DNA of 64,000 bases from Nitrosomonas sp. Nm132 (GCF_900100485.1 NZ_FNDH01000012.1:1-64000), one strand, 5' to 3'. Positions 1 to 64,000 are shown, counted from the stretch's first letter. The notes: generated from the sequence alone by a model not told the origin. Numbers and translations: made by a program.

Positions 1-1
1 A

Positions 2-261
2 CACCGGGTTGACGGCCATCTCTTCATCACGGTCTTAGCTTACCAGTTGGTGCAAATCATTCGTCGGCAATTGCAGGCACAAGGCATCAAGGCGCACTGG
101 CGCAGTTTGCGTGATATTTTGTCCGTACAACAGCGGGTGACTGCCTTTTTCCGGTGTGCCGATGGCCGCAGGCTACACGTACGGAGCCGGAACTGGCCGC
201 TATCTACCAGGCGCTAAACTTAGATCCGCTAGCAGGAGGAGTTATCAAGACATACGTATAA
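2..261 (+). pseudogene. IS4/IS1634-type transposase, C-terminal remnant
   Basis: The plus strand reads as the C-terminal part of a DDE transposase: an open frame from the window edge contains HRVDGHLFITVLAYQLVQII and later LRDILSVQQRVTAFFR, wording typical of IS4-superfamily (IS1634-like) transposases. Near position 185 the frame is lost; the next frame carries EPELAAIYQALNLDPLAGG and stops at 259-261. A single-base deletion therefore separates the last 26 or so residues from the rest. The 5' part lies outside the window, so I cannot tell whether the element is otherwise whole. The family assignment is from memory of these motifs. It is one of three transposase ruins in the first 2.3 kb. Confidence 0.6.
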
Positions 262-364
262 GCTTGATGTAACAGAAAAAATCAAATGTAGTGCCTTACG
301 ATCATTTCTTGCCTTGTAACATCATGATTGTTATGGTTTTTTAAAATATGATGTTAAAGATGGG

Positions 365-824
365 CTAGGTTAACAATCTTTTTTCGGCCTTCATGAGTAA
401 TGTAAGCAGCCTTGGCAAAAAGCTTATAGCGCAGTATTTTAAGGATAGTTGAATATCACTCTTACCTGACACTGCATCACTCCTTAGTATCACCTGGCGA
501 AACAAACTCATCACATTGTAAGCCAGCATCACTATCAGTAAAGCAGCTTCAGTCGCTCAGAAATCTCTGAGATTAAAGTCTCTCTCCGCCAAAATTATAT
601 TTCAGTTCCTTGATGCGGTTCTCGCAATCAGCACGGTCACGATATAAACACCACAGTTCTGCCGCAGGTAAATTCATATCCGTGACCAGCACACTATAGC
701 AGTAGCAAGCAAAAACCGGATCATCTGCAAATAAAGACAATGTCTTGCCCTTGGCATCAGGACACTCATCAATCTTTTGTCGAATACCCACCACCCGCCT
801 CGGTTTCTCCCAGCTTGGCGCCTG
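365..824 (-). pseudogene. IS1380-family transposase remnant
   Basis: On the minus strand the frame beginning near 824 reads PSWEKPRRVVGIRQKI, then LYRDRADCENRIKELKYNFG, which is the conserved DENRIKELK-type block of IS1380-family transposases. At about 575 the frame shifts, then continues as a C-terminal segment (ATEAALLIVMLAYNVMSLFR ... LPRLLTLLMKAEKRL) with one in-frame stop, ending at 365. The N-terminal half is absent: an in-frame stop at 825-827 lies directly upstream. The gene is thus truncated at its 5' end, frameshifted and carries a stop, so it cannot make active transposase. No matching terminal inverted repeats were recognised. Confidence 0.7.
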
Positions 825-910
825 CTAGAAAATTTCCCTAATGGAAAATCTGCGTTTATTTCTAATGACGTATGCGATAATTAATAATCTAGCAAAGAAA
901 TGCACTGCCT

Positions 911-1795
911 ATGTTCAGAACAATTGAAGATTTTGTTGGTAATACGCCATTAGTAAAACTTAAGCGTATACCCGAAAAGACAACTAATACCATTCTAGCC
1001 AAGCTTGAAGGGAATAATCCGGCAGGTTCAGTTAAAGATCGGCCAGCGCTTTCCATGATTATGCACGCGCAAAAGCGTGGTGATATAAAACCAGGTGATA
1101 CCTTAGTTGAGGCCACTAGTGGTAATACGGGTATTGCATTGGCAATGGCGGCAGCAATGATGAATTATCGTATGATCCTTGTTATGCCGGAGAATCTGAG
1201 TATTGAGCGCCGACAAGTAATGAGTGCATTTGGTGCGGAAATCATATTAACTCCTAAAGAGGGGGGCATGGAAAAGGCGCGGGATATCGCTGAGATAATG
1301 CGTAAGGAAGGCAGGGGCGTTATTCTTGATCAGTTTGCTAATCCCGATAATCCATTGGCACATTATGAGGGGACGGCCCCTGAGATTTGGCGTGAAACTG
1401 GCGGAAAAATAACCCATTTTGTAAGTAGCATGGGTACTACAGGAACGATTATGGGGTGTGCTCGATATTTTTTAGAAAAGAAATCAACTATTGAAATTAT
1501 TGGTGTACAACCAGAAGAAGGATCCCAGATTCCGGGTATTCGTAAGTGGTCGGAAGATTACTTGCCGAAAATATATGACCCCAGACAGTTGAATCGTATC
1601 ATGCTGGTTTCACAGCATGAAGCTGAAGCGATGACACGGCGGCTGGCACGCGAAGAGGGAATCTTTACAGGTATCTCATCTGGTGGTGCGTTAGCTGCAG
1701 CGCTTAAAATTTCTGCAGAGGTAGAAGATGCAGTAATTGTTTTTATTGCATGCGATCGAGGTGATCGTTATTTATCTACCGGGATTTTTAATTAA
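911..1795 (+). CDS. cysM: O-acetylserine sulfhydrylase B (cysteine synthase B)
   Basis: CysM makes L-cysteine from O-acetylserine and sulfide (or thiosulfate, giving S-sulfocysteine) in the cytoplasm with a PLP cofactor. The 294-residue protein is full length for the family. GNTPLVKL stands at 10-17; SVKDRPA at 40-46 places the PLP lysine at K42; EATSGNTG is the substrate loop; GTTGTIMG is the phosphate-binding glycine loop. The relatively short length and the style of the C-terminus favour CysM over CysK. It stands alone between two dead transposase genes, so its neighbours give no pathway information. The start at 911 gives the N-terminus expected for the family. Confidence 0.93.
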   Translation: MFRTIEDFVGNTPLVKLKRIPEKTTNTILAKLEGNNPAGSVKDRPALSMIMHAQKRGDIKPGDTLVEATSGNTGIALAMAAAMMNYRMILVMPENLSIERRQVMSAFGAEIILTPKEGGMEKARDIAEIMRKEGRGVILDQFANPDNPLAHYEGTAPEIWRETGGKITHFVSSMGTTGTIMGCARYFLEKKSTIEIIGVQPEEGSQIPGIRKWSEDYLPKIYDPRQLNRIMLVSQHEAEAMTRRLAREEGIFTGISSGGALAAALKISAEVEDAVIVFIACDRGDRYLSTGIFN

Positions 1796-1817
1796 CGTGA
1801 GTTCGGTATAAAAATCA

Positions 1818-2294
1818 TTACACCACGGCTGGAAGAGCCTGGGATAATCTAATATTAAGGGAAGGCTTCTTCTCGCGGGTCTTTCCCCTGGCAGCAAGCG
1901 CTGTCATCATTTTATGTGACCAGATGCGGCGATTGCGACATACACTGATCTTGGTCGAATCAATGAAGCTCATCCCACGGCAGCGCCCAAAACGGCTGAT
2001 CAGAAAACAGCTCAAGGGCACCGGCGTTACCTTGCAACAGCTCAACAAAGCGATTGTAGCTCACCAGTCCTGGAAAATAAGACCGCTCATTCCTCAATGC
2101 CTGATTCAGGCAATAGTCCTTAGTCCGGTAGCCCGACAGATGGAACCCCACCACGATCGTCATGACTTCACTAAGACACAGCTCCCTCGTCGCCGACGCG
2201 GCTTTAGCGAGGATTTCAGCAAGTGCTACTCCCACCACGACTCAAACTCCTGGCAAAAGTCGTCAGTCGCACAAAAAATCGCTATAGTATCCAT
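1818..2294 (-). pseudogene. IS982-family transposase, frameshifted and truncated
   Basis: A minus-strand start at 2294 gives MDTIAIFCATDDFCQEFE, the typical N-terminus of IS982 transposases. A stop after SWWE and a frame change lead into CLSEVMTIVVGFHLSGYRTK (about 2180) and then WALPWDELH; another frame change near 1965 gives GMSFIDSTKISVCRNRRI, the DDE-domain block with its first Asp. Homology ends at AARGKT near 1878, after which the reading frame runs on with unrelated sequence to a stop at 1818. At least two frameshifts, one stop and a missing C-terminus mark it as dead. Its ends are not obvious as inverted repeats. Confidence 0.75.
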
Positions 2295-2346
2295 CGGAAT
2301 CTGATTCCTCTCGTGATGAAGCTCTTTCCTAAAATCGTTTCGTCAT

Positions 2347-2364
2347 AAGGAATTCGGATTCCTT
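2347..2364. terminator. Short hairpin downstream of serB
   Basis: The arms AAGGAAT (2347-2353) and ATTCCTT (2358-2364) pair around a TCGG loop. It lies 34 bp past the serB stop, but no T-run follows in the serB direction, so a terminator role is only a guess. Confidence 0.25.
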
Positions 2365-2397
2365 TTACAGCTTTTCTTACGTCGAACACACGTTAAA

Positions 2398-3228
2398 TTA
2401 CTCAAAAAGATTGATAATGCCGTCCAGTCCCACAAAATTAATTGAATAAGTTGATTTTTCCCGTAGGATGGGCTTGGCATGGTAAGCAATACCGATGCCG
2501 GCTGATTCCAGCATTCTTAGATCATTTGCGCCATCACCAATAGCAATAACCTGTTCTTTTCTGAGACCTAACTCATCTTGTATGCGCTTTAGCGCTTCAG
2601 CTTTTCCTTCTGCACCGATAATCTTGCCAACTACCTGGCCAGTTAGTTTTTTATCCTTGACTTCCAGTGTGTTTGCAAAGGCAAAATCTAAGCCTAGCTT
2701 TGCTTTGATCTTATCAGTAAAGAATGTATAACCGCCGGAGATCACCATGGTTTTGAGACCCGCCATTTGCATATGCTGCAGCATTTTCTCCGCGCCAGGA
2801 TTTAATTTAACCTTTTCGTCATAAACTTTTTGTAGCGCTTCTTGCGGCAATCCTTCCATAAGTGCCGTGCGACGAATCAGGCTCTCGGCAAAATCAATCT
2901 CACCTCGCATGGTGCTCTGTGTGATTTCCGCAACTTGTGGTTTGACATTGCACATGCCAGCCATTTCATCAATCGATTCAATGGCGATCAGTGTTGAATC
3001 CATATCCATTGCAACCAACCCAAAATTGGCTGCCTTTGTTCCAATCGGAACAAAAGCATAATCGAGTTGTACTTCAGCGCAGTATTCGGGAATATCGGGG
3101 TGTGACCTGGCATTTACCAAACGGAACGCTTGTTTGGTAACACGCTCAATATGGCTGGCTTGTGCAAGTTTTGCAAGTGCCCTAAGGTCGCTGTTTTCAA
3201 TATCTAATCCTTGGATGATGAGGTTCAT
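2398..3228 (-). CDS. serB: Phosphoserine phosphatase
   Basis: SerB removes phosphate from O-phosphoserine, the last step of serine synthesis, in the cytoplasm. It is a HAD-superfamily enzyme: motif I MDMDSTL puts the nucleophile at D75 and the acid/base at D77; VISGG is motif II; a downstream lysine and GDGANDLRML form motifs III and IV. Residues 1-70 form the small N-terminal domain found in many proteobacterial SerB proteins. The 276-residue length is normal. The gene is divergent from pepA, with a 263-bp spacer that must hold both promoters, although no clear pair of boxes was recognised there. Confidence 0.93.
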   Translation of the reverse strand: MNLIIQGLDIENSDLRALAKLAQASHIERVTKQAFRLVNARSHPDIPEYCAEVQLDYAFVPIGTKAANFGLVAMDMDSTLIAIESIDEMAGMCNVKPQVAEITQSTMRGEIDFAESLIRRTALMEGLPQEALQKVYDEKVKLNPGAEKMLQHMQMAGLKTMVISGGYTFFTDKIKAKLGLDFAFANTLEVKDKKLTGQVVGKIIGAEGKAEALKRIQDELGLRKEQVIAIGDGANDLRMLESAGIGIAYHAKPILREKSTYSINFVGLDGIINLFE

Positions 3229-3491
3229 GGAGTATCTCGTTATTATTAATTATGGTCTTGGTGTGAATTGGAGCAAGCGCAAAGCAAAGCGCTCCAGATG
3301 CACTGGATTTTTATAGACAGGGGTTTGAATAAATGCTCGTTTTAATTCGAAACCGATTTTAAGATAGAGATTCTACTACAGTTAAGCGATATTGCTTATT
3401 TTGACTTTATGCAATAAGTGCAGCGATAATCCATGCAGGTTTATTTCTGAATTTCTTTCGTCTTAGAGAATACTTAAACAAGGAGTAGAAA

Positions 3492-4982
3492 GTGGATTTT
3501 GCAATCAAATTCGGCACCTCAGAAAAACAGCGTGGAGCCTGTGTTGTGGTAGGTATATTTGAATCACGCAAATTGACCGAGCCAGCTAAAATTTTGGATG
3601 ATACTTCAAAAGGCTACATCAGTAATATCTTGCGTCAGGGTGATATGGAGGGTAAAGCAAATACAACTTTGCTATTACATGGCGTTCCCGATATTCCAAG
3701 TAAGCGGGTGATGTTGGTTGGATTAGGCAAAGAAAAGGATTTTAATGACAAGGCATATCAGCTTGCTGTTTCAACGACATTCAAGGCGCTACATCAAACA
3801 GGTGCTGCAGACGCTACCCTCTTTCTGGCAGATATTCCATTAAAACAGCGGAATATTGCGTGGAAAATTACCCAGACTATTATTATCGCGACGGAAAGTG
3901 CTTATCGTTTTGATCGCCTCAAAAGTAAGCCGGAAAAAGAATCTTCAATACTTGACAAGGCTACGATATATGTAAACGACCAAGCATCGTTGCTAGTCGG
4001 AGAGAAGGCTCTCCAGCAGGGTCTCGCTATCGCACGTGGTATGAGTGTCGCCAAAGATCTTGGTAATCTGGCGCCCAATATCTGCACACCGACATATCTT
4101 GCGGAGCAAGCCAAAGAAATGGCTAAGCTTTATAAGCTCAAAGTTTCTGTTTTAGAGCAGAAAGACATGGAGAAGCTTGGCATGGGTGCTTTTCTCGCGG
4201 TAGCTCGCGGCAGCCATCAACCGGCTAAACTCATTGCGCTGGAGTATCGCGGTTTGGCAAAAATGGAGAAACCTATTGTGCTGGTAGGTAAAGGGGTGAC
4301 TTTTGATACAGGCGGAATTTCATTGAAGCCGCCTGCAGAGATGGATGAGATGAAATTTGATATGAGTGGTGCGGCCAGTGTTTTCGGTACCCTGACTGCG
4401 GCGGCGGAAATGAAGCTCCCTCTCAATATTGTCGGTATCATTCCTGCAACTGAGAATATGCCGGGTGGTAATGCTACAAAACCCGGAGATGTGGTAACGA
4501 GCATGTCTGGACGCACGATCGAGATTCTAAATACGGACGCTGAGGGGCGGCTTATTTTATGCGATGCGCTGACGTATGCAGAGCGGTATAAGCCAGATGT
4601 TGTTATTGATATCGCAACGCTTACTGGCGCTTGTGTGATCGCTTTGGGGCATATGGCGTCAGGCTTAATGAGTAATAATGATCAGCTGGCCGAGGAATTG
4701 TTGCAGGCTTCCGAATTATCGTCGGATCGCGCCTGGCGATTACCGATGTGGGATGATTATCAGGAATTGTTGAAGAGCAACTTTGCGGATATGGCAAATA
4801 TTGGTGGGCGTTCAGCAGGAACAATTACGGCTGCTTGTTTTTTGTCGCGCTTTACAGAAAAATATTCATGGGCACATCTCGATATTGCAGGTACGGCCTG
4901 GAAGAACGGTAAAGAGAAAGGATCTACTGGTCGTCCGGTGCCGCTTTTGACGCAATTTCTGCTTTCACGTGCGAAAGCATAA
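3492..4982 (+). CDS. pepA: Leucyl aminopeptidase (cytosol aminopeptidase)
   Basis: PepA is a hexameric M17 metallopeptidase that removes N-terminal residues from peptides; in some proteobacteria it also binds DNA. The signature NTDAEGRL is at residues 347-354 and GKGVTFDTGGISLK upstream supplies the first metal ligands (K, D). The 496-residue length is usual. The start is a GTG at 3492 preceded by AAGGAG with normal spacing; no nearby ATG gives a better N-terminus. It is followed after about 100 bp by holC, as in many beta- and gammaproteobacteria (pepA-holC-valS), which supports both calls. Confidence 0.95.
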   Translation: MDFAIKFGTSEKQRGACVVVGIFESRKLTEPAKILDDTSKGYISNILRQGDMEGKANTTLLLHGVPDIPSKRVMLVGLGKEKDFNDKAYQLAVSTTFKALHQTGAADATLFLADIPLKQRNIAWKITQTIIIATESAYRFDRLKSKPEKESSILDKATIYVNDQASLLVGEKALQQGLAIARGMSVAKDLGNLAPNICTPTYLAEQAKEMAKLYKLKVSVLEQKDMEKLGMGAFLAVARGSHQPAKLIALEYRGLAKMEKPIVLVGKGVTFDTGGISLKPPAEMDEMKFDMSGAASVFGTLTAAAEMKLPLNIVGIIPATENMPGGNATKPGDVVTSMSGRTIEILNTDAEGRLILCDALTYAERYKPDVVIDIATLTGACVIALGHMASGLMSNNDQLAEELLQASELSSDRAWRLPMWDDYQELLKSNFADMANIGGRSAGTITAACFLSRFTEKYSWAHLDIAGTAWKNGKEKGSTGRPVPLLTQFLLSRAKA

Positions 4983-5079
4983 AGCTGAGCATGGATGGAT
5001 GGAGGGAGGGATGATGCAGTGTGGGAAGTACTGGAGCTTTAACGAAGATGATTGTGGTGATGGATTTAGCGCTTAAACG

Positions 5080-5517
5080 ATGACGCAAATTGATTTTTAT
5101 TCAGGAGCGTCTGATAAATTACTGGTTGCATGTCGTTTGAGTGCAAAAGTGGTTCAACAAGCGCTCAGAATGATGATTTATATACCGGATTCATTGCTTC
5201 TGGATCGATTTGATAAATTGCTTTGGACATTTTCTCCCATCAGCTTTGTTCCGCATTGTCACGTTGGGGACAGGTTAGCTGACGTGACAGCGGTGATATT
5301 AAGCGGAAATAGTGAGGAAACTCAGCGGATTGAACATCATGAAGTCCTGCTTAACTTGCATGATGAAGTGCCACCATATTATGATCAGTTTCAAAGAGTG
5401 ATTGAAGTTGTGGGGGATGAACCTAATGACAAGATTGCTGCTCGTAAACGTTATCGTTTTTATCAGGAACAGGGTTTTGGTGTGCGTCACCATAGGCTGG
5501 ATCAGAATCAGGATTGA
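5080..5517 (+). CDS. holC: DNA polymerase III chi subunit
   Basis: HolC (chi) links the clamp-loader of the replicative DNA polymerase to single-strand binding protein through its psi partner. The 145-residue protein begins TQIDFYSGASDKL and contains LLWTFSPISFVPHC, both characteristic of the family, and ends with the usual charged helix (KRYRFYQEQGF). The order pepA-holC-(small ORF)-valS is the classic one and strongly supports the identification. The ribosome-binding site is weak, so the gene may rely on translation from the upstream message. Confidence 0.85.
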   Translation: MTQIDFYSGASDKLLVACRLSAKVVQQALRMMIYIPDSLLLDRFDKLLWTFSPISFVPHCHVGDRLADVTAVILSGNSEETQRIEHHEVLLNLHDEVPPYYDQFQRVIEVVGDEPNDKIAARKRYRFYQEQGFGVRHHRLDQNQD

Positions 5518-5553
5518 ACCAGACCATAACGATTCTTTCTGTCTCATTTCACT

Positions 5554-5931
5554 ATGGGTGATCATTCCGAGATGCCGTCCGAGATTGATGATGAAATCTT
5601 GCTGAATAAGTTGGATATTGTATTGCTGCGATATCGGAAGGAGTCTTCTGCATTGATTCATCCCAAAGAAGCAGTATCCCCATTTCCAGCTTCTTCTCAA
5701 GTTGTGGGGCGGCAATCGGAAAATATACCGGCATCAGCAAATCAGGCGATTCCGACATTGACCGAGAAATGCTCATTGCCCTCAGTAAACTGGCCGGTAG
5801 AATTCGATGTTTCCCTGTTACTTTGTTATGCATTCGATGCGGCACTTAGGGAAACTCAAATCAAATTAAGTCCAACGGATCGGCTGGCGTTGCTTCAAGC
5901 ATTATCACGACGCTTGCCTAAAAACCTGTAA
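5554..5931 (+). CDS. Hypothetical protein between holC and valS
   Basis: A 125-residue open frame starts 36 bp after holC and ends 82 bp before valS, in the same direction. No catalytic motif was recognised. The N-terminal third is acidic and helical ([20 protein letters not shown]); the middle is Pro/Ser-rich and likely flexible; the C-terminal third is again helical ([17 protein letters not shown]). No signal peptide or membrane segment is visible. In related bacteria a small unconserved gene often fills this position. Its function is unknown; the position in a replication and translation operon is the only lead. Confidence 0.6.
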
Positions 5932-5942
5932 GTCTAATAGCC

Positions 5943-5974
5943 TTGCTATCAGCGGTAATGCCTTCCGATATAAT
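5943..5974 (+). promoter_or_regulatory. Candidate valS promoter
   Basis: A perfect TATAAT (5969-5974) lies 39 bp before the valS start. A -35-like TTGCTA is at 5943-5948, but the 20-bp spacer is longer than usual, so the -35 assignment is uncertain. Confidence 0.4.
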
Positions 5975-6013
5975 GGCAGATTTTTTCTTGCTAAATTTAA
6001 CAGACTAATTTCC

Positions 6014-8779
6014 ATGGAACTTGCAAAAAGTTTTGATCCAAAGCTCATCGAAGCGCGCTGGTACTCAGAGTGGGAGTCATCAGGTTATTTCAGACCAACA
6101 AATGAAAAAGGTGCTGCCGCTTACTGCATTGTGCTGCCCCCTCCTAATGTCACCGGTACCCTGCATATGGGGCATGCGTTTCAGCATACTCTAATGGATG
6201 CGTTGATTCGTTATCATCGTATGCTGGGTGATAATACATTATGGCAGCCAGGTACCGATCATGCGGGTATTGCAACGCAAATAGTCGTCGAGCGCCAGTT
6301 GGATCAAGAAAATATTGATCGGCGAGAGCTCGGACGCGAGGCGTTTCTCAAGCGTGTCTGGAAGTGGAAGGAGGAATCGGGTTCAATCATTACGCGTCAG
6401 ATGCGGCGAATGGGTGCTTCTTGCGACTGGTCGCGCGAGCGTTTTACTATGGATGAAATGCTTTCCCAGGCAGTGACAGAGGTATTTGTACGGTTATATC
6501 GAGAAGGATTGATTTATCGTGGCAAGCGTCTGGTTAACTGGGATCCCGTGCTGCAAACAGCGGTATCTGATCTGGAAGTCGTCTCGGCAGAAGAAACTGG
6601 CTCACTCTGGCATATTTGTTATCCATTTGAGCAGGATACAAGCGCTACATTGCAGGAGGGCGGGTTGGTTGTTGCGACAACGCGGCCAGAAACTATGTTG
6701 GGTGACATGGCGGTTGCTGTCCATCCAGAAGATGAACGCTACCGGCATCTGATCGGACGGCATCTGCGATTACCCCTCAGTGAGCGTACGATCCCCATTA
6801 TTGCGGATGATTATGTTGATCCAACATTCGGTACAGGATGTGTGAAAATTACGCCGGCACACGATTTTAACGATTATCAGGTCGGATTACGTCATAAGCT
6901 GGTTCCGCTTAATATTTTTACGCTTGATGGAAAAATCAGCGAATTTGCTCCGGCTGAATATCAAGGAATGGATCGTTTTGAGGCGAGGAAAAGGATAATT
7001 AGCGATCTGGAAGCACAGGGGTTGCTGGTCGAAACGCGCTCTCACAAGCTGATGGTACCCCGGGGAGACCGTACTCAAACTGTTATTGAGCCCATGCTGA
7101 CCGATCAGTGGTATGTGGCTATGGAGGGGATGGCCAAACGTGGCTTGGAGGCGGTGGCGAGTGGTGAAGTTCGTTTCACGCCAGAAAATTGGACGCATGT
7201 TTACAACCAGTGGTTGGAAAGTATCCAGGATTGGTGTATTTCTCGGCAATTATGGTGGGGTCACCGAATTACAGCATGGTATGACGAGGATGGCAATGTC
7301 ACGGTTGCGCACAATCTTGAAGAGGCGCGGCAGCTATCAGGTAAGGAAAGTCTCAGGCAAGATGAAGATGTGCTTGATACCTGGTTTTCTTCTGCATTAT
7401 GGCCATTTTCCACGCTGGGATGGCCACAACAGACAGACGAACTCAAGACCTTTTTACCGACTTCGGTGCTGGTGACCGGGTTTGACATCATTTTTTTCTG
7501 GGTTGCGCGTATGGTCATGATGTCACTTCATTTTACTGGAAAGGTGCCATTCAGGGAGGTTTATGTGACCGGATTAATCCGTGATTCGGAAGGTCAAAAG
7601 ATGAGTAAATCCAAGGGAAATGTGCTGGACCCTCTCGATCTGATCGATGGTATTTTGCTGCCGGAATTGGTCAAAAAGCGTACTATCGGTTTGATGAACC
7701 CCAAGCAGGCTGAATCAATCGAGAAAAATACACGCAAGCAATTCCCGCAGGGTATACCTGCGTTTGGTACCGATGCGCTGCGCTTTACTTTCGCGAGCTT
7801 AGCTTCACATGGGCGCGATATTAAATTTGATTTGCAGCGATGCGAAGGTTACCGAAATTTCTGTAATAAGTTATGGAATGCAACTCGTTTTGTACTCATG
7901 AACTGTGAGGGGAAAGATACCGGCTTGGATGATACGTTACCTCTGGCATTTTCTCATGCGGATAAATGGATTATCGGTCGATTGCAACAGGCTGAACACA
8001 GTGTAGCGCAAGCTTTTAATGGTTACCGTTTTGATTTGGCTGCACGCGAGATCTACGAGTTTATCTGGGATGAGTACTGCGATTGGTATGTAGAGTTTGC
8101 TAAGGTTCAATTAAATTTTGGTAGTGATGCTGAACAACGTACTACCCGCCGGGTCTTGGTGCGAGTGCTCGAAACTGCGCTTAGGTTGGCGCATCCTGTA
8201 ATTCCGTTTGTTACTGAGGAGTTATGGCAGAAAATTGCACCACTGGCAGGTAAACAAGGCAAAAGCATCATCTGTCAACCTTACCCACGGGCCGATCTTA
8301 CACGCATTGACGAGGAGGTCAGTAGTCGTATTGCGTTGCTCAAAGAAATCATTAATGCGTGTCGTGGATTACGTGGCGAAATGAAGTTATCTCCAGCAGC
8401 GAGAATTCCCTTGCTAATTGAGGGTAATCAATCTGCGTTGGCAGGTTTTTCTGCTTATTTGATAGCATTGGCTAAGTTATCTAATGTGGAAATTATGCCG
8501 AATGGGTTCCCGGATGCGGATGCGGATGTGTCGATCGCTGTCGTTGGAGAGTTTCGATTGCTGCTTAAAATTGAAATAGATGTGTCGACAGAGCGCGAGC
8601 GACTCCAAAAAGAAATTCTTCGCTTGGAAGCCGAGATCGGCAAGGCAAGAGCAAAACTTGATAATCCGGATTTTGTACAACGCGCGCCAGAAAAAGTGGT
8701 TACTCAGGAGAGGGGTCGTTTGGCAGGTTTTAATACAATGTTGTCTAAGTTGATAGAACAATTGCAAAGACTTAATTAG
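6014..8779 (+). CDS. valS: Valyl-tRNA synthetase
   Basis: ValS charges tRNA-Val with valine and edits misactivated threonine. It is a class I synthetase: the HIGH-type motif HMGH is at 51-54 and KMSKS starts at residue 529. [10 protein letters not shown] marks the editing (CP1) domain. The tRNA-binding helical domain follows, and the C-terminal 60 or so residues form the coiled-coil arm ([16 protein letters not shown]). The 921-residue length is typical of bacterial ValS. It is the last gene of the pepA-holC-valS group. Confidence 0.97.
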
Positions 8780-8901
8780 TCTTTGGAGTATGCATTCCTT
8801 GTTTTAAGAAAGAAAGCTACTAAATGCCAACGGCTGTGTGAGGAAAGCTGGAAAATTGCTTGATTGAGATAAATTGATAATTACTTAAATGGACGAGATC
8901 A

Positions 8902-9396
8902 GTGGAGAAAATGCAAACCATCGAGAAGAAGCGCCAGGGTGGATTGTTGATGGCGATGATGTGGCTGACAACTGTGAGTACTTCACTGTGTGCCGAAAAA
9001 TCGGGCCTCCAAAGCTTACTTACTGAGGGCCGAATTATCTCTCATATGGGATTTGATATGGATGGATTATATGATCCATTTATCTTTCATGCGCTGCCTT
9101 ACCCTGGGTACTTGTTTTATAGTCCATGCTATCCTTTCGTGACTTGTGCGGCTTTCCATCAATACCGGTTAATTATGAAGCGCAAGCAAAGGTTGCAAAG
9201 ACTTCGTGAGCGGAGCGAGCGACGGGCATCGGGAAGATCATTTATAGGCCGACAGCGCGCAGAGTCTTATCAAATGAATGAAAATGAAATTCTTCCTGGA
9301 TTCAGGGGTTATAGTCAAATCCGACCTGAGTATAAAGGTATTGGCGATTATTTACCTGAGTTCTCAGAAAAAGGGACTTCAGCAGTAGGGAAATAG
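8902..9396 (+). CDS. Putative exported protein of unknown function
   Basis: A 164-residue frame starts with GTG at 8902; an ATG at 8911 preceded closely by GGAG is an alternative start. The N-terminus has basic residues followed by a hydrophobic stretch (GGLLMAMMWLTTVSTSLCAE), consistent with a Sec signal peptide. A Tyr/Pro/Phe-rich segment follows (YPGYLFYSPCYPF), with three cysteines in the precursor, then an Arg-rich region (KRKQRLQRLRERSERR). No family was recognised. It lies alone between valS and the oxidase cluster. Function unknown. Confidence 0.5.
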   Translation: MEKMQTIEKKRQGGLLMAMMWLTTVSTSLCAEKSGLQSLLTEGRIISHMGFDMDGLYDPFIFHALPYPGYLFYSPCYPFVTCAAFHQYRLIMKRKQRLQRLRERSERRASGRSFIGRQRAESYQMNENEILPGFRGYSQIRPEYKGIGDYLPEFSEKGTSAVGK

Positions 9397-9601
9397 GATT
9401 GTTTTCTTTTTTCACTGGTCTAGTGTAGAGCTTACTAGTTTAATTAATATTTATTTATCCTATTAATGAAAATTTCAAGGGATGTAAAGATTTTCTAGTA
9501 TTAGATTTTATCTTGGCTTACATCCATTTTCTTCCTTTTTTCGTGGTGCGGGATAAGAGTAAGGGAAGTCATCAGAATGAATAAATAAATGGGCGGACCT
9601 T

Positions 9602-9646
9602 CTTCTTTCTCGCAAAAAAGGAAGACTTTCTTTTGCGAGAAAGAAG
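9602..9646. repeat. Perfect 16-bp inverted repeat, stem-loop
   Basis: CTTCTTTCTCGCAAAA (9602-9617) is perfectly complementary to 9631-9646, around a 13-nt loop. It sits in the 520-bp gene-free stretch between the exported protein and coxB. It is about 205 bp past the upstream stop codon and lacks a following T-run, so it is not an obvious terminator. The rest of the gap is AT-rich with no convincing gene. Confidence 0.6.
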
Positions 9647-9723
9647 GGGAAATTAAAAATCCCCACATTTGAAACAGGGGAATTTTTCTATAAGAATCAT
9701 GATTTTCCCTTGTGAGTACAAAA

Positions 9724-9753
9724 CTGACATGCTAGAATTATTAGCAGTATTAT
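9724..9753 (+). promoter_or_regulatory. Candidate promoter of the cytochrome oxidase cluster
   Basis: CTGACA (9724-9729) and TATTAT (9748-9753) are separated by 18 bp, a plausible sigma-70 pair. This would give coxB a leader of about 160 nt. The boxes are not perfect, so this is tentative. Confidence 0.35.
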
Positions 9754-9918
9754 TGGGTAAGTTAGTGGCAATAAAAACTATTAGAGATTTGTATAAATTT
9801 AGGTTGTGAAGTAATTTGCAGTTAGGTGGTTTATGCGTCCATTTGCATTTGTATCAAATGGGCGCGATTTTTTAGTATGTGAAATTAGACAAAATTAGTA
9901 ATTTATGTGGGGGGGAAT

Positions 9919-10740
9919 ATGAGCAGTAAATCAGTAATGACCCTGGTAGGGTCGGTAGCTCTTGCTTTTTACTCAAGTATGGCGTTTTCCAGTAAATATA
10001 ATTTTCAGGAACCGCAATCTGTAATTGCTCAAGATATCTATGATCAGCATATTTGGGCATTATGGATTTGTTTGGCAATTTTTGTTGGTGTTTTTGGTGT
10101 AATGTTTTATTCGATTGTGAAGCACCGCAAGTCAGTTGGTTACAAGGCTGCAAATTTTCACCACAGCACTACTGTGGAGGTTATCTGGACGACCATTCCA
10201 CTTTTGATTCTGGTTGCTATGGCATATCCGGCCACCAAAACGGTTATTGCGATGAAGGATACTTCTGCGTCTGATATCACTATTAAGGCAACAGGCTATC
10301 AGTGGATGTGGGGTTACGATTATCTTCAGGGAGAGGGTGAGGGGATCAGTTTCTACAGTAAATTATCCACGCCACCTGCTCAAGTGACAAATAAAGAGCC
10401 TAAGGGGGAGAATTATCTGCTAGAAGTGGACAATAATCTGGTTGTTCCTGTGGGTAAGAAAATCCGAGTAATTACTACGGCCAATGATGTTCTTCATGCG
10501 TGGTGGGTGCCTGCTTTTGGAGTCAAGCAAGATGCTATTCCAGGATTTATTCGCGATCTGTGGTTTACGGCAGATAAGCCTGGTTTGTACCGTGGCCAAT
10601 GTGCCGAGCTTTGTGGCAAGGATCATGGATTTATGCCGATAGTAGTTGAGGTTCTGGAACAAGAAAAATATGCGCAATGGGTTGCTGACAAGCAAAAAGC
10701 ATCAGCGGCAGTAGTGACAACGGCTGCGGTTGGGAATTAA
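9919..10740 (+). CDS. coxB: Cytochrome c oxidase subunit II (CuA subunit)
   Basis: CoxB takes electrons from cytochrome c through its binuclear CuA centre and passes them to subunit I. A signal sequence covers about 1-24, two membrane helices lie near 35-60 and 80-105, and the periplasmic cupredoxin domain follows. CuA ligands are visible: H193 in LHAWW, then C228, C232, H236 and M239 in CAELCGKDHGFM. I prefer the ATG at 9919, which has a GGGGGGA ribosome-binding site, over the in-frame GTG at 9907. There is no fused cytochrome c domain at the C-terminus. First gene of the oxidase cluster. Confidence 0.95.
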   Translation: MSSKSVMTLVGSVALAFYSSMAFSSKYNFQEPQSVIAQDIYDQHIWALWICLAIFVGVFGVMFYSIVKHRKSVGYKAANFHHSTTVEVIWTTIPLLILVAMAYPATKTVIAMKDTSASDITIKATGYQWMWGYDYLQGEGEGISFYSKLSTPPAQVTNKEPKGENYLLEVDNNLVVPVGKKIRVITTANDVLHAWWVPAFGVKQDAIPGFIRDLWFTADKPGLYRGQCAELCGKDHGFMPIVVEVLEQEKYAQWVADKQKASAAVVTTAAVGN

Positions 10741-10803
10741 TATTTCGATGTTTAGAGATGTAAATTCAGAAAACAAGAGTGGTAAGCACTAAGGAGAATA
10801 GTC

Positions 10804-12378
10804 ATGGCAGTAGTTCAAGATGTACACGGTCATCACGACCATCATCCCAGTGGGATAATGCGCTGGGTAACAACAACCAATCATAAAGATATTGGCACGA
10901 TGTATCTGTGGTTCAGTTTTGCCATGTTTTTGACTGGTGGTTTTCTGGCTATGGGGATTCGCGCAGAATTATTCATGCCAGGTATTCAAATATTGGAGCC
11001 AGAGCTTTTTAATTCATTTACGACACTTCATGGTCTGATTATGGTTTTTGGCGCGATCATGCCTGCATTTGTTGGTCTGGCTAACTGGCAGGTGCCTATG
11101 ATGATAGGTGCGCCGGATATGGCATTTGCGCGTATGAATAACTGGAGTTTTTGGTTATTGCCAGTGGCTGGCTCATTATTGATATCTTCATTCTTTGTGC
11201 CTGGTGGCGCTGCGGCAGGCGGCTGGACATTTTATCCGCCACTTTCTGCGCAAGGTGGCTTGGGTGTAGACATGATGATTTTTGCTATACATATTTTAGG
11301 TGCTTCCTCAATTATGGGTGCAATTAACATTATTACCACCATTCTTAACATGCGTGCGCCGGGCATGACATTGATGAAGATGCCAATGTTTGTTTGGACC
11401 TGGTTGATTACTGCGTATCTGCTGGTGCTGGTGATGCCTGTTCTGGCTGGTACGGTAACGATGCTTCTGACCGATCGTCATTTTGGCACCAGTTTCTTTA
11501 ATGCGGCGGGCGGGGGTGATCCGGTTCTGTTTCAACACGTTTTCTGGTTCTTTGGACATCCTGAAGTCTATATCATGATTCTGCCGGCTTTTGGTATTGT
11601 GTCAGAAATTATTCCGACATTTTCTCGTAAACCGTTGTTTGGTTACTCATCAATGGTATATGCAACCGCATCAATTGCTATTCTGTCTTGCGTAGTATGG
11701 GCGCATCACATGTTCACCGTGGGAATGCCTGCAGTAGGTCAGTTATTTTTTATGTATGCTACCATGCTGATTGCAGTGCCCACTGGTGTGAAGGTGTTTA
11801 ACTGGACTGCTACAATGTGGCGGGGATCAATGACCTTTGAAACGCCAATGCTATTTTCAATTGGCTTTATCTTTCTGTTTGTGATTGGCGGTTTCAGCGG
11901 AGTAGTTTGTGCGATCGTGCCGATAGATATTCAAGTACAAGATACCTATTATGTGATTGCGCACTTTCATTATGTGTTGGTATCGGGTGCGTTATTTGCA
12001 ATATTTGCAGGGGTTTATTACTGGCTGCCGAAGTGGTGTGGGCGGATGTACGATGAAAAGCTGGCTAAGATGCATTTCTGGTTATCCATGATTTTCTTTA
12101 ACGTTGCATTCTTCGTGCAGCATTTTCTCGGATTGGCCGGTATGCCGCGCAGAATCCCGGATTATTCACTGCAGTTTGCTGATTTCAACATGATTTCTAG
12201 TATCGGAGCATTTGGATTTGGATTGTCGCAGCTGCTTTTCCTTTATATTGTGATTAAATGTATCCGTGGGGGTGAAAAGGCAGCCGATAAACCATGGGAT
12301 GGTGGAACCACATTAGAATGGACATTGCCTTCGCCAGCGCCTTATCACAGCTTCGAAACGCCGCCAGTAATTAAATAA
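10804..12378 (+). CDS. coxA: Cytochrome c oxidase subunit I
   Basis: CoxA is the proton-pumping catalytic subunit with low-spin heme, high-spin heme and CuB in the inner membrane. The 524 residues contain the expected twelve hydrophobic helices. HPEVY at 252-256 holds a CuB histidine and the cross-linked tyrosine; AHHMFTVGM holds the other two CuB histidines; IAHFHYVL near the C-terminal third carries the paired heme ligands. [13 protein letters not shown] gives the early low-spin heme histidine. Together these place it in the A-type aa3 group. It lies 63 bp downstream of coxB with a clear AAGGAG ribosome-binding site. Confidence 0.97.
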
Positions 12379-12393
12379 AGCGAAGCAGTGTAT

Positions 12394-12507
12394 ATGTCGC
12401 AAGGTAATAGTAATAGGGATCTAAAGCGTAAAAAACTAAAGACTGCTTTTTTATTGCTAATCCTGATGGCTGTAATATATATTTTAACGGTGATAATGAA
12501 ACAATGA
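12394..12507 (+). CDS. Small single-helix membrane protein in the cox cluster
   Basis: A 37-residue frame (ATG at 12394, stop at 12505-12507) overlaps the ctaG start in an ATGA arrangement, which suggests translational coupling. It has a polar, basic N-terminus (RDLKRKKLK) followed by one hydrophobic helix of about 17 residues (TAFLLLILMAVIYILTV). Short hypothetical proteins of this kind often sit between coxA and ctaG in betaproteobacteria. It could be a small oxidase subunit or an assembly helper. It is too short for family assignment by eye. Confidence 0.6.
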   Translation: MSQGNSNRDLKRKKLKTAFLLLILMAVIYILTVIMKQ

Positions 12508-13040
12508 CACAGAGCGTAACTAAGACCAATACTAATGTAGCCATGCTGAAGAAGTTACTGGTTTTTACAGTGGTAATGTTTGGTTTTGGTTACGCGCTTG
12601 TTCCTATGTACGAGAGGTTTTGTGAAGTAACCGGAATAAATAATCTGTTGCAGCCAGATGTGCTGGATAAAAATATTAAAGTAGATATGACGCGTATGAT
12701 TGCAATAGAACTAGACGCAAATGTACGTGGCATGCCCTGGAAATTTAAACCATTGCAAGCCAGCGTTAAAATACATCCAGGTGAGTCAATAGAAGTAATG
12801 TATGAAATCAGGAATGACTCAGATCAAGAAATTAGTGGCCAAGCAATACCAAGTTACAGCCCACGTCTCTTGGAAAAGTATTTGAAGAAATTCGAATGCT
12901 TTTGCTTTACAAAGCAGGTGCTTAAACCTGGTGAAGTAAGACAGATGCCAGTAAAGTTTGTTATTGATCCTCAAATACCTGTTGATATTAATACTGTAAC
13001 TATTTCCTATACTTTTTTTGCGCTAGAGCCAGGGATGTAG
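12504..13040 (+). CDS. ctaG: Cytochrome c oxidase assembly protein CtaG (Cox11)
   Basis: Cox11/CtaG delivers copper to the CuB site of subunit I. One N-terminal membrane helix (about 15-35) anchors a periplasmic domain. The copper-binding CFCF motif is present in the segment FECFCFTKQ, and YERFCEVTG near the membrane is the conserved third cysteine region. The 178-residue length fits. It sits between the catalytic subunit gene and coxC, the standard place. Confidence 0.93.
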   Translation: MTQSVTKTNTNVAMLKKLLVFTVVMFGFGYALVPMYERFCEVTGINNLLQPDVLDKNIKVDMTRMIAIELDANVRGMPWKFKPLQASVKIHPGESIEVMYEIRNDSDQEISGQAIPSYSPRLLEKYLKKFECFCFTKQVLKPGEVRQMPVKFVIDPQIPVDINTVTISYTFFALEPGM

Positions 13041-13075
13041 AAGGTAAGTTAGATAATTGGCGGTGAGGAAAATTA

Positions 13076-13285
13076 ATGCATAACAAACAACAGATCCCTG
13101 AGAGGGCGTCAGCATTACAAGTAGCAAAGGCGGTGTTCTGGGCATTTCTAGGCATACGTAAGAAAAGCGATCTTGATCATGATGCGAGAAGGATAAGTCC
13201 AATGCAGGTAGTTATTGGTGGTCTTATTGGTGGAATAATTTTTGTTGTGAGTATTTTGACGTTGGTTAAATTAATAACGAATTAA
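13076..13285 (+). CDS. DUF2970 family small membrane protein
   Basis: This 69-residue protein has the pattern of the DUF2970 family: ALQVAKAVFWAFLGIRKKSD in the first half, then one membrane helix (VVIGGLIGGIIFVVSILTLV). Family members are found next to ctaG and coxC in betaproteobacterial oxidase clusters, as here. A role in oxidase assembly is likely from position only; nothing biochemical can be read from the sequence. Confidence 0.75.
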   Translation: MHNKQQIPERASALQVAKAVFWAFLGIRKKSDLDHDARRISPMQVVIGGLIGGIIFVVSILTLVKLITN

Positions 13286-13315
13286 TTGATTAGAAAATAA
13301 ATCAGGAGGATTGGT

Positions 13316-14167
13316 ATGAGTCAAGGAACTGGACACTACTACTATGTGCCGTCACCATCAAAATGGCCAATTGTAGGATCATCTGCACTATTCTTTTTAG
13401 GATTTGGCGCAGCCCTTACAATGAATAAAATGCCTGCGGGCTATTATATGCTTGCGATAGGTTTTGCTATTCTCATTTATATGCTTTTTGGCTGGTTCGG
13501 TGATGTGGCGCGAGAAAGCGAAGCTGGTAGTTATGGTAAGCTGGAAGATAAGTCATTTCGTTGGGGAATGAGTTGGTTTATCTTCTCAGAAGTAATGTTT
13601 TTTGCGGCTTTTTTTGGCGCACTTTATTACATGCGGGTATTATCAGTTCCATGGCTCGCTGACGTGGAACACGACTTGCTATGGCCTAATTTTGCCGGTG
13701 GATGGCCAACTGCAGGGCCCGGTATTACGGAGCAATTTACCCCGATGGGTGCTTGGGGTTTGCCAGCCTTTAATACCTTTTTATTACTTACTTCCGGTGT
13801 GACAGTAACGCTTGCTCATTGGGCTCTTAAGCAAAATAATCGACCAGCGCTCAAGATGTGGCTTCTTGCTACCGTTGCGTTAGGGGCTCTTTTCCTTGGA
13901 TGCCAAATATATGAATATGGTCACGCATACGCTGATCTCAATCTGAAATTAACTTCAGGTGCGTATGGCTCGACATTTTTTATGTTAACGGGTTTCCATG
14001 GGTTCCATGTAACTGTGGGTACCACCATGTTATTGGTCATCTATTTTAGATGTGCAGCAGGACATTTCACGCCGGAGCATCATTTTGGTTTTGAAGGTGT
14101 CGCTTGGTATTGGCACTTTGTTGATGTAGTCTGGCTTGGATTATTTATATTCGTTTATTTGCTATAA
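13316..14167 (+). CDS. coxC: Cytochrome c oxidase subunit III
   Basis: CoxC is a seven-helix membrane subunit that stabilises the oxidase during turnover. The 283-residue sequence has seven hydrophobic segments and the family motifs FIFSEVMFFAAFF, LLTSGVTVTLAHWAL and TGFHGFHVTVGT, ending in WYWHFVDVVWLGLF. It begins 30 bp after the DUF2970 gene with a clean AGGAGG ribosome-binding site. Confidence 0.95.
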   Translation: MSQGTGHYYYVPSPSKWPIVGSSALFFLGFGAALTMNKMPAGYYMLAIGFAILIYMLFGWFGDVARESEAGSYGKLEDKSFRWGMSWFIFSEVMFFAAFFGALYYMRVLSVPWLADVEHDLLWPNFAGGWPTAGPGITEQFTPMGAWGLPAFNTFLLLTSGVTVTLAHWALKQNNRPALKMWLLATVALGALFLGCQIYEYGHAYADLNLKLTSGAYGSTFFMLTGFHGFHVTVGTTMLLVIYFRCAAGHFTPEHHFGFEGVAWYWHFVDVVWLGLFIFVYLL

Positions 14168-14198
14168 GCAGAATTTGAGCCAATAGTTAATCATTTCC

Positions 14199-14249
14199 AG
14201 GCTCTTGATTTCTAAATAAAGATGTCAAGATGCTTGGAAATCGAGCCTG
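14199..14249 (+). other. Long-loop inverted repeat after coxC
   Basis: CAGGCTC plus GATTTC (14199-14213) can pair with GAAATC plus GAGCCTG (14237-14249), with a small bulge and a loop of about 24 nt. It is in the 153-bp gap between coxC and the SURF1 gene. It may be a processing or attenuation site; no T-run follows. Confidence 0.3.
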
Positions 14250-14320
14250 CTAGCCTTAATATTAAAAAACAGCAAGCTAAATTGTATAACCATTCGAGGT
14301 ATGAGTGATAAGTTAAAGAT

Positions 14321-15034
14321 ATGAATTATCAATTCAAACCGAAATGGTGGGTGATTTTATTAACAATAGCCTTAGCTTTAATATTCGTTCGACTTGGGTT
14401 ATGGCAACTCTCGCGTGCGAATGAAAAAGAATTGCGCCAAGAAAGAATTGAGCAATATGCCCGAGAACCGGTTATAAAATTACCAACAACATTAATTAAA
14501 TTAGAAGATTTTCAGTATCGACAAGTTGAGGTGCGAGGCAGTTTTATAGAGGACCATGCAATTTATCTAGATAATAAAATTTACCAGGGGGTTGCAGGTT
14601 ACGAAATTCTTGTCCCAATTAAAATCGCAAATAGCTCTCTGCATATTTTAGTCAATCGTGGATGGATTGCTGCTGGAACTGACCGCTTGCAACTTCCGGC
14701 TGTTTATTTTCCTAGAGGAGAAGTGACTGTAACTGGTATGGTTGCATCGCCTATGATTAAAGCAGTGCAACTCTCAGAGGAAATCACAGCGGATAAGCTT
14801 TGGATAAATTTAGATTTTGAACTTTATCAAAAAGTAACAGGACTTGCTCTGCAACCAATCCTTTTGCTGCAACAAGACAATCATATAGATGATGGGTTGA
14901 TACGTCAGTGGGTTAGGCCAGATTCTGGCGCTTCTAAGAATATCGGCTATGCAATTCAATGGTTCCTCTTAGCTGCAACAATCTGTATTATATTTTTGAT
15001 ATTAAATGTCAAACGAAATAGCTCGAAAAAATAG
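14321..15034 (+). CDS. SURF1 family oxidase assembly protein
   Basis: SURF1 proteins help insert heme A into cytochrome oxidase subunit I. The 237-residue sequence has the family plan: an N-terminal membrane helix (WWVILLTIALALIFVRLGLW), a periplasmic domain with VEVRGSFI, IYLDNKIYQGVAGYEILVPI and VNRGWI, and a C-terminal helix (AIQWFLLAATICIIFLIL). It overlaps the next gene by 29 bp, suggesting coupled translation. Confidence 0.9.
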   Translation: MNYQFKPKWWVILLTIALALIFVRLGLWQLSRANEKELRQERIEQYAREPVIKLPTTLIKLEDFQYRQVEVRGSFIEDHAIYLDNKIYQGVAGYEILVPIKIANSSLHILVNRGWIAAGTDRLQLPAVYFPRGEVTVTGMVASPMIKAVQLSEEITADKLWINLDFELYQKVTGLALQPILLLQQDNHIDDGLIRQWVRPDSGASKNIGYAIQWFLLAATICIIFLILNVKRNSSKK

Positions 15035-15587
15035 AATTAAATTCCTCATAATGACGTTACTGATGCTGTCTCCGGTCATTGCATCTTATCTGTTTCATGT
15101 GCTTGAAATTCGTCCAGAGGGTACTGTCAATTATGGTGAATTATTAGAAATAAAAGCCTTGCAAGGCCAAGCGCTAAACATTGAGAATAACACCATCTTT
15201 CGTGTACGCCAAATACGAGGAAAATGGTCATTGATCACTATTGATTCTGGTCAATGTGATGAGTATTGCCAAAAGAAACTTTATCAAATGAGGCAAGTTC
15301 GTCTGGTTCAAAATACTGAAAAAGATCGAATTGAAAGAGTATGGTTAATTGATGATTATCATCTTCCTAATCAAAATCTTAAAAATGAATACGAAGGTAC
15401 AGTAATGCTAAGTGCAAAGGATAGTGATTTATTGAGCGAATTCCCTGCCGTACTTTCGCAGCGTGATCACATTTATGTGGTTGATCCAATGGGAAATTTA
15501 ATGATGAGATTTCCAAGGGATGCTAACCCTACTAAAATCTCTAAGGATTTAAAGCATTTATTAAAGCTTTCTCATTTTGAACATTAA
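15006..15587 (+). CDS. SCO-like membrane-anchored thioredoxin-fold protein
   Basis: This 193-residue protein has one N-terminal helix (about 10-32) and a periplasmic domain. The motif GQCDEYC gives a Cys-x3-Cys pair (C84, C88), the same spacing as the copper-binding pair in SCO1/SenC proteins. IYVVDPMGNLMMRF near the end resembles the C-terminal strand of SCO and thioredoxin folds. Related proteins of unknown role occur between the SURF1 gene and ctaA/ctaB in betaproteobacterial oxidase clusters. A copper chaperone or thiol role in oxidase assembly is inferred. Confidence 0.7.
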   Translation: MSNEIARKNRIKFLIMTLLMLSPVIASYLFHVLEIRPEGTVNYGELLEIKALQGQALNIENNTIFRVRQIRGKWSLITIDSGQCDEYCQKKLYQMRQVRLVQNTEKDRIERVWLIDDYHLPNQNLKNEYEGTVMLSAKDSDLLSEFPAVLSQRDHIYVVDPMGNLMMRFPRDANPTKISKDLKHLLKLSHFEH

Positions 15588-15683
15588 GCTTGTTATGTAT
15601 GTTAGTGGTAAAGGTATACATAACGAGAGTATGTAATTTAAAGAATTTAGATCTAACCTAAGTGTTTTGGAGGTGCATATATA

Positions 15684-16577
15684 ATGAGTGCTAGTTTAGT
15701 ATGGCGGCAAACAACATCGAGAATTAATCAATTTTATCGGCTTACAAAACCACGCGTAGTATCCCTAATAGTTTTTACAGCTGTAATTGGTATGTTTTTA
15801 GCTGTTCCCGGTGCGGTGCCATTAGATGTTCTATTTTTTGGAACACTAGGGATAGCTTTGGTTGCTGGCGCAGCTGCTGCGCTAAATTGTCTAGTGGAGC
15901 AAAAGTTTGATGCAGTAATGGCGCGAACTCGTGGACGTCCACTTCCTCAAGGTAAAGTCAGTGTTCCAGAAACATTATTTTTCTTGGGATTGATAGGTGG
16001 TTTGGGCTTGTTCATACTTCATCAATGGGTAAACCCGTTAACAATGTGGCTTACACTTGGGACATTTGTTGGCTATGCAATTATTTATACTGTAATACTT
16101 AAGCCGCTGACCCCTCAAAATATTGTTATAGGTGGAGCATCTGGCGCAATGCCTCCTGTTTTAGGATGGGCTGCAGTAACTGGTCAAATTTCTCCGGATG
16201 CACTACTGTTATTTTTAATCATTTTTGCATGGACGCCTCCTCATTTCTGGGCATTAGCGTTATATAGAAAAACCGAATATGCACAGATTGGAATGCCTAT
16301 GCTTCCTGTCACTCATGGTGATAATTTCACTCGCCTCCATGTGCTATTGTATACAATCATACTTTGTATAGTTACGGTACTTCCTTATATTTCCCAGATG
16401 AGTGGATTGATTTATTTGATCAGCGCATTGGTATTGGATGGAATTTTTCTTTACTACGCTTTGCAAATTTATCTCAGATACAGTGATCAGCTTGCGCGCA
16501 CTACGTTCAAATATTCGATTCTTTATCTAGCTCTTTTATTTGTAGCTCTCCTTGTAGATCATTACTATTATTTCTGA
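15684..16577 (+). CDS. ctaB: Protoheme IX farnesyltransferase (heme O synthase)
   Basis: CtaB/CyoE adds a farnesyl group to heme B to make heme O, the precursor of heme A. The UbiA-superfamily protein has about eight or nine membrane helices and the conserved [20 protein letters not shown], an Asp-rich prenyl-diphosphate binding segment. The 297-residue length is normal. It is the last gene of the oxidase cluster and is followed by a good terminator. A ctaA (heme A synthase) gene usually lies just upstream in this group but is not in this window. Confidence 0.95.
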
Positions 16578-16610
16578 AGTAACTTTCTGAAGTAACAATT
16601 TGACGACAAA

Positions 16611-16634
16611 AAACCCATCTTGGTAGATGGGTTT
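16611..16634. terminator. Bidirectional terminator between ctaB and glcD
   Basis: AAACCCATCT (16611-16620) pairs with AGATGGGTTT (16625-16634) around TGGT, flanked by an A-run on the left and a T-run on the right. It can serve both converging genes. Confidence 0.85.
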
Positions 16635-16640
16635 TTTATT

Positions 16641-18008
16641 TCATGGAAATAATTTCCCTGGATTGAGGATGTCATTAGGATCAAATAGATGTTTGATTTT
16701 TTTCATTAAAGCTAATGTTGGGGTATCAATTTCCTTGTGAATGTAAGCACGCTTCTCGCTTCCAATACCATGTTCACCAGAGAGAGTTCCATTAAGTCGA
16801 ATGACAAGATCAAATATTTCATTCAAACATTTCTCAGCGCGATGAATTTCTTCCATATTATCTGGATCGATGAGCAGGTTGACATGAATATTGCCATTAC
16901 CAGCGTGCCCGAAATTTACATTCGCAATCTGATATTGGCTAGCAAGCTTGGCTAGCTCGCTTAAAAATTGAGGTAATGTATTTATCGGTACTACGACATC
17001 CTCATTAATTTTCTTTGGTGCAATGTCACGTAAAAGTGGTGATAAAGCCTTTCTGGCTTTCCATAAATTTTCTGGATTGGCTATCCGCTCTGCGTGCAAT
17101 AATCCGGGATTACAACATGCCGATAAGATAGCATCAATGGTTTCTGAGATTTCATATTGAGACCCATCTACTTCGATCATTAGCATTGTTTGGGAGTTAG
17201 CAGGCAATAAATCTGGGAAGTGCCCACGTATTAAGTTTAATGAACCCGAATCAAGAAATTCTAATGCACTGGGTCCCTTTGGTGTACTCATAATCGATAC
17301 AATAGCATCAGCACAACTACTGGTATCACGGTAATGCGCTACCAGACCACCTTGCATCTCAGGTAACGGGGTCAGTTTTAGTGTGGCTTCCGTAATGATA
17401 GCCAAAGTTCCTTCAGAACCAATGAGCAGCCGAGTGAGGTCGTATCCAACGACTCCCTTTGTTGTATAGCAGCCTGTCTTAATTATCTCGCCTTCCCCCG
17501 TTACTGCTTTTAATCCCAATACGTGATCACGCGTTGTACCATATTTCACAGCATGAGGACCGCCAGCACATGTAGCGAGGTTTCCTCCAATACTTGAAAA
17601 GCCTGCGCTTGAAGGGTCAGGAGGCCAAAAGAAGCCATATGGTTTGACTGCATTCTGTATTTCCTGATTCAACACTCCTGGTTCTGCAACAATGACTCGG
17701 TTTGCGGAATCAACACTGATGATTTGCACCATTCGCTCTAATGATAGCGCAACCCCCCCCCTTTCCGGCAGGCTACCCCCTGATGTGCCTGTACCTCGCC
17801 CGCGAGGCGTTAGAGAAACTTTATATGCATTGCAAAGTAAAACTACTGATAACACTTCTTCAGACGTAAGCGGAAAGACAACTGCTTCCGGTGGGAAAAT
17901 TTTCCTACTATTATCGTAGGCGTATGTATAACATTCAACAGGGTCAGTATAAATTCGCTCGGCAGGGAATAGCTTATGAAGTTGAGCGACAAAATCTAAA
18001 GGCAGCAT
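16641..18008 (-). CDS. FAD-linked oxidase, GlcD / D-lactate dehydrogenase type
   Basis: The 455-residue protein belongs to the FAD-binding type 4 (VAO/PCMH) oxidoreductases. The N-terminal FAD domain has LTPRGRGTGTSGGSLP and DPSSAGFSSIGGNLATCAGG; the C-terminal FAD-oxidase domain has NFGHAGNGNIHVNL and LSGEHGIGSEKR, the conserved substrate and FAD contacts. Such enzymes oxidise 2-hydroxy acids such as glycolate or D-lactate and pass electrons to the quinone pool. No glcE or glcF partners are adjacent, so a single-subunit D-lactate dehydrogenase is as likely as glycolate oxidase; in an autotroph, glycolate from photorespiration-like Rubisco activity is a plausible substrate. Confidence 0.85.
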   Translation of the reverse strand: MLPLDFVAQLHKLFPAERIYTDPVECYTYAYDNSRKIFPPEAVVFPLTSEEVLSVVLLCNAYKVSLTPRGRGTGTSGGSLPERGGVALSLERMVQIISVDSANRVIVAEPGVLNQEIQNAVKPYGFFWPPDPSSAGFSSIGGNLATCAGGPHAVKYGTTRDHVLGLKAVTGEGEIIKTGCYTTKGVVGYDLTRLLIGSEGTLAIITEATLKLTPLPEMQGGLVAHYRDTSSCADAIVSIMSTPKGPSALEFLDSGSLNLIRGHFPDLLPANSQTMLMIEVDGSQYEISETIDAILSACCNPGLLHAERIANPENLWKARKALSPLLRDIAPKKINEDVVVPINTLPQFLSELAKLASQYQIANVNFGHAGNGNIHVNLLIDPDNMEEIHRAEKCLNEIFDLVIRLNGTLSGEHGIGSEKRAYIHKEIDTPTLALMKKIKHLFDPNDILNPGKLFP

Positions 18009-18036
18009 TTACATTACTAGTTGATGATCAGTAGTG

Positions 18037-18621
18037 TTAATTTAAATATTCGAATACTTTAACGACTTTTCTTGCCCCTGCTGTAGTGCTGGCAATTTGT
18101 GCTGCACTGTCTCCTTCTTGGCGTGTAACAAGCCCAAGTAAATATACGATGCTATTTTCAGTAACTACTTTCACGTAATTAATTTGAAACTTTCTTTCAC
18201 TCAGAAAGCGTCCTTTAACTTTAGATGTGATCAGAGAGTCATTGGTACGTACAGATAAAGCAGTTTTTTCGGATATAGAAATTTCATTGAAAACATTACG
18301 AACATTATCAACACTCATAGCGAGCTTTTCTGCTTCACTTTTCATAGATTCATTCGGGACCTCTCCAGTCAAGAGTACGTTTCGGTTAAAACTGGTAACA
18401 TTAATACGAGCATCACGACCGAGCTGCTCGTTAATTCTCCTGTTTGTTTTGAGTTCTATCGATTGGTCTTCTATAAAAATACCACTGCTTCGGCGATCTT
18501 CGTTCATCAAAGCGCCTGTTCCAGTTCCTACACCTACGCCAGCAACCATGAGGGGTACACAGCCACTCAGGATAGATAGCAGTAAGACCAATGGCAAGGG
18601 ATAGTATTTTGAGTAATTCAT
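18037..18621 (-). CDS. BON-domain outer-membrane lipoprotein
   Basis: A signal peptide ending in the lipobox LSGC (cysteine near residue 21) marks a lipoprotein. Two BON domains follow, roughly 55-125 (containing NVTSFNRNVLLTGEVPNE) and 130-194 (INYVKVVTENSIVYLLGLV). This plan matches YraP/DolP, which supports outer-membrane integrity. The 194-residue length fits. It lies 28 bp upstream of the FAD oxidase in the same direction, but there is no functional link beyond co-orientation. Confidence 0.85.
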   Translation of the reverse strand: MNYSKYYPLPLVLLLSILSGCVPLMVAGVGVGTGTGALMNEDRRSSGIFIEDQSIELKTNRRINEQLGRDARINVTSFNRNVLLTGEVPNESMKSEAEKLAMSVDNVRNVFNEISISEKTALSVRTNDSLITSKVKGRFLSERKFQINYVKVVTENSIVYLLGLVTRQEGDSAAQIASTTAGARKVVKVFEYLN

Positions 18622-18893
18622 TAGTTTCGCTTAGGCTTTAGGTATAAATAAATTTATTCTTGATATTACAGTAAAATAGCTTTAGAAATTTTACTAATAA
18701 TATTGAATTTTTTCTGAATAAATAACATAAATTTACATTCGATTATAGCTTATCAGTCGGCAATAATGGTTTTATAGGGCATGGCTATAAAAAGTAAATA
18801 AAATTTGATCCAATTCATTGAAATTGATGTGACGAAGGCTGACTTATATCTTCCATATACGCTAAAAAGCATTTGATTGAGAAATATTCATAG

Positions 18894-19790
<897 letters not shown>

Positions 19791-19996
19791 AGGTTCTCAA
19801 TCCTTTTCTTTGATTCTTCTGCTAAAAAACTCAAAAAGATAGGCCACCAGCTTTGCCGGTATTTGACTTTTCCCTGATCAAACTATTTCCTTTTTACAGT
19901 ATTCTGGATTCCTCCTGGTAGGTTGCATGTAGCATAATGCGGATATGAAAATCGTCCGAAATGGTATGTAGAATCCATACTATATTTTTCTACTTG

Positions 19997-20109
19997 TTGA
20001 TTATACTCATCACACTCCAAAATTCGGCAGCTATACCTTCTCCCGCTGGGAGAAGGCTGGATGAGGGATTATAAAAACCGAACTTTGAAGTATGATGAGT
20101 ATAGATCAA
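19997..20109. repeat. 113-bp MITE-like element with 31-bp inverted ends
   Basis: The left end (19997-20027) and the reverse complement of the right end (20078-20109) match at nearly every position, sharing ATACTCATCA and a TTCGG end. The interior holds a 9-bp perfect hairpin, CCTTCTCCC / GGGAGAAGG at 20036-20056, followed by CTGGATGAGGG, which resembles widespread extragenic repeats of Gram-negative bacteria. No coding capacity. The rest of the 365-bp gap between argB and the PEBP gene holds nothing recognised. Confidence 0.65.
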
Positions 20110-20155
20110 TTATTTTGAGGCGTTCCGCTTCCATGCAGTAGAGCCTCAATTTAAT

Positions 20156-20794
20156 TCAATCGTTCTTATGACGGTCGTGCTGATAACGTCCGATCAATTC
20201 TGTATACAGAATAATATGACCTTGCATGGCTTTTTCCAGTTCCAGTTTAGTAGGGTGTTTCAAATCAGGTAGTACAGTATCTAGCGCATAAAGCTTATGG
20301 AAATAGCGATGAATGCCTATTGGGGGGCAGGGCCCGCCATAACCGGTGCGCTTCCAGTCATTAATTCCTTGTAAAGTTCCTGTTGGCAGTTCATTTGCGG
20401 CAACATTTTCAGGCAGACCATTAGCCTGTGGAGGGATGTTGTATAGTACCCAATGCACCCACGTCATTTTGGGAGCAGCAGGATCGGGTGCATCCGGGTC
20501 ATCGACGATCAGAACGAGGCTCTTGGTGCGATCGGGTATTCCTGACCATAAAAGGGCTGGTGAAATATCTTGGCTGTCACAGGTGTATGAGGCAGGAATC
20601 ATACCATTATGGGAAAAGGAGGAGGATGTCAGTGTAAGGGTCATAATATTTTCCTTATTAATTTGAGCCGTGCTCATTTCTGCACGGCTAGTTTGAATAG
20701 GAATAAAGATAAGCGTGATCGTGAATACTATTACCAGATGGAAAAGACAAATACAACCAATACTTCCTGGATTATTTTTACGATAATATTTCAT
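20156..20794 (-). CDS. YbhB/YbcL-family (PEBP, Raf kinase inhibitor-like) exported protein
   Basis: The C-terminal 160 residues are a phosphatidylethanolamine-binding-protein domain: SYTCDSQDISPALLWSGIP, VLIVDDPDAPDP, TWVHWVLYNIPP and GYGGPCPPIGIHRYFHKLYA are the family's conserved ligand-pocket segments. The first 40 residues contain a hydrophobic stretch (LFHLVIVFTITLIFI) followed by SRAEM, consistent with export. The bacterial members have no settled function. Transcribed away from the divergent gene at 20848. Confidence 0.9.
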   Translation of the reverse strand: MKYYRKNNPGSIGCICLFHLVIVFTITLIFIPIQTSRAEMSTAQINKENIMTLTLTSSSFSHNGMIPASYTCDSQDISPALLWSGIPDRTKSLVLIVDDPDAPDPAAPKMTWVHWVLYNIPPQANGLPENVAANELPTGTLQGINDWKRTGYGGPCPPIGIHRYFHKLYALDTVLPDLKHPTKLELEKAMQGHIILYTELIGRYQHDRHKND

Positions 20795-20847
20795 ATTCTT
20801 GCCTTCTCTTTACAAGCTATCAATCATCTTGTTTTTATAGCGCATGT

Positions 20848-21630
20848 ATGAGCAAAGGAAAAGAAATTATTAATCTGAAAAAGGAGGATTTGAATCCTGG
20901 CCGGGTTTTGGAGGAAAATGATTTTTTAAGTCCACCCGATTTGGTAGCGAGACTGGGTGGAAGCTATGCCGCAAAGCTTGGAATTAATCTCCATAGCTTA
21001 AATCCTGATGAAATTTACAAATGGTTTATAGCTGCTGTACTCTATGGTGCGCCTATTCCGGGAAGTATTGCTACCCGTGCCTGGCACATATTTGCAGATA
21101 GTGACATCCTGATGCCAGAGAGAATGATAGACAGTGGCTGGGACAAGCTTGTTGCCCTTCTCGATCAGGGGGGATATGTGCGCTATGATTATAAAACGGC
21201 AACCAAACTACTCGATATAAATCGTGCTTTGCTTGAACGCTATGATGGAAATTTTAATATCCTTCATGCGGCTGCTATTGATTCCGGTGATCTGGCACGG
21301 CGCATCATGGAATTGGGTAAAGGAATAGGTAAGGTAACTACTTATATTTTCTTGCGCGAGTTGCGTGGCAAGTGGCAAAAAGCAGACCCGCCTTTTTCAT
21401 CACTCGCATTCACAGCGGCTCAGATGCTTGGTTATCTTCCTAATAATATCAACAATGATTCTGGTGAGATAATTGCCTATTTACAAGGTCTATGGGAGAA
21501 GTACGAGATGGCGGCAGAAAGTTTTTGTGATTTTGAAGCGGCATTGATTAGGAAAGGGTTGGACATTCGCCGCCATACAGTCCGTAATCAAGCAATCAGG
21601 CTGAAAGACCGTCATTTACATAGCGGATAG
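20848..21630 (+). CDS. Uncharacterised protein with a possible helix-hairpin-helix
   Basis: The 260-residue soluble protein was not assigned to a named family. No signal peptide is visible. A central segment, LGKGIGKVTTYIFLRELRG (near 160-178), resembles the helix-hairpin-helix of DNA glycosylases (G-x-G-K-x-T), and the region before it (NILHAAAIDSGDLARRIMEL) is helical. The catalytic Lys/Asp pattern of HhH-GPD enzymes was not clearly seen. A DNA-binding or repair role is possible, but only from this loop. It starts 53 bp from the divergent PEBP gene, so the two may share a control region. Confidence 0.6.
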   Translation: MSKGKEIINLKKEDLNPGRVLEENDFLSPPDLVARLGGSYAAKLGINLHSLNPDEIYKWFIAAVLYGAPIPGSIATRAWHIFADSDILMPERMIDSGWDKLVALLDQGGYVRYDYKTATKLLDINRALLERYDGNFNILHAAAIDSGDLARRIMELGKGIGKVTTYIFLRELRGKWQKADPPFSSLAFTAAQMLGYLPNNINNDSGEIIAYLQGLWEKYEMAAESFCDFEAALIRKGLDIRRHTVRNQAIRLKDRHLHSG

Positions 21631-21666
21631 CTCCAAGGCGGAATGGGATAAGGAATCGGGGTATTT

Positions 21667-21831
21667 TTATTTGCGATGACTGAATATCAGTGCGGCAATT
21701 TCTACACCCAAGCCAAGACTAAGAAGAATCACGCCAACCCAAGCATTTTCTGGTGCCAGTAAGATAAGTATACCTCCCAAAATGAATAGTGAGATGGATA
21801 AAATCCGTTTGATACGAGGGTTCCTGATCAT
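21667..21831 (-). CDS. Small two-helix membrane protein
   Basis: A 54-residue minus-strand frame starts at 21831 with a strong GGGAG ribosome-binding site 9 bp upstream and stops at 21667. It starts with basic residues (MIRNPRIKR) and forms two hydrophobic helices (ILSISLFILGGILILLA and AWVGVILLSLGLGVEIAALI) with a short PEN turn, ending in SHRK. This looks like a DUF-type small inner-membrane protein. It converges with the gene ending at 21630. Function unknown. Confidence 0.55.
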   Translation of the reverse strand: MIRNPRIKRILSISLFILGGILILLAPENAWVGVILLSLGLGVEIAALIFSHRK

Positions 21832-22218
21832 AACTATTGCTCCCTATCATGCTGAAAAATTTTATATATGTTTACAGCTACTTTGAATTCCCAGCTATTT
21901 TCTGAATACTTGAAGAAAAAAGTTTATCAAGATTAATATAGAGTGAATTCTATACCAATTAGTGCTTTTGTACGTTCATAGCGCGCCCGGAATTTGTTTT
22001 GCAGGGGTTGAAAATAAAATGAGTATGCCTATATTAAGACTAGTGCTCATTGTTTCTTATATGATCAATGATGAGTATCAAAGCGCTTTTCGGAATTTAT
22101 AGACATCAGGAAATAAGAAGCGCTAATGGAAAATGTCAGGGTAAAGCTAAAAATTTTCTCAAAGGCATTTTCTGAATGTAAGAATCTTGTCGCAAGATGA
22201 GGTAGGCAAGTATGCTGC
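21832..22218. other. Gene-free stretch upstream of hsp20
   Basis: About 390 bp without a convincing open frame. It contains TTGAAA near 22012 followed by an AT-rich segment, possibly a heat-shock-type promoter, but the match is too loose to call. Confidence 0.3.
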
Positions 22219-22231
22219 AAGGAAATTCCTT
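22219..22231. promoter_or_regulatory. 13-bp palindrome upstream of hsp20
   Basis: AAGGAAATTCCTT is a perfect dyad 59 bp before the hsp20 start. An identical copy lies at 57459-57471 upstream of a response-regulator gene. It may be an operator; the binding protein is not known. Confidence 0.4.
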
Positions 22232-22289
22232 GGAGATACCCAGACTTAAAGGTACTTTTATACTTTTATTGTGATATGGAGATTATTAA

Positions 22290-22727
22290 ATGGCTATTAC
22301 TCGTTATGAACCTTGGGGATTATTGACTCAGCTTCAGAAAGAACTAGAGCAGATGCGAGGTGATGTAGCAAGAGAAGGTTCCTCTGCTACGGCAGAGTGG
22401 GTTCCGGCTGTGGATATCAAGGAGGCATCTGATAAGTTTGTGTTGCATGCTGATCTGCCTGGAGTCAAGCCAGAGGAAATAGATATCAGTATGGAGAATG
22501 GGGTATTGACGATTAAGGGTGAGAAGAAAACCGAAGCTAAGACTGAAAAAGAGGGCTACAAACGTGTTGAGAGAACATATGGCTCTTTTTATCGGCGCTT
22601 TAGTCTGCCAGATACAGCAAACCCCGACGCAATCTCAGCTGTTTCTAAACATGGCGTGCTGGAGATTGTTATTCCTAAACGGGAATCGGTTCAGCCGAAG
22701 AAGATTAGTGTAACATCACCTGAGTAA
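22290..22727 (+). CDS. Hsp20 small heat-shock protein
   Basis: Small heat-shock proteins hold unfolding proteins for later refolding by DnaK/ClpB. The alpha-crystallin domain covers about 40-135: VPAVDIKEASDKFVLHADLP at its start, the ENGVLTIKGEKK strand, and the conserved KHGVLEIVIPK near its end. The short C-terminal tail carries the I-x-V anchor (KKISV). The 145-residue length is typical of class A proteins. It has a strong ribosome-binding site (TGGAG) and its own terminator. Confidence 0.93.
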   Translation: MAITRYEPWGLLTQLQKELEQMRGDVAREGSSATAEWVPAVDIKEASDKFVLHADLPGVKPEEIDISMENGVLTIKGEKKTEAKTEKEGYKRVERTYGSFYRRFSLPDTANPDAISAVSKHGVLEIVIPKRESVQPKKISVTSPE

Positions 22728-22731
22728 TGAG

Positions 22732-22751
22732 ATGGAGCCTTCGGGCTCCAT
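22732..22751 (+). terminator. hsp20 terminator
   Basis: ATGGAGCC (22732-22739) pairs with GGCTCCAT (22744-22751) around a stable TTCG tetraloop and is followed by TCTTTT, directly after the hsp20 stop. Confidence 0.85.
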
Positions 22752-22857
22752 TCTTTTCGGAATGACTGGAATAAAAAACATCCCTGTAAAATAATTATTT
22801 TACTGAGTCCTCCAATTCATGAAAGAATTGCGCGCTTACTAATTTTCTTGTTTCTTC

Positions 22858-24774
22858 ATGCCTCTCATAACGCTTGAAAATGCCAGTCTGGCATTTGGTC
22901 ATCATGCATTACTGGATCACGTGAATCTGCAGCTTGATGCAGGTGAACGTATAGGTTTAATTGGCCGTAATGGTAGTGGTAAATCGAGTCTTCTACGTGC
23001 AATAGCAGGGGAGATTAAACTGGATGACGGCAAGCTCTGGTATGCACCGGAGTTGAAATTGGTCTATGTGCCACAGGAACCTCAATTTGAGGTCGGGAGC
23101 ACAGTATTTCAGGAAGTATCCAAAGGAGTTGGCAATCTGAGCCAGGCATTGCTTGAGTATCATAAAATTTCTCATGCTTTGAGCGAGAGCGGAGAAAATA
23201 CGCAAGCACTGCTTGAGCGCTTGCAGGATTTGCAAAACATGCTGGAGGTACAAGATGGTTGGCGTATTCAAACCAGGGTTGATACAGTGATTGATCGACT
23301 TGGGTTGCTTGCAGATGCGCAGATAGAAAGCCTTTCAGGTGGAGTAAGAAAACGGGTTGCGCTGGCACGCGCTCTGGTAGCTATGCCGGATGTGCTGTTA
23401 CTGGATGAACCGACCAATCATCTAGATTTTTTTTCTATAGAATGGTTAGAGGGTTTACTCAAAGATTTTGCCGGTAGTGTCATTTTTATCACGCATGATC
23501 GCCGCTTTCTAGATAATGTGGTTACGCGAATTATTGAACTTGATCGCGGGCGTCTGGAAAATTTTCCGGGTAATTTTGCAGAATACCAGCAGAAAAAAGC
23601 AGAGCTTCTTGAAATTGAAGCAGTGCATCATCAGAAATTTGATAGAGCACTGGCTCAAGAGGAGATTTGGATACGTAAAGGTGTTCAGGCAAGGTGTACG
23701 CGCAATGAAGGTAGGGTAAGGCGACTAGAAGCATTGCGTCTAGAGCGTGCAGCCCGACGTGGCCGTGTCGGATCAGTTAACTTTAACATCGCGCTGGGAG
23801 AGCGCTCTGGCCAGCTAGTCGCAGAACTGGAGCATATCTCCAAAAGTTACGATGATAAGACTGTTATTAGCGATTTTTCCTGTCGGATCATGCGGGGTGA
23901 TCGAGTAGGGTTGCTGGGTCCGAATGGTGCCGGAAAGTCAACTTTATTGAAACTCATATTAGGAGAGTTGGAGCCCGATTCGGGAAGTATACGGAGGGGG
24001 ACTAAGCTAACAGTAGCTTATTTTGATCAAATGCGGGAGCAGTTAAACGAGGAGTTGACATTGGTGGAATCGATCAGCCAGGGATCTGATTTCATTGAGA
24101 TTAATGGTGAGCGTAAACATGTTATTAGTTATCTGGAAGATTTTTTATTTGCCCCACAGCGTGCTCGTTCACCCGTCAAGTCGTTATCAGGGGGCGAACG
24201 TAATCGGCTGCTGCTGGCTCGTTTATTTACACGACCGGCCAATGTGCTGGTGTTGGACGAACCAACCAACGATCTCGATATTGAAACGCTTGAATTACTG
24301 GAAATGCTACTACAGAGCTATACTGGTACATTGTTTCTAGTCAGTCATGATCGCGCATTTCTCGATAATGTAGTCACCCAGGTGATTACCTTTGAAGGTA
24401 ATGGCATTTTGAGAGAGTACGTGGGAGGGTATGAGGATTGGGTTCAGAGTAAGCACGCTAGGGAAATGGTGCTCCAGCAGGCAGGGGAAGTATCTAAATC
24501 TTCTACAGTTTCTCAGGATAAAAGAACTAAATCTATATCTCGTATTAAATTGAATTATCAAGAAACGCGTGAATTAGCAGCTTTGCCTGAAAAAATCGAT
24601 TTACTGGAGAAAGAGCAATCATCTATTACTATGCGATTGAGTGATCCTACAATTTATCGAAATTTCCCTGATGAGAGCAGGGCTTTGCAAAAGCGATTTT
24701 CTGCAATAGAGCAAGAGCTGGCAAATTGCTTTGCGCGCTGGGAAGAGTTGGAATCCAAGCAATCAGCAGTATAG
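22858..24774 (+). CDS. uup: ABC-F family ATPase, Uup type
   Basis: ABC-F proteins are soluble twin-ATPases that act on ribosomes; Uup also affects transposon excision. Two nucleotide-binding domains are visible: Walker A GRNGSGKSS (about 37-45) and GPNGAGKST, signatures LSGGVRKR and LSGGERNR, Walker B VLLLDEPTNHLD and VLVLDEPTNDLD. The linker between the domains is helical, and the C-terminal 70 or so residues form a coiled coil (LLEKEQSSITMRL), as in Uup. The 638-residue length fits Uup rather than EttA. The symbol is assigned by domain plan and length. Confidence 0.85.
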   Translation: MPLITLENASLAFGHHALLDHVNLQLDAGERIGLIGRNGSGKSSLLRAIAGEIKLDDGKLWYAPELKLVYVPQEPQFEVGSTVFQEVSKGVGNLSQALLEYHKISHALSESGENTQALLERLQDLQNMLEVQDGWRIQTRVDTVIDRLGLLADAQIESLSGGVRKRVALARALVAMPDVLLLDEPTNHLDFFSIEWLEGLLKDFAGSVIFITHDRRFLDNVVTRIIELDRGRLENFPGNFAEYQQKKAELLEIEAVHHQKFDRALAQEEIWIRKGVQARCTRNEGRVRRLEALRLERAARRGRVGSVNFNIALGERSGQLVAELEHISKSYDDKTVISDFSCRIMRGDRVGLLGPNGAGKSTLLKLILGELEPDSGSIRRGTKLTVAYFDQMREQLNEELTLVESISQGSDFIEINGERKHVISYLEDFLFAPQRARSPVKSLSGGERNRLLLARLFTRPANVLVLDEPTNDLDIETLELLEMLLQSYTGTLFLVSHDRAFLDNVVTQVITFEGNGILREYVGGYEDWVQSKHAREMVLQQAGEVSKSSTVSQDKRTKSISRIKLNYQETRELAALPEKIDLLEKEQSSITMRLSDPTIYRNFPDESRALQKRFSAIEQELANCFARWEELESKQSAV

Positions 24775-24889
24775 AGTTAGAAAGAGATTGTTGATTTCCC
24801 TATCCACAATAGGGAGATTACTATTACATTCATTGACTTAACATGGTTCATCGTTTAAAGTTCAGCTTTTTTAGAGGAGGACGCACAAA

Positions 24890-25216
24890 GTGAAAAAGTC
24901 AGCAGCTGTTAAATTATTACTTGCTACTGGCATGTTTCTGGCATTTTCTGGCGTAGTGCAGGCAGCCGGTGATGCTGAAGCAGCCAAGACCAAAATTTCC
25001 ATGTGTGTAGGTTGCCATGGAATAGAGGGATATCGTACATCTTATCCTGTTGTTTATCATGTTCCGAAATTGGGCGGACAACATGAAGCCTATTTAGTCA
25101 AAGCGCTGAAGGATTATAAATCGGGAGAACGTAAACATCCTACTATGACCGGAATTGCAGCCGTCCTTTCCGATCAGGATATTGAAGATTTGGCTGCTTA
25201 TTACGCCGGTAATTAA
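24890..25216 (+). CDS. Small periplasmic class I cytochrome c (first of a pair)
   Basis: A Sec signal peptide ends near VQAAG (residue 26). The heme site CVGCH is at 39-43, and a distal Met lies in KHPTMTGIAA, so the heme is probably His/Met ligated. Family style is that of cytochrome c4/c553 single domains (LGGQHEAYLVKALKDYKSGE). The GTG start at 24890 has a strong GGAGGA ribosome-binding site. It is 24 bp upstream of a similar cytochrome gene, so the two likely arose by tandem duplication and are co-transcribed. Probable soluble electron carrier. Confidence 0.9.
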   Translation: MKKSAAVKLLLATGMFLAFSGVVQAAGDAEAAKTKISMCVGCHGIEGYRTSYPVVYHVPKLGGQHEAYLVKALKDYKSGERKHPTMTGIAAVLSDQDIEDLAAYYAGN

Positions 25217-25240
25217 TTTTCCCATTTATGCAAGGATAAG

Positions 25241-25573
25241 ATGATTATGAAAAATTTTGTTGTCGCTGCAGTTAGCGGTGTGGTATTTCTCTTTTCCGGG
25301 CAAGGTATTGCAGCTGATATCGAAGCTGGCAAGAAGAAAGCTGAAGAAGTGTGTGCTTCCTGTCATGGAACCGATGGTAATAGTCCTGCCCCAAATTTCC
25401 CTAAAATTGCGGGCCAACCCAGAACTTACCTTGAGAAAGTCTTAAAAGACTATAAGACAGGTGAGCGTAAAGACCCTATCATGGCTGGAATGGCTGCAGC
25501 ACTAAGCAAGGAAGAGATCGAAAACCTGGCTTTTTATTTTTCTAGCCAGTCTGGTTTATATGTGAAGAAATAG
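25241..25573 (+). CDS. Small periplasmic class I cytochrome c (second of a pair)
   Basis: Signal peptide through about residue 25 (IAADI), heme motif CASCH at 38-42 and a distal Met in KDPIMAGMAAAL. It shares the fold and many residues with the preceding gene (KVLKDYKTGERK versus KALKDYKSGERK), supporting duplication and divergence. An ATG at 25247 is an alternative start; both are within reach of the AAGGA site. It is followed by a strong terminator, so the two cytochromes form a closed transcription unit. Likely a c553-type carrier for the oxidases or denitrifying enzymes. Confidence 0.9.
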   Translation: MIMKNFVVAAVSGVVFLFSGQGIAADIEAGKKKAEEVCASCHGTDGNSPAPNFPKIAGQPRTYLEKVLKDYKTGERKDPIMAGMAAALSKEEIENLAFYFSSQSGLYVKK

Positions 25574-25635
25574 TTTGTTGTCAGAATGAGCAGAGAGATC
25601 GTGTCTTGCTTATTCAGGAAGAAATAAAAACTGAG

Positions 25636-25665
25636 AACGGAATGTATGGTTTCATACATTCCGTT
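25636..25665 (+). terminator. Terminator after the cytochrome pair
   Basis: AACGGAATGTATG (25636-25648) pairs perfectly with CATACATTCCGTT (25653-25665) around GTTT and runs into a T-tract. The A-poor left side makes it mainly a plus-strand terminator, though it also faces the end of the DUF1841 gene. Confidence 0.9.
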
Positions 25666-25676
25666 TTTTTATTGAT

Positions 25677-26108
25677 CTACCTGTCTATCCATTTATCCAG
25701 GCAATCAAGGTAAATCCGCGCATCTGGCGGCGTTTGGTTACGCTGCGCCTGCCAAAGCATTTCAGCCAGGCATTCGATAATCAGGTGAGTGGCATCATGC
25801 TCATTTCCGGTTTTTTCCAGCAAAAGTTCAAATTTCTTGCGAATTCCAACCGGTTGATCAATAGAAAGCTGCTCTTTAATGGCAACATGCATGCTCATAT
25901 GAAGAAAGGGATTGGTTTCTCCCATTTCGGGGAAATAGTTTTTATCATGATAGCGCTCGCTATCATCAAGCATGCGTTGATATTCAGGATGGGATAATAT
26001 TACTTCCAGTGCGATGGTTTCAATGCCGGACAGGATTTCTTTTTGGCGGTATTTACGCCAAGTATCGAAGAATAGCTGACGAACCTGTTCTCTCGTTGGA
26101 TTAAACAT
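25677..26108 (-). CDS. DUF1841 family protein
   Basis: The 143-residue sequence has the DUF1841 pattern: MFNPTREQVRQLFFDTWRKY at the start, NPFLHMSMHVAIKEQLSIDQ in the centre and ECLAEMLWQAQRN near the end. The protein is helical and soluble, without known function. It overlaps nth by 8 bp in the same direction; this pairing with nth recurs in betaproteobacteria, so co-expression is likely. Confidence 0.85.
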   Translation of the reverse strand: MFNPTREQVRQLFFDTWRKYRQKEILSGIETIALEVILSHPEYQRMLDDSERYHDKNYFPEMGETNPFLHMSMHVAIKEQLSIDQPVGIRKKFELLLEKTGNEHDATHLIIECLAEMLWQAQRNQTPPDARIYLDCLDKWIDR

Positions 26109-26772
26109 CTAGGGGGGGCATTCCAGCAATATGATTATTTTCTAGGTTTTTATACTTGTATTCACACAAGTCATTGATAAGGCAGCGACTACATGCGGGT
26201 TTTCTTGCCGTGCACACATATCTTCCATGGAGAATCAGCCAGTGATGTGCATCATGGCGAAATTCAGCGGGTACAAACTTCAGGAGCTTATGTTCAACCA
26301 AGAGTACATTCCTGCCGGGCGCAAGACCCGTTCGATTGGAGACACGAAAAATATGGGTATCCACGGCAATGGTCGGTTCTCCGAAGGCAGTATTTAAAAT
26401 AACGTTAGCCGTTTTGCGTCCCACCCCTGGTAACTTCTCAAGTTCATCTCGTGTTTCCGGTACCTGGCTATGATGATGTTGAATAAGTAATTGGCACATG
26501 CCCAGTATATTTTTTGCTTTTGTTCGATATAAGCCAATACTTTGAATCAGGCTACTTAACCCTGCTTCACCCAGCGCTATTATTTTTTCGGGTGTATTGG
26601 CCAATGGGAAAAGTCTTCTTGTTGCCAGATTGACACTCTTGTCTGTAGCTTGTGCTGAAAGTATTACAGCTACGAGTAACTCGAATGAGGTAGTATATTC
26701 AAGTTCAGTTGTCGGATGAGGGTTGGCGGCTTTGAAGCGCGTAAAAATTTCGTGACGTTTGGCGGCATTCAT
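26101..26772 (-). CDS. nth: Endonuclease III (DNA glycosylase/AP lyase)
   Basis: Nth removes oxidised pyrimidines and nicks the abasic site. The helix-hairpin-helix LPGVGRKTANVIL is followed by the catalytic Lys/Asp segment with VDTHIFRVSNRTGL. At the C-terminus four cysteines spaced C-x6-C-x2-C-x5-C (CTARKPACSRCLINDLC) bind the 4Fe-4S cluster. The 223-residue length is normal. It lies 12 bp after rsxB and overlaps the DUF1841 gene, within a compact minus-strand run. Confidence 0.95.
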   Translation of the reverse strand: MNAAKRHEIFTRFKAANPHPTTELEYTTSFELLVAVILSAQATDKSVNLATRRLFPLANTPEKIIALGEAGLSSLIQSIGLYRTKAKNILGMCQLLIQHHHSQVPETRDELEKLPGVGRKTANVILNTAFGEPTIAVDTHIFRVSNRTGLAPGRNVLLVEHKLLKFVPAEFRHDAHHWLILHGRYVCTARKPACSRCLINDLCEYKYKNLENNHIAGMPPLDV

Positions 26773-26784
26773 GGTTTAGAGCAA

Positions 26785-27474
26785 TTATTTCTGATCAATT
26801 GTCTCAGCGCGGATTGCAAGGGCGCGCTCTAATGCAGCTTGAACGGCTGCTTTTTTTAGATGAACATTCCCTGTAACAGGCTGAGATCCTTTTGCTGCTA
26901 ATGATTTCTGTACAAATTTCTCGGCCTGTTTTTGTTTTTCGCAATCGAGTCTCTGTAATCTGAATTGATGACGCGTCCGTGCACGATCTGCAGCTTTCAG
27001 TTTCATTTCCCGAGCCTGGTTTTCAGGATAAGGAGCAATAGGAATCATGTTAATGCAATCTACCGGGCAGGGAGTCACGCACCGTTCGCATCCGGTGCAT
27101 TCTTCTGTGATGACGGTATGGATTTGCTTGGCTGCACCTATAATCGCATCGACAGGGCAAACCTGTATACAGAACGTGCAGCCAATGCATTGCTCTTCGT
27201 TGATAAAAGCAACCGATTTAGCTTTGGGTATGCCATGCGCCGTGTTGAGTGGTTTGAATGCTACGCCTAGTAAGTCAGCAAGGTTCTGGATACCCTCGAC
27301 ATCTCCGGGTGGGCATTGATTGATATCGGCATGGCCTTCTGCAATAGCAGTCGCATAAGGTAGGCAGCCTGGGAAGCCACATTGACCACATTGCGTTTGC
27401 GGCAGAATAGCATCGATTTGTTCTATTAATTTACGTTTGTCAGCCATCATGAGGGGATGTGCAAATTGCTTCAA
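26785..27474 (-). CDS. rsxB: RnfB/RsxB-type ferredoxin subunit, stand-alone
   Basis: The protein has an N-terminal 4Fe-4S domain ([13 protein letters not shown]) and two ferredoxin clusters, [14 protein letters not shown] and [14 protein letters not shown]. It lacks the N-terminal membrane helix of complete RnfB proteins. The other rnf/rsx genes are not nearby, so this is the stand-alone form that accompanies nth in betaproteobacteria; it may serve as an electron donor for iron-sulfur enzymes. The ATG at 27450 or 27447 is a better start than 27474, because it leaves only a short overlap with pyrD. About 14% of the C-terminus is low-complexity ([15 protein letters not shown]). Confidence 0.85.
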
Positions 27475-28465
27475 CAGATTGGCGTATCAGATCAGGGCCA
27501 TGGTAAATCAGGCCTGTATAGATTTGGATTAGATTCGCTCCCGCTTCTATTTTTTCCTTTGCATCTTCAGCAGACATGATGCCGCCGACACCGATAATAG
27601 GTATCGCCTCTTGCAGTAAGCCATGTAGCTTTTTAATTACCTGGGTGCTGAGTGTTTTGAGTGGTGCGCCGCTCAAGCCACCCGTTTCTTTGGAAAGGGG
27701 TAAATGATCTAGATTCTGACGCGAAATAGTCGTATTGGTAGCGATAACGCCATCGATTCGGTATTTCATCAGTAGCAGAGCAATCGCTTCGAGCTGCGGT
27801 GATTCTAGATCAGGTGCAATCTTTACAACTAACGGCGTGTATTTACCATGTTGATCACTAAGTTTTGTTTGCTCTGTTTTCAAGATATGCAATAAGTGAT
27901 CAAGCTCGGCAGTATTTTGCAATTGTCTTAAATTGCGGGTATTGGGTGAAGAAATATTGATGGTCACATAACTGGCATAACGATAAATCTTATGCAAACA
28001 AATCAGATAATCTTCTGCGGCTTTATCTACCGGTGTATCGAAATTTTTACCAATGTTAATTCCCAGTATCCCTTGGAAATTTGAGCGCTTAATATTTTCT
28101 ATTAGGTGATCGACGCCGTGGTTATTAAAGCCCATGCGATTGATAATTGCATGGGCTTGAGGAAGGCGAAACAGACGTGGCCGCGGATTACCCGGTTGTG
28201 GACGGGGTGTTACCGTGCCTACCTCGATAAAGCCAAATCCCAGCTTTGCAAGTGCATCTATATAAGCGCCATCTTTATCTAATCCGGCTGCCAGACCAAC
28301 AGGATTAGGAAAATCTAAACCCATTATCTTGCGTGGCTTACAAGCAAACGAACGACCTGGGAGCAATCCAGAGTTTTGGATGTGCTGCAATGCGCTGAGA
28401 GAAAGAGTGTGCGCTGTTTCAGGATCAAGCGTGAATAGCAGCGGACGGAGAAGACGATAGAGCAT
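27440..28465 (-). CDS. pyrD: Dihydroorotate dehydrogenase (quinone), class 2
   Basis: PyrD oxidises dihydroorotate to orotate in pyrimidine synthesis and passes electrons to quinone at the inner membrane. The 341-residue length and the N-terminal helical extension ([17 protein letters not shown]) mark class 2. FMN contacts include [11 protein letters not shown] and the C-terminal [14 protein letters not shown] holds the catalytic serine region. Its 3' end overlaps the rsxB start. Confidence 0.95.
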
Positions 28466-28524
28466 TAATGCTTGTTTTACCTTGAAAAGCAGACGAAATT
28501 AAGTAGGACTAGAAGACTACACGA

Positions 28525-29259
28525 TTATCTTTGAGGCGCGCTAAAGGCCTGCCACTGTCCGTTCACTAAACCTTGTAAAGGTTGGAAATTAGCTTTATAG
28601 CTCATTTTTCGGTTTTCTCCAATCCAATAACCCAAATAAAGGTAAGGTAGTTTTTTTATGCGGCATTGCTCTATTTGCCACAAAATATTAAAAGTACCGA
28701 AACTGACATTGGGAGCATCTGGATCGAAGAAAGTATATACCGAAGAGAGACCATCCGGTAATTGATCAATGATGCTGATCATGCGTAGTTGATCATGTTC
28801 ATGGAAGGTGACTAGCCTGGAATCGACGTTGCTTTGCAGCAAAAAGTTGCAGTATTGATCACGGGTATCGTAATCCATCCCGCTATGAGCATGGCGCTTC
28901 ACTTGATAACGTCGATAGAGGCGATAGTGATCAGGGTGGTAATGCAATTTATCTTGTGTGGCTACCAAGTATTGATGCTGCTTCCAAACTCTGCGCTGTG
29001 TCCGGCTGGACGAGAATTGATCAACAATCACACGTACTGGAACGCAGGCTTCGCACTGTTCGCAGCTTGGGCGATAAACAAAACTGCCACTCCGGCGGAA
29101 ACCAGTTTTGATCAGTTGAGCATAAGTGGACGCATCTATCAGATCATCTGGCACCGCAATTTGTGAGCGGGCAAGTTTGCTCGGCAAATAACTGCATGGA
29201 TAAAATTCAGTAGTATGAAATTTCATAACAGGTAAGATAACATCATTCTGGATAGACAT
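28525..29259 (-). CDS. bpt: Aspartate/glutamate leucyltransferase (Bpt)
   Basis: Bpt adds leucine to N-terminal Asp or Glu of proteins, making them N-end-rule substrates for ClpAP. The sequence has the ATE N-terminal cysteine cluster [12 protein letters not shown] after SGSFVYRPS, and the C-terminal domain with [21 protein letters not shown] use the ATG at 29259 (MSIQNDV), because the 12 residues upstream are an artefact of overlap with aat; the overlap is then 17 bp. It is paired with aat, so both bacterial aminoacyl-transferase branches of the N-end rule are encoded together. Confidence 0.92.
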
Positions 29260-29944
29260 AATCAAAGTACCATTTTCCAGTTTTTTCAGGCGCAATGACC
29301 AGATTATTTAATATTTGGGCAAAATCAATTCGAGGAATTTCCCTGGCACCTAGTGAAGCGAGATGCCTTGTTTTCATCTGACAGTCAATCATGCCAAAGT
29401 TCCAGCATTTCAATTGTTTTACCAGGTGGACAAAGGCAATTTTGGAGGCATCAGTAACATGGGAGAACATTGATTCACCAAAGAACATTTCTCCCAGGGC
29501 AATGCCATACAACCCCCCTACTAAATTTCCCTCGATCCAGGTTTCCACCGAGTGGGCTACGCCTAATTCATGTAACACAGTATAGGCTGAAATCATTTCC
29601 GGGTGTATCCATGTGCCTTCCTGTTCTTTACGCGGCGCTGCACAAGCTTGCATGACCGAGATAAAGGCACTATCGGTACGAATTTCATAATGGTGTTTTT
29701 TCAGCGTTTTGTGAAGCGAGCGGGATATTTTTAGCTCGTCAGGAAATAGCACCATGCGCGGATTCGGGCTCCACCATAGAATCGGTTCTCCCTGATTGAA
29801 CCAGGGAAAGATTCCGCAACGATACGCACTCAGCAGACGCTGTGATGATAAGTTGCCACCCACAGCGATTAATCCGTTGGGTTCATCCAGAGCCATTTCG
29901 AGGGGTGGAAAATATTTATCATTTGGAGTTAGCCAATGAATCAT
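29243..29944 (-). CDS. aat: Leucyl/phenylalanyl-tRNA-protein transferase
   Basis: Aat transfers Leu or Phe from tRNA to proteins with N-terminal Lys or Arg, marking them for ClpAP degradation. Family motifs: [34 protein letters not shown] and [19 protein letters not shown]. The preferred start is the ATG at 29944 (MIHWLTP), because family members begin just before the conserved WLxP; the frame continues upstream to 30019 without similarity. This gives 233 residues. Confidence 0.93.
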
Positions 29945-30065
29945 AGGTATATTCTCTGCTGAAATAGATAAACTTTGATTTAGATCAAGGTGTATAGGGT
30001 AATGTTTTCTTATTATCAATCCTAGGCTTATTTAAATAGATAAAATAAATAAAAAGGAGAGTGGA

Positions 30066-30962
30066 ATGAGGCAATTGCGTCATAAAATGCGGTTAGTCGT
30101 CAGTGCAGTAGTGAGTTCACTTACCATTACCATTACCATGACGATGGTAACACCGCAAGCATTTGCGCACGATACATCAACCCGGGCTCTGGAACAGCAG
30201 ATCCAATTATTGGAAAATCAATTGAAAGCTATTCGGGCAGAGCTTAATCAAGTAAAAGATAAGGCTGCTCAAGATCAGCTGGAGATTAAGAAAGTAAAAG
30301 AAGATGTTGTGCGGGGAGATCGGGAAATTAAACAAGTCCAGGTAGAGCAGTCTGCTATAGAACGTGAGCACCATCATAATATGCTTTTTTTCCGTGGCGG
30401 CTATGCGCATAATTTGCAGGGCCGAAATGGCGTAACGCTGCAAAGTAATGTCGCGCCGCTCGGTGCGCAGGAGGCAGGAGACAATGATGGCTGGTATATC
30501 GGGGCAGGATTTGATTGGAGCTTAACAAGAGATGTCTGGGGCATGATGCCCAAGACGGATATCTTTGCTGAATTGATGTTTGAATATAAGCGCTTTGGTG
30601 TGTCGCAAGGTAATGCGCTAGCCAACGCTCCCACACAGTTGGCAGGTGGAACTTTGAATCCGCGGGATGTGACAGTCAGTCAATTTACTTTGTCGGCGGC
30701 ACCTAAAATTAAATTCATGGAAGGCAGTGATTTTAGACCCTGGATTATTCCGGCGGGGTTTGCGCTCCATGTGGTTAGTCCGCCAACTGAGTCGATTACA
30801 GTCTTGGCCCCTGGCATGATGTTTGCTGCAGGAGCCGATTATCGAATCTGGAAAGAATTCTATCTTGGAGTAGACGCCCGTTATCACGAGACATTTGGCA
30901 AGACCGATGGTGTCAATCTCAGTGGCTTAACTGCAGGCGCGTATCTTGGAATTGGTTTTTAA
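30066..30962 (+). CDS. Outer-membrane beta-barrel protein with N-terminal coiled coil
   Basis: The 298-residue precursor has a long signal peptide (to AFAHD, about residue 34). A coiled coil follows at about 38-98 (ALEQQIQLLENQLKAIRAEL), then a barrel from about 105 (MLFFRGGYAHNLQGRNGV) of alternating strands to the C-terminal YLGIGF, whose terminal aromatic residue is the usual BamA signal. No named family was assigned. A porin or cell-wall-linked surface protein is possible. Confidence 0.75.
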   Translation: MRQLRHKMRLVVSAVVSSLTITITMTMVTPQAFAHDTSTRALEQQIQLLENQLKAIRAELNQVKDKAAQDQLEIKKVKEDVVRGDREIKQVQVEQSAIEREHHHNMLFFRGGYAHNLQGRNGVTLQSNVAPLGAQEAGDNDGWYIGAGFDWSLTRDVWGMMPKTDIFAELMFEYKRFGVSQGNALANAPTQLAGGTLNPRDVTVSQFTLSAAPKIKFMEGSDFRPWIIPAGFALHVVSPPTESITVLAPGMMFAAGADYRIWKEFYLGVDARYHETFGKTDGVNLSGLTAGAYLGIGF

Positions 30963-31126
30963 CGACTGAGATTCAGGAGATGAAGCTTATCTACTAGGCG
31001 TCTGTCGTTTGTGTTCGTGGTTGTCGGTTGTGGTCCGTAGTTGTGTTTTAAGTTGGTTGTATTTTTCTTCTCTTGTTTCTAGCAAGGTCATTGTGTCTAG
31101 AGAATGGTTTTGTGACGAAGCCTTTG

Positions 31127-31150
31127 CGCCCCGCTGCTATTGGTGGGGCG
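31127..31150 (+). terminator. GC hairpin with T-run
   Basis: CGCCCC (31127-31132) pairs with GGGGCG (31145-31150), followed by TCTTTTTTG. It is 165 bp past the barrel protein stop and could end its transcript. The loop is long (12 nt). Confidence 0.5.
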
Positions 31151-31198
31151 TCTTTTTTGTATGACTTGCTTGTATATTAGCCTAACCTGATTTAGATA

Positions 31199-31813
31199 GC
31201 TCCTGGCTCAACGCTGTTCGTGCGGAGCGGCGATAGCATCAATATTCAACTTACCAACAATACCAATCCTGGGCAAAAAAACTATCGATGGAATACTCAG
31301 AAAGTAGGCGCTTTTGCCTATCATGATCAAGGTACGCAGCCTCTTGGTTTATTTGACGCCATCGTAGTCGATGATCTCAGCGGGAAAGTACAAAGCTTCG
31401 TTGATGGTGACGGGACAATAACTTTTGTCCAACACGTTCATCAACTGGACAAAGAGTTCGTCATATTCATGGTCGACTCTACATTCTGGAGAACCAAAGT
31501 CGGTTCTAAAGGAGCGCACAGGCCATTATGAACTAACCCGGCGCTGAATCGCCGGTTATTGGAGCCGATTGGAAATATTCGACCGGCTGAATTCGAAATG
31601 GCATATTATCGCCAATTGAAGGAGTCAGCGGATGCAGCTTGACTCAACAAAACAAGTCTCCGGAATTCCCGGGGTGATTCAAAGGCCTTCACAGTAGCCA
31701 TTGCATTCACCATCAAGGCAGGTACAGGCGTGGGTCCAGGTGTCTGGCAATGTCACTGTCATGTGATGTCCCGCATTGCTAAGAACTTTCTTTGTTGTAA
31801 CTGCACCGGGTAA
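31199..31813 (+). pseudogene. Multicopper oxidase, broken by an IS3-family remnant
   Basis: The 5' piece (31199-31546) is in frame from PGSTLFVRSGDSINIQL through NTQKVGAFAYHDQGTQPLGL and STFWRTKVGSKG, segments of a type found in multicopper oxidases. A TGA at 31529-31531 replaces the expected Trp before TNPAL. After the IS remnant the frame resumes at about 31688 with FTVAIAFTIKAGTG, then GVWQCHCHVMSRIAKN. Intact enzymes have an H-C-H-V-M-x-H pattern here; the last ligand is Arg. The N-terminal part and a large central part with most copper ligands are missing. It is clearly non-functional. Related enzymes occur in nitrifier nirK gene clusters, but no such cluster is here. Confidence 0.75.
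31547..31681 (+). mobile_element. IS3-family insertion remnant, 3' end only
   Basis: In frame after the oxidase piece comes NRRLLEPIGNIRPAEFEMAY and a stop at 31640-31642, which is the C-terminus of an IS3-family OrfB transposase. Thirty-nine bases further, ending at 31681, lies TCCGGAATTCCCGGGGTGAT, which resembles the right inverted repeat of such elements. The left end and most of orfB are gone, so a deletion followed insertion. Confidence 0.65.
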
Positions 31814-31996
31814 TTAGCAAGACCTTACTTCGGGCGCACCCTGGCGTGTTATTAAGAAACATTATTAATGGTTGGGTGCAGAACCTCTCTGGTGAATGGA
31901 GTGCAGGACTGACTGATCGTTAGCGTAACCCTATGCACTAAGTGAAGAGTCAGATATTTAGTAGAGATAAAAGAACGTTTGTAGTCATGGCATAAC

Positions 31997-32021
31997 GCTA
32001 ACCAGATATTACCTGGTTAGC
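31997..32021. terminator. Hairpin before the SDR gene end
   Basis: GCTAACCAG (31997-32005) pairs perfectly with CTGGTTAGC (32013-32021), loop ATATTAC, followed by TCTTTTCT on the plus strand. It may end plus-strand transcription toward the convergent SDR gene. Confidence 0.6.
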
Positions 32022-32048
32022 ATCTTTTCTAATTACTGGAATTTAGGT

Positions 32049-32888
32049 TTAATTACTATTTCCGGCTTTGGCGAGCAGTTTATCCAATAAACGAATACTC
32101 AGAATCCGTTTGAGAAAACCGAATAAATAGGTAGGGAAAGTAACGTAATAACGCGGTTGGGGATGGTTTGCCTCAAGGGCGTGAATGACTCGTTTGAGTA
32201 CAGCCTCGGGTGGCAGAGTGAAAGGAACAGCCGGCCCTTGCTTGTTCAGTCGGTTTAATACTGCGAGATATTTTTCGCGATGAAAACTATTGTCTATATT
32301 GATGTGTTTCTGCAGTGCCTTGAGCGCGTTGGCGCGAAATTGAGTCGCAATCGGGCCTGGCTCAATCAGGCTGACAAAGATTTGTGTACCCCTCAACTCA
32401 AGGCGGAGAGTATCGCTCAATCCCTCAATGGCATACTTGGAAGCATTGTAGGCGCCTCGGAACGGCATGGCTGCAAAACCCAGAACCGAACTATTCTGGA
32501 TAATGCGGCCATAACCTTGCTTGCGCATAATAGGCAACACCAGATTCGTCAACGCTAGCCAGCCGAAAACATTGGTTTCAAATTGTGCACGTAAGGCGTC
32601 GCGACTCAGATCTTCAACGGCACCTGGTAGACCATAGGCGCCATTATTAAACAAGGCATACAATTCTCCACTGGTACGATGCATGATTTCTTCGAATGCC
32701 TGCTGAATCGAGCCTGGATCATCTAAATCCAAACGAAGGCTTTCCAGCCCTTCAGCTAATAACATTTCGACGCTTTCCTGCCGCCGTGCGGTTGCGAATA
32801 CCCGATAACCTCGTTTATGCAATGCATGGGCAACACAGTAACCGATTCCGCTGGAGCAACCCGTGATTAAAATAGATTTTTTCATCAA
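32049..32888 (-). CDS. Short-chain dehydrogenase/reductase (SDR)
   Basis: A classical SDR: the NAD(P)-binding TGCSSGIG is at 9-16 and the catalytic Y-x3-K is in AYNASKYAIEGLSD. ALFNNGAYGLPG corresponds to the NNAG block. The RR pair after the second strand (TARRQES) suggests NADPH use. The 279-residue length is typical of the short subfamily related to retinol or 17-beta-hydroxysteroid dehydrogenases. The substrate cannot be read from sequence. It stands alone. Confidence 0.88.
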   Translation of the reverse strand: MMKKSILITGCSSGIGYCVAHALHKRGYRVFATARRQESVEMLLAEGLESLRLDLDDPGSIQQAFEEIMHRTSGELYALFNNGAYGLPGAVEDLSRDALRAQFETNVFGWLALTNLVLPIMRKQGYGRIIQNSSVLGFAAMPFRGAYNASKYAIEGLSDTLRLELRGTQIFVSLIEPGPIATQFRANALKALQKHINIDNSFHREKYLAVLNRLNKQGPAVPFTLPPEAVLKRVIHALEANHPQPRYYVTFPTYLFGFLKRILSIRLLDKLLAKAGNSN

Positions 32889-33007
32889 TCAAGCATAACC
32901 TCAAAAACCATTTATTTGTCTTGGACTTGACACAAGAAAGGGCATAATCATAGCATCATACCGATAAATTCATTACAAATGATCTTACAACGATCACAAC
33001 CGGGTAA

Positions 33008-33376
33008 ATGTCAAAGATATTGTTTAGACTTAGAAATATTCCAGATGATGAAGTAGAGGAAGTACGCGAGTTACTGGCTAGCCATCATATCGATTACTAT
33101 GAAACATCCGCAGGCAATTGGGGTGTTTCCATGCCAGCGCTCTGGGTAAGGGATGAGCATCAGTACCAGGAAGCAAAAAAATTACTCGACAATTATCAGG
33201 AAGCACGTTCTATTCGTGTCCGGGAAGAGTATGCGCGACTCAAAAGAGAAGGGAAAAACAAAACAGTGCTGGATAGTTTGAAGGAAAATCCCGTCTTGTT
33301 TATTGCCTATATATTAATTGTGCTAATCTTGCTTTACTTGCCATTCAAGCTGATTATGGAAATAACCACGCTATAA
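33008..33376 (+). CDS. DUF6164 family membrane protein
   Basis: The 122-residue protein has a soluble N-terminal part with FRLRNIPDDEVEEVRELL and WGVSMPALWVRDEHQYQEA, resembling the DUF2007-type fold, followed by a C-terminal hydrophobic helix (PVLFIAYILIVLILLYLPF). This matches DUF6164 proteins. Function unknown. It is 65 bp upstream of lnt in the same direction. Confidence 0.75.
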   Translation: MSKILFRLRNIPDDEVEEVRELLASHHIDYYETSAGNWGVSMPALWVRDEHQYQEAKKLLDNYQEARSIRVREEYARLKREGKNKTVLDSLKENPVLFIAYILIVLILLYLPFKLIMEITTL

Positions 33377-33441
33377 TTTCTGATTTTTCCAGTCGTTGTT
33401 CGAATTCATTCATTGAAATCTTTTTTGCTTGCTGATCCGGA

Positions 33442-34944
33442 TTGAATCAAATTAACTTGAAAATAATCATCGTTTTCCTGTCGGGTGCGCTGACTGTTCT
33501 GGGCTTTGCACCGTTTTATCTTTTTCCAATACCCTTTGTTACACTGGCGTTATTATTCTATTTCTGGCGTAAGAGCATAAAACCTTTTAGTGCAGCCATA
33601 CTGGGTTTTTCTTTTGGTATGGGAATATTCGGTGCGGGTGTAACCTGGATTTATGTCAGCTTGCATGATTTTGGCGACATGCCAATGCCGCTGGCTGTAT
33701 TGGCTTTGATCTTGCTTTGCGCTTATCTCTCGCTATTCCCGGCGTTAACCGGCTGGATTTTGGTCAGATCGCGCACTATTGCACCCAGTATTTGGCCATG
33801 GATGGTGGCATCATTATGGATAATATCAGAATGGTTGCGAGGTACCTTGTTTACCGGTTTTCCCTGGCTTGCGATCGGATATTCACAGGCGCCTTATAGT
33901 CCTTTCTCCGGGTTTGCCCCAGTGGTGGGTGTCTATGGCATTTCATTTCTGCTGGTTTTGAGTGCTGCGTGGCTAACATCTTGGTTTGAGCAAAGGCATG
34001 CCTGGCGATTTTTATGCTTTCTGGCCGGTGTCTGGGGATTGGGTCTGGGGTTGCAGTGGATAAACTGGACCAACCCTCAGGGTGATCCTGTGGCAGTGAG
34101 TCTGTTGCAGGGGAATATTGCGCAGGACTTGAAATGGCGGGAAGATCACGTGGTAACGACTATGGATACTTATGCGGGGCTTATTCGGGAAAGTAACAGT
34201 CGGCTGATTGTAACGCCTGAAATATCGGTTCCTTTGTTTCACGAAGATGTGCCGATTAATTACTTGTCAGAGCTTGCTGCTCATGCGAGAGCAAATAATG
34301 GTGATGTGCTGATCGGCATGGCGGAATCGGCATCTCCAGACAGAAATGAATACTACAATACCATGTTCAGCCTGGGGATATCTCCCGAACAACACTACCG
34401 GAAGCATCATCTGGTACCATTTGGCGAATATATCCCGTTAAAATCGGTATTTGGCTGGATTATCCAGGTGTTGAATATACCTTTGTCAGATTTCTCACGC
34501 GGAGCACTGGATCAGCAGCCTCTGCATCTGGCTGGACAAAGAGTGGCAATCAATATTTGCTATGAGGATGTATTCGGTGAAGAAATCATCAGGCAGCTGC
34601 CCCGGGCATCACTGCTGGTGAATGTCAGCAATGATGCCTGGTTTGGGCGTTCCATTGGTCCGCGGCAGCACTTACAGATTTCACAGATGCGCGCCTTGGA
34701 AACGGGTCGATATATGTTGCGTGCCACCAATACCGGCGTAACTGCTATCATTGATCAACGAGGCAAGGTCTTGCAGGAATTGGAAATGTTTACCACCGCA
34801 GGTCTGCATGGGATAGCACAAGGCTATTCAGGCACTACACCGTATGTGCGTGTTGGCAATGGTCTGGTATTAGGGGTTGCAGGATTACTCCTGATCATCG
34901 GGTGGCTATCAGTCTTCTTTTATGGAAAACGTAAAACCTTGTAA
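33442..34944 (+). CDS. lnt: Apolipoprotein N-acyltransferase
   Basis: Lnt adds the third acyl chain to lipoproteins in the inner membrane. The N-terminal 210 residues contain about six helices, and the periplasmic nitrilase domain follows: VTPEISVP supplies the Glu, the KHHLVPFGEYIP segment the Lys, and NICYEDVFGE the catalytic Cys. A final helix (GLVLGVAGLLLIIGWLSVFF) ends the 500 residues. The only in-frame start before the first helix is TTG at 33442; no strong ribosome-binding site precedes it, so the start is uncertain. Confidence 0.93.
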   Translation: MNQINLKIIIVFLSGALTVLGFAPFYLFPIPFVTLALLFYFWRKSIKPFSAAILGFSFGMGIFGAGVTWIYVSLHDFGDMPMPLAVLALILLCAYLSLFPALTGWILVRSRTIAPSIWPWMVASLWIISEWLRGTLFTGFPWLAIGYSQAPYSPFSGFAPVVGVYGISFLLVLSAAWLTSWFEQRHAWRFLCFLAGVWGLGLGLQWINWTNPQGDPVAVSLLQGNIAQDLKWREDHVVTTMDTYAGLIRESNSRLIVTPEISVPLFHEDVPINYLSELAAHARANNGDVLIGMAESASPDRNEYYNTMFSLGISPEQHYRKHHLVPFGEYIPLKSVFGWIIQVLNIPLSDFSRGALDQQPLHLAGQRVAINICYEDVFGEEIIRQLPRASLLVNVSNDAWFGRSIGPRQHLQISQMRALETGRYMLRATNTGVTAIIDQRGKVLQELEMFTTAGLHGIAQGYSGTTPYVRVGNGLVLGVAGLLLIIGWLSVFFYGKRKTL

Positions 34945-34998
34945 AATGCTAGCCGTGATCAACAGAACCATTCCGAACTAATCTTTTTGTCTACATTG

Positions 34999-35916
34999 AT
35001 GCCTACACTGACATTTCAGGAAATGATTCTGACGCTCCAGCATTATTGGAGCAAACAGGGTTGTGCCTTACTACAGCCTTATGATATGGAAGTAGGCGCT
35101 GGCACCAGCCATACCGCTACTTTTTTGCGCGCATTGGGGCCAGAGCCCTGGCGTGCAGCCTATGTGCAACCATCACGCCGCCCCAAGGATGGCCGTTATG
35201 GTAATAATCCGAATCGGCTGCAGCATTATTATCAATATCAAGTAGTATTGAAACCGGCGCCACAAAATATTCTGGATTTATATTTTGGCTCACTTCAGAC
35301 ATTGGGTCTGGATTTGAAGCAGAACGATGTGCGGCTGGTTGAAGATGATTGGGAAAATCCAACGCTTGGCGCTTGGGGTCTAGGCTGGGAGGTATGGCTG
35401 AATGGCATGGAGGTAACGCAGTTTACCTATTTTCAGCAAGTCGGGGGTATCCATTGCCGGCCGATTACGGGTGAGATTACTTATGGGTTGGAGCGTCTGG
35501 CCATGTATCTGCAAGGGGTGGAGAATGTTTTTGATTTAACTTGGACGGAAGGGCTCAGCTACGGTGATGTCTACCATCAAAATGAAGTTGAGCAATCGAC
35601 TTATAATTTTGAATGTAGCGATACCGAATTTCTATTTCTGGCTTTTGGTAAATATGAAGAGCAGGCCAATGATCTGATGGAAAAACAATTGCCGTTACCT
35701 GCCTACGAACAAGTCCTGAGAGCGGCGCACAGCTTCAATTTATTAGATGCCCGGGGAGCTATCTCGGTAACCGAGCGGGCAGCCTATATCGCGCGTATCC
35801 GTAATTTGGCGCGTCGCGTTGCGCAGGCGTATTACGATAGCCGTGAACGTTTGCAGCCTTCCTTTCCCTTGGCTCCCCGTGAGTGGGTGGCGCAAATGCC
35901 CAAGAAAGCAGGGTGA
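34999..35916 (+). CDS. glyQ: Glycyl-tRNA synthetase alpha subunit
   Basis: GlyQ is the catalytic class II subunit of the heterotetrameric glycyl-tRNA synthetase. It starts [19 protein letters not shown] and contains [25 protein letters not shown] and FTYFQQVGG, all conserved. I prefer the ATG at 34999 (305 residues) to the in-frame TTG at 34987, since family members begin MLTFQ or similar. glyS follows after 2 bp. Confidence 0.96.
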
Positions 35917-35918
35917 GC

Positions 35919-38117
35919 ATGATAACGAAAAATCTGCTCATAGAGCTGCTGGTTGAAGAACTGCCTCCCAAATCGTTGAATAAATTGGGTGCGAGTTTTG
36001 CTGAGATACTGATAAATAGTTTGAAGACTCAGAATCTCGTTACGCTTGATGCGGTGGTGACTGCCTATGCTACGCCACGCAGGCTGGCAGCGCATATTAC
36101 ACAGGTTTTGGCGCAAGCTCCCAATCATGCGGTGACGACCAAGTTAATGCCTGTTTCAGTTGGTCTGGATAAGGAAGGGCGAGCGACTCCGGCTTTGATC
36201 AAGAAATTGAGCGGATTAGGTGTGGATGCATTTGTTGTTTCGCAGCTGAGTCGGGCCATGGAGGGTAAATCTGAAACTCTTTTCCTCGAGCGTGTTGTGC
36301 CGGGTATTGTGCTTGCTGAGGGATTGCAGCAAGCGCTCGATGATGCGATTGCGCAATTACCCATTCCCAAGGTGATGACCTATCAGCTCGCAGATGGCTG
36401 GGAGAGTGTCAATTTCGTTCGTCCAGCACATGGCTTGATCGCATTGCATGGCACGGAGATCGTTCCTGTGAGCATATTGGGTTTGGCTGCCAGCAAGGTG
36501 ACACATGGACATCGCTTCGAGGCGAGTACTCATCCTATCGTCATCAGGGAAGCGGATGGTTATGCCCAGCAACTGGAAACAGAAGGTGCCGTTATTGCCA
36601 GCTTTGCGGAGCGCCGTACCCGAATTTTAAATCAACTTATCGCCGCAGCCGCTAAAGAAAACCTGCAGTTTATTCAGGATGAGGCATTGCTGGATGAAGT
36701 GACGGCACTGGTCGAGCATCCTAACGTGCTAATAGGCAAATTTCCGTCAGAATTTCTTGAAGTACCGCAGGAATGCCTGATCCTGACAATGAAAGCGAAT
36801 CAGAAATACTTTCCGCTGCTGGATAGCGATGGAAAACTGGTGAATACCTTTTTGATGGTATCGAACATCTGTCTGGTAGATGCTCACCTGGTGATCGATG
36901 GCAATGAACGCGTCGTGCGTTCTCGTCTGGCCGATGCAAAATTTTTCTTTGATCAGGACCGAAGAAACACATTGGTTTCACGCATTCCCGGACTGGATAA
37001 GGTGGTTTACCATCATCAGTTGGGTACGCAAGGTCTGCGTATTGAATATGTGCGCACTATTGCGCACGAAATCGGACAAATGCTGGGTGGAAATGTTCTG
37101 GCAGAACAAGCAGGGGAAGCGGCGAGATTAGCTAAAGTGGATTTACTGACCGACATGGTCGGAGAATTTCCCGAGCTGCAGGGCATTATGGGGCGCTACT
37201 ATGCCCAGCACGAGGGTTTAGGCGATGCGATTGCCTATGCGATAGAAGATCACTATAAACCCCGTTTTGCGGGCGATGTGCTGCCACGTAATCTGGTTGG
37301 CGTCTGTGTGGCACTGGCAGACAAGCTTGAAACCTTGATCAATCTGTTTGGTATCGGACAAATCCCCACCGGAGACAAAGATCCTTTTGCTTTGCGCCGT
37401 CATGCCTTGGGCGTGATCCGTATCCTCATTGAAAAGGATTTGCCACTTGAAATGGAGAGACTGCTTGAGCGAGTCATTGATATTCTCCAGGATAAACGCA
37501 TTGCGGAACAATGGGCGCAGCGAGCGGCATCCCAAAAGCCAACTGTTCAGACTGGTGAAATAGCGACCCAGAATCATGCCCGGCACCAGATATCCGCCGA
37601 AGTGAATGGGCAATTGTTGGAATTTATCTATGATCGTCTGGCTGGGAGTTTGCGTGAGCAGGGCTATAGCGCGCAAGAAGTGGATGCGGTCTTGGCGCTT
37701 CATCCCCAGCATTTAAATGATATTCCCAAACGGATTGCCGCTGTGCGTGCTTTTGCCTCCTTGCCAGAGGCAGCCAGTCTTGCAGCTGCCAACAAGCGTG
37801 TGAGTAATATCCTCAAGAAGGTCGCTGTTGATACCGGCTCACAGGTAGATGTTGAACATTTACAGGCACCTGCCGAGCAGGCGCTGTATCAAGCTTTAAT
37901 CGAGATGCAAGACAAAGTGGATGAGGCCTTTCTGGAGAAGGATTACACGGTTGCCTTGCAAATCCTTGCCGCATTGAAGGCGCCCGTGGATACTTTCTTT
38001 GATCATGTCATGGTTAATACCGATGATGACAGGCTGCGTAACAATCGCCTGGCTTTGCTTAAAAAGCTTCAGCAGGTCATGAATCGAGTGGCTGATATTT
38101 CCAGACTGGCGAGCTGA
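35919..38117 (+). CDS. glyS: Glycyl-tRNA synthetase beta subunit
   Basis: GlyS binds tRNA-Gly and contains the HD-like and anticodon-binding domains. The ATG at 35919 gives NLLIELLVEELPPKSL, the conserved start; the upstream in-frame extension lies inside glyQ. Family blocks include YATPRRLAAHI, NFVRPAHGLIALHG, FFFDQDRR, EFPELQGIMGRYYA and TGDKDPFALRR. At 732 residues it is a little longer than E. coli GlyS, within the family range. It is translationally coupled to glyQ. Confidence 0.96.
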   Translation: MITKNLLIELLVEELPPKSLNKLGASFAEILINSLKTQNLVTLDAVVTAYATPRRLAAHITQVLAQAPNHAVTTKLMPVSVGLDKEGRATPALIKKLSGLGVDAFVVSQLSRAMEGKSETLFLERVVPGIVLAEGLQQALDDAIAQLPIPKVMTYQLADGWESVNFVRPAHGLIALHGTEIVPVSILGLAASKVTHGHRFEASTHPIVIREADGYAQQLETEGAVIASFAERRTRILNQLIAAAAKENLQFIQDEALLDEVTALVEHPNVLIGKFPSEFLEVPQECLILTMKANQKYFPLLDSDGKLVNTFLMVSNICLVDAHLVIDGNERVVRSRLADAKFFFDQDRRNTLVSRIPGLDKVVYHHQLGTQGLRIEYVRTIAHEIGQMLGGNVLAEQAGEAARLAKVDLLTDMVGEFPELQGIMGRYYAQHEGLGDAIAYAIEDHYKPRFAGDVLPRNLVGVCVALADKLETLINLFGIGQIPTGDKDPFALRRHALGVIRILIEKDLPLEMERLLERVIDILQDKRIAEQWAQRAASQKPTVQTGEIATQNHARHQISAEVNGQLLEFIYDRLAGSLREQGYSAQEVDAVLALHPQHLNDIPKRIAAVRAFASLPEAASLAAANKRVSNILKKVAVDTGSQVDVEHLQAPAEQALYQALIEMQDKVDEAFLEKDYTVALQILAALKAPVDTFFDHVMVNTDDDRLRNNRLALLKKLQQVMNRVADISRLAS

Positions 38118-38118
38118 A

Positions 38119-38658
38119 ATGAAACTGATCATCCTTGATAGCAATGGTGTGATCAATGAAACCAGTCATACCTTTATCAAAGCGCCTGAGGAATGGATGC
38201 CGATACCGGGTAGCCTGGAAGCGATTTCACGGCTCACCCATGCAGGTTATCGCGTGATCGTTGCTGCCAATCAGTCGGGTATTGGACGCGGATTGCTCGA
38301 TATGGCCACTTTTAATGCCATCAATGACAAGATGTTTAAGGCTGTTCACCAAGCGGGGGGGCGCCTTGATGCGCTTTTTTTCTGTCCGCATACACAGCAG
38401 GATAAATGCCATTGCCGTAAGCCCGAGACAGGCATGTTCCAGGAAATCATGCAACGTTATAGCACGGATCTCAAAGGGGCACCTGCTATTGGTGATTCAT
38501 TGCGAGATTTACAGGCAGCAATAGCTGTCGGTGCCATCCCGATTTTAGTGTTGACTGGAAAAGGTGAAATGACCCATGCAAATGGTAATCTGCCAGAAGG
38601 TACGCAAATTTTTGCTGATTTGGCATCAGTCGTTGATACACTGGTGAAGCGAATATGA
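38119..38658 (+). CDS. gmhB: GmhB-like HAD phosphatase with altered catalytic motifs
   Basis: By length (179), overall sequence and zinc cluster (CPHTQQDKCHC) it is a homolog of D-glycero-D-manno-heptose 1,7-bisphosphate 7-phosphatase, an enzyme of LPS inner-core heptose synthesis. Motif I, however, reads LDSNGVIN: the nucleophile D7 is present but the acid/base Asp at +2 is N9. Motif II reads VAANQSGIGRG, with Ala where the Thr normally is. Motif III Lys (CRKPE) and motif IV GDSLRDLQ are intact. It may be an impaired or repurposed enzyme. It follows glyS by 1 bp and overlaps plsC, the usual betaproteobacterial order. Confidence 0.8.
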   Translation: MKLIILDSNGVINETSHTFIKAPEEWMPIPGSLEAISRLTHAGYRVIVAANQSGIGRGLLDMATFNAINDKMFKAVHQAGGRLDALFFCPHTQQDKCHCRKPETGMFQEIMQRYSTDLKGAPAIGDSLRDLQAAIAVGAIPILVLTGKGEMTHANGNLPEGTQIFADLASVVDTLVKRI

Positions 38659-39437
38659 TACTGAATACGTTGCGCGCGACAATTTACACATTATTACAAA
38701 TTATTATTACCCCGCCCTATGCACTAATTACGCTCTTCTGCTTTCCGCTTTCGCCACATCATCGTTATAAGGTTACCTATGGCTGGACGCGCCTCATGCT
38801 GTTTCTGCTGAAGGTAGTTTGTGGGCTGCATTATCGTGTGATTGGTGCTGAGAATATTCCTGATCGGCCCAGTATTGTGCTATCGAAGCATCAATCAGCA
38901 TGGGAAACCTTGGCATTACAGCAAATTTTCCCACCTCAGGTATGGGTGCTTAAAAAAGAGTTGTTGCGGATTCCATTTTTTGGCTGGGGATTAGCCATGA
39001 CCAATCCGATCGCAATTGACCGCAGCTCGGGTAAAGCGGCATTACAGCAGATCGTCGAGCAGGGTAGAGAGAGATTAGAACAGAATTTCTGGATAGTCAT
39101 TTTCCCGGAAGGAACACGCATTTCTCCAGGTAAGACGGGTAAATACCACATAGGTGGCGCATGGCTTGCTACCCATACCGGAGCCCTGGTGGTACCGGTT
39201 GCGCACAATGCCGGTGAGTTTTGGGGAAAAAATTCGTTTGTCAAATACCCCGGAAAGATCACGGTAAGTATCGGCAAGCCAATTGATCCAACCGGCATGG
39301 AGCCCGGAGAGCTTAACGAACGTGTAAAAGCCTGGATCGAAGCTGAAGTCTCGCGCATCAGCTGTTTTGGAAAGAAAGGGTATGATGGACAATTTGTTTC
39401 GATTCCCAACGAGCCGCTCAAAGATACGGAAAAATGA
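38655..39437 (+). CDS. plsC: 1-acyl-sn-glycerol-3-phosphate acyltransferase
   Basis: PlsC acylates lysophosphatidic acid to phosphatidic acid at the inner membrane. Acyltransferase motif I is KHQSAWE; family members more often have H-x4-D, but the HQSAWE form is usual in betaproteobacteria. Motif II appears as NPIAIDRSSG and motif III as FPEGTRISPGK. An N-terminal hydrophobic helix (IYTLLQIIITPPYALITLFC) anchors the 260-residue protein. The gene overlaps gmhB by 4 bp. Confidence 0.9.
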   Translation: MILNTLRATIYTLLQIIITPPYALITLFCFPLSPHHRYKVTYGWTRLMLFLLKVVCGLHYRVIGAENIPDRPSIVLSKHQSAWETLALQQIFPPQVWVLKKELLRIPFFGWGLAMTNPIAIDRSSGKAALQQIVEQGRERLEQNFWIVIFPEGTRISPGKTGKYHIGGAWLATHTGALVVPVAHNAGEFWGKNSFVKYPGKITVSIGKPIDPTGMEPGELNERVKAWIEAEVSRISCFGKKGYDGQFVSIPNEPLKDTEK

Positions 39438-40134
39438 GGCACGCAGCGTTAAGCTTGCTGACAGAATAATCGCTTACACGCTTATTCGTCGTAACCGGAA
39501 AACTGTTGGTCTGAGAATCAATCGAGAGGGTTTGACTGTTAGCGTGCCTTTGCAAGCGACTCTCAGCAGCATTGAGCAAGTATTGCACAATAAAGCAGGG
39601 TGGGTTATCGGAAATCTGGATGCCTGGAAAGAGAAAAGAATCATCCAACCTAAGTGGTGTCCGAATAGCACTTTCTGGTTGTTGGGTGATCCCTATCGAT
39701 TGGCGCTGACGGGATTAGATAAACTGCAAATGGTGTCGCAAGACAATAAAGTAGACCAAATCCAGGAAATACCCTCTTCTTTAGCTGTACTCACTTCCTG
39801 TCAAGTCGAGAAATTCGTGATGGCCTGGTATCGTAAGCAGGCGATGGCGCATATGAGTGAGCGAGTGGCGCTCTATGCAGATAAATTGGGTGTGCCCTTG
39901 CCAAGACTGAGATTATCCAGTGCACGAACCCGCTGGGGAAGTTGCAGTTCACACGGGACGGTGTGTCTCAACTGGCGGTTGATTCAGTTGCCAATTCCTT
40001 TGGTAGATTATGTTGTCGCACATGAATTATCTCACCTTATTGAGATGAATCATTCTTCTGCATTTTGGAAGGTAGTCGAGAGCATTTATCCGGATTACCG
40101 GCAAGCTCAAGTAGAGCTAAAGAAGATCGGCTGA
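39382..40134 (+). CDS. YgjP/DUF45-type zinc metallopeptidase
   Basis: The C-terminal half carries the zinc motif HELSHLIEMNHSSAFW (H-E-x2-H with a downstream His), and RTRWGSCSSHGTVCLNWRL is the family's conserved block. These features match the YgjP-like, SprT-related metallopeptidases. The start is uncertain: ATG at 39382 or 39385 lies inside plsC, giving an overlap of about 55 bp. In betaproteobacteria this gene commonly follows plsC. Substrates are unknown. Confidence 0.85.
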   Translation: MMDNLFRFPTSRSKIRKNEARSVKLADRIIAYTLIRRNRKTVGLRINREGLTVSVPLQATLSSIEQVLHNKAGWVIGNLDAWKEKRIIQPKWCPNSTFWLLGDPYRLALTGLDKLQMVSQDNKVDQIQEIPSSLAVLTSCQVEKFVMAWYRKQAMAHMSERVALYADKLGVPLPRLRLSSARTRWGSCSSHGTVCLNWRLIQLPIPLVDYVVAHELSHLIEMNHSSAFWKVVESIYPDYRQAQVELKKIG

Positions 40135-40340
40135 TCGGAACGATTCAGTTTTTTAGTATATATGCTTCTATCGTGGATGCATGATACAAGATTTCCCACT
40201 GCCTGCTATTGTGCATATAATGTGGTCTCAAGCTGTACAAAAAGCCCGAAAATGATCCTTTAGCGGTTAGCATGGTCATTGAAGGAGTGTTTTCCCTAGG
40301 AACCCCCTTAACCACAAAACATTACAAGCAAGGAGAGAAA

Positions 40341-40865
40341 ATGAAGCACCCATTTAAACTCATTACCCTGGTTTGCGCACTTTTGCCTTTTTATGCTCAT
40401 GGTGGAGGTGATCCTGATTTTGTCAAGTTTCCTGAGAGCTATCAGCAGAACTTTACGAAATACGATACCGCCAACCGAGCTAATCAGACACAGGTAGCAA
40501 AATTCTATGCGAATGAGATAGCTGTCGAGAGTTATAAAAAAGGCAAGGAAGCAGAGCCTGGGGCAGTGGTTATCATGGAAATATATGAGCCTAAAAAAGA
40601 TGCAGATGGCAAGATCATCTCAGGTAAAGAAGGCCTTTTCGAAATTGAAAAATTGGCAGCAGTTGCAGTCATGGAAAAAAGAACTGGTTGGGATAAAGCT
40701 TTTTCTCAGGATAATCGCACGGGTGACTGGGGATTTGCCGTGTATAATCCGGATGGCACACCCAAAAGCAACGATCTGAATTGTGTTCAATGTCATACTC
40801 CATTGAAGAATCAGGATTATTTATTTAGCTTCCAGAAATTGGTCGATTTTTCAAAGAATCATTAA
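40341..40865 (+). CDS. cytL: Cytochrome P460
   Basis: Cytochrome P460 of ammonia oxidisers is a periplasmic c-type heme enzyme that oxidises hydroxylamine, giving nitrous oxide or nitric oxide; its heme is cross-linked to a lysine. The 174-residue precursor has a signal peptide (to about A19) and a C-terminal heme motif CVQCH at 148-152. Family wording includes VVIMEIYEPKKDADG, AVAVMEKRTGW and NRTGDWGFAVYN. I use the ATG at 40341 with AAGGAGAG upstream rather than the in-frame 40272. Several lysines (K66-K69, K85, K86) are candidates for the cross-link. It has its own terminator. Confidence 0.88.
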   Translation: MKHPFKLITLVCALLPFYAHGGGDPDFVKFPESYQQNFTKYDTANRANQTQVAKFYANEIAVESYKKGKEAEPGAVVIMEIYEPKKDADGKIISGKEGLFEIEKLAAVAVMEKRTGWDKAFSQDNRTGDWGFAVYNPDGTPKSNDLNCVQCHTPLKNQDYLFSFQKLVDFSKNH

Positions 40866-40957
40866 TGGCTAACGTGAAATAAATATTGTTGGTGGCTCAT
40901 GCACAGGTTGTAAGTTTTTCAAGACTTGCAGCCTGTTTAATTATCTGGTTTTAGATA

Positions 40958-40997
40958 AATAAAGCATCTCCGCAGCTTGCTGCGGGGATGCTTTATT
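40958..40997 (+). terminator. Strong hairpin after cytochrome P460
   Basis: An 18-bp stem (40958-40975 with 40980-40997), one T-G wobble only, closes a CTTG loop; the top is GC-rich (CCGCAG/CTGCGG) and the base is AATAAAG/CTTTATT. Confidence 0.8.
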
Positions 40998-41077
40998 CAG
41001 TATTTGCTATAGTTGAATTTTTAGTCATTTTCAAATATTTCCCTGTACGGCTACGGAGATGAGTATATTTACTTTAT

Positions 41078-42034
41078 GTGAGCTTGGTTATGCGTAGCCT
41101 TGCTATATTATTTTCTACCTTATTAACAGCGACATTGGCGCAGGCCACCACCTGGATATTGCCTCCATCGGATATTGATATTTTTGGTCAAATAGAGGTG
41201 GTAGCAGCGAGCCGTGAGGAGACCCTGCTCGATATTGCACGCAGGTACGGTATTGGACAGGATGCAATATTGCTGGCTAATCCCCTGGTGGATCGCTGGC
41301 TTCCTCCTGATGGTGCTCCCGTTGTCATACCAGCTCGACACATTTTTCCGCAGGCTGAGCGGACTGGTTTGGTAATTAATCTACCTGAAATGCGGCTTTA
41401 CTATTTTCCTAAGCCGGAAAAAGGGAAGAAACCGGTTGTCATTACTTATCCTATTAGCATAGGCAGAATGGATTGGCGCACGCCGCTAGGTAGAACAACC
41501 GTCATTAGAAAGCAAAAGGATCCTACCTGGATACCGCCTCAATCACTTAAGAACGAGGCTATTGCAGCAGGTAATCCACCGCTACCGGATATCGTTCCGC
41601 CCGGCCCGAAGAACCCATTGGGCCGCCATGCTTTATATCTGGGTACGACGGGTTATTTGATCCATGGCACTGACAAACCATTTGGTATAGGTATGCGCGT
41701 GACTCATGGATGCTTGCGCATGTACCCTGAAGAAGTCGAGAAATTGTTTGATCAGGTAGCTGTCGGAACACCTGTTCAGCTAGTCAATCAACCCATAAAA
41801 CTTGGCTGGCTAGCTGATTCCTTGTTTATAGAATTGCACCCGCCACTGGAAGAAAATGAAAATGAGTATGCTGATTATATGCAGAAAGTGCGTGAATCAA
41901 TCGCCAGCTTTCTTGAGAAGAGTACCAATGGCAGAAAAATAAATCACGCCATAGAGGATATCATCATTGATGAATCGGCTCTTGAGCTGGCGGTGTTTGA
42001 AAAGAATGGCATTCCTGTCTTGATTTCAAAATAA
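41078..42034 (+). CDS. L,D-transpeptidase (YkuD domain, ErfK/YbiS type)
   Basis: This periplasmic enzyme cross-links peptidoglycan or attaches lipoprotein to it. A signal peptide ends near AQA; a LysM-like segment follows (DIARRYGIGQDAILLANPLV); the YkuD catalytic domain contains HGTDKPFGIG and VTHGCLRMYPEEVE with the active Cys near residue 208-212. The start is GTG at 41078 or ATG at 41090. The gene faces a Lpp-like lipoprotein gene only 52 bp away, which fits a substrate-enzyme pair. Confidence 0.92.
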   Translation: MSLVMRSLAILFSTLLTATLAQATTWILPPSDIDIFGQIEVVAASREETLLDIARRYGIGQDAILLANPLVDRWLPPDGAPVVIPARHIFPQAERTGLVINLPEMRLYYFPKPEKGKKPVVITYPISIGRMDWRTPLGRTTVIRKQKDPTWIPPQSLKNEAIAAGNPPLPDIVPPGPKNPLGRHALYLGTTGYLIHGTDKPFGIGMRVTHGCLRMYPEEVEKLFDQVAVGTPVQLVNQPIKLGWLADSLFIELHPPLEENENEYADYMQKVRESIASFLEKSTNGRKINHAIEDIIIDESALELAVFEKNGIPVLISK

Positions 42035-42042
42035 TAAGCAAT

Positions 42043-42070
42043 AAAAAAAGCCCCGAACGGGGCTTTTTTT
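42043..42070. terminator. Bidirectional terminator between transpeptidase and lpp-like genes
   Basis: AAAAAAAGCCCC (42043-42054) pairs with GGGGCTTTTTTT (42059-42070) around GAAC. A-run and T-run on either side let it act for both convergent genes. Confidence 0.92.
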
Positions 42071-42086
42071 ATTTCACCTGCATAGC

Positions 42087-42374
42087 TTATTTATACATGG
42101 ATCGTTTGAACATACGATCAATTTTTGTTTCAGTTTCGATTGAGCGTGCATTGGCCTCATTGGCTGTGTTGAGTGCTCTGTTTGCAACATCTTTTGCTTC
42201 ATTCGCAGCTGCTCTAGCTGAGCCAGCTTCTGACTTAGCAGCATTTGCATCTGCTTGAACAGCATTGAGCTGTGCTTTGACTTCTTCGAGTTGCCCTGTG
42301 GTTGCACAACCAGATAACGCAACAGAAGCACCCAGCGCGGCTACAGTAAATACATACTTCATTCTTTTATTCAT
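42087..42374 (-). CDS. Lpp-like alanine-zipper lipoprotein
   Basis: The 95-residue precursor has a lipobox LSGC with the lipidated cysteine at C23. The mature part is a single long helix rich in Ala, Asn and Glu (QADANAAKSEAGSARAAANE), like OprI/Lpp trimeric coiled coils. The C-terminus ends MFKRSMYK: a terminal Lys after Tyr, as in E. coli Lpp (YRK), where the Lys is attached to peptidoglycan. A strong AAGGAGAT ribosome-binding site suggests high expression. It is opposite an L,D-transpeptidase gene that could make the attachment. Confidence 0.88.
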   Translation of the reverse strand: MNKRMKYVFTVAALGASVALSGCATTGQLEEVKAQLNAVQADANAAKSEAGSARAAANEAKDVANRALNTANEANARSIETETKIDRMFKRSMYK

Positions 42375-42600
42375 CTTTATCTCCTTACTGTTATTTGATT
42401 AAGACAAAACCTGAAATTTCCAGCATAAATTGTTGCCCATTCAAGTCCATCTCTAAGAAATCTGCGACAACTCTGTGATGCTACATGATTTCTTAAGCAA
42501 TATAAAGGGTAGAAATGCATCATATATTGGCTTTATTCATCCTAGTTAAAACCTTCTTGGGCAGTATGCAAATTTATCACAGCTTCATAGCATTGAACCT

Positions 42601-42629
42601 TAGCCCGAATTTATGAAATATTCGGGCTA
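42601..42629 (-). repeat. Solo copy of the CCCGAATATTTCATAAATT repeat
   Basis: Ten-bp arms (TAGCCCGAAT and ATTCGGGCTA) enclose the 9-nt loop TTATGAAAT. It starts 21 bp downstream of the chrA stop. Orientation relative to the gene matches the copies at 53560-53584 and 57482-57510. May act as a terminator or mRNA end stabiliser. Confidence 0.75.
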
Positions 42630-42649
42630 GAACAAGCTTTCATCATCAC

Positions 42650-43999
42650 TTACCTCCAAGAAATACTATAAATCAGGCCAATCACAGCGCACGCGCCCAT
42701 CGCCTGAATGACATTCCATTTGAAATAGAACAATGCAACGCTTGCGGTCAGTGTGATCAGCGCAGCTGGCCATTCGAACGAGGCTGAGAAGCCTTCCGGC
42801 CACAGGACATGGTAAGCGAAAAACACTACCAGGTTGAAAATGACACCGACCACGGCAGCCGCGATAGCGGTCAAGGGGGCAGTGAATTTAAGGTTGCCGT
42901 GGGTGGTTTCCACCAATGGTCCACCGATCAGGATGAATAAAAATGAGGGCAGAAAGGTAAACCAGGTGACTACCATAGCAGCCGTGGCGCCCGCCAGAAA
43001 AGTCAGTTCGGCACCAAATAGCGCGTTTGCATAACCGCCGATAAAGCCGACAAACGCGACCACCATGATGAGCGGCCCGGGGGTAGTTTCACCGAGCGCC
43101 AGACCATCGATCATTTGCGCAGGGTCCAGCCATCCATAGTATTCGACCGCGCCCTCATAGATATAAGGCAGGACTGCATAGGCACCTCCAAACGTTAATA
43201 AAGCTGCCTTGGTAAAGAACCAGCCCATCTGGGTCAACGTGCCATTCCAGCCAAATTGGCTGGCGAGCAATGTCATCGGCACGATCCATAGCAAGGCGCA
43301 TACTGCGATCACAGTAGCCAGGTGTGGCCAGCGGAAACAGGCGTGCTCGGGGAGGGGGGAGTTATCGTCGATGATGGCTGGGCCGTATGACCGATTGAGT
43401 TTACTATCCTCTGCGCCAGTCAAGAAGCGAGCCGGCGCCATCCGTCCACCGGCATAACCGATCAACGCAGCAGCCAGCAGAATAATCGGAAACGATACTT
43501 GGAAAATTGCCATCGCGACAAAAGAAGCAGCAGCGATCGCCCATAAACCCGGATTCTTGAGCGTTCGCAATCCGATCCGGTAAGCGGCTTGCAGCACGAT
43601 AGCAGTTACCGCAGGCTTAATACCATAAAACAGTCCGGCCACCAGGGAGACATGACCAAAAGCAATGTAGAGCCAGGATAAGATAATCAGGATGAGCAAC
43701 GATGGCAACACAAACAGCGCACCCGCGACGACGCCTCCCCAGGTTCGATGCATTAGCCAGCCGATATAGGTAGCGAGCTGCTGGGCTTCAGGGCCGGGCA
43801 ATACCATGCAGTAATTCAGCGCGTGCAAAAAACGCTTTTCACTGATCCAGCGCCGTTGTTCAACCAGCTCCGTGTGCATGATGGCAATCTGCCCTGCTGG
43901 GCCGCCAAAGCTGATCCAGCCGAGTTTGAACCAGAATAGCCATGCTTCACGGAAGCTGACTTGGGCAGGGGGGGCTTTTTTGTCAGAAGCAGCTGTCAT
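42650..43999 (-). CDS. chrA: ChrA family chromate efflux transporter
   Basis: ChrA exports chromate across the inner membrane; long-chain proteins have two homologous halves. The 449 residues contain about twelve hydrophobic helices; each half begins with the signature pattern: FWFKLGWISFGGPAGQIAIM near 14-33 and GWFFTKAALLTFGGAYAVLP in the second half. PGPEAQQLATYIG and TPGPLIMVVAFVG are the paired second motifs. No ChrB regulator is next to it, so induction cannot be inferred. Confidence 0.93.
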   Translation of the reverse strand: MTAASDKKAPPAQVSFREAWLFWFKLGWISFGGPAGQIAIMHTELVEQRRWISEKRFLHALNYCMVLPGPEAQQLATYIGWLMHRTWGGVVAGALFVLPSLLILIILSWLYIAFGHVSLVAGLFYGIKPAVTAIVLQAAYRIGLRTLKNPGLWAIAAASFVAMAIFQVSFPIILLAAALIGYAGGRMAPARFLTGAEDSKLNRSYGPAIIDDNSPLPEHACFRWPHLATVIAVCALLWIVPMTLLASQFGWNGTLTQMGWFFTKAALLTFGGAYAVLPYIYEGAVEYYGWLDPAQMIDGLALGETTPGPLIMVVAFVGFIGGYANALFGAELTFLAGATAAMVVTWFTFLPSFLFILIGGPLVETTHGNLKFTAPLTAIAAAVVGVIFNLVVFFAYHVLWPEGFSASFEWPAALITLTASVALFYFKWNVIQAMGACAVIGLIYSISWR

Positions 44000-44043
44000 G
44001 TTGCCTGAAGTGTTTACGGAAAGCGCTCATGGAAAATTTCTTA

Positions 44044-44514
44044 TCAATGATGCTTGTGATGGGTAGGGTGAGCTTCTGCCCCGGCAGGGAGATCAGTCGT
44101 CCGGATCTGATAGGTAGTATGACAGGTGACACAGCGCTGCAGGGTGGTGCTCAGCTGACCCAGGGTATGCTTGGGATTCTTCAACGTCTCAGCATCGGCT
44201 GCAATTTGGTCAAAGCTTTTGTGCACCGATATGCCCAGCTGCATGAAATCTTCGGGTAGCACGGATCGTAAATGATTTTCTCCCGTATGCGCCATCTCCA
44301 GGCCCAGCATACGCGCATGGCGAGCAACCGCCAACATATCCTCTTCCGAGAGCGCCTGTAGAATCTGCTGCGTGCCGAGCAGCAATGCGTTCATTTCGGT
44401 CAGGATGTGATGGCGCTGCATTTCATTAAGTGAGAGTACTTTACGTTCATCAATATCCGCGGCCATGACTGTAGTCGCGATTAAACACATTACAAGCACA
44501 TAAATCTTTTTCAT
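44044..44514 (-). CDS. Periplasmic cytochrome c, c'-like, with His-rich tail
   Basis: The precursor has a signal peptide (to about A19), a mainly helical body and a heme motif near the C-terminus, CVTCH at 128-132. This layout, a helical bundle with the heme site near the end, resembles class II cytochromes (c' and c556). Unusually, the last 24 residues follow with a metal-binding-like tail rich in His (AHPTHHKHH). It lies 44 bp upstream of chrA and in the same direction, so the two may be co-transcribed. Precise role unknown. Confidence 0.75.
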   Translation of the reverse strand: MKKIYVLVMCLIATTVMAADIDERKVLSLNEMQRHHILTEMNALLLGTQQILQALSEEDMLAVARHARMLGLEMAHTGENHLRSVLPEDFMQLGISVHKSFDQIAADAETLKNPKHTLGQLSTTLQRCVTCHTTYQIRTTDLPAGAEAHPTHHKHH

Positions 44515-44559
44515 CAGAACCTCCTTTAAGCTTGATAATCAATATGAACAATAAATCGG

Positions 44560-46977
44560 TTATTGGCTGCTTCTGGGTGGAAGCAGAGAAAGTCTATGCT
44601 CAGGCGGTCCGGGCAGGAACGCCGTTGCTTTGCCAGTCACCCAGTCAGCATGACCACTGCCATAGTAGGGTGAAAGCGGGTGGCCGCTTTGTCCCCCGGG
44701 CATCGAAAAATAGCCTTGCTCTTCATCGCCCGGTGCAACCACGAAACGCTGTGATGCGCCAAAATTGGGTGACTGGATGCGTGGCATATAACTATCACCC
44801 GGGAGTGGATCACGCGGCATATCCAGCCACTGAGCGATAAATCCTGGCAGCATGCGACTCAATGGATGCTGAATAGCTGCCGTATTCTGCTCACCCCAGG
44901 TACGCGCTGTTATTCCTCCTGGCTGAGTCTGCATGCGTTCAGCGATACGTTGTGCGCAAGCTACGAGCAGTTGATTCCAATCGGTATATTCCGGCGGCAG
45001 CAGATGCAGTGGGCGTTGCTCAAGCAATATCCACACGGCATGTTCGCTCTGAGCCAGCCGTGGTAATAAGAAATTCGGATAACGGCGTCTTGCTTCAGCA
45101 GCAAAATTATCCAGGATACTGTCGATGACCTCCTGACGAAACGTGCGCACGATACGGTAGGCGGCAGAGTTAATGGAAGCATGACCATCCCAATCACGCA
45201 GTGCTGCTTGCATTTCTGTGCGCCAGGCAGAAGCAGGCGCCAGATTCAGTGTCCGTTCAAGCAATTGCCGCCAGCGAGAAAGAAACAAGGCGCGGTCATC
45301 TAATTGAATCGAGAATAAATCAGCGGGTATGAAATGTTCACTTTTCTGCAGGCTGTCCCGGATCTGCTGGGTACGCGCACCAAGCTCATAGCCGCCATCG
45401 CCAAGATATTCAAGCATGGCACCATCGACCGCTCGTGCGTTGCCATTCCACAGACGCTGTGCTGGTGGATTACTGATCAATGGGTATTTTGCTGATTCCA
45501 GCCAACCACGCCAGCCGGTATTTCCTTCACTCCAGTCTGCTGGTTCACTTGGATTGTATTGGCCGATGCGCAATGGGATGCGTCCAGCGATCGTCCAGGC
45601 GATGTTGCCGTCACGATCTCCCACAATGAAATTTTGTGCGGGAATACCCGCATTCTGGGCAACAATAATGGCGTTATCTACCGTTTCCACCTGCTCAAGG
45701 TTGATAAGATCCAGATTGACTGAATTAGCCTGGTGGGCAGCCCAGACCAGCGCCAGCGGCGTGCCATCATGATCGCTTGCCAGTATGGGCCCCCATTCGG
45801 TTTCACGAACCTCGAGCATTTCATCCGTTGCGCCACGCACACGCAGCATTTCACGGTGAACTGTGACAGGTTTCCAGCCTTCTGTGCTCCGATAACGCGA
45901 TGACTCTGCCGGATCGATCATTATCCGTACCCAGTCGGCCATGTCGCCGTAGCTGTTGGTAAAGCTCCAGGCAATATGACGATTGGAGCCTACGACAATC
46001 GCAGGTGCGCCAGGCAAACTCACCCCATTCGTATCAATGACCCGTTCAGGGCAGTGAGGGTGAGGATAAATGAGTCGTGTGCGGAACCACAAACTGGGCG
46101 TCCGTAACGAGAGATGCATATCATTGGCTACCAGCGCAGCACCCGCAGCCAGTGAGCCGGCTACCGCAAAGCTGTTGCTACCCGATGCTTCATCATGCTG
46201 ATCATTCCTATGATTCTGTATGTTGCGCTTCTGGTCAGGATCAGGTTTGCGCAAATCGAGTTCTTCACTGGAAGGGGGGTGTGGCCATTGAAAAGGTGCA
46301 CCAACCAGCGGCGCATCCCATTCACCTCCGCTTGCAGCTAAAAATTGGTAGGCAGATTTGGGCAGTCCGGCGCGCAGCGTGGAAAGTTGCAACTCACGCT
46401 GAACGCTGGATTCTTGCAAAGTAAAATACATTGACAGAATCACCAGTAGACTGTCTTCACTACGCCAGGCATGCGGTTGGGTACGCGTCAGCAGATAAGG
46501 AAATGGGCGCACCATGAGCGCAGTCAGCCCTTCGTTTACGCCATCACGATAAGCATTGACCAAACGGCGTTGGACTTCAGGCAGATCGGCTAGCATTGCT
46601 GTAGCGCGGGCGCGCATCCGGTGTCCCCGCGTCTTGCGATCGGCGGGTAGTGCGGCTACGCCAAATAGCTCAGCCAGTTCTCCCGCAGCACTGCGCCGCA
46701 TGAGATCCATTTCAAAAAAACGCTCTTGAGCATGCACATAACCCAGCGCCCTGGCGAGATCAAAACGATCCTGCGCGCGTAGGGTTACACTTCCCAGTGC
46801 ATCGCGTTCAACGGCTACCGATGTGGATAGGCCGGAAACAGGCGCTTCTCCATCATATTTTGGCAGGCTGCCTTGTAACAGTAACCAAGAGGCGCCTGTC
46901 AGTAATAGCGCCAGAACAAGCAGCGCGAGCAGAAGCCAGCGAATCAGATTGAATCGACGCATCATTGCAACAACCAT
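44560..46977 (-). CDS. Penicillin acylase family (Ntn-hydrolase) protein
   Basis: This 805-residue S45-family precursor has an N-terminal membrane anchor or signal (LIRWLLLALLVLALLLTGAS). The alpha chain precedes the self-cleavage site in EASGSNSFAVAG; the new N-terminal nucleophile would be S267 (counted from the first Met). LVANDMHLSL and WSFTNSYGDMADW downstream match the beta chain. The MM pair at 46965 is a second possible start. Members cleave amide bonds in beta-lactams or acyl-homoserine lactones; the natural substrate here is not known. It could quench quorum signals. Confidence 0.88.
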   Translation of the reverse strand: MVVAMMRRFNLIRWLLLALLVLALLLTGASWLLLQGSLPKYDGEAPVSGLSTSVAVERDALGSVTLRAQDRFDLARALGYVHAQERFFEMDLMRRSAAGELAELFGVAALPADRKTRGHRMRARATAMLADLPEVQRRLVNAYRDGVNEGLTALMVRPFPYLLTRTQPHAWRSEDSLLVILSMYFTLQESSVQRELQLSTLRAGLPKSAYQFLAASGGEWDAPLVGAPFQWPHPPSSEELDLRKPDPDQKRNIQNHRNDQHDEASGSNSFAVAGSLAAGAALVANDMHLSLRTPSLWFRTRLIYPHPHCPERVIDTNGVSLPGAPAIVVGSNRHIAWSFTNSYGDMADWVRIMIDPAESSRYRSTEGWKPVTVHREMLRVRGATDEMLEVRETEWGPILASDHDGTPLALVWAAHQANSVNLDLINLEQVETVDNAIIVAQNAGIPAQNFIVGDRDGNIAWTIAGRIPLRIGQYNPSEPADWSEGNTGWRGWLESAKYPLISNPPAQRLWNGNARAVDGAMLEYLGDGGYELGARTQQIRDSLQKSEHFIPADLFSIQLDDRALFLSRWRQLLERTLNLAPASAWRTEMQAALRDWDGHASINSAAYRIVRTFRQEVIDSILDNFAAEARRRYPNFLLPRLAQSEHAVWILLEQRPLHLLPPEYTDWNQLLVACAQRIAERMQTQPGGITARTWGEQNTAAIQHPLSRMLPGFIAQWLDMPRDPLPGDSYMPRIQSPNFGASQRFVVAPGDEEQGYFSMPGGQSGHPLSPYYGSGHADWVTGKATAFLPGPPEHRLSLLPPRSSQ

Positions 46978-46986
46978 TTGCCGGAA

Positions 46987-47484
46987 TCAGGAAGATGCAA
47001 GCTGTGCACGTATTGCTTCAATCCGTTTGCGATTCATGCCTAAATCACTTTTTCCCAGACGGGAAGCTGAGCGTACCTGAATGACATGGGCAACCGGGTC
47101 AAACCAGAATTCCGCGTCATCCACAAATTTCATGATTCTGGTCGTAAATTGAACATAGAGGTAATACTCATCGCTAGTGATGACTTCTGTGCCCTCCATG
47201 CCTTCGATAATGCTGCGTATGCGGGCCATGGTTGTGGCGGCATCACCGATGAGCGGCAATGGTTCGATACTGGCGTAATTAAGCTGGGGATGATCCGGAT
47301 AAAGTGTGGCCTGACTGGACACACTGTTAGGTGTCATGGCAGGTGGTTTAAGCTTGCCCTCGTGTACGCCCAGATCGGTCGGAGCTATTCCTTTGAGCAT
47401 ACCAAGCTGACCCGTGAGGACTGCTAGCACTATTGCAATGACAATTAATAAAATAATGATCAGTAGCCATTTGATGAATATCAT
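46987..47484 (-). CDS. DUF1499 family protein
   Basis: One N-terminal membrane helix (WLLIIILLIVIAIVLAVLTG) anchors a 130-residue domain with PNSVSSQATLYPDHPQLNYA and FVDDAEFWFDPVAHVIQVRSASRLGKSDLG cut here into two motifs, FVDDAEFWFD and SASRLGKSDLG, both typical of DUF1499. Function is unknown. Its stop lies 10 bp upstream of the penicillin acylase start in the same direction, so they are likely one operon. Confidence 0.85.
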   Translation of the reverse strand: MIFIKWLLIIILLIVIAIVLAVLTGQLGMLKGIAPTDLGVHEGKLKPPAMTPNSVSSQATLYPDHPQLNYASIEPLPLIGDAATTMARIRSIIEGMEGTEVITSDEYYLYVQFTTRIMKFVDDAEFWFDPVAHVIQVRSASRLGKSDLGMNRKRIEAIRAQLASS

Positions 47485-47613
47485 AATGAAGTCCTGTTTG
47501 ATACTGATGATGAAGTTGGCAATTTATCAGGAAATGCAAATATTTAAATAAATTTGACCAGATCAGCATGGTAATAATTCTGATCAGCATTGCTTGCGCA
47601 TGATTTGTCTTGT

Positions 47614-48297
47614 CTATTGTTTAGATCGGCGTATTCTCCACCCGATTCCTATTGCCAACAAAGCTGCTGCTACGAACCATATTCCATATCGCTTTATCCA
47701 TTCAACCGAATTTTTTTGTGCAAATACTTGTATCTCAGCAAGATCAACGATTTCCTGACTTTCCTGCGCACTGTCGATGGTTATCAGATGAAGCCGGAGC
47801 GTAAGTGTTTGACGATTCGGTGTTAAGGGTGTGATTTTCCAGGACCAGAGCGTTTCACCGTGACTAGAAAGAAGCTGCACTTGCGGCCCCGGATTGTCAA
47901 TGTGAAATGCATTCCCCACGATTTCTGCCTGCATGCTGGAGTGCACCTTGCCGGTAATGCCCCGTATGGCAACACCATGGGGAGACTTGGCTATAATGTT
48001 ATTGATGCGCTTTGCCAATGCATGAGTATCCAGTTGAAGCGTAATATCAAAGGGTATGAATTGCACGACTTCTGCGGGTAACGCGACAGCGGTGCTTTCA
48101 ACGGGTAACTTCATCATGATGGCGGGAGGGAACTGCTTCTTCCCAACCAGAGCATGTGCAAGAGAATTCATTATATAAGGTATGAAAAGAAGGGCTGCCA
48201 ACAAGGCAGGGAGGAGTATGTTGAAACGCATTGCAAATTTACGCATTATTTCTCCCAGCGAATTCATTAATTGCCATATTTTTAAGGATTTTATCAT
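47614..48297 (-). CDS. Hypothetical membrane-anchored protein
   Basis: The 227-residue frame has hydrophobic segments at each end: near 28-47 (ILLPALLAALLFIPYIMNSL) and near the C-terminus (YGIWFVAAALLAIGIGWRI), with a mainly beta periplasmic domain between them (VQLLSSHGETLWSWKITPL, LTLRLHLITIDS). A start at MRKFAMRF (48246) is also possible. No family was recognised. It lies between DUF1499 and the divergent phosphodiesterase gene; no functional link is visible. Confidence 0.6.
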   Translation of the reverse strand: MIKSLKIWQLMNSLGEIMRKFAMRFNILLPALLAALLFIPYIMNSLAHALVGKKQFPPAIMMKLPVESTAVALPAEVVQFIPFDITLQLDTHALAKRINNIIAKSPHGVAIRGITGKVHSSMQAEIVGNAFHIDNPGPQVQLLSSHGETLWSWKITPLTPNRQTLTLRLHLITIDSAQESQEIVDLAEIQVFAQKNSVEWIKRYGIWFVAAALLAIGIGWRIRRSKQ

Positions 48298-48380
48298 TTA
48301 ATCTTAGGATCCAACCCTGATTGGTCATTATGATTCAGAATACAAAGTAGATTCTGGTTCACATTATTTGCAGGAAACAT

Positions 48381-49160
48381 ATGTCCGTATCTGAACAAAA
48401 TATCCCTTATCTCATCGCCCATCGTGGTTATCCTGCGCGCTACCCAGAGAATAGCCTTGCCGGGTTTGAGGCTGCGACGCTGGCTGGAGCCTGTTTTGTC
48501 GAGATCGACATACAATTGAGCGCTCGCCGAACCCCATTTTTATGTCATGATGATCATCTGCGGCGCTTGACGAGAAGTGATTGCTGGTTGACCCAGCTTG
48601 ACGATGAAGTCATTAATACGCTTTCAGTGCCCTACCCACGTTTGGGTTTGTCTGATTCACCAGAAACTGAACCATTATCTGATTTGGCCACTTTCTGTCA
48701 GCATTTGCAAGCGCGGCCGTGGGTAACCGCATTTGTCGAAATAAAGCTGGAAAGTATTGCTAAATTTGGTTTGACGGTAACAATGGATGCCATTCTTGAA
48801 GTCATTTATCCCTATATTAGGCAATGTGTCCTGATTTCGTTTGATTCACGAGCAGTAATGCTTGCAAGGAAGCAGGGTGCTGAGCGGATTGGCTGGGTTG
48901 TCCCGAAATGGGACAGTGAGCATGCGGTTATCGCAAAACGGCTGGCAGCAGAGTTTCTGTTTTGTAGCACCCGACGTTTGCCGCATGAGCCTGGGGCACG
49001 ATGGCAAGGTCCTTGGCAATGGGTGGTTTACACCGTCAATGACAGTCACACAGCGCTCAAGTATGCTGATGAGGGTATTGCTCTGATCGAGACCGATACC
49101 ATTGGCACATTATTACAACATCCAATACTCAAACAGCATGCCTGTATCCAACCACTATGA
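48381..49160 (+). CDS. Glycerophosphodiester phosphodiesterase
   Basis: The enzyme hydrolyses glycerophosphodiesters, the deacylated headgroups of phospholipids, to glycerol 3-phosphate and an alcohol. The GDPD signature is complete: IAHRGYPARYPENSLAGF near the start (catalytic HRG and E-N), then VEIDIQLS and CHDDHLRRLT. No signal peptide, so it is cytoplasmic like UgpQ. It overlaps the next gene by 23 bp, and the product feeds directly into that gene's enzyme. Confidence 0.93.
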   Translation: MSVSEQNIPYLIAHRGYPARYPENSLAGFEAATLAGACFVEIDIQLSARRTPFLCHDDHLRRLTRSDCWLTQLDDEVINTLSVPYPRLGLSDSPETEPLSDLATFCQHLQARPWVTAFVEIKLESIAKFGLTVTMDAILEVIYPYIRQCVLISFDSRAVMLARKQGAERIGWVVPKWDSEHAVIAKRLAAEFLFCSTRRLPHEPGARWQGPWQWVVYTVNDSHTALKYADEGIALIETDTIGTLLQHPILKQHACIQPL

Positions 49161-50313
49161 CATCGTTATCATTGGCGGCGGGATTCAGGGGGCCGCCGTG
49201 GCGCAGGCCGCTGCAGCGCGTGGTTATACCGTTCTGGTGCTGGAAAAAACGGCGCTGGCTGCGGGGACTTCAAGCCGCTCCAGTAAATTGGTTCACGGTG
49301 GTTTGCGCTACCTGGAGCATGGCCATCTTGCACTTGTCCATGAAAGCTTGCGAGAGCGATCTGACTGGCTAAGGTTAGCGCCTTCCCTGGTCAGACTGAG
49401 TCCGTTTTATATTCCGGTTTACCGGAAAACATCCCGCAGCACGCTGATACTGCGGACAGGACTCAGCCTGTATGCCTTGCTGGCTGGCGGCGGCGCCTCA
49501 TCGCGTTTCCGCTCCGTTCCCCAATCTGCCTGGGAACAACTGGATGGCCTGACAACCGAGGGGCTAAAGCATGTTTTTCAGTACTGGGATGCTCAGACCG
49601 ATGATCGGCTTTTGACTCAGGCGCTGATGCATTCAGCAAGTTCACTAGGCGCAGAATTGCTGTGCCCTGCGGAATTTATTCATGCCACCCTCTCTCCAAC
49701 ACTGTGTGAAATCGATTATCTCCAGGAAGACAGGATAAATCACTGCAGCGCAGCGGTCATTGTGAATGCTGCCGGGCCATGGGTTAACAGGGTGGTACAA
49801 CGGATCGATCCTCGTCCGCCGGAATATCCTGTTGATCTGGTGCAAGGAAGCCATCTGGTGCTAGAAGGATGCCTCAATAGAGGATGTTATTATCTGGAGT
49901 CTCCTATAGATCGCAGGGCAGTCTTCGTGCTGCCATGGTATCAACATATCCTTCTAGGAACGACCGAAACCCTATTTAACGGCGATCCGGAAAAATCGTC
50001 TCCATTAGCCACGGAAGAGGCTTATTTACTGGATTGTTTTCATCATTACTTTCCAGAAAGAAATATGGCCGTCAGAGAAAAGTTTTCCGGTCTGCGAGTG
50101 CTTCCCGTAGCTCATGGAGTTGCTTTTCATCGTTCCCGAGAAATTCATCTGCAGTGTGATACGTCTCAGAAGCCGCGAGTCGTCAGCATCTATGGCGGTA
50201 AACTGACAGTTTGCCGTGCTACTGCGCAAAAAGTGCTGCATATCATTATGCCAACACTACCTGATCGCGCGCCTAGAGCGGATGTTTCCAAATTGATAAT
50301 CGAAGCGCCATAG
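49138..50313 (+). CDS. glpD: FAD-dependent glycerol-3-phosphate dehydrogenase, short form
   Basis: GlpD oxidises glycerol 3-phosphate to dihydroxyacetone phosphate and reduces quinone. The FAD dinucleotide fold YDIVIIGGGIQGAAVA opens the protein; SSRSSKLVHGGLRYLEHG is the GlpD signature; VVNAAGPWVNRV and IYGGKLTVCRATA are the later FAD and substrate blocks. With the ATG at 49138 it is 391 residues, about 100 shorter than E. coli GlpD, and lacks the C-terminal helical domain. The frame is clean, so this looks like a real short form. Operon with GDPD and the kinase. Confidence 0.9.
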   Translation: MPVSNHYDIVIIGGGIQGAAVAQAAAARGYTVLVLEKTALAAGTSSRSSKLVHGGLRYLEHGHLALVHESLRERSDWLRLAPSLVRLSPFYIPVYRKTSRSTLILRTGLSLYALLAGGGASSRFRSVPQSAWEQLDGLTTEGLKHVFQYWDAQTDDRLLTQALMHSASSLGAELLCPAEFIHATLSPTLCEIDYLQEDRINHCSAAVIVNAAGPWVNRVVQRIDPRPPEYPVDLVQGSHLVLEGCLNRGCYYLESPIDRRAVFVLPWYQHILLGTTETLFNGDPEKSSPLATEEAYLLDCFHHYFPERNMAVREKFSGLRVLPVAHGVAFHRSREIHLQCDTSQKPRVVSIYGGKLTVCRATAQKVLHIIMPTLPDRAPRADVSKLIIEAP

Positions 50314-50324
50314 GCGAATATTCT

Positions 50325-51812
50325 GTGGTGATGCATCGCTCTCATACTTTGGCTATCGATCAGGGTACGCATATGACGCGTGCGTTATTATTTGACGATA
50401 CGGGGCAGGCCGTCGCAACATTCACCCAAAAAATTGCGTTATACCCGCGTAGTCCAACGGAGGTTGAGCAGAATCCCGATGAGATTTTGAGCTCCGTTCG
50501 GCAGGTCATCGCCGAGGCTAGGCGTTATGCCCAAAAGCATGCGCTCATGATCAATCGGGCAGGATTAGCCACGCAGCGTTCAAGCGTGCTTGCCTGGGAC
50601 AGAAAAACTGGCCAGGCCTTGAGTCCTGTACTCAGCTGGCAAGACCGCCGTGCTGCAGCTTGGCTGAGTTCGTTTGCTCCTTACGCGCAAGCTATCGCGC
50701 AACGTACGGGCCTACGCCTTTCGCCGCACTATGGCGTCAGCAAATTGCAATGGCTAAGGCAGACACTTTCCTCCGTCATCAGAGCAGAACAGCAATCCCG
50801 CCTTGCGCTGGGTCCCTTGGCGAGCTTTTTACTCCATCATGTGCTTGAGGAGGCCCCCTTTGTTATTGATCATGCCAATGCTGCGCGTACCCTTTTATGG
50901 AATCTGACGGATTGCGACTGGGATCCGTGGTTAATGCAGTTGTTCGGAATTCCTCCCTCCATCCTTCCGCTGTGTTGTCCTGTCCGCTATGAATATGGTC
51001 ACTTGGCTGGCTACGGTATTCCCTTGACGGCGGTCAACGGTGATCAGAGCGCCGCACTTTTTGCGGCCACTACACTTGCGGAGAGCAGAATATTGGTCAA
51101 TATAGGAACCGGTGCTTTTATACTGCAACCAACGGGTAAAACGTTATATCGTCATCCCAGGTTGCTGAGCGGGATAGCAGATAGCCATGCGGCACAGACT
51201 AGTTATACGCTGGAAGGAACCGTAAATAATGCAGGCAGCGCCTTGGATTGGGCTGGTGTGCATTGGCATATCCCTGATGTGTACCAGCAGCTTGAACAGG
51301 GATTGATGACGATTCATGAGCCACCGCTGTTTATCAACAGTATCAGTGGATTGGGATCGCCCTGGTGGAGCGAAGGCTCGCAGCCTCAGCTAACTGATCT
51401 CGAGGGAAATGCGCTTGTGAGCGCGCCATCTGTCCACATTCTGGTTGCGGTTACCGAAAGCATTCTTTTTCTGATTCAGGCTAATTTAGAGGCATTGACA
51501 GAAACGGGGAATGGACACCAACATTTAGTCATTAGCGGTGGTTTAGCGCAATCGGACGCGCTCTGTCAGAAATTGGCTAACTTATCCGGATTAACCGTTC
51601 ATCGACCGGTGCTGGTAGAAGCGACAGCGCGAGGTATTGCCTGGCTTGCCGCTGGTAAGCCAGCAGACTGGCCGGTTTTGCAGGAAACCTGCTTCTGGCC
51701 ATGCAGAGAATCTGATGCGCAAGATTCAGGGCTAAATGGGCGATATCGCCGATTTCTCGCTATTCTGGAAAAGAAAATAAAGGATAAAGGAGATTTTGAT
51801 CGTTCTGAGTGA
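50325..51812 (+). CDS. FGGY-family glycerol kinase-like protein
   Basis: The 495-residue ATPase-fold protein starts TLAIDQGTHMTRALLFDDTG, the phosphate-1 loop of FGGY kinases. WQDRRAA and GLRLSPHYGVSKLQW match substrate-loop segments of glycerol kinase, and INIGTGAFI/LVISGGLAQSDALCQKL are the later ATP-binding blocks. GTG 50325 or ATG 50331 may start it. As the neighbours act on glycerol phosphate, glycerol is the likeliest substrate; the motif is not identical to GlpK, so another polyol is possible. Confidence 0.85.
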   Translation: MVMHRSHTLAIDQGTHMTRALLFDDTGQAVATFTQKIALYPRSPTEVEQNPDEILSSVRQVIAEARRYAQKHALMINRAGLATQRSSVLAWDRKTGQALSPVLSWQDRRAAAWLSSFAPYAQAIAQRTGLRLSPHYGVSKLQWLRQTLSSVIRAEQQSRLALGPLASFLLHHVLEEAPFVIDHANAARTLLWNLTDCDWDPWLMQLFGIPPSILPLCCPVRYEYGHLAGYGIPLTAVNGDQSAALFAATTLAESRILVNIGTGAFILQPTGKTLYRHPRLLSGIADSHAAQTSYTLEGTVNNAGSALDWAGVHWHIPDVYQQLEQGLMTIHEPPLFINSISGLGSPWWSEGSQPQLTDLEGNALVSAPSVHILVAVTESILFLIQANLEALTETGNGHQHLVISGGLAQSDALCQKLANLSGLTVHRPVLVEATARGIAWLAAGKPADWPVLQETCFWPCRESDAQDSGLNGRYRRFLAILEKKIKDKGDFDRSE

Positions 51813-51922
51813 TCTTGTGTAACCTGGTTCTGATGCCCTGGATTCCTTAGAGCCGATAAAAAACAAAATTTCGCTAATAAATTTACTGCATGCCCGAATA
51901 CGGCGTTGCAGCCATTCCGGAA

Positions 51923-53221
51923 TTAAAAGGTTATCGGTACTCTGAAGGTAAGGGTTGCATCTTGTGCATTGTCGGTCGCACCGATACCGATGGACAAATT
52001 AAAGTTGGTTCGCTGGGAATATCTGAATGCATAACCCAGTAATACTTGTCCAATATCCAGCGCGGAACCGCTGATTTTATCGCCATTTACCCGGGTATTA
52101 AAGAAATGTCTATGAGAGTATCCCAAGTTAAAGGATGATCGTTCATTAATGTTAAATCCCATACCAAAAGTCATCCCTACTGCGTCGCCCGGATCGACCT
52201 TACCTGCATTCCCATCAGTCTCCAGGGTGTAGGTATATTGGAGATTGCTGAAGAATACCGCTGGATCGGTTGGATAAAGCGCGGTAACGCTTGGTTGAAA
52301 GCTAAAAAAACCTGATCCTGTTGGGGCTTCTGTTGGGAATACAGCGCCGGGGACTTCTTGTGATTCAACAAATTTGATATCAAAGGGACTTGTTCCTGTG
52401 GGTATCGTTGTGACCATATTACCCACCAAAATAGGCCAGCCACTCGAGCCATCGGTAAGCTGGTAACGGGCTGTCAGCTCAACATCACCGATATTATTTC
52501 CGGTTGCGTTGAACGTTTCATTAATGCTGGAACCGATACTAACAGGGCGGGAACGCTGGATATCAGCACGATATACATAAGGAACCCTGGCTTCCAGTTC
52601 CAGACGACTAGTCGCCCCATAGCGTAGTCCAAGGCTGGCAAAAAGACTGTGCCGGGTAATGTCGCGAATATCGATGAGACCGACCGCAATGGCCGGTATA
52701 AAAGTAAAAGCATCCAGAAATACGCGATTGTTATCGGAATAAGAATATGCCAGGGCCGGTTCAATAATAATGTTGCCTTTTTTGGTTAAAACACCTCCTA
52801 CCGTTTCACTCAGCCTGGGCATCTCTGGAGGCCGTGCTGGTTCTTTCGATACAGGGGGGGCTTGACCGACTGGCCCCGAGGGTATTTGATTCGGTAATGC
52901 TTTGGGTGTGTCTTCTTTTTGCTTCGCTATAGCACTGGTTTGGGCTGATGGCTTTGACTGATCCGATGGGGGAGGGGATTGTTTGGATAGCGCATCCAGG
53001 TGTTTTTTTAAGCGCTCCAGTTCCTTGCCTTGCTCTTCAAGTAATTGACGCTGTCTTTCAAATTTCTTTTCCTGCTCAGCAAGAAGTTGTCGGTAGTGCG
53101 CTAATGAATCCTCGGACTTGCTTGTTTCGGCGTAGCTGCCATTTATGAAAAAAAGACACATGATAAAAATAAAGCATCTGATGATTCCATTCAAAAAATA
53201 AAGCTCGTGTTTTTTTTTCAT
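51923..53221 (-). CDS. FapF-like coiled-coil and beta-barrel outer-membrane protein
   Basis: The 432-residue precursor has a signal peptide (to about residue 31), a coiled coil at about 35-82 (LLAEQEKKFERQRQLLEEQG), a Pro/Ser/Lys-rich linker (83-135) and a C-terminal beta domain from about 145 to 432 ending TLTFRVPITF, with a terminal Phe. This is the plan of FapF, the outer-membrane pore that exports functional amyloid in Pseudomonas: N-terminal coiled coil, linker and 12-stranded barrel. It is the last gene of the minus-strand cluster starting at 56353 and is separated from it by a MITE-like element. The FapF call rests on architecture and synteny. Confidence 0.65.
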   Translation of the reverse strand: MKKKHELYFLNGIIRCFIFIMCLFFINGSYAETSKSEDSLAHYRQLLAEQEKKFERQRQLLEEQGKELERLKKHLDALSKQSPPPSDQSKPSAQTSAIAKQKEDTPKALPNQIPSGPVGQAPPVSKEPARPPEMPRLSETVGGVLTKKGNIIIEPALAYSYSDNNRVFLDAFTFIPAIAVGLIDIRDITRHSLFASLGLRYGATSRLELEARVPYVYRADIQRSRPVSIGSSINETFNATGNNIGDVELTARYQLTDGSSGWPILVGNMVTTIPTGTSPFDIKFVESQEVPGAVFPTEAPTGSGFFSFQPSVTALYPTDPAVFFSNLQYTYTLETDGNAGKVDPGDAVGMTFGMGFNINERSSFNLGYSHRHFFNTRVNGDKISGSALDIGQVLLGYAFRYSQRTNFNLSIGIGATDNAQDATLTFRVPITF

Positions 53222-53416
53222 TTTTGATTAAGTTGACAGCACTTCTTGCATATAAGGTGAGTTGCATTATAAAGCCCGATGAGAACGCTGTAACTAGGAA
53301 AAAAGGGATATTAGGGCAAGTTCTGCTCTGTATTTTGAGGAGGGGCATGCTTATAATGAAAGTTTTTTGCTATGCATGTAGCTTGCTGGGAAGATTTTGT
53401 ATCCGGTTGAGGCATC

Positions 53417-53584
53417 TAACCCGAATATTTCATAAATTGGCGCGTGTCCTCACTTGCCTTCTGATTAATAAGAAAGATTTTGCTCAGTCGAGTGTATGAA
53501 TTACTACCCCCCTCTTTCTCAAAACTTCCCTATTAATCAAAATCCTGCGTGATCATCACGCGAATTTATGAAATATTCGGGCTA
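53417..53584. repeat. 168-bp MITE-like element in the Fap-like cluster
   Basis: The left end TAACCCGAATATTTCATAAA continues to 53446; the right end, read in reverse from 53584, is identical over 22 bases but for one, and CGCGTG follows on both sides after a small gap. The ends begin with TA, as in elements that target TA. The interior holds no gene. Other parts of the 377-bp gap have nothing recognised. Confidence 0.7.
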
Positions 53585-53598
53585 ACACCCTAAAATTA

Positions 53599-54096
53599 TT
53601 AATGCAAAACGGGTAAAATCATATTCATGCCGCCATGACCATGGCTATGATGTAATCCAATATTCTGCAGATTGCCGATCTCAATGTTAATTTCATTGAT
53701 AGTCTTGATTACTTGATCATCTAAATTATTTTGGATCACATTGCCCAAACCCGAGACAGCTAGATCAGACGCCATGTTGTGGCTGCCATTCTGCAGCAGC
53801 AAGCCATTTTCGGGAAATTGCAAGAAGGAAGAAAAAGTTTCGACGCCGTTCAAGGAAATAATTCTTTCAAAGCTGAAATCTATCGTTACTCCATTGGGGA
53901 GCATAAATCCGCCTCTTTGTTGCGCTAATTCACCGTCAGTCGCCCGGGGCCAGTTATCATAGGCATCAATTGAGACAGATCTGACTGATGATTCATCTGC
54001 CGATGCCTGGCAGGCAATGGTTAGGCATACAACAGTGATGAATAGAGATAAGGTCTTGGAGTTTTTCGGGGGAATGTCTAATTTATAAGTGCTCAT
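53599..54096 (-). CDS. Small exported protein of the Fap-like cluster (FapE position)
   Basis: I prefer the ATG at 54096, which has AGGA at good spacing, over 54105; this gives 165 residues. A long signal sequence ends near QASA (residue 33). The motif GELAQQRGGF follows at 55-64, giving E-L-x4-G-G, the pattern of double-glycine leaders cut by C39 peptidases. The mature part has FMLPNGVTIDFSFERIISLNG, a likely beta region, and a His/Gly-rich end (HHSHGHGGMNM). It occupies the position of FapE, between the C39 peptidase and FapF. Function inferred from context. Confidence 0.6.
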   Translation of the reverse strand: MSTYKLDIPPKNSKTLSLFITVVCLTIACQASADESSVRSVSIDAYDNWPRATDGELAQQRGGFMLPNGVTIDFSFERIISLNGVETFSSFLQFPENGLLLQNGSHNMASDLAVSGLGNVIQNNLDDQVIKTINEINIEIGNLQNIGLHHSHGHGGMNMILPVLH

Positions 54097-54116
54097 ATTT
54101 AACATCCTGCAATAAA

Positions 54117-54824
54117 TTAGAAATCAAAAGGACCAGGCACTTGCCCGCGTATTAAAACATGATATTCAGCCAAACTGCTTCGATCAATGGCATCCCCCAG
54201 TGGCGCCAGGCGAGCGGCCCATTCCTTCTGACTCTGGAAATTTCCCGTACCGATGCTTTCATCCGCATGGATTAAAAACAGGATACGTTTTTCCCACATT
54301 GCTTCAAATTCGTCGCGCGGTACAATATGGACGCCTTTAGCTGGATCGCCCACCAGGACACGCTGTGCAGTAATGCCTTTGATAATCACGAAATGTAAAT
54401 AGCCATTTGCGTTGATAATGGTAATGGCGGGACTGTTAGCGGCCACGAGCTGATCTAAATTAATCTTGAACCCATCGGACCGGTAGCCTCGTCGTTGCAG
54501 ATAGTTTTTCATATCCAGTAAGGAAAAACCCAGCTTCTTGATCTTTTCCTGCTCGCCATGTTGAAACATCTCCGTGAATACACTTTGCTCATTCACGCCG
54601 TCGCCATAATGAAAAGTAAGCAAACTCGCTAATGCCGCCGAACCGCAACTAAAATCATACTGTTGTTTATAAACAGTACTAAACTTCATTTCCGCGAAAC
54701 TCTTTACTGAGACATTGTAGTTTCCTCCGCCTGCGATGCCATTCAGGTCAAGGGAGCTGGCGCCAGCAGTGCTGCAAAATGCAGACAGGAGGAACGCAAC
54801 GCAGCGAGCAAAGAGAGGTTTCAT
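54117..54824 (-). CDS. FapD-like C39-family cysteine peptidase
   Basis: The 235-residue precursor has a signal peptide (to about A22) and a C39-type peptidase domain. The catalytic Cys is C60 in QQYDFSCGSAALASLL, His is H144 in GYLHFVIIKG, and the third residue is D160 in VGDPAKGVH. This combination is the signature of bacteriocin-processing-type C39 enzymes, here exported and without an ABC transporter. FapD of Pseudomonas is such a protein. It is flanked by two small exported proteins with a possible processing motif. Start and stop distances (20 bp and 42 bp) fit an operon. Confidence 0.85.
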   Translation of the reverse strand: MKPLFARCVAFLLSAFCSTAGASSLDLNGIAGGGNYNVSVKSFAEMKFSTVYKQQYDFSCGSAALASLLTFHYGDGVNEQSVFTEMFQHGEQEKIKKLGFSLLDMKNYLQRRGYRSDGFKINLDQLVAANSPAITIINANGYLHFVIIKGITAQRVLVGDPAKGVHIVPRDEFEAMWEKRILFLIHADESIGTGNFQSQKEWAARLAPLGDAIDRSSLAEYHVLIRGQVPGPFDF

Positions 54825-54866
54825 ATCAGAATTGAATAGTTGAATGAGTATATTAAAATATCGGCA

Positions 54867-55229
54867 TTAGGGCACAATAGTTACATTCACAATAGTGGAG
54901 TCCTGAATAATCACGTTATTGCCGCTATTTTGAATCACGGAAAACATGCCGCCAGAACCCGCAAATGCGCCGTGGTCAATAATATTCGTTCCAGTGACGC
55001 TATTGTTTGCTACATTACCCGTTAAGGTGGCTTGCACATTCATGTTATTTATCGCGGTGATATCGATGCCTTCACGGCCTCGTGCGTTTTCAAGATCATT
55101 ATCGGGTACAGCTTCAGCTAATGAAAAAGGTAATGCATCATCAGATTGGCTGGAAGATGCCTTGGCAGTATGGATAGACAATGTCAAGACAAACAGAAGA
55201 AGCAGGCTGCTTTTTATAAATGAAACCAT
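54867..55229 (-). CDS. Small exported protein of the Fap-like cluster
   Basis: The 120-residue precursor has a signal peptide (to about A24). The segment DNDLENARGREGIDI (43-57) has D-L-x3-R-G, similar to the motif in the 53599 gene. The mature C-terminal part is Asn/Val/Ile-rich with likely beta strands: VQATLTGNVANNSVTGTNII, SVIQNSGNNVIIQD and STIVNVTIVP. Such strand-forming Asn-rich repeats recall the amyloid-prone repeats of Fap proteins. It could be a minor fibre subunit (FapB-like) or nucleator. No family was recognised by eye. Confidence 0.6.
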   Translation of the reverse strand: MVSFIKSSLLLLFVLTLSIHTAKASSSQSDDALPFSLAEAVPDNDLENARGREGIDITAINNMNVQATLTGNVANNSVTGTNIIDHGAFAGSGGMFSVIQNSGNNVIIQDSTIVNVTIVP

Positions 55230-55339
55230 CTTAATAACCCCCTTCGTTCATTTTTTTCCCAGGATGCCGGCGACGGAAGCGGTTCACCGGCATCCTTTCT
55301 CTCACTAAAGCGCTGTAATGCTGCTTACAACGTTAGTTA

Positions 55340-56353
55340 TTAAGGGTTGACATTCACGTTGCCTTGGAAAGACACTTGCTGTTGTGCCAAGGCATTGGCG
55401 CCGTGATTCTGAACGGCTTGGTTGATGCCTGCAGCACCATTGAAGGCATTGTCGATGTTATTGCTGGCGGTGTAAGTACTAGCGCCGCTGTCATCTGGAT
55501 TACCCAATGCAATGGAGACTCCCGCACCGGTAACCGTACCTTCCAGTGCTGAATTATTGACCGAGTAGGTGGCGGTTGCATTGCCATGATTGGAGGCTGC
55601 CGTTCCTGAGCCACTCGCAGTCGTGGCGCTGTGATCGCTGCTATCGCTGTAATTGGAGGTTGCAGTGCCGCCGTTGGCAGCGGCCGATCCTGTGCCATTT
55701 GCGGTCGTGGTGCTGTTATCGCTGTTGTTGGTGTTATCAGTCGATGCAGTGGCAGTGCCGCCATTATTAGCCGCTGCTGAACCTTGCGCGCTGGCGTCTG
55801 CGAGGCTGTTATCGCTGTTGTCGCTATTGTCGCTATTGTCGCTGTTGTCTACCGATGCAGTGCTGGCGCCGTTAGCCGCTGCTGAGCCTTGTGCGCTAGC
55901 GCTTGCGGAGCTGTTATCATTGCCGCTATCGGCAGTGTTGTTGCTGTCGTTGGTAGAGCTGTTGGGATTGTTGCTATCGGCAGTATTGTTGCTGTTGTTG
56001 ACAGAGCTGTCGGGATTCTGGCTATCGTTAGTAGAATTGTTAGCGCTGTTATCGGAGTTGTTAGAGTTGTCCGAGTGATTAGAGTTATCGGAGTTATTGG
56101 AGTTATCCGAGTTATTGGAGCTATCGCTTGCAGTTGCATACTCATTCGCGATCGTGCCCGGACCGGTTTGACCATTATTGGCAGTAGCGGTTTTATTCAC
56201 ATTGTTATCTATGGCCGTTGAGCCACTATTATCTGCGCTACCGGAAGGATTGGTATCTCCCTCAGTGATACTTGGATTGGCCAAAGCATTACCTGCTACC
56301 CCAAAAGCAAACACGATGCTTGCAGCGATAATTTTTTTGCTGAATTGATTCAT
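55340..56353 (-). CDS. Asn/Ser/Asp-rich repeat protein, candidate amyloid subunit
   Basis: The 337-residue precursor has a signal peptide ending at A25. Residues 78-148 are an Asn/Ser/Asp tract of NSDNS-type units. Residues 152-268 hold four imperfect repeats sharing a GSAAANGG-TA core (starting near 152, 187, 218 and 246) with Ser/Thr/Asn tails. The C-terminal 70 residues have NNIDNAFNGAAGINQAVQNH and ANALAQQQVSF, which resemble FapC/FapB repeat wording. No Cys, Trp and few charged residues except Asp. It is the first gene of the minus-strand cluster. Proposed to be the fibre subunit; function not proven. Confidence 0.7.
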   Translation of the reverse strand: MNQFSKKIIAASIVFAFGVAGNALANPSITEGDTNPSGSADNSGSTAIDNNVNKTATANNGQTGPGTIANEYATASDSSNNSDNSNNSDNSNHSDNSNNSDNSANNSTNDSQNPDSSVNNSNNTADSNNPNSSTNDSNNTADSGNDNSSASASAQGSAAANGASTASVDNSDNSDNSDNSDNSLADASAQGSAAANNGGTATASTDNTNNSDNSTTTANGTGSAAANGGTATSNYSDSSDHSATTASGSGTAASNHGNATATYSVNNSALEGTVTGAGVSIALGNPDDSGASTYTASNNIDNAFNGAAGINQAVQNHGANALAQQQVSFQGNVNVNP

Positions 56354-56482
56354 TTTAGTTCTCCTTGATAAAAGTTGACTAATCCTGATTTCACCACACT
56401 AAAACGAATGTTTAAGTTAGGTGTCTCATATTCTCATGGGGCGCATGAAATAAAGGAATAAGCAAAGGCTCTAATTTTATAT

Positions 56483-56495
56483 AGGGAAATTCTTT
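56483..56495. promoter_or_regulatory. Near-copy of the 13-bp palindrome, amyloid promoter region
   Basis: AGGGAAATTCTTT matches AAGGAAATTCCTT at 11 of 13 positions and lies 130 bp before the start of the repeat protein. Candidate site for the nearby response regulator. The 266-bp intergenic region has no gene. Confidence 0.3.
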
Positions 56496-56620
56496 AAAAA
56501 TGAATTGAAAGCACTTATTTCAGTCGCGAACGAACTGATGCTTTTCTATTTTCGACGGTAATAAGAAAAATGCGCTAACTGGCTGCAACCTGAGGTTGCG
56601 AGACGTTGTAGAACAAAGTG

Positions 56621-57277
56621 TTACGCGTGAATAACCTTACAGCTGATGGCGAGGCGAACAAGCTGAGAGGTGTTCTGCAATTTTAACTTCTTCATGATAC
56701 TTGCCTGATGGACACCAACAGTTTTAGGGCTGATAGAAATCATTTCCGCAATTTGCGCCACTGAGTTCCCTTCTGCTAACAGTTTGAATAACTGAAATTC
56801 ACGCTTGGAAAGAACATGCAAAGGATTCTCGGAGGATTTTCCGAGCACTTTGTCGGTCAGTAAATTTGAAGCCAATTCCGGATCGATATAGACGCGACCC
56901 TGGCTCACCTGGCGGACTGCTTTTAGCAATTGCTCAAGGTTGCTTTGCTTGGTGATATAGCCTGTTGCACCCATCTTTAACGCGCGTTGGACCATGATTT
57001 CATTGCTGTGCATGCTGAATACCAGAATATTGGCGGCTGGATTTTTTGTTTTGATGCGATGAATGGTTTCCAGGCCATCTATACCCTGCTTGTCCAGATT
57101 TAGATCAATAATGGTCACATCGGGCGTATATTCTTGATAAAGGCTGCAGCCGGCTTCTCCATTATCGGTATCGGCTAAGACATGAATATCCGAGGTGCTT
57201 TCAAGTAGACGACGATATCCATTGCGCACGACTGGATGGTCATCGATGAGTAGCACCGTAATTGGCTTTTCTCTCAC
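56621..57277 (-). CDS. NarL/FixJ-family response regulator
   Basis: The 218-residue regulator has a receiver domain with the acidic pair D12-D13 and the phosphorylation site D58 in VTIIDLNLD; a threonine-like residue in FSMHSN and the Lys in ITKQSN complete the pocket. A LuxR-type helix-turn-helix lies at about 150-205, with LSKREFQLFKLLAEGNSVAQ and ISPKTVGVHQASIMKKL. The gene is 267 bp upstream of the repeat protein in the same direction and 230 bp downstream of the sensor kinase. It likely controls the Fap-like genes. Confidence 0.92.
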   Translation of the reverse strand: MREKPITVLLIDDHPVVRNGYRRLLESTSDIHVLADTDNGEAGCSLYQEYTPDVTIIDLNLDKQGIDGLETIHRIKTKNPAANILVFSMHSNEIMVQRALKMGATGYITKQSNLEQLLKAVRQVSQGRVYIDPELASNLLTDKVLGKSSENPLHVLSKREFQLFKLLAEGNSVAQIAEMISISPKTVGVHQASIMKKLKLQNTSQLVRLAISCKVIHA

Positions 57278-57458
57278 AATTCGAACCCTCCTGCTGTTTC
57301 AGTGAGAACTAACGCGAATTTTAAACAGCATTCACTGCTGGGCTTGATTAAGCAGACCCACTGTACTTCTCATTGCGAGTGCTCTTGTTTGGATAATTTG
57401 AATATATTTTGGGGCATTGGGCGCAGTTATAGAATAAGGGTAGAGCTTATTTTTATCT

Positions 57459-57471
57459 AAGGAAATTCCTT
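57459..57471. promoter_or_regulatory. 13-bp palindrome upstream of the response regulator
   Basis: AAGGAAATTCCTT, identical to the copy upstream of hsp20 (22219-22231), is 182 bp before the regulator start. It might be an autoregulatory operator. Confidence 0.4.
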
Positions 57472-57481
57472 AATTACACAA

Positions 57482-57510
57482 TAACCCGAATTTATGAAAT
57501 ATTCGGGTTA
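57482..57510 (-). repeat. Solo copy of the CCCGAATATTTCATAAATT repeat
   Basis: Arms TAACCCGAAT and ATTCGGGTTA around TTATGAAAT. The repeat overlaps the stop codon of the histidine kinase gene (57508-57510), a tight 3'-end placement shared with the copies near 42601 and 53584. Confidence 0.75.
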
Positions 57511-58719
57511 AAGGTTATCAGTTTTTCTCCTTCTGTTTGAGGAGTCGAGCGGCAGTTTGACGTGAATTTGTGTTCCATGATTTGGAGTGCTACGCACAGA
57601 AAATTTGCCACCTGAAGCGATGGCTCGTTCACGTATTCCCAGCAGTCCCAGTCCTGTGGGTATTTGATTGACATTGTAACCCTTGCCGTTGTCTTTCACG
57701 CTTAGCGACAAAATATCATCTGCGGCGGTTGTGCCAGTTTTACGATTCAAGCGGATGAGAACTCGGGTAGCCTGGGCATGATTGCGGACATTGTTGAGGG
57801 CCTCCTGAACAATGCGAAATATGGTGATATTGGTATGTTCATTGAGTTTGTCCAAGGTGCCTTCGAATTTGAGTTTAAGAATAATATGGGGGTTGTGTGT
57901 AATCCACTGTTCTCTTAATTCAAGTAGAGCATCTTCGAGCCCAAGCGTGTCTAATAGAGTAGGGCGTAATTGGCGCAGCATATCGTGCATTACTTCATGC
58001 ATTTTTTTTACGCATCGTTTAATGGCTTGAGCGCTGGTATAGATGGTGGAATCTTGATCGGAGAAATAGGCAATCGTTTCTGTTTCCGCGTGAATGGCGG
58101 TAAGCCATTGGCCTAATTCATCATGCAGTTCTCGCGCAAGAAAGCGTCGTTCTTCTTCCTGCATTTTGAACAGATTCTGCATCAGTCGACGGCTTCCATC
58201 CAGCAACTCTTGGTCGAGATGCCGCTTTTCTTTAACAAGGTTAATGTTGGTCATTACCGTGCGGCAGGTGTCAGTATCTTTTGCGACTAAACTTTCCAGG
58301 CGTATGTGGATTACCTTATTGAGGGCTCCTTTGATTCTTAGCTCGGTGACGACGTTATGGGAAGAGTTAAAAGTTTTCTGCAGATGGCTAAGGAATCTGT
58401 GATTGTCATCGTGAACAATGTAGCTTAAGAAAGATTTGTTCAAAATGGAGGCGCGCTTCTTGCCGAGCAGGATAGATGATCCGGTCAGGTTGATTGCCAG
58501 AATATTCCCGGCTTTATCCAGTGTAAGATAACCTACAGGGGCATTATCGTAGAGATCGGCATAGCGGCTGCGCATTGCTTCCAATTGTTGTTGCATATCC
58601 TTAAACTTACAGTTCTGGATCTCTAATTCCGTCTGATGTGCTTGCAGTTCGGTGAGGAGCGCTATCTTGCTGTAAACTTCGCTGTCATCAGTTTTCATGG
58701 AATCATGCTTTTCATTCAT
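57508..58719 (-). CDS. PAS-domain sensor histidine kinase (NarX/NreB type)
   Basis: The 403-residue kinase has no membrane segment. A PAS domain lies at about 50-165 (ADLYDNAPVGYLTLDKAGNI). The HisKA_3 domain follows: ERRFLARELHDELGQWLTAI, with the phosphorylated His at H199. The C-terminal ATPase has VQEALNNVRNHAQA (N box), VKDNGKGYN and GLGLLGIRERA (G boxes). It is the natural partner of the downstream NarL-type regulator. Signal: PAS with no obvious heme or metal motif, so unknown. Its message begins after a 39-bp tandem duplication. Confidence 0.92.
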   Translation of the reverse strand: MNEKHDSMKTDDSEVYSKIALLTELQAHQTELEIQNCKFKDMQQQLEAMRSRYADLYDNAPVGYLTLDKAGNILAINLTGSSILLGKKRASILNKSFLSYIVHDDNHRFLSHLQKTFNSSHNVVTELRIKGALNKVIHIRLESLVAKDTDTCRTVMTNINLVKEKRHLDQELLDGSRRLMQNLFKMQEEERRFLARELHDELGQWLTAIHAETETIAYFSDQDSTIYTSAQAIKRCVKKMHEVMHDMLRQLRPTLLDTLGLEDALLELREQWITHNPHIILKLKFEGTLDKLNEHTNITIFRIVQEALNNVRNHAQATRVLIRLNRKTGTTAADDILSLSVKDNGKGYNVNQIPTGLGLLGIRERAIASGGKFSVRSTPNHGTQIHVKLPLDSSNRRRKTDNL

Positions 58720-58721
58720 GC

Positions 58722-58803
58722 TATCTCCCTTGCCATAATAGCAAAAGCGATTAGATTATCCGTTTATCTCCCTTTCCATAATAGCAAAAGCGATTAGATT
58801 ATC
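58722..58803. repeat. 39-bp direct tandem duplication before the sensor kinase
   Basis: The segment 58722-58760 and the segment 58765-58803 are identical except at one base; the unit includes the TATCTCCCT that forms the kinase ribosome-binding site on the minus strand. A recent duplication of the 5' leader is likely. Confidence 0.85.
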
Positions 58804-59118
58804 TATTTTGTTCTGCAATATGTTGTAGTGATCCCTCTCCTGTGCAGGGGGGGGGCTGTCTTGGTGTTGTGCCAGGTATTTTTTGCCAGGTAGTGACTGC
58901 GCTGACGTTTGCGGGCAGAAGTAGCGTGACTTCTTTACTTTGATCTGCCCAATCATAAGGGTGCTTGGTGACAAGACAAGTAGTTTCTGATTGTTTAGTC
59001 GTGAGCAAAACATTACGTGTGGTTTTTGTCCTAATAGGTGTCGTGCGCTACCATATTTAAGTTTTTTGTATGTGTGGTAGCGGCGCTTCAAACACGAATT
59101 AAGGAAGCCTGAATACAT
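58756..59118 (-). pseudogene. Possible decayed open frame with a G9 tract
   Basis: Two overlapping minus-strand frames cross this stretch. One reads KHPYDWADQSKEVTLLLPAN before the tract; the other reads AQERDHYNILQNKIDNLIAF after it. A nine-G run (58847-58855) sits where they would join, so a length change in the tract would connect them. No family was recognised. It may be a dead gene, a phase-variable gene or chance. The remaining bases up to 59415 hold no convincing gene. Confidence 0.25.
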
Positions 59119-59415
59119 GATTGTAAATAGGATACTTGCATTAGTTGTTATTTAGGCGATAGATAAAAGTATATGGGTAAGTATTTCCGTGCAATATTCT
59201 GGTCATTGTGACAAGCGGAAAGAGTGATTGGAATATAAGGCGGGCGCTAACAGTGACATCACTATTCGAGCTTGCGGCCAAACTACACACTTGAACTCGT
59301 CCAGCGGAGGAATATAAGTTGATTATTGATCAAGTATTTAGGTATCATCGCCAAGTGAAAGAGATTTGGTAGTCTATTTAATTTATCCGACAAACTCTTA
59401 AATCTATAGATCTCG

Positions 59416-59709
59416 ATGGGTGCTCTAATTTTTTATACAGCTATTTATTTCCTTGGATACTTTGCCATCCATGGACTTAATCTGATAGCCGGCCGGATTT
59501 TAATCAATCGTCGAATAGCAGGGTTGGTGGGTGTATTTTTTGTGGCGGTATTCCATGGCTATAAAATTATGAGTAGCCCTCTGCCAGCGAGGCAGGATAC
59601 GGATGCAACTTATGCGCTTGGTTATTATGTGATTTTCCCCGTTGCAGTCATTGTGGGTGTTTTTTTGTATATAACGTGGCAAGAGAAAAAAGATAATGAT
59701 TCATTATAA
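59416..59709 (+). CDS. Small integral membrane protein, unknown function
   Basis: The 97-residue protein has three hydrophobic helices: LIFYTAIYFLGYFAIHGLNL, then GLVGVFFVAVFHGYKI and YYVIFPVAVIVGVFLYITW, with a charged C-terminus (QEKKDNDSL). No motif was recognised. It lies alone ahead of the his operon. Confidence 0.6.
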   Translation: MGALIFYTAIYFLGYFAIHGLNLIAGRILINRRIAGLVGVFFVAVFHGYKIMSSPLPARQDTDATYALGYYVIFPVAVIVGVFLYITWQEKKDNDSL

Positions 59710-59980
59710 AAAGGACGGATTGATTCATCGTCATTGAATAATTCAGGAGCATAAAAGCTTTTTTAATGCTTTGGTTTCTGATCGTGTGTGTTAAACTTTG
59801 TATATTAAAATTGGTGATACCTCCCATCTGAGAATAGAATGAAGAGCGTTATCTAATAAGAGAAGAAAGAGCAGAGAAATTGGATGATGAATGATTATTT
59901 TTCCGTTAAAGCGGGCAGTTTAATTTATGTAACACGATCAGCTGGTCGATATCGATTTTCCATTTAACTTGCTGCAACCA

Positions 59981-60009
59981 AATACTTTACACAAAAATAC
60001 TTTACACAA
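59981..60009 (+). repeat. Tandem 14-bp repeat upstream of hisC
   Basis: AATACTTTACACAA occurs at 59981-59994 and 59996-60009, with one base between. It lies 48 bp before the hisC start. Two direct copies on the same face of DNA are not expected (period 15), but they might still be a protein-binding site. The rest of the 347-bp gap has no gene. Confidence 0.55.
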
Positions 60010-60056
60010 TTTCCTGTTTTTCAAGCCTAGACCTACAGTTGTTTTGATCAAATAGC

Positions 60057-61145
60057 ATGTCCAATTTACTCGAGAGTATCATCCGTCCGGAAATTCTTGC
60101 GCTCTCTGCTTATCACGTTCCTCCTGCAAAGGGCATGATAAAACTGGATGCAATGGAGAATCCTTATACGTTACCCTTGATCCTGCGCGAAGAGATTTCT
60201 CAATTAGCGGAGGATGCCCATATTAATCGTTATCCCGATCCTGGTGCTGCATCACTGAAGGTTGCGTTAAAAGATACGCTGTCCATTCCTTCCGAAATGG
60301 CGATTATGCTGGGAAATGGATCGGATGAAATTATTCAGATCATCGCTCTTGCCACGGCTAAACCAGGAGCAGTATTAATGGGGGTTGACCCGGGTTTTGC
60401 CATGTTTCGCATCATTGCTACTTTTTGTGGAATGAGTTACGTGGGGGTGCCATTAGCCACTGATTTTTCTCTCGATTTGGATGCCATGCTGGCTGCTATT
60501 TCCCAACACCAGCCCGCAGTTATTTTTCTGGCTTATCCCAATAACCCAAGTGGTAATTTGTTTGATGCTGAGGCAATCTGCCGTATTATTGAGGCTACAC
60601 CTGGTATCGTCATTGTCGATGAAGCCTATCATGCTTTTGCTGATGCAACTTTCATGGATATACTCACTCAATACCCTAATTTGTTGCTGATGCGGACGCT
60701 CTCAAAATTAGGATTGGCTGGATTAAGATTAGGGCTACTGGTTGGCAGACCTGAATGGCTGGCGCAATTGGAAAAGCTGCGTTTGCCTTACAATGTAGGA
60801 ATCATGACGCAACTGCTTGTAGAGAGAGTGCTTCAGCATTATGATATATTACTGGAGCAGGCTGCTTCGATTAAAGCAGAGCGTACTATTTTGAGAGCCC
60901 GTCTGGCAACGATGGGGAGTATTGAAGTTTTTCCATCGGATGCAAATTTTGTTTTATTTCGTCTCAATGAGGCCGGCCGGATTTTTCAAGAACTTCAGCA
61001 ACACGGTATATTAATCAAGAATCTTGATGGTACACATCCATTATTAAAAGATTGCCTGCGCGTCACGGTGGGTACTTCTGATGAAAATACGCAATTCTGT
61101 AAAACACTGCGCCGCATCCTTGAAAGGCCGTTGCTACTCGCCTGA
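60057..61145 (+). CDS. hisC: Histidinol-phosphate aminotransferase
   Basis: HisC transfers an amino group to imidazole-acetol phosphate in histidine synthesis using [17 protein letters not shown] gives the cofactor-pocket start, YPNNPSGN is the conserved aminotransferase block, VDEAYHAF contains the Asp-Tyr pair and [13 protein letters not shown] the PLP lysine. The 362-residue length is normal. It starts a his gene run; hisG and hisD, which often precede it, are not in the upstream 1 kb. Confidence 0.95.
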
Positions 61146-61176
61146 TCGTACATAATTCACGAAACAGAATTTCTCT

Positions 61177-61764
61177 ATGCGTCAAGCCCAAGTTACTCGT
61201 AATACGCTGGAAACTCAAGTTGCTGTCGAGATCAATCTGGATGGTAGGGGTGAGGTGATGTTCGATACCGGCCTACCTTTTCTCGATCACATGCTTGATC
61301 AGATCGCACGTCATGGAATGATCGATCTGAAAATAAAGGCAAAAGGCGATTTACATATTGATGCGCATCATACTGTAGAAGATATTGGCATCACGTTGGG
61401 GCAGGCACTGGTCCAAGCAATTGGAAACAAGAAAGGCATACGCCGCTACGGACATGCCTATGTGCCGCTGGATGAGGCATTGTCAAGAGTGGTGATTGAT
61501 CTATCGGGTCGCCCTGGAATGGCATTCCATGTCGAATTTGCGCGCGCACGTATTGGTGAATTTGATGTCGATCTGATACACGAGTTTTTTCAGGGTTTAG
61601 TTAATCACGCCATGATCACCTTGCACATAGATAATCTCTCGGGCAATAATGCGCACCATCAGGCAGAAACCATTTTTAAGGCTTTTGGACGTGCCTTGCG
61701 CGTGGCTTTAGAAGCAGATCCTCGTGCTGCCGATCTCATTCCTTCCACAAAAGGTTCTTTGTAA
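61177..61764 (+). CDS. hisB: Imidazoleglycerol-phosphate dehydratase
   Basis: HisB dehydrates imidazoleglycerol phosphate. The 195-residue monofunctional form has [19 protein letters not shown], the metal-binding [11 protein letters not shown] and [17 protein letters not shown]. The histidinol phosphatase domain found in E. coli HisB is absent, so that step needs another gene. It follows hisC by 31 bp. Confidence 0.96.
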
Positions 61765-61791
61765 ACTTTATCAATTTTTCTCAAATCAAGT

Positions 61792-62442
61792 ATGACTGAT
61801 ATCGCCATTGTTGATTACGGAATGGGTAATTTACGTTCAGTATCCAAGGCTCTTGAGCATGTCGCACCCACGGCTTCTATTGTTGTAACCAGTGATCCAT
61901 CCGTTGTACAAAAAGCGTCACGCGTTGTCGTGCCAGGGCAGGGCGCGATGCCTAATTGCATGCATGAGCTAACGACTCGCGGATTAAAGGATGTTGTGCT
62001 GGAAGCCGCCAGGGATAAACCTTTTCTCGGTATTTGCCTCGGTCTGCAAATGCTGTTTGATGAAAGTGAAGAAGGAAATGTTAGGGGATTAGGCATTTTG
62101 CCTGGCAAAGTGCGCCACTTTTCGCATGATGCGATGATAGATTCTGATAGAAACAAGCTCAAAGTTCCTCACATGGGCTGGAATCAAGTGTGCCAAATAA
62201 TCCAGCATCCCTTATGGGATGGTATTGCCAATGATGCGCGTTTTTATTTTGTTCACAGCTACTATGTGGAAACAGACAACCGGGAAATAACGGCTGCCTA
62301 CACGCGTTACCCTACCCCGTTTACTTGCGCAATCGCTCAGGATAATATTTTTGCTGTTCAGTTCCATCCGGAAAAAAGTCACCTGGCGGGATTGACGTTA
62401 TTAAGTAATTTTGCCAAGTGGGAACCGCATTCCAGTTATTAG
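61792..62442 (+). CDS. hisH: Imidazole glycerol phosphate synthase, glutaminase subunit
   Basis: HisH makes ammonia from glutamine for HisF. The class I glutaminase triad is visible: Cys in FLGICLGLQML, His and Glu in VQFHPEKS. IVDYGMGNLRSV opens the protein. The 216-residue length fits. It lies between hisB and hisA. Confidence 0.96.
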   Translation: MTDIAIVDYGMGNLRSVSKALEHVAPTASIVVTSDPSVVQKASRVVVPGQGAMPNCMHELTTRGLKDVVLEAARDKPFLGICLGLQMLFDESEEGNVRGLGILPGKVRHFSHDAMIDSDRNKLKVPHMGWNQVCQIIQHPLWDGIANDARFYFVHSYYVETDNREITAAYTRYPTPFTCAIAQDNIFAVQFHPEKSHLAGLTLLSNFAKWEPHSSY

Positions 62443-62521
62443 TACAATCTAATCCAATTCACTACATATGGTTTTTTTTCAGTCCGGTTCTTTTATTCTC
62501 AATTATTTATCCTGACAACAT

Positions 62522-63268
62522 ATGCTGATTATTCCCGCAATAGACCTCAAAGATGGACAGTGCGTACGTCTTAAACAAGGGGTTATGGATGACGCAACGG
62601 TATTTTCTGAAAACCCTGACGCTATAGCCCAGCACTGGTTGGAGCAAGGTGCACGCCGATTACATTTAGTCGATCTAAATGGCGCATTTGCTGGTAAACC
62701 GAAGAATGAGCCAGCTGTTCGTGCCATTGTCAAGGCGATTGACGGGAATATCCCGATTCAACTTGGCGGTGGTATTCGCGATCTGGAAACCATCGAACGC
62801 TATTTGGATAGCGGCATTACTTATGTCATTATCGGAACAGCTGCGGTGAAAATCCCTGGGTTTCTGCATGATGCGTGTTATGCTTTCCCTGGTCAGATTA
62901 TGGTAGGACTTGATGCCAAAGATGGTAAGGTGGCGGTGGATGGCTGGTCCAAGGTCACTGGCCACGATGTCGTGGACTTAGCGAAAAAGTTTGAAGACTA
63001 TGGTGTCGAAGCGATTATTTATACTGACATTGGCCGTGACGGCATGCTTACGGGTGTCAATATTGAGGCAACCATAGCCTTGGCACGGAAACTGACTGTT
63101 CCAGTCGTTGCCAGTGGTGGAATTACCAATCTGGATGATATTAAGACGCTGTGTGAGATTGAGTCAGAAGGCATCATGGGCGCGATTACTGGTCGAGCTA
63201 TCTATCAAGGTACGCTGGATTTTAAAGAGGCGCAATTATTGGCTGACAAACTGAGTACAATGGTGTAG
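62522..63268 (+). CDS. hisA: ProFAR isomerase
   Basis: HisA isomerises ProFAR to PRFAR in histidine synthesis; it is a TIM barrel. [17 protein letters not shown] holds the first catalytic Asp, [14 protein letters not shown] the second, and IQLGGGIRD and VVASGGI the phosphate sites. The 248 residues are full length. Next to its usual partner hisF. Confidence 0.96.
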
Positions 63269-63359
63269 CGAAAAATAACATGATGTCGAGAATGGAATTC
63301 AAGTCTGTTCACATGTTTCGTCCTTATTGGTATTTCATATTGTAAAGGTTTCTGGGTTC

Positions 63360-64000
63360 ATGGGTCTTGCCAAACGTATTATTCCGTGTCTTGATGTCAA
63401 CAATGGGCGCGTTGTCAAGGGCGTTAATTTTGTTTCGCTGCGAGATGCAGGCGATCCTGTGGAAATAGCTCGTCGCTATGACGAGCAGGGCGCTGATGAG
63501 CTTGTTTTTCTTGATATCACCGCCAGTTCCGATAATCGCGATTTGATTTTGCACATTGTTGAAGAAGTGGCGGCTCAAGTCTTTATTCCGCTAACTGTGG
63601 GCGGGGGAGTGCGTAAAGTCGAGGATGTCCGCCGGTTGTTAAATGCAGGCGCTGACAAAGTGAGTGTCAACACTTCTGCGGTACTCAATCCGCAGCTGGT
63701 AGAAGATGCAGCCAGCCATTACGGCTCCCAGTGTATTGTTGTCGCCATAGATGCCAAACAAGTCATAGATGACAAGCACAATAATCCGTGCTGGGAGGTG
63801 TTTACACACGGCGGCCGTAACGCAACAGGTCTCGATGCTATTGAATGGGCCAAAAAAATGCAGGCACTGGGTGCAGGTGAAATTTTACTGACCAGCATGG
63901 ACAGAGATGGCACACGCCACGGTTTTGATCTGGCCTTGACTCGTGCCATTTCAGATGCAATAGACGTGCCGGTGATTGCTAGTGGCGGGGTAGGCACCCT
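63360..64000 (+). CDS. hisF: Imidazole glycerol phosphate synthase, cyclase subunit (partial)
   Basis: HisF joins PRFAR and ammonia to give imidazole glycerol phosphate and AICAR. The ATG at 63360 opens [20 protein letters not shown], with the catalytic D11; VAIDAK holds the second Asp. [13 protein letters not shown] and VIASGGVGT are phosphate sites. The frame is open to the last base after 213 codons, about 85% of the usual length; the rest is outside the window. It is 91 bp after hisA. Confidence 0.95.

Follow-up and report, generated by a model that had tools for sequence, protein, structure and literature searches.

The locus lies within the window, a stretch of 64,000 nucleotides from Nitrosomonas sp. 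Nm132, and comprises seven genes on the minus strand: in transcription order, those for a sensor kinase, a response regulator, a secreted repeat protein, a small secreted protein (B_like), an exported C39 peptidase, a second small secreted protein (E_like) and a coiled-coil plus barrel protein. The gene calls for the window agreed with an initial annotation in the number, strand, coordinates and order of these genes (Table 1). The repeat protein, B_like, E_like and the barrel protein matched no Pfam family above cut-off, Rfam and tRNA scans gave no matches, and a sigma-70 promoter and terminator scan gave counts no higher than chance. The order repeat protein-B_like-C39-E_like-FapF was kept in all nine genomes of the genus that encode a full-length FapF homologue, and C39, B_like, E_like and FapF occurred together in 48 of 49 loci longer than 15 kb, drawn from named genomes, mostly Beta- and Gammaproteobacterial, and including N. 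europaea. This conservation indicated that the genes are grouped by more than chance.

Table 1. Features of the locus, with positions counted from the first nucleotide of the window
Feature	Position	Strand	Basis
Sensor histidine kinase (HK), HisKA_3/NarX-UhpB type, cytosolic, PAS	57508..58719	-	Pfam PAS, HisKA_3, HATPase_c
NarL/GacA-type response regulator (RR)	56621..57277	-	Response_reg + GerE
Repeat protein, secreted, N/S/D-rich, predicted major subunit	55340..56353	-	Composition, tandem arrays, conserved position
C-terminal cassette of repeat protein (SNNIDNAFNGAAGINQAVQNHGANALAQQQVSFQGNVNVNP), predicted fibre core	55343..55465	-	Profile match to B_like
B_like, small secreted protein, predicted minor subunit or nucleator	54867..55229	-	Conserved operon position
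B_like leader motif L-E-N-A-R-G-R, predicted C39 cut site	55074..55094	-	Conserved L-x-x-x-R-G-G/R
C39 peptidase, exported, stand-alone, FapD-like (Cys60, His144, Asp160)	54117..54824	-	PF03412, FapD, FilB
E_like, short FapE relative	53599..54105	-	Profile match to canonical FapE
E_like leader motif L-A-Q-Q-R-G-G, predicted C39 cut site	53908..53928	-	Alignment, 26 sequences
FapF-like outer-membrane transporter: coiled coil, linker, barrel, PTG motifs	51923..53221	-	NF058560, PDB, fold search

The barrel protein matched the NCBIfam FapF model (NF058560) over residues 20-432 with an E-value of 2e-40 and the FapF crystal sequences in PDB with 1e-24; its match to FilC (4e-12) was far weaker. An AlphaFold model built on 41 aligned relatives had a mean pLDDT of 79, with most barrel strands above 90, and a fold search with it placed all 18 FapF chains on top (best E 4.9e-21, target TM 0.82), followed by a COG4313 channel. 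The protein consists of a coiled-coil helix from residue 38 to 79, a linker, and a barrel from about 151 to 432, with both PTG motifs present; the R-h-x-x-h-E trimerisation motif described for FapF (PMC6173795) was absent. The model, crystal-sequence and fold matches rule out an unrelated porin.

The C39 protein, a stand-alone polypeptide of 235 residues with a Sec-type start, matched Pfam Peptidase_C39 (PF03412; 6e-19) and was equally close to the NCBIfam FapD (2.4e-36) and FilB (3.5e-37) models. It aligned to the C39 domains of solved peptidase-transporters and retained the predicted active-site residues Cys60, His144 and Asp160. As all NCBIfam scores were below the strict equivalog cut-offs (138.9 bits against 700 for the barrel protein, and likewise for the peptidase with FapD), we regard both proteins as relatives and not as FapF or FapD in the strict meaning; the barrel protein is a divergent member of the FapF type. 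No ABC exporter was found among the cluster genes, and on this absence and the FapF-like barrel we reject a bacteriocin-type cluster. The Fap-type secretion machinery proposed in the initial annotation was thus recovered, in the FapF and FapD model matches, the FapF-like fold and a short FapE relative described below, and the locus is almost certainly a Fap-type secretion operon.

The repeat protein has 337 residues and a Sec-type start. Asn, Ser and Asp make up 46% of it; among the 41 long open reading frames of the window it ranks first, exceeding the second 2.5-fold, and the remaining 40 have at most 19%. Short DNA tandem arrays lie inside the gene at 55805-56126, and homologues occupy the same operon position in nine same-genus genomes. 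It did not match the NCBIfam FapB or FapC models, whereas a canonical Fap locus used as a control (L093) matched those for FapB, C, D, E and F. When Fap repeats were sought in it with an HMM of 30 canonical repeats, the scores were not above those of shuffles, and FapC homology was dropped; in a direct profile comparison with the FapB/C repeats its score was equalled by 2 of 100 shuffles.

Profile-profile comparisons, each judged against 100 column shuffles per pair, gave a connected series of matches. The C-terminal cassette of the repeat protein matched B_like (45.3, null maximum 15.6), B_like matched E_like (55.1, null maximum 21.6) and canonical FapE (37.4, null maximum 21.6), E_like matched canonical FapE around the leader region (53.3, null maximum 21.4), and FapE matched the FapB/C repeats (29.2, null maximum 16.9). 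The comparison of B_like with the Fap repeats gave 24.0, equalled by 1 of 100 shuffles, and is suggestive only. By eye, the pattern G-[hydrophobic]-x3-[hydrophobic]-Q-x2-G-x(1,2)-N was seen in B_like, the repeat proteins and FapE, and more loosely in the Fap repeats. As the direct matches to Fap repeats were not safe, we infer that the subunit is linked to them transitively, via these intermediates. Of the claim that the operon carries a highly changed subunit, the change itself stood, given the absence of FapB/FapC model matches to a protein whose counterparts in the control are recognised; the link of its cassette to Fap repeats stood in this transitive form only. Distant species with entirely different N-terminal regions retain the cassette, and some relatives (L078) have several.

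B_like, of about 120 residues, belongs to a family conserved in the same operon position; it matched no Pfam or NCBIfam model, including those for FapB and FapC. E_like is shorter than canonical FapE and did not match the NCBIfam FapE model; its fold prediction was of low confidence and a fold search with it gave no match. Both proteins carry L-x-x-x-R-G-G behind a Sec-type signal (G-R replacing G-G in the B_like of the window). Across an alignment of 26 E_like sequences, L60, R64 and G66 never varied, and G65 and F67 hardly did. Bacteriocin double-glycine leaders have L at -7 and G at -2 and -1, an arrangement that the motif in E_like and B_like fits. Among open reading frames with a signal-like start, it was found in 78 of 117 B_like and E_like sequences and in 7 of 874 others from the same loci. 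In canonical FapE the same region mostly reads EL-x-x-[LM]-R-G-[RK]. We propose that L-x-x-x-R-G-G/R is the C39 cut site in B_like and E_like. In Pseudomonas, the first ~70 residues of FapE gave no peptides, FapE being the only protein that lacked N-terminal peptides, and a FapD active-site mutant fails to secrete FapC; the substrate of FapD was left open in that work (PMC5557850), and a 2025 review states that FapD is 'thought to' process FapE and FapF (PMC12822426). The leader motif common to E_like, canonical FapE and B_like predicts where FapD would cut and so bears on the substrate question.

Set against the features of a Fap operon, the locus has a FapF transporter with a periplasmic coiled coil, an exported FapD-like C39 peptidase with its active-site Cys, the order subunits-D-E-F and, on profile comparison, a FapE. 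The Fap repeats expected of FapB were not found in B_like, nor the typically three conserved Fap repeats of FapC in the repeat protein; a canonical Fap operon is thereby ruled out, and we therefore file the locus as a Fap variant. Like the fapABCDEF system of Pseudomonas, it has the coiled-coil FapF barrel, the exported C39 peptidase and a FapE relative with the same leader region, and its genes follow the order subunits-D-E-F; unlike it, it has no FapA and no recognisable FapB or FapC, a long N/S/D region with one C-terminal cassette where Pseudomonas has three repeats and linkers, an additional B_like protein bearing a leader of its own, and a FapF in a separate clade. As to FapA, fapA is commonly absent from Fap operons (PMC3792158). 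The putative Fil pilus of Acinetobacter resembles it in the C39 protein, which is as good a match to FilB as to FapD, but the barrel is far closer to FapF and is not of the FilC type; a search of the open-licence literature returned no paper on FilB or FilC. With the PCAT/ComA ABC exporters it has in common the C39 fold and double-glycine-type leaders on presumed substrates; here, however, the peptidase is exported and stands alone, the substrates have Sec-type signals and the cluster has no ABC exporter. The likeness to curli (CsgA/B/G) is one of working only: in both, secreted subunits contain Q/N and have an outer-membrane exit dedicated to them; no Csg homologues are present, FapF is unrelated to CsgG, and a protease step is predicted here.

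When 369 genomes of the class were searched with the FapF model, the matches fell mostly into two groups, one with E-values below 1e-90 and one, to which the barrel protein of the window belongs, from about 1e-36 to 1e-50, with some weaker or partial matches besides. In a tree the second group formed one clade (62 of 62 sequences, support 0.84), adjoined by the canonical FapF clade (12 sequences and one other, support 0.99). A GTDB genome scan yielded 496 relatives. Among the best 80 are Nitrosomonas europaea, eutropha, mobilis, aestuarii and halophila, as well as Methylocaldum, Colwellia, Thiobacillus, Variovorax, Polaromonas, Rhodoferax and Aromatoleum, together with a few metagenome-assembled genomes that carry alpha- or deltaproteobacterial labels. 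The operon belongs to a sister branch of the Pseudomonas Fap system that is widespread and apparently undescribed; we found no paper on Fap in Nitrosomonas in the open-licence literature, and an earlier description is possible. In a 2013 survey the profiles for FapD and FapF proved non-specific, and most hits to FapF were treated as false positives (PMC3792158); part of the FapF and FapD homologues then set aside may belong to the present branch.

We propose the following model. Sec would export all the structural proteins, as their signal sequences suggest, and the periplasmic FapD-like C39 peptidase would cut the prosegments of E_like and B_like after L-x-x-x-R-G-G/R, a motif present in both. 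By analogy with Pseudomonas, trimmed E_like would license secretion through FapF, a barrel gated by its coiled coil, and the repeat protein would leave unfolded. With the corresponding B_like cassette as nucleator, the one cassette at the C-terminus of the repeat protein would then stack into a cross-beta fibre, and the N/S/D region would coat it, giving a hydrated adhesive matrix fibre. To the whole of this model, comprising a divergent Fap operon, C39 maturation, a cassette-built amyloid fibre and local regulation, we assign a probability of about 65%. That the repeat protein yields an amyloid product, a prediction made from its sequence, is by itself probable.

The amyloid step has to be weighed against export by FapF of a disordered N/S/D-rich adhesin, anchored by its cassette at the surface or in the matrix and forming no cross-beta fibre. 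Such an adhesin would suit the long polar low-complexity region, the want of a direct match of the repeat protein to Fap repeats, and the presence of one cassette only; a single cassette, as against three or more, may not suffice to make a cross-beta core stable. The sharing of the cassette by B_like and the repeat protein, its retention beside completely different N-terminal regions and its multiplication in some relatives fit a fibre core, and we consider the adhesin unlikely. The leaders and the C39 peptidase, with the E_like profile weakly matching the bacteriocin EntV (E 0.016), could also suggest that B_like and E_like are peptides of a bacteriocin-like or signalling kind, matured by the peptidase, for which the barrel is the exit and the repeat protein an accessory. 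We think this very improbable: the peptidase is itself exported and no ABC exporter accompanies it, the barrel is a relative of FapF and E_like one of FapE, and the core cassette of B_like recurs in the repeat protein. If the cassette-built fibre is correct, a one-cassette subunit would test the minimum repeat number for a functional amyloid.

Aerobic granules rich in ammonia oxidisers have yielded amyloid-like glycoproteins (PMC6291783), and the present operon is a direct test case for their identity; the operons of N. europaea, eutropha, mobilis, aestuarii and halophila supply named candidate genes for the amyloid-like matrix of nitrifying biofilms. A broader reading, which we offer tentatively, is that of a second widespread Fap class, mainly in Beta- and Gammaproteobacteria, in which fibres would be built from a low-complexity subunit with a single cassette and a periplasmic C39 peptidase would mature two partners exported by Sec, cutting at double-glycine leaders of the bacteriocin type, and which in nitrifiers would supply the amyloid-like granule matrix under its own two-component system.

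The sensor-regulator pair consists of a kinase matching Pfam PAS (8e-7), HisKA_3 (5e-11) and HATPase_c (1e-13), in which no transmembrane stretch was found, and a regulator matching Response_reg (3e-27) and GerE (5e-18). Among 37 same-genus genomes, nine of which have the operon with a full-length FapF homologue, the pair lies directly upstream of the operon in the window, in N. aestuarii Nm36 (G026) and in G035, with different outer flanks; in G019 pair and operon each lie at a contig end and adjacency is likely. It thus adjoins three, probably four, of the nine operons, and five are without it. In part of Nitrosomonas, the PAS kinase and NarL-type regulator probably set transcription of the operon, as their linkage suggests, and control by the adjacent pair is, on sequence grounds, somewhat favoured. 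We consider it less probable that the pair is a chance neighbour exerting no control. Related pairs do occur elsewhere in many fap-less Nitrosomonas, the pair persists without an intact operon in G018 (regulator, kinase and his genes beside glpD, without glpK) and in G011 (pair by his genes, a broken FapF remnant by glpD), and the 267-base gap between the regulator and repeat-protein genes (56354-56620) contains no recognised site; against this, adjacency recurs amid differing flanks, and the regulators from present and former fap sites group together (support 1.0) in a clade that excludes those of pairs elsewhere. The idea that the operon has its own two-component regulators therefore held in part: the regulator subfamily tracks the operon in part of the genus, but it is missing from other operon-bearing Nitrosomonas, outlives a lost operon, and elsewhere gives way to a VpsR-like sigma-54 activator adjoining the operon. 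This activator was present in 48 of the best 80 loci of the 496 and is common outside Nitrosomonas. As the pair is absent from five of the nine Nitrosomonas operons and the VpsR-like activator is usual elsewhere, the pair is a lineage-specific associate and not a general part of the system, and is probably a regulatory replacement for that activator. No Nitrosomonas locus reached a good score for -24/-12 sites; in contrast, 16 of 41 VpsR-type loci had good matches, ten of them significant against shuffles, and many of the matches lay about 90-100 bases ahead of the subunit gene.

The presumed subunit varied among relatives of the window operon. In loci L078 and L086 it contained several copies of the cassette, the C-terminal segment shared in the window by the repeat protein and B_like (example, GEAFKDAAGISQVQQNNGSNSTMQQ), and these proteins may bridge the gap from subunits with one cassette to those with many repeats. 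The N/S/D subunit gene, single in the window, occurred as two tandem copies in Nitrosomonas genomes G026 and G035. At the site equivalent to the window's, G018 retained the regulator pair but lacked glpK and the entire operon; in G011 all that was left of the operon was a broken FapF remnant adjoining glpD. Immediately 5' of the kinase start in the window lies a tandem duplication of a 43-base unit (58722-58803; 97% match).

Three canonical Fap loci (L093, L101 and L094) contained an additional small secreted gene 5' of the remaining fap genes. Its product carries a leader, EL-x-x-[MIV]-[RS]-G, resembling that of B_like; the L093 protein, the one tested, had no NCBIfam match.

Locations of variant features
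Feature	Locus and positions	Genome
Extra small secreted gene, canonical Fap	L093:14267-14581	
Same	L101:4364-4699	
Same	L094:14749-15168	
Multi-cassette presumed subunit	L078:6593-7504	
Same	L086:4758-5663	
Tandem N/S/D subunit genes	L031:8024-10365	G026
Same	L032:5536-8584	G035
Operon loss, equivalent site	L106:8612-12239	G018
Same	L012:124-363	G011
Different C39 + FapF-like barrel locus	L043:9225-13588	G018
Same	L042:14565-17090	G010

Nitrosomonas genomes G018 and G010 also have C39-barrel loci of a different type (L043, L042), whose barrels matched FapF at only about 1e-9. Leaders of the form LTDAQMDAATAG / LSETSMDNITAG occur in L043 on small proteins whose starts are signal-like. The peptidases of these loci may form a further exported C39 family that acts on substrates exported by Sec.
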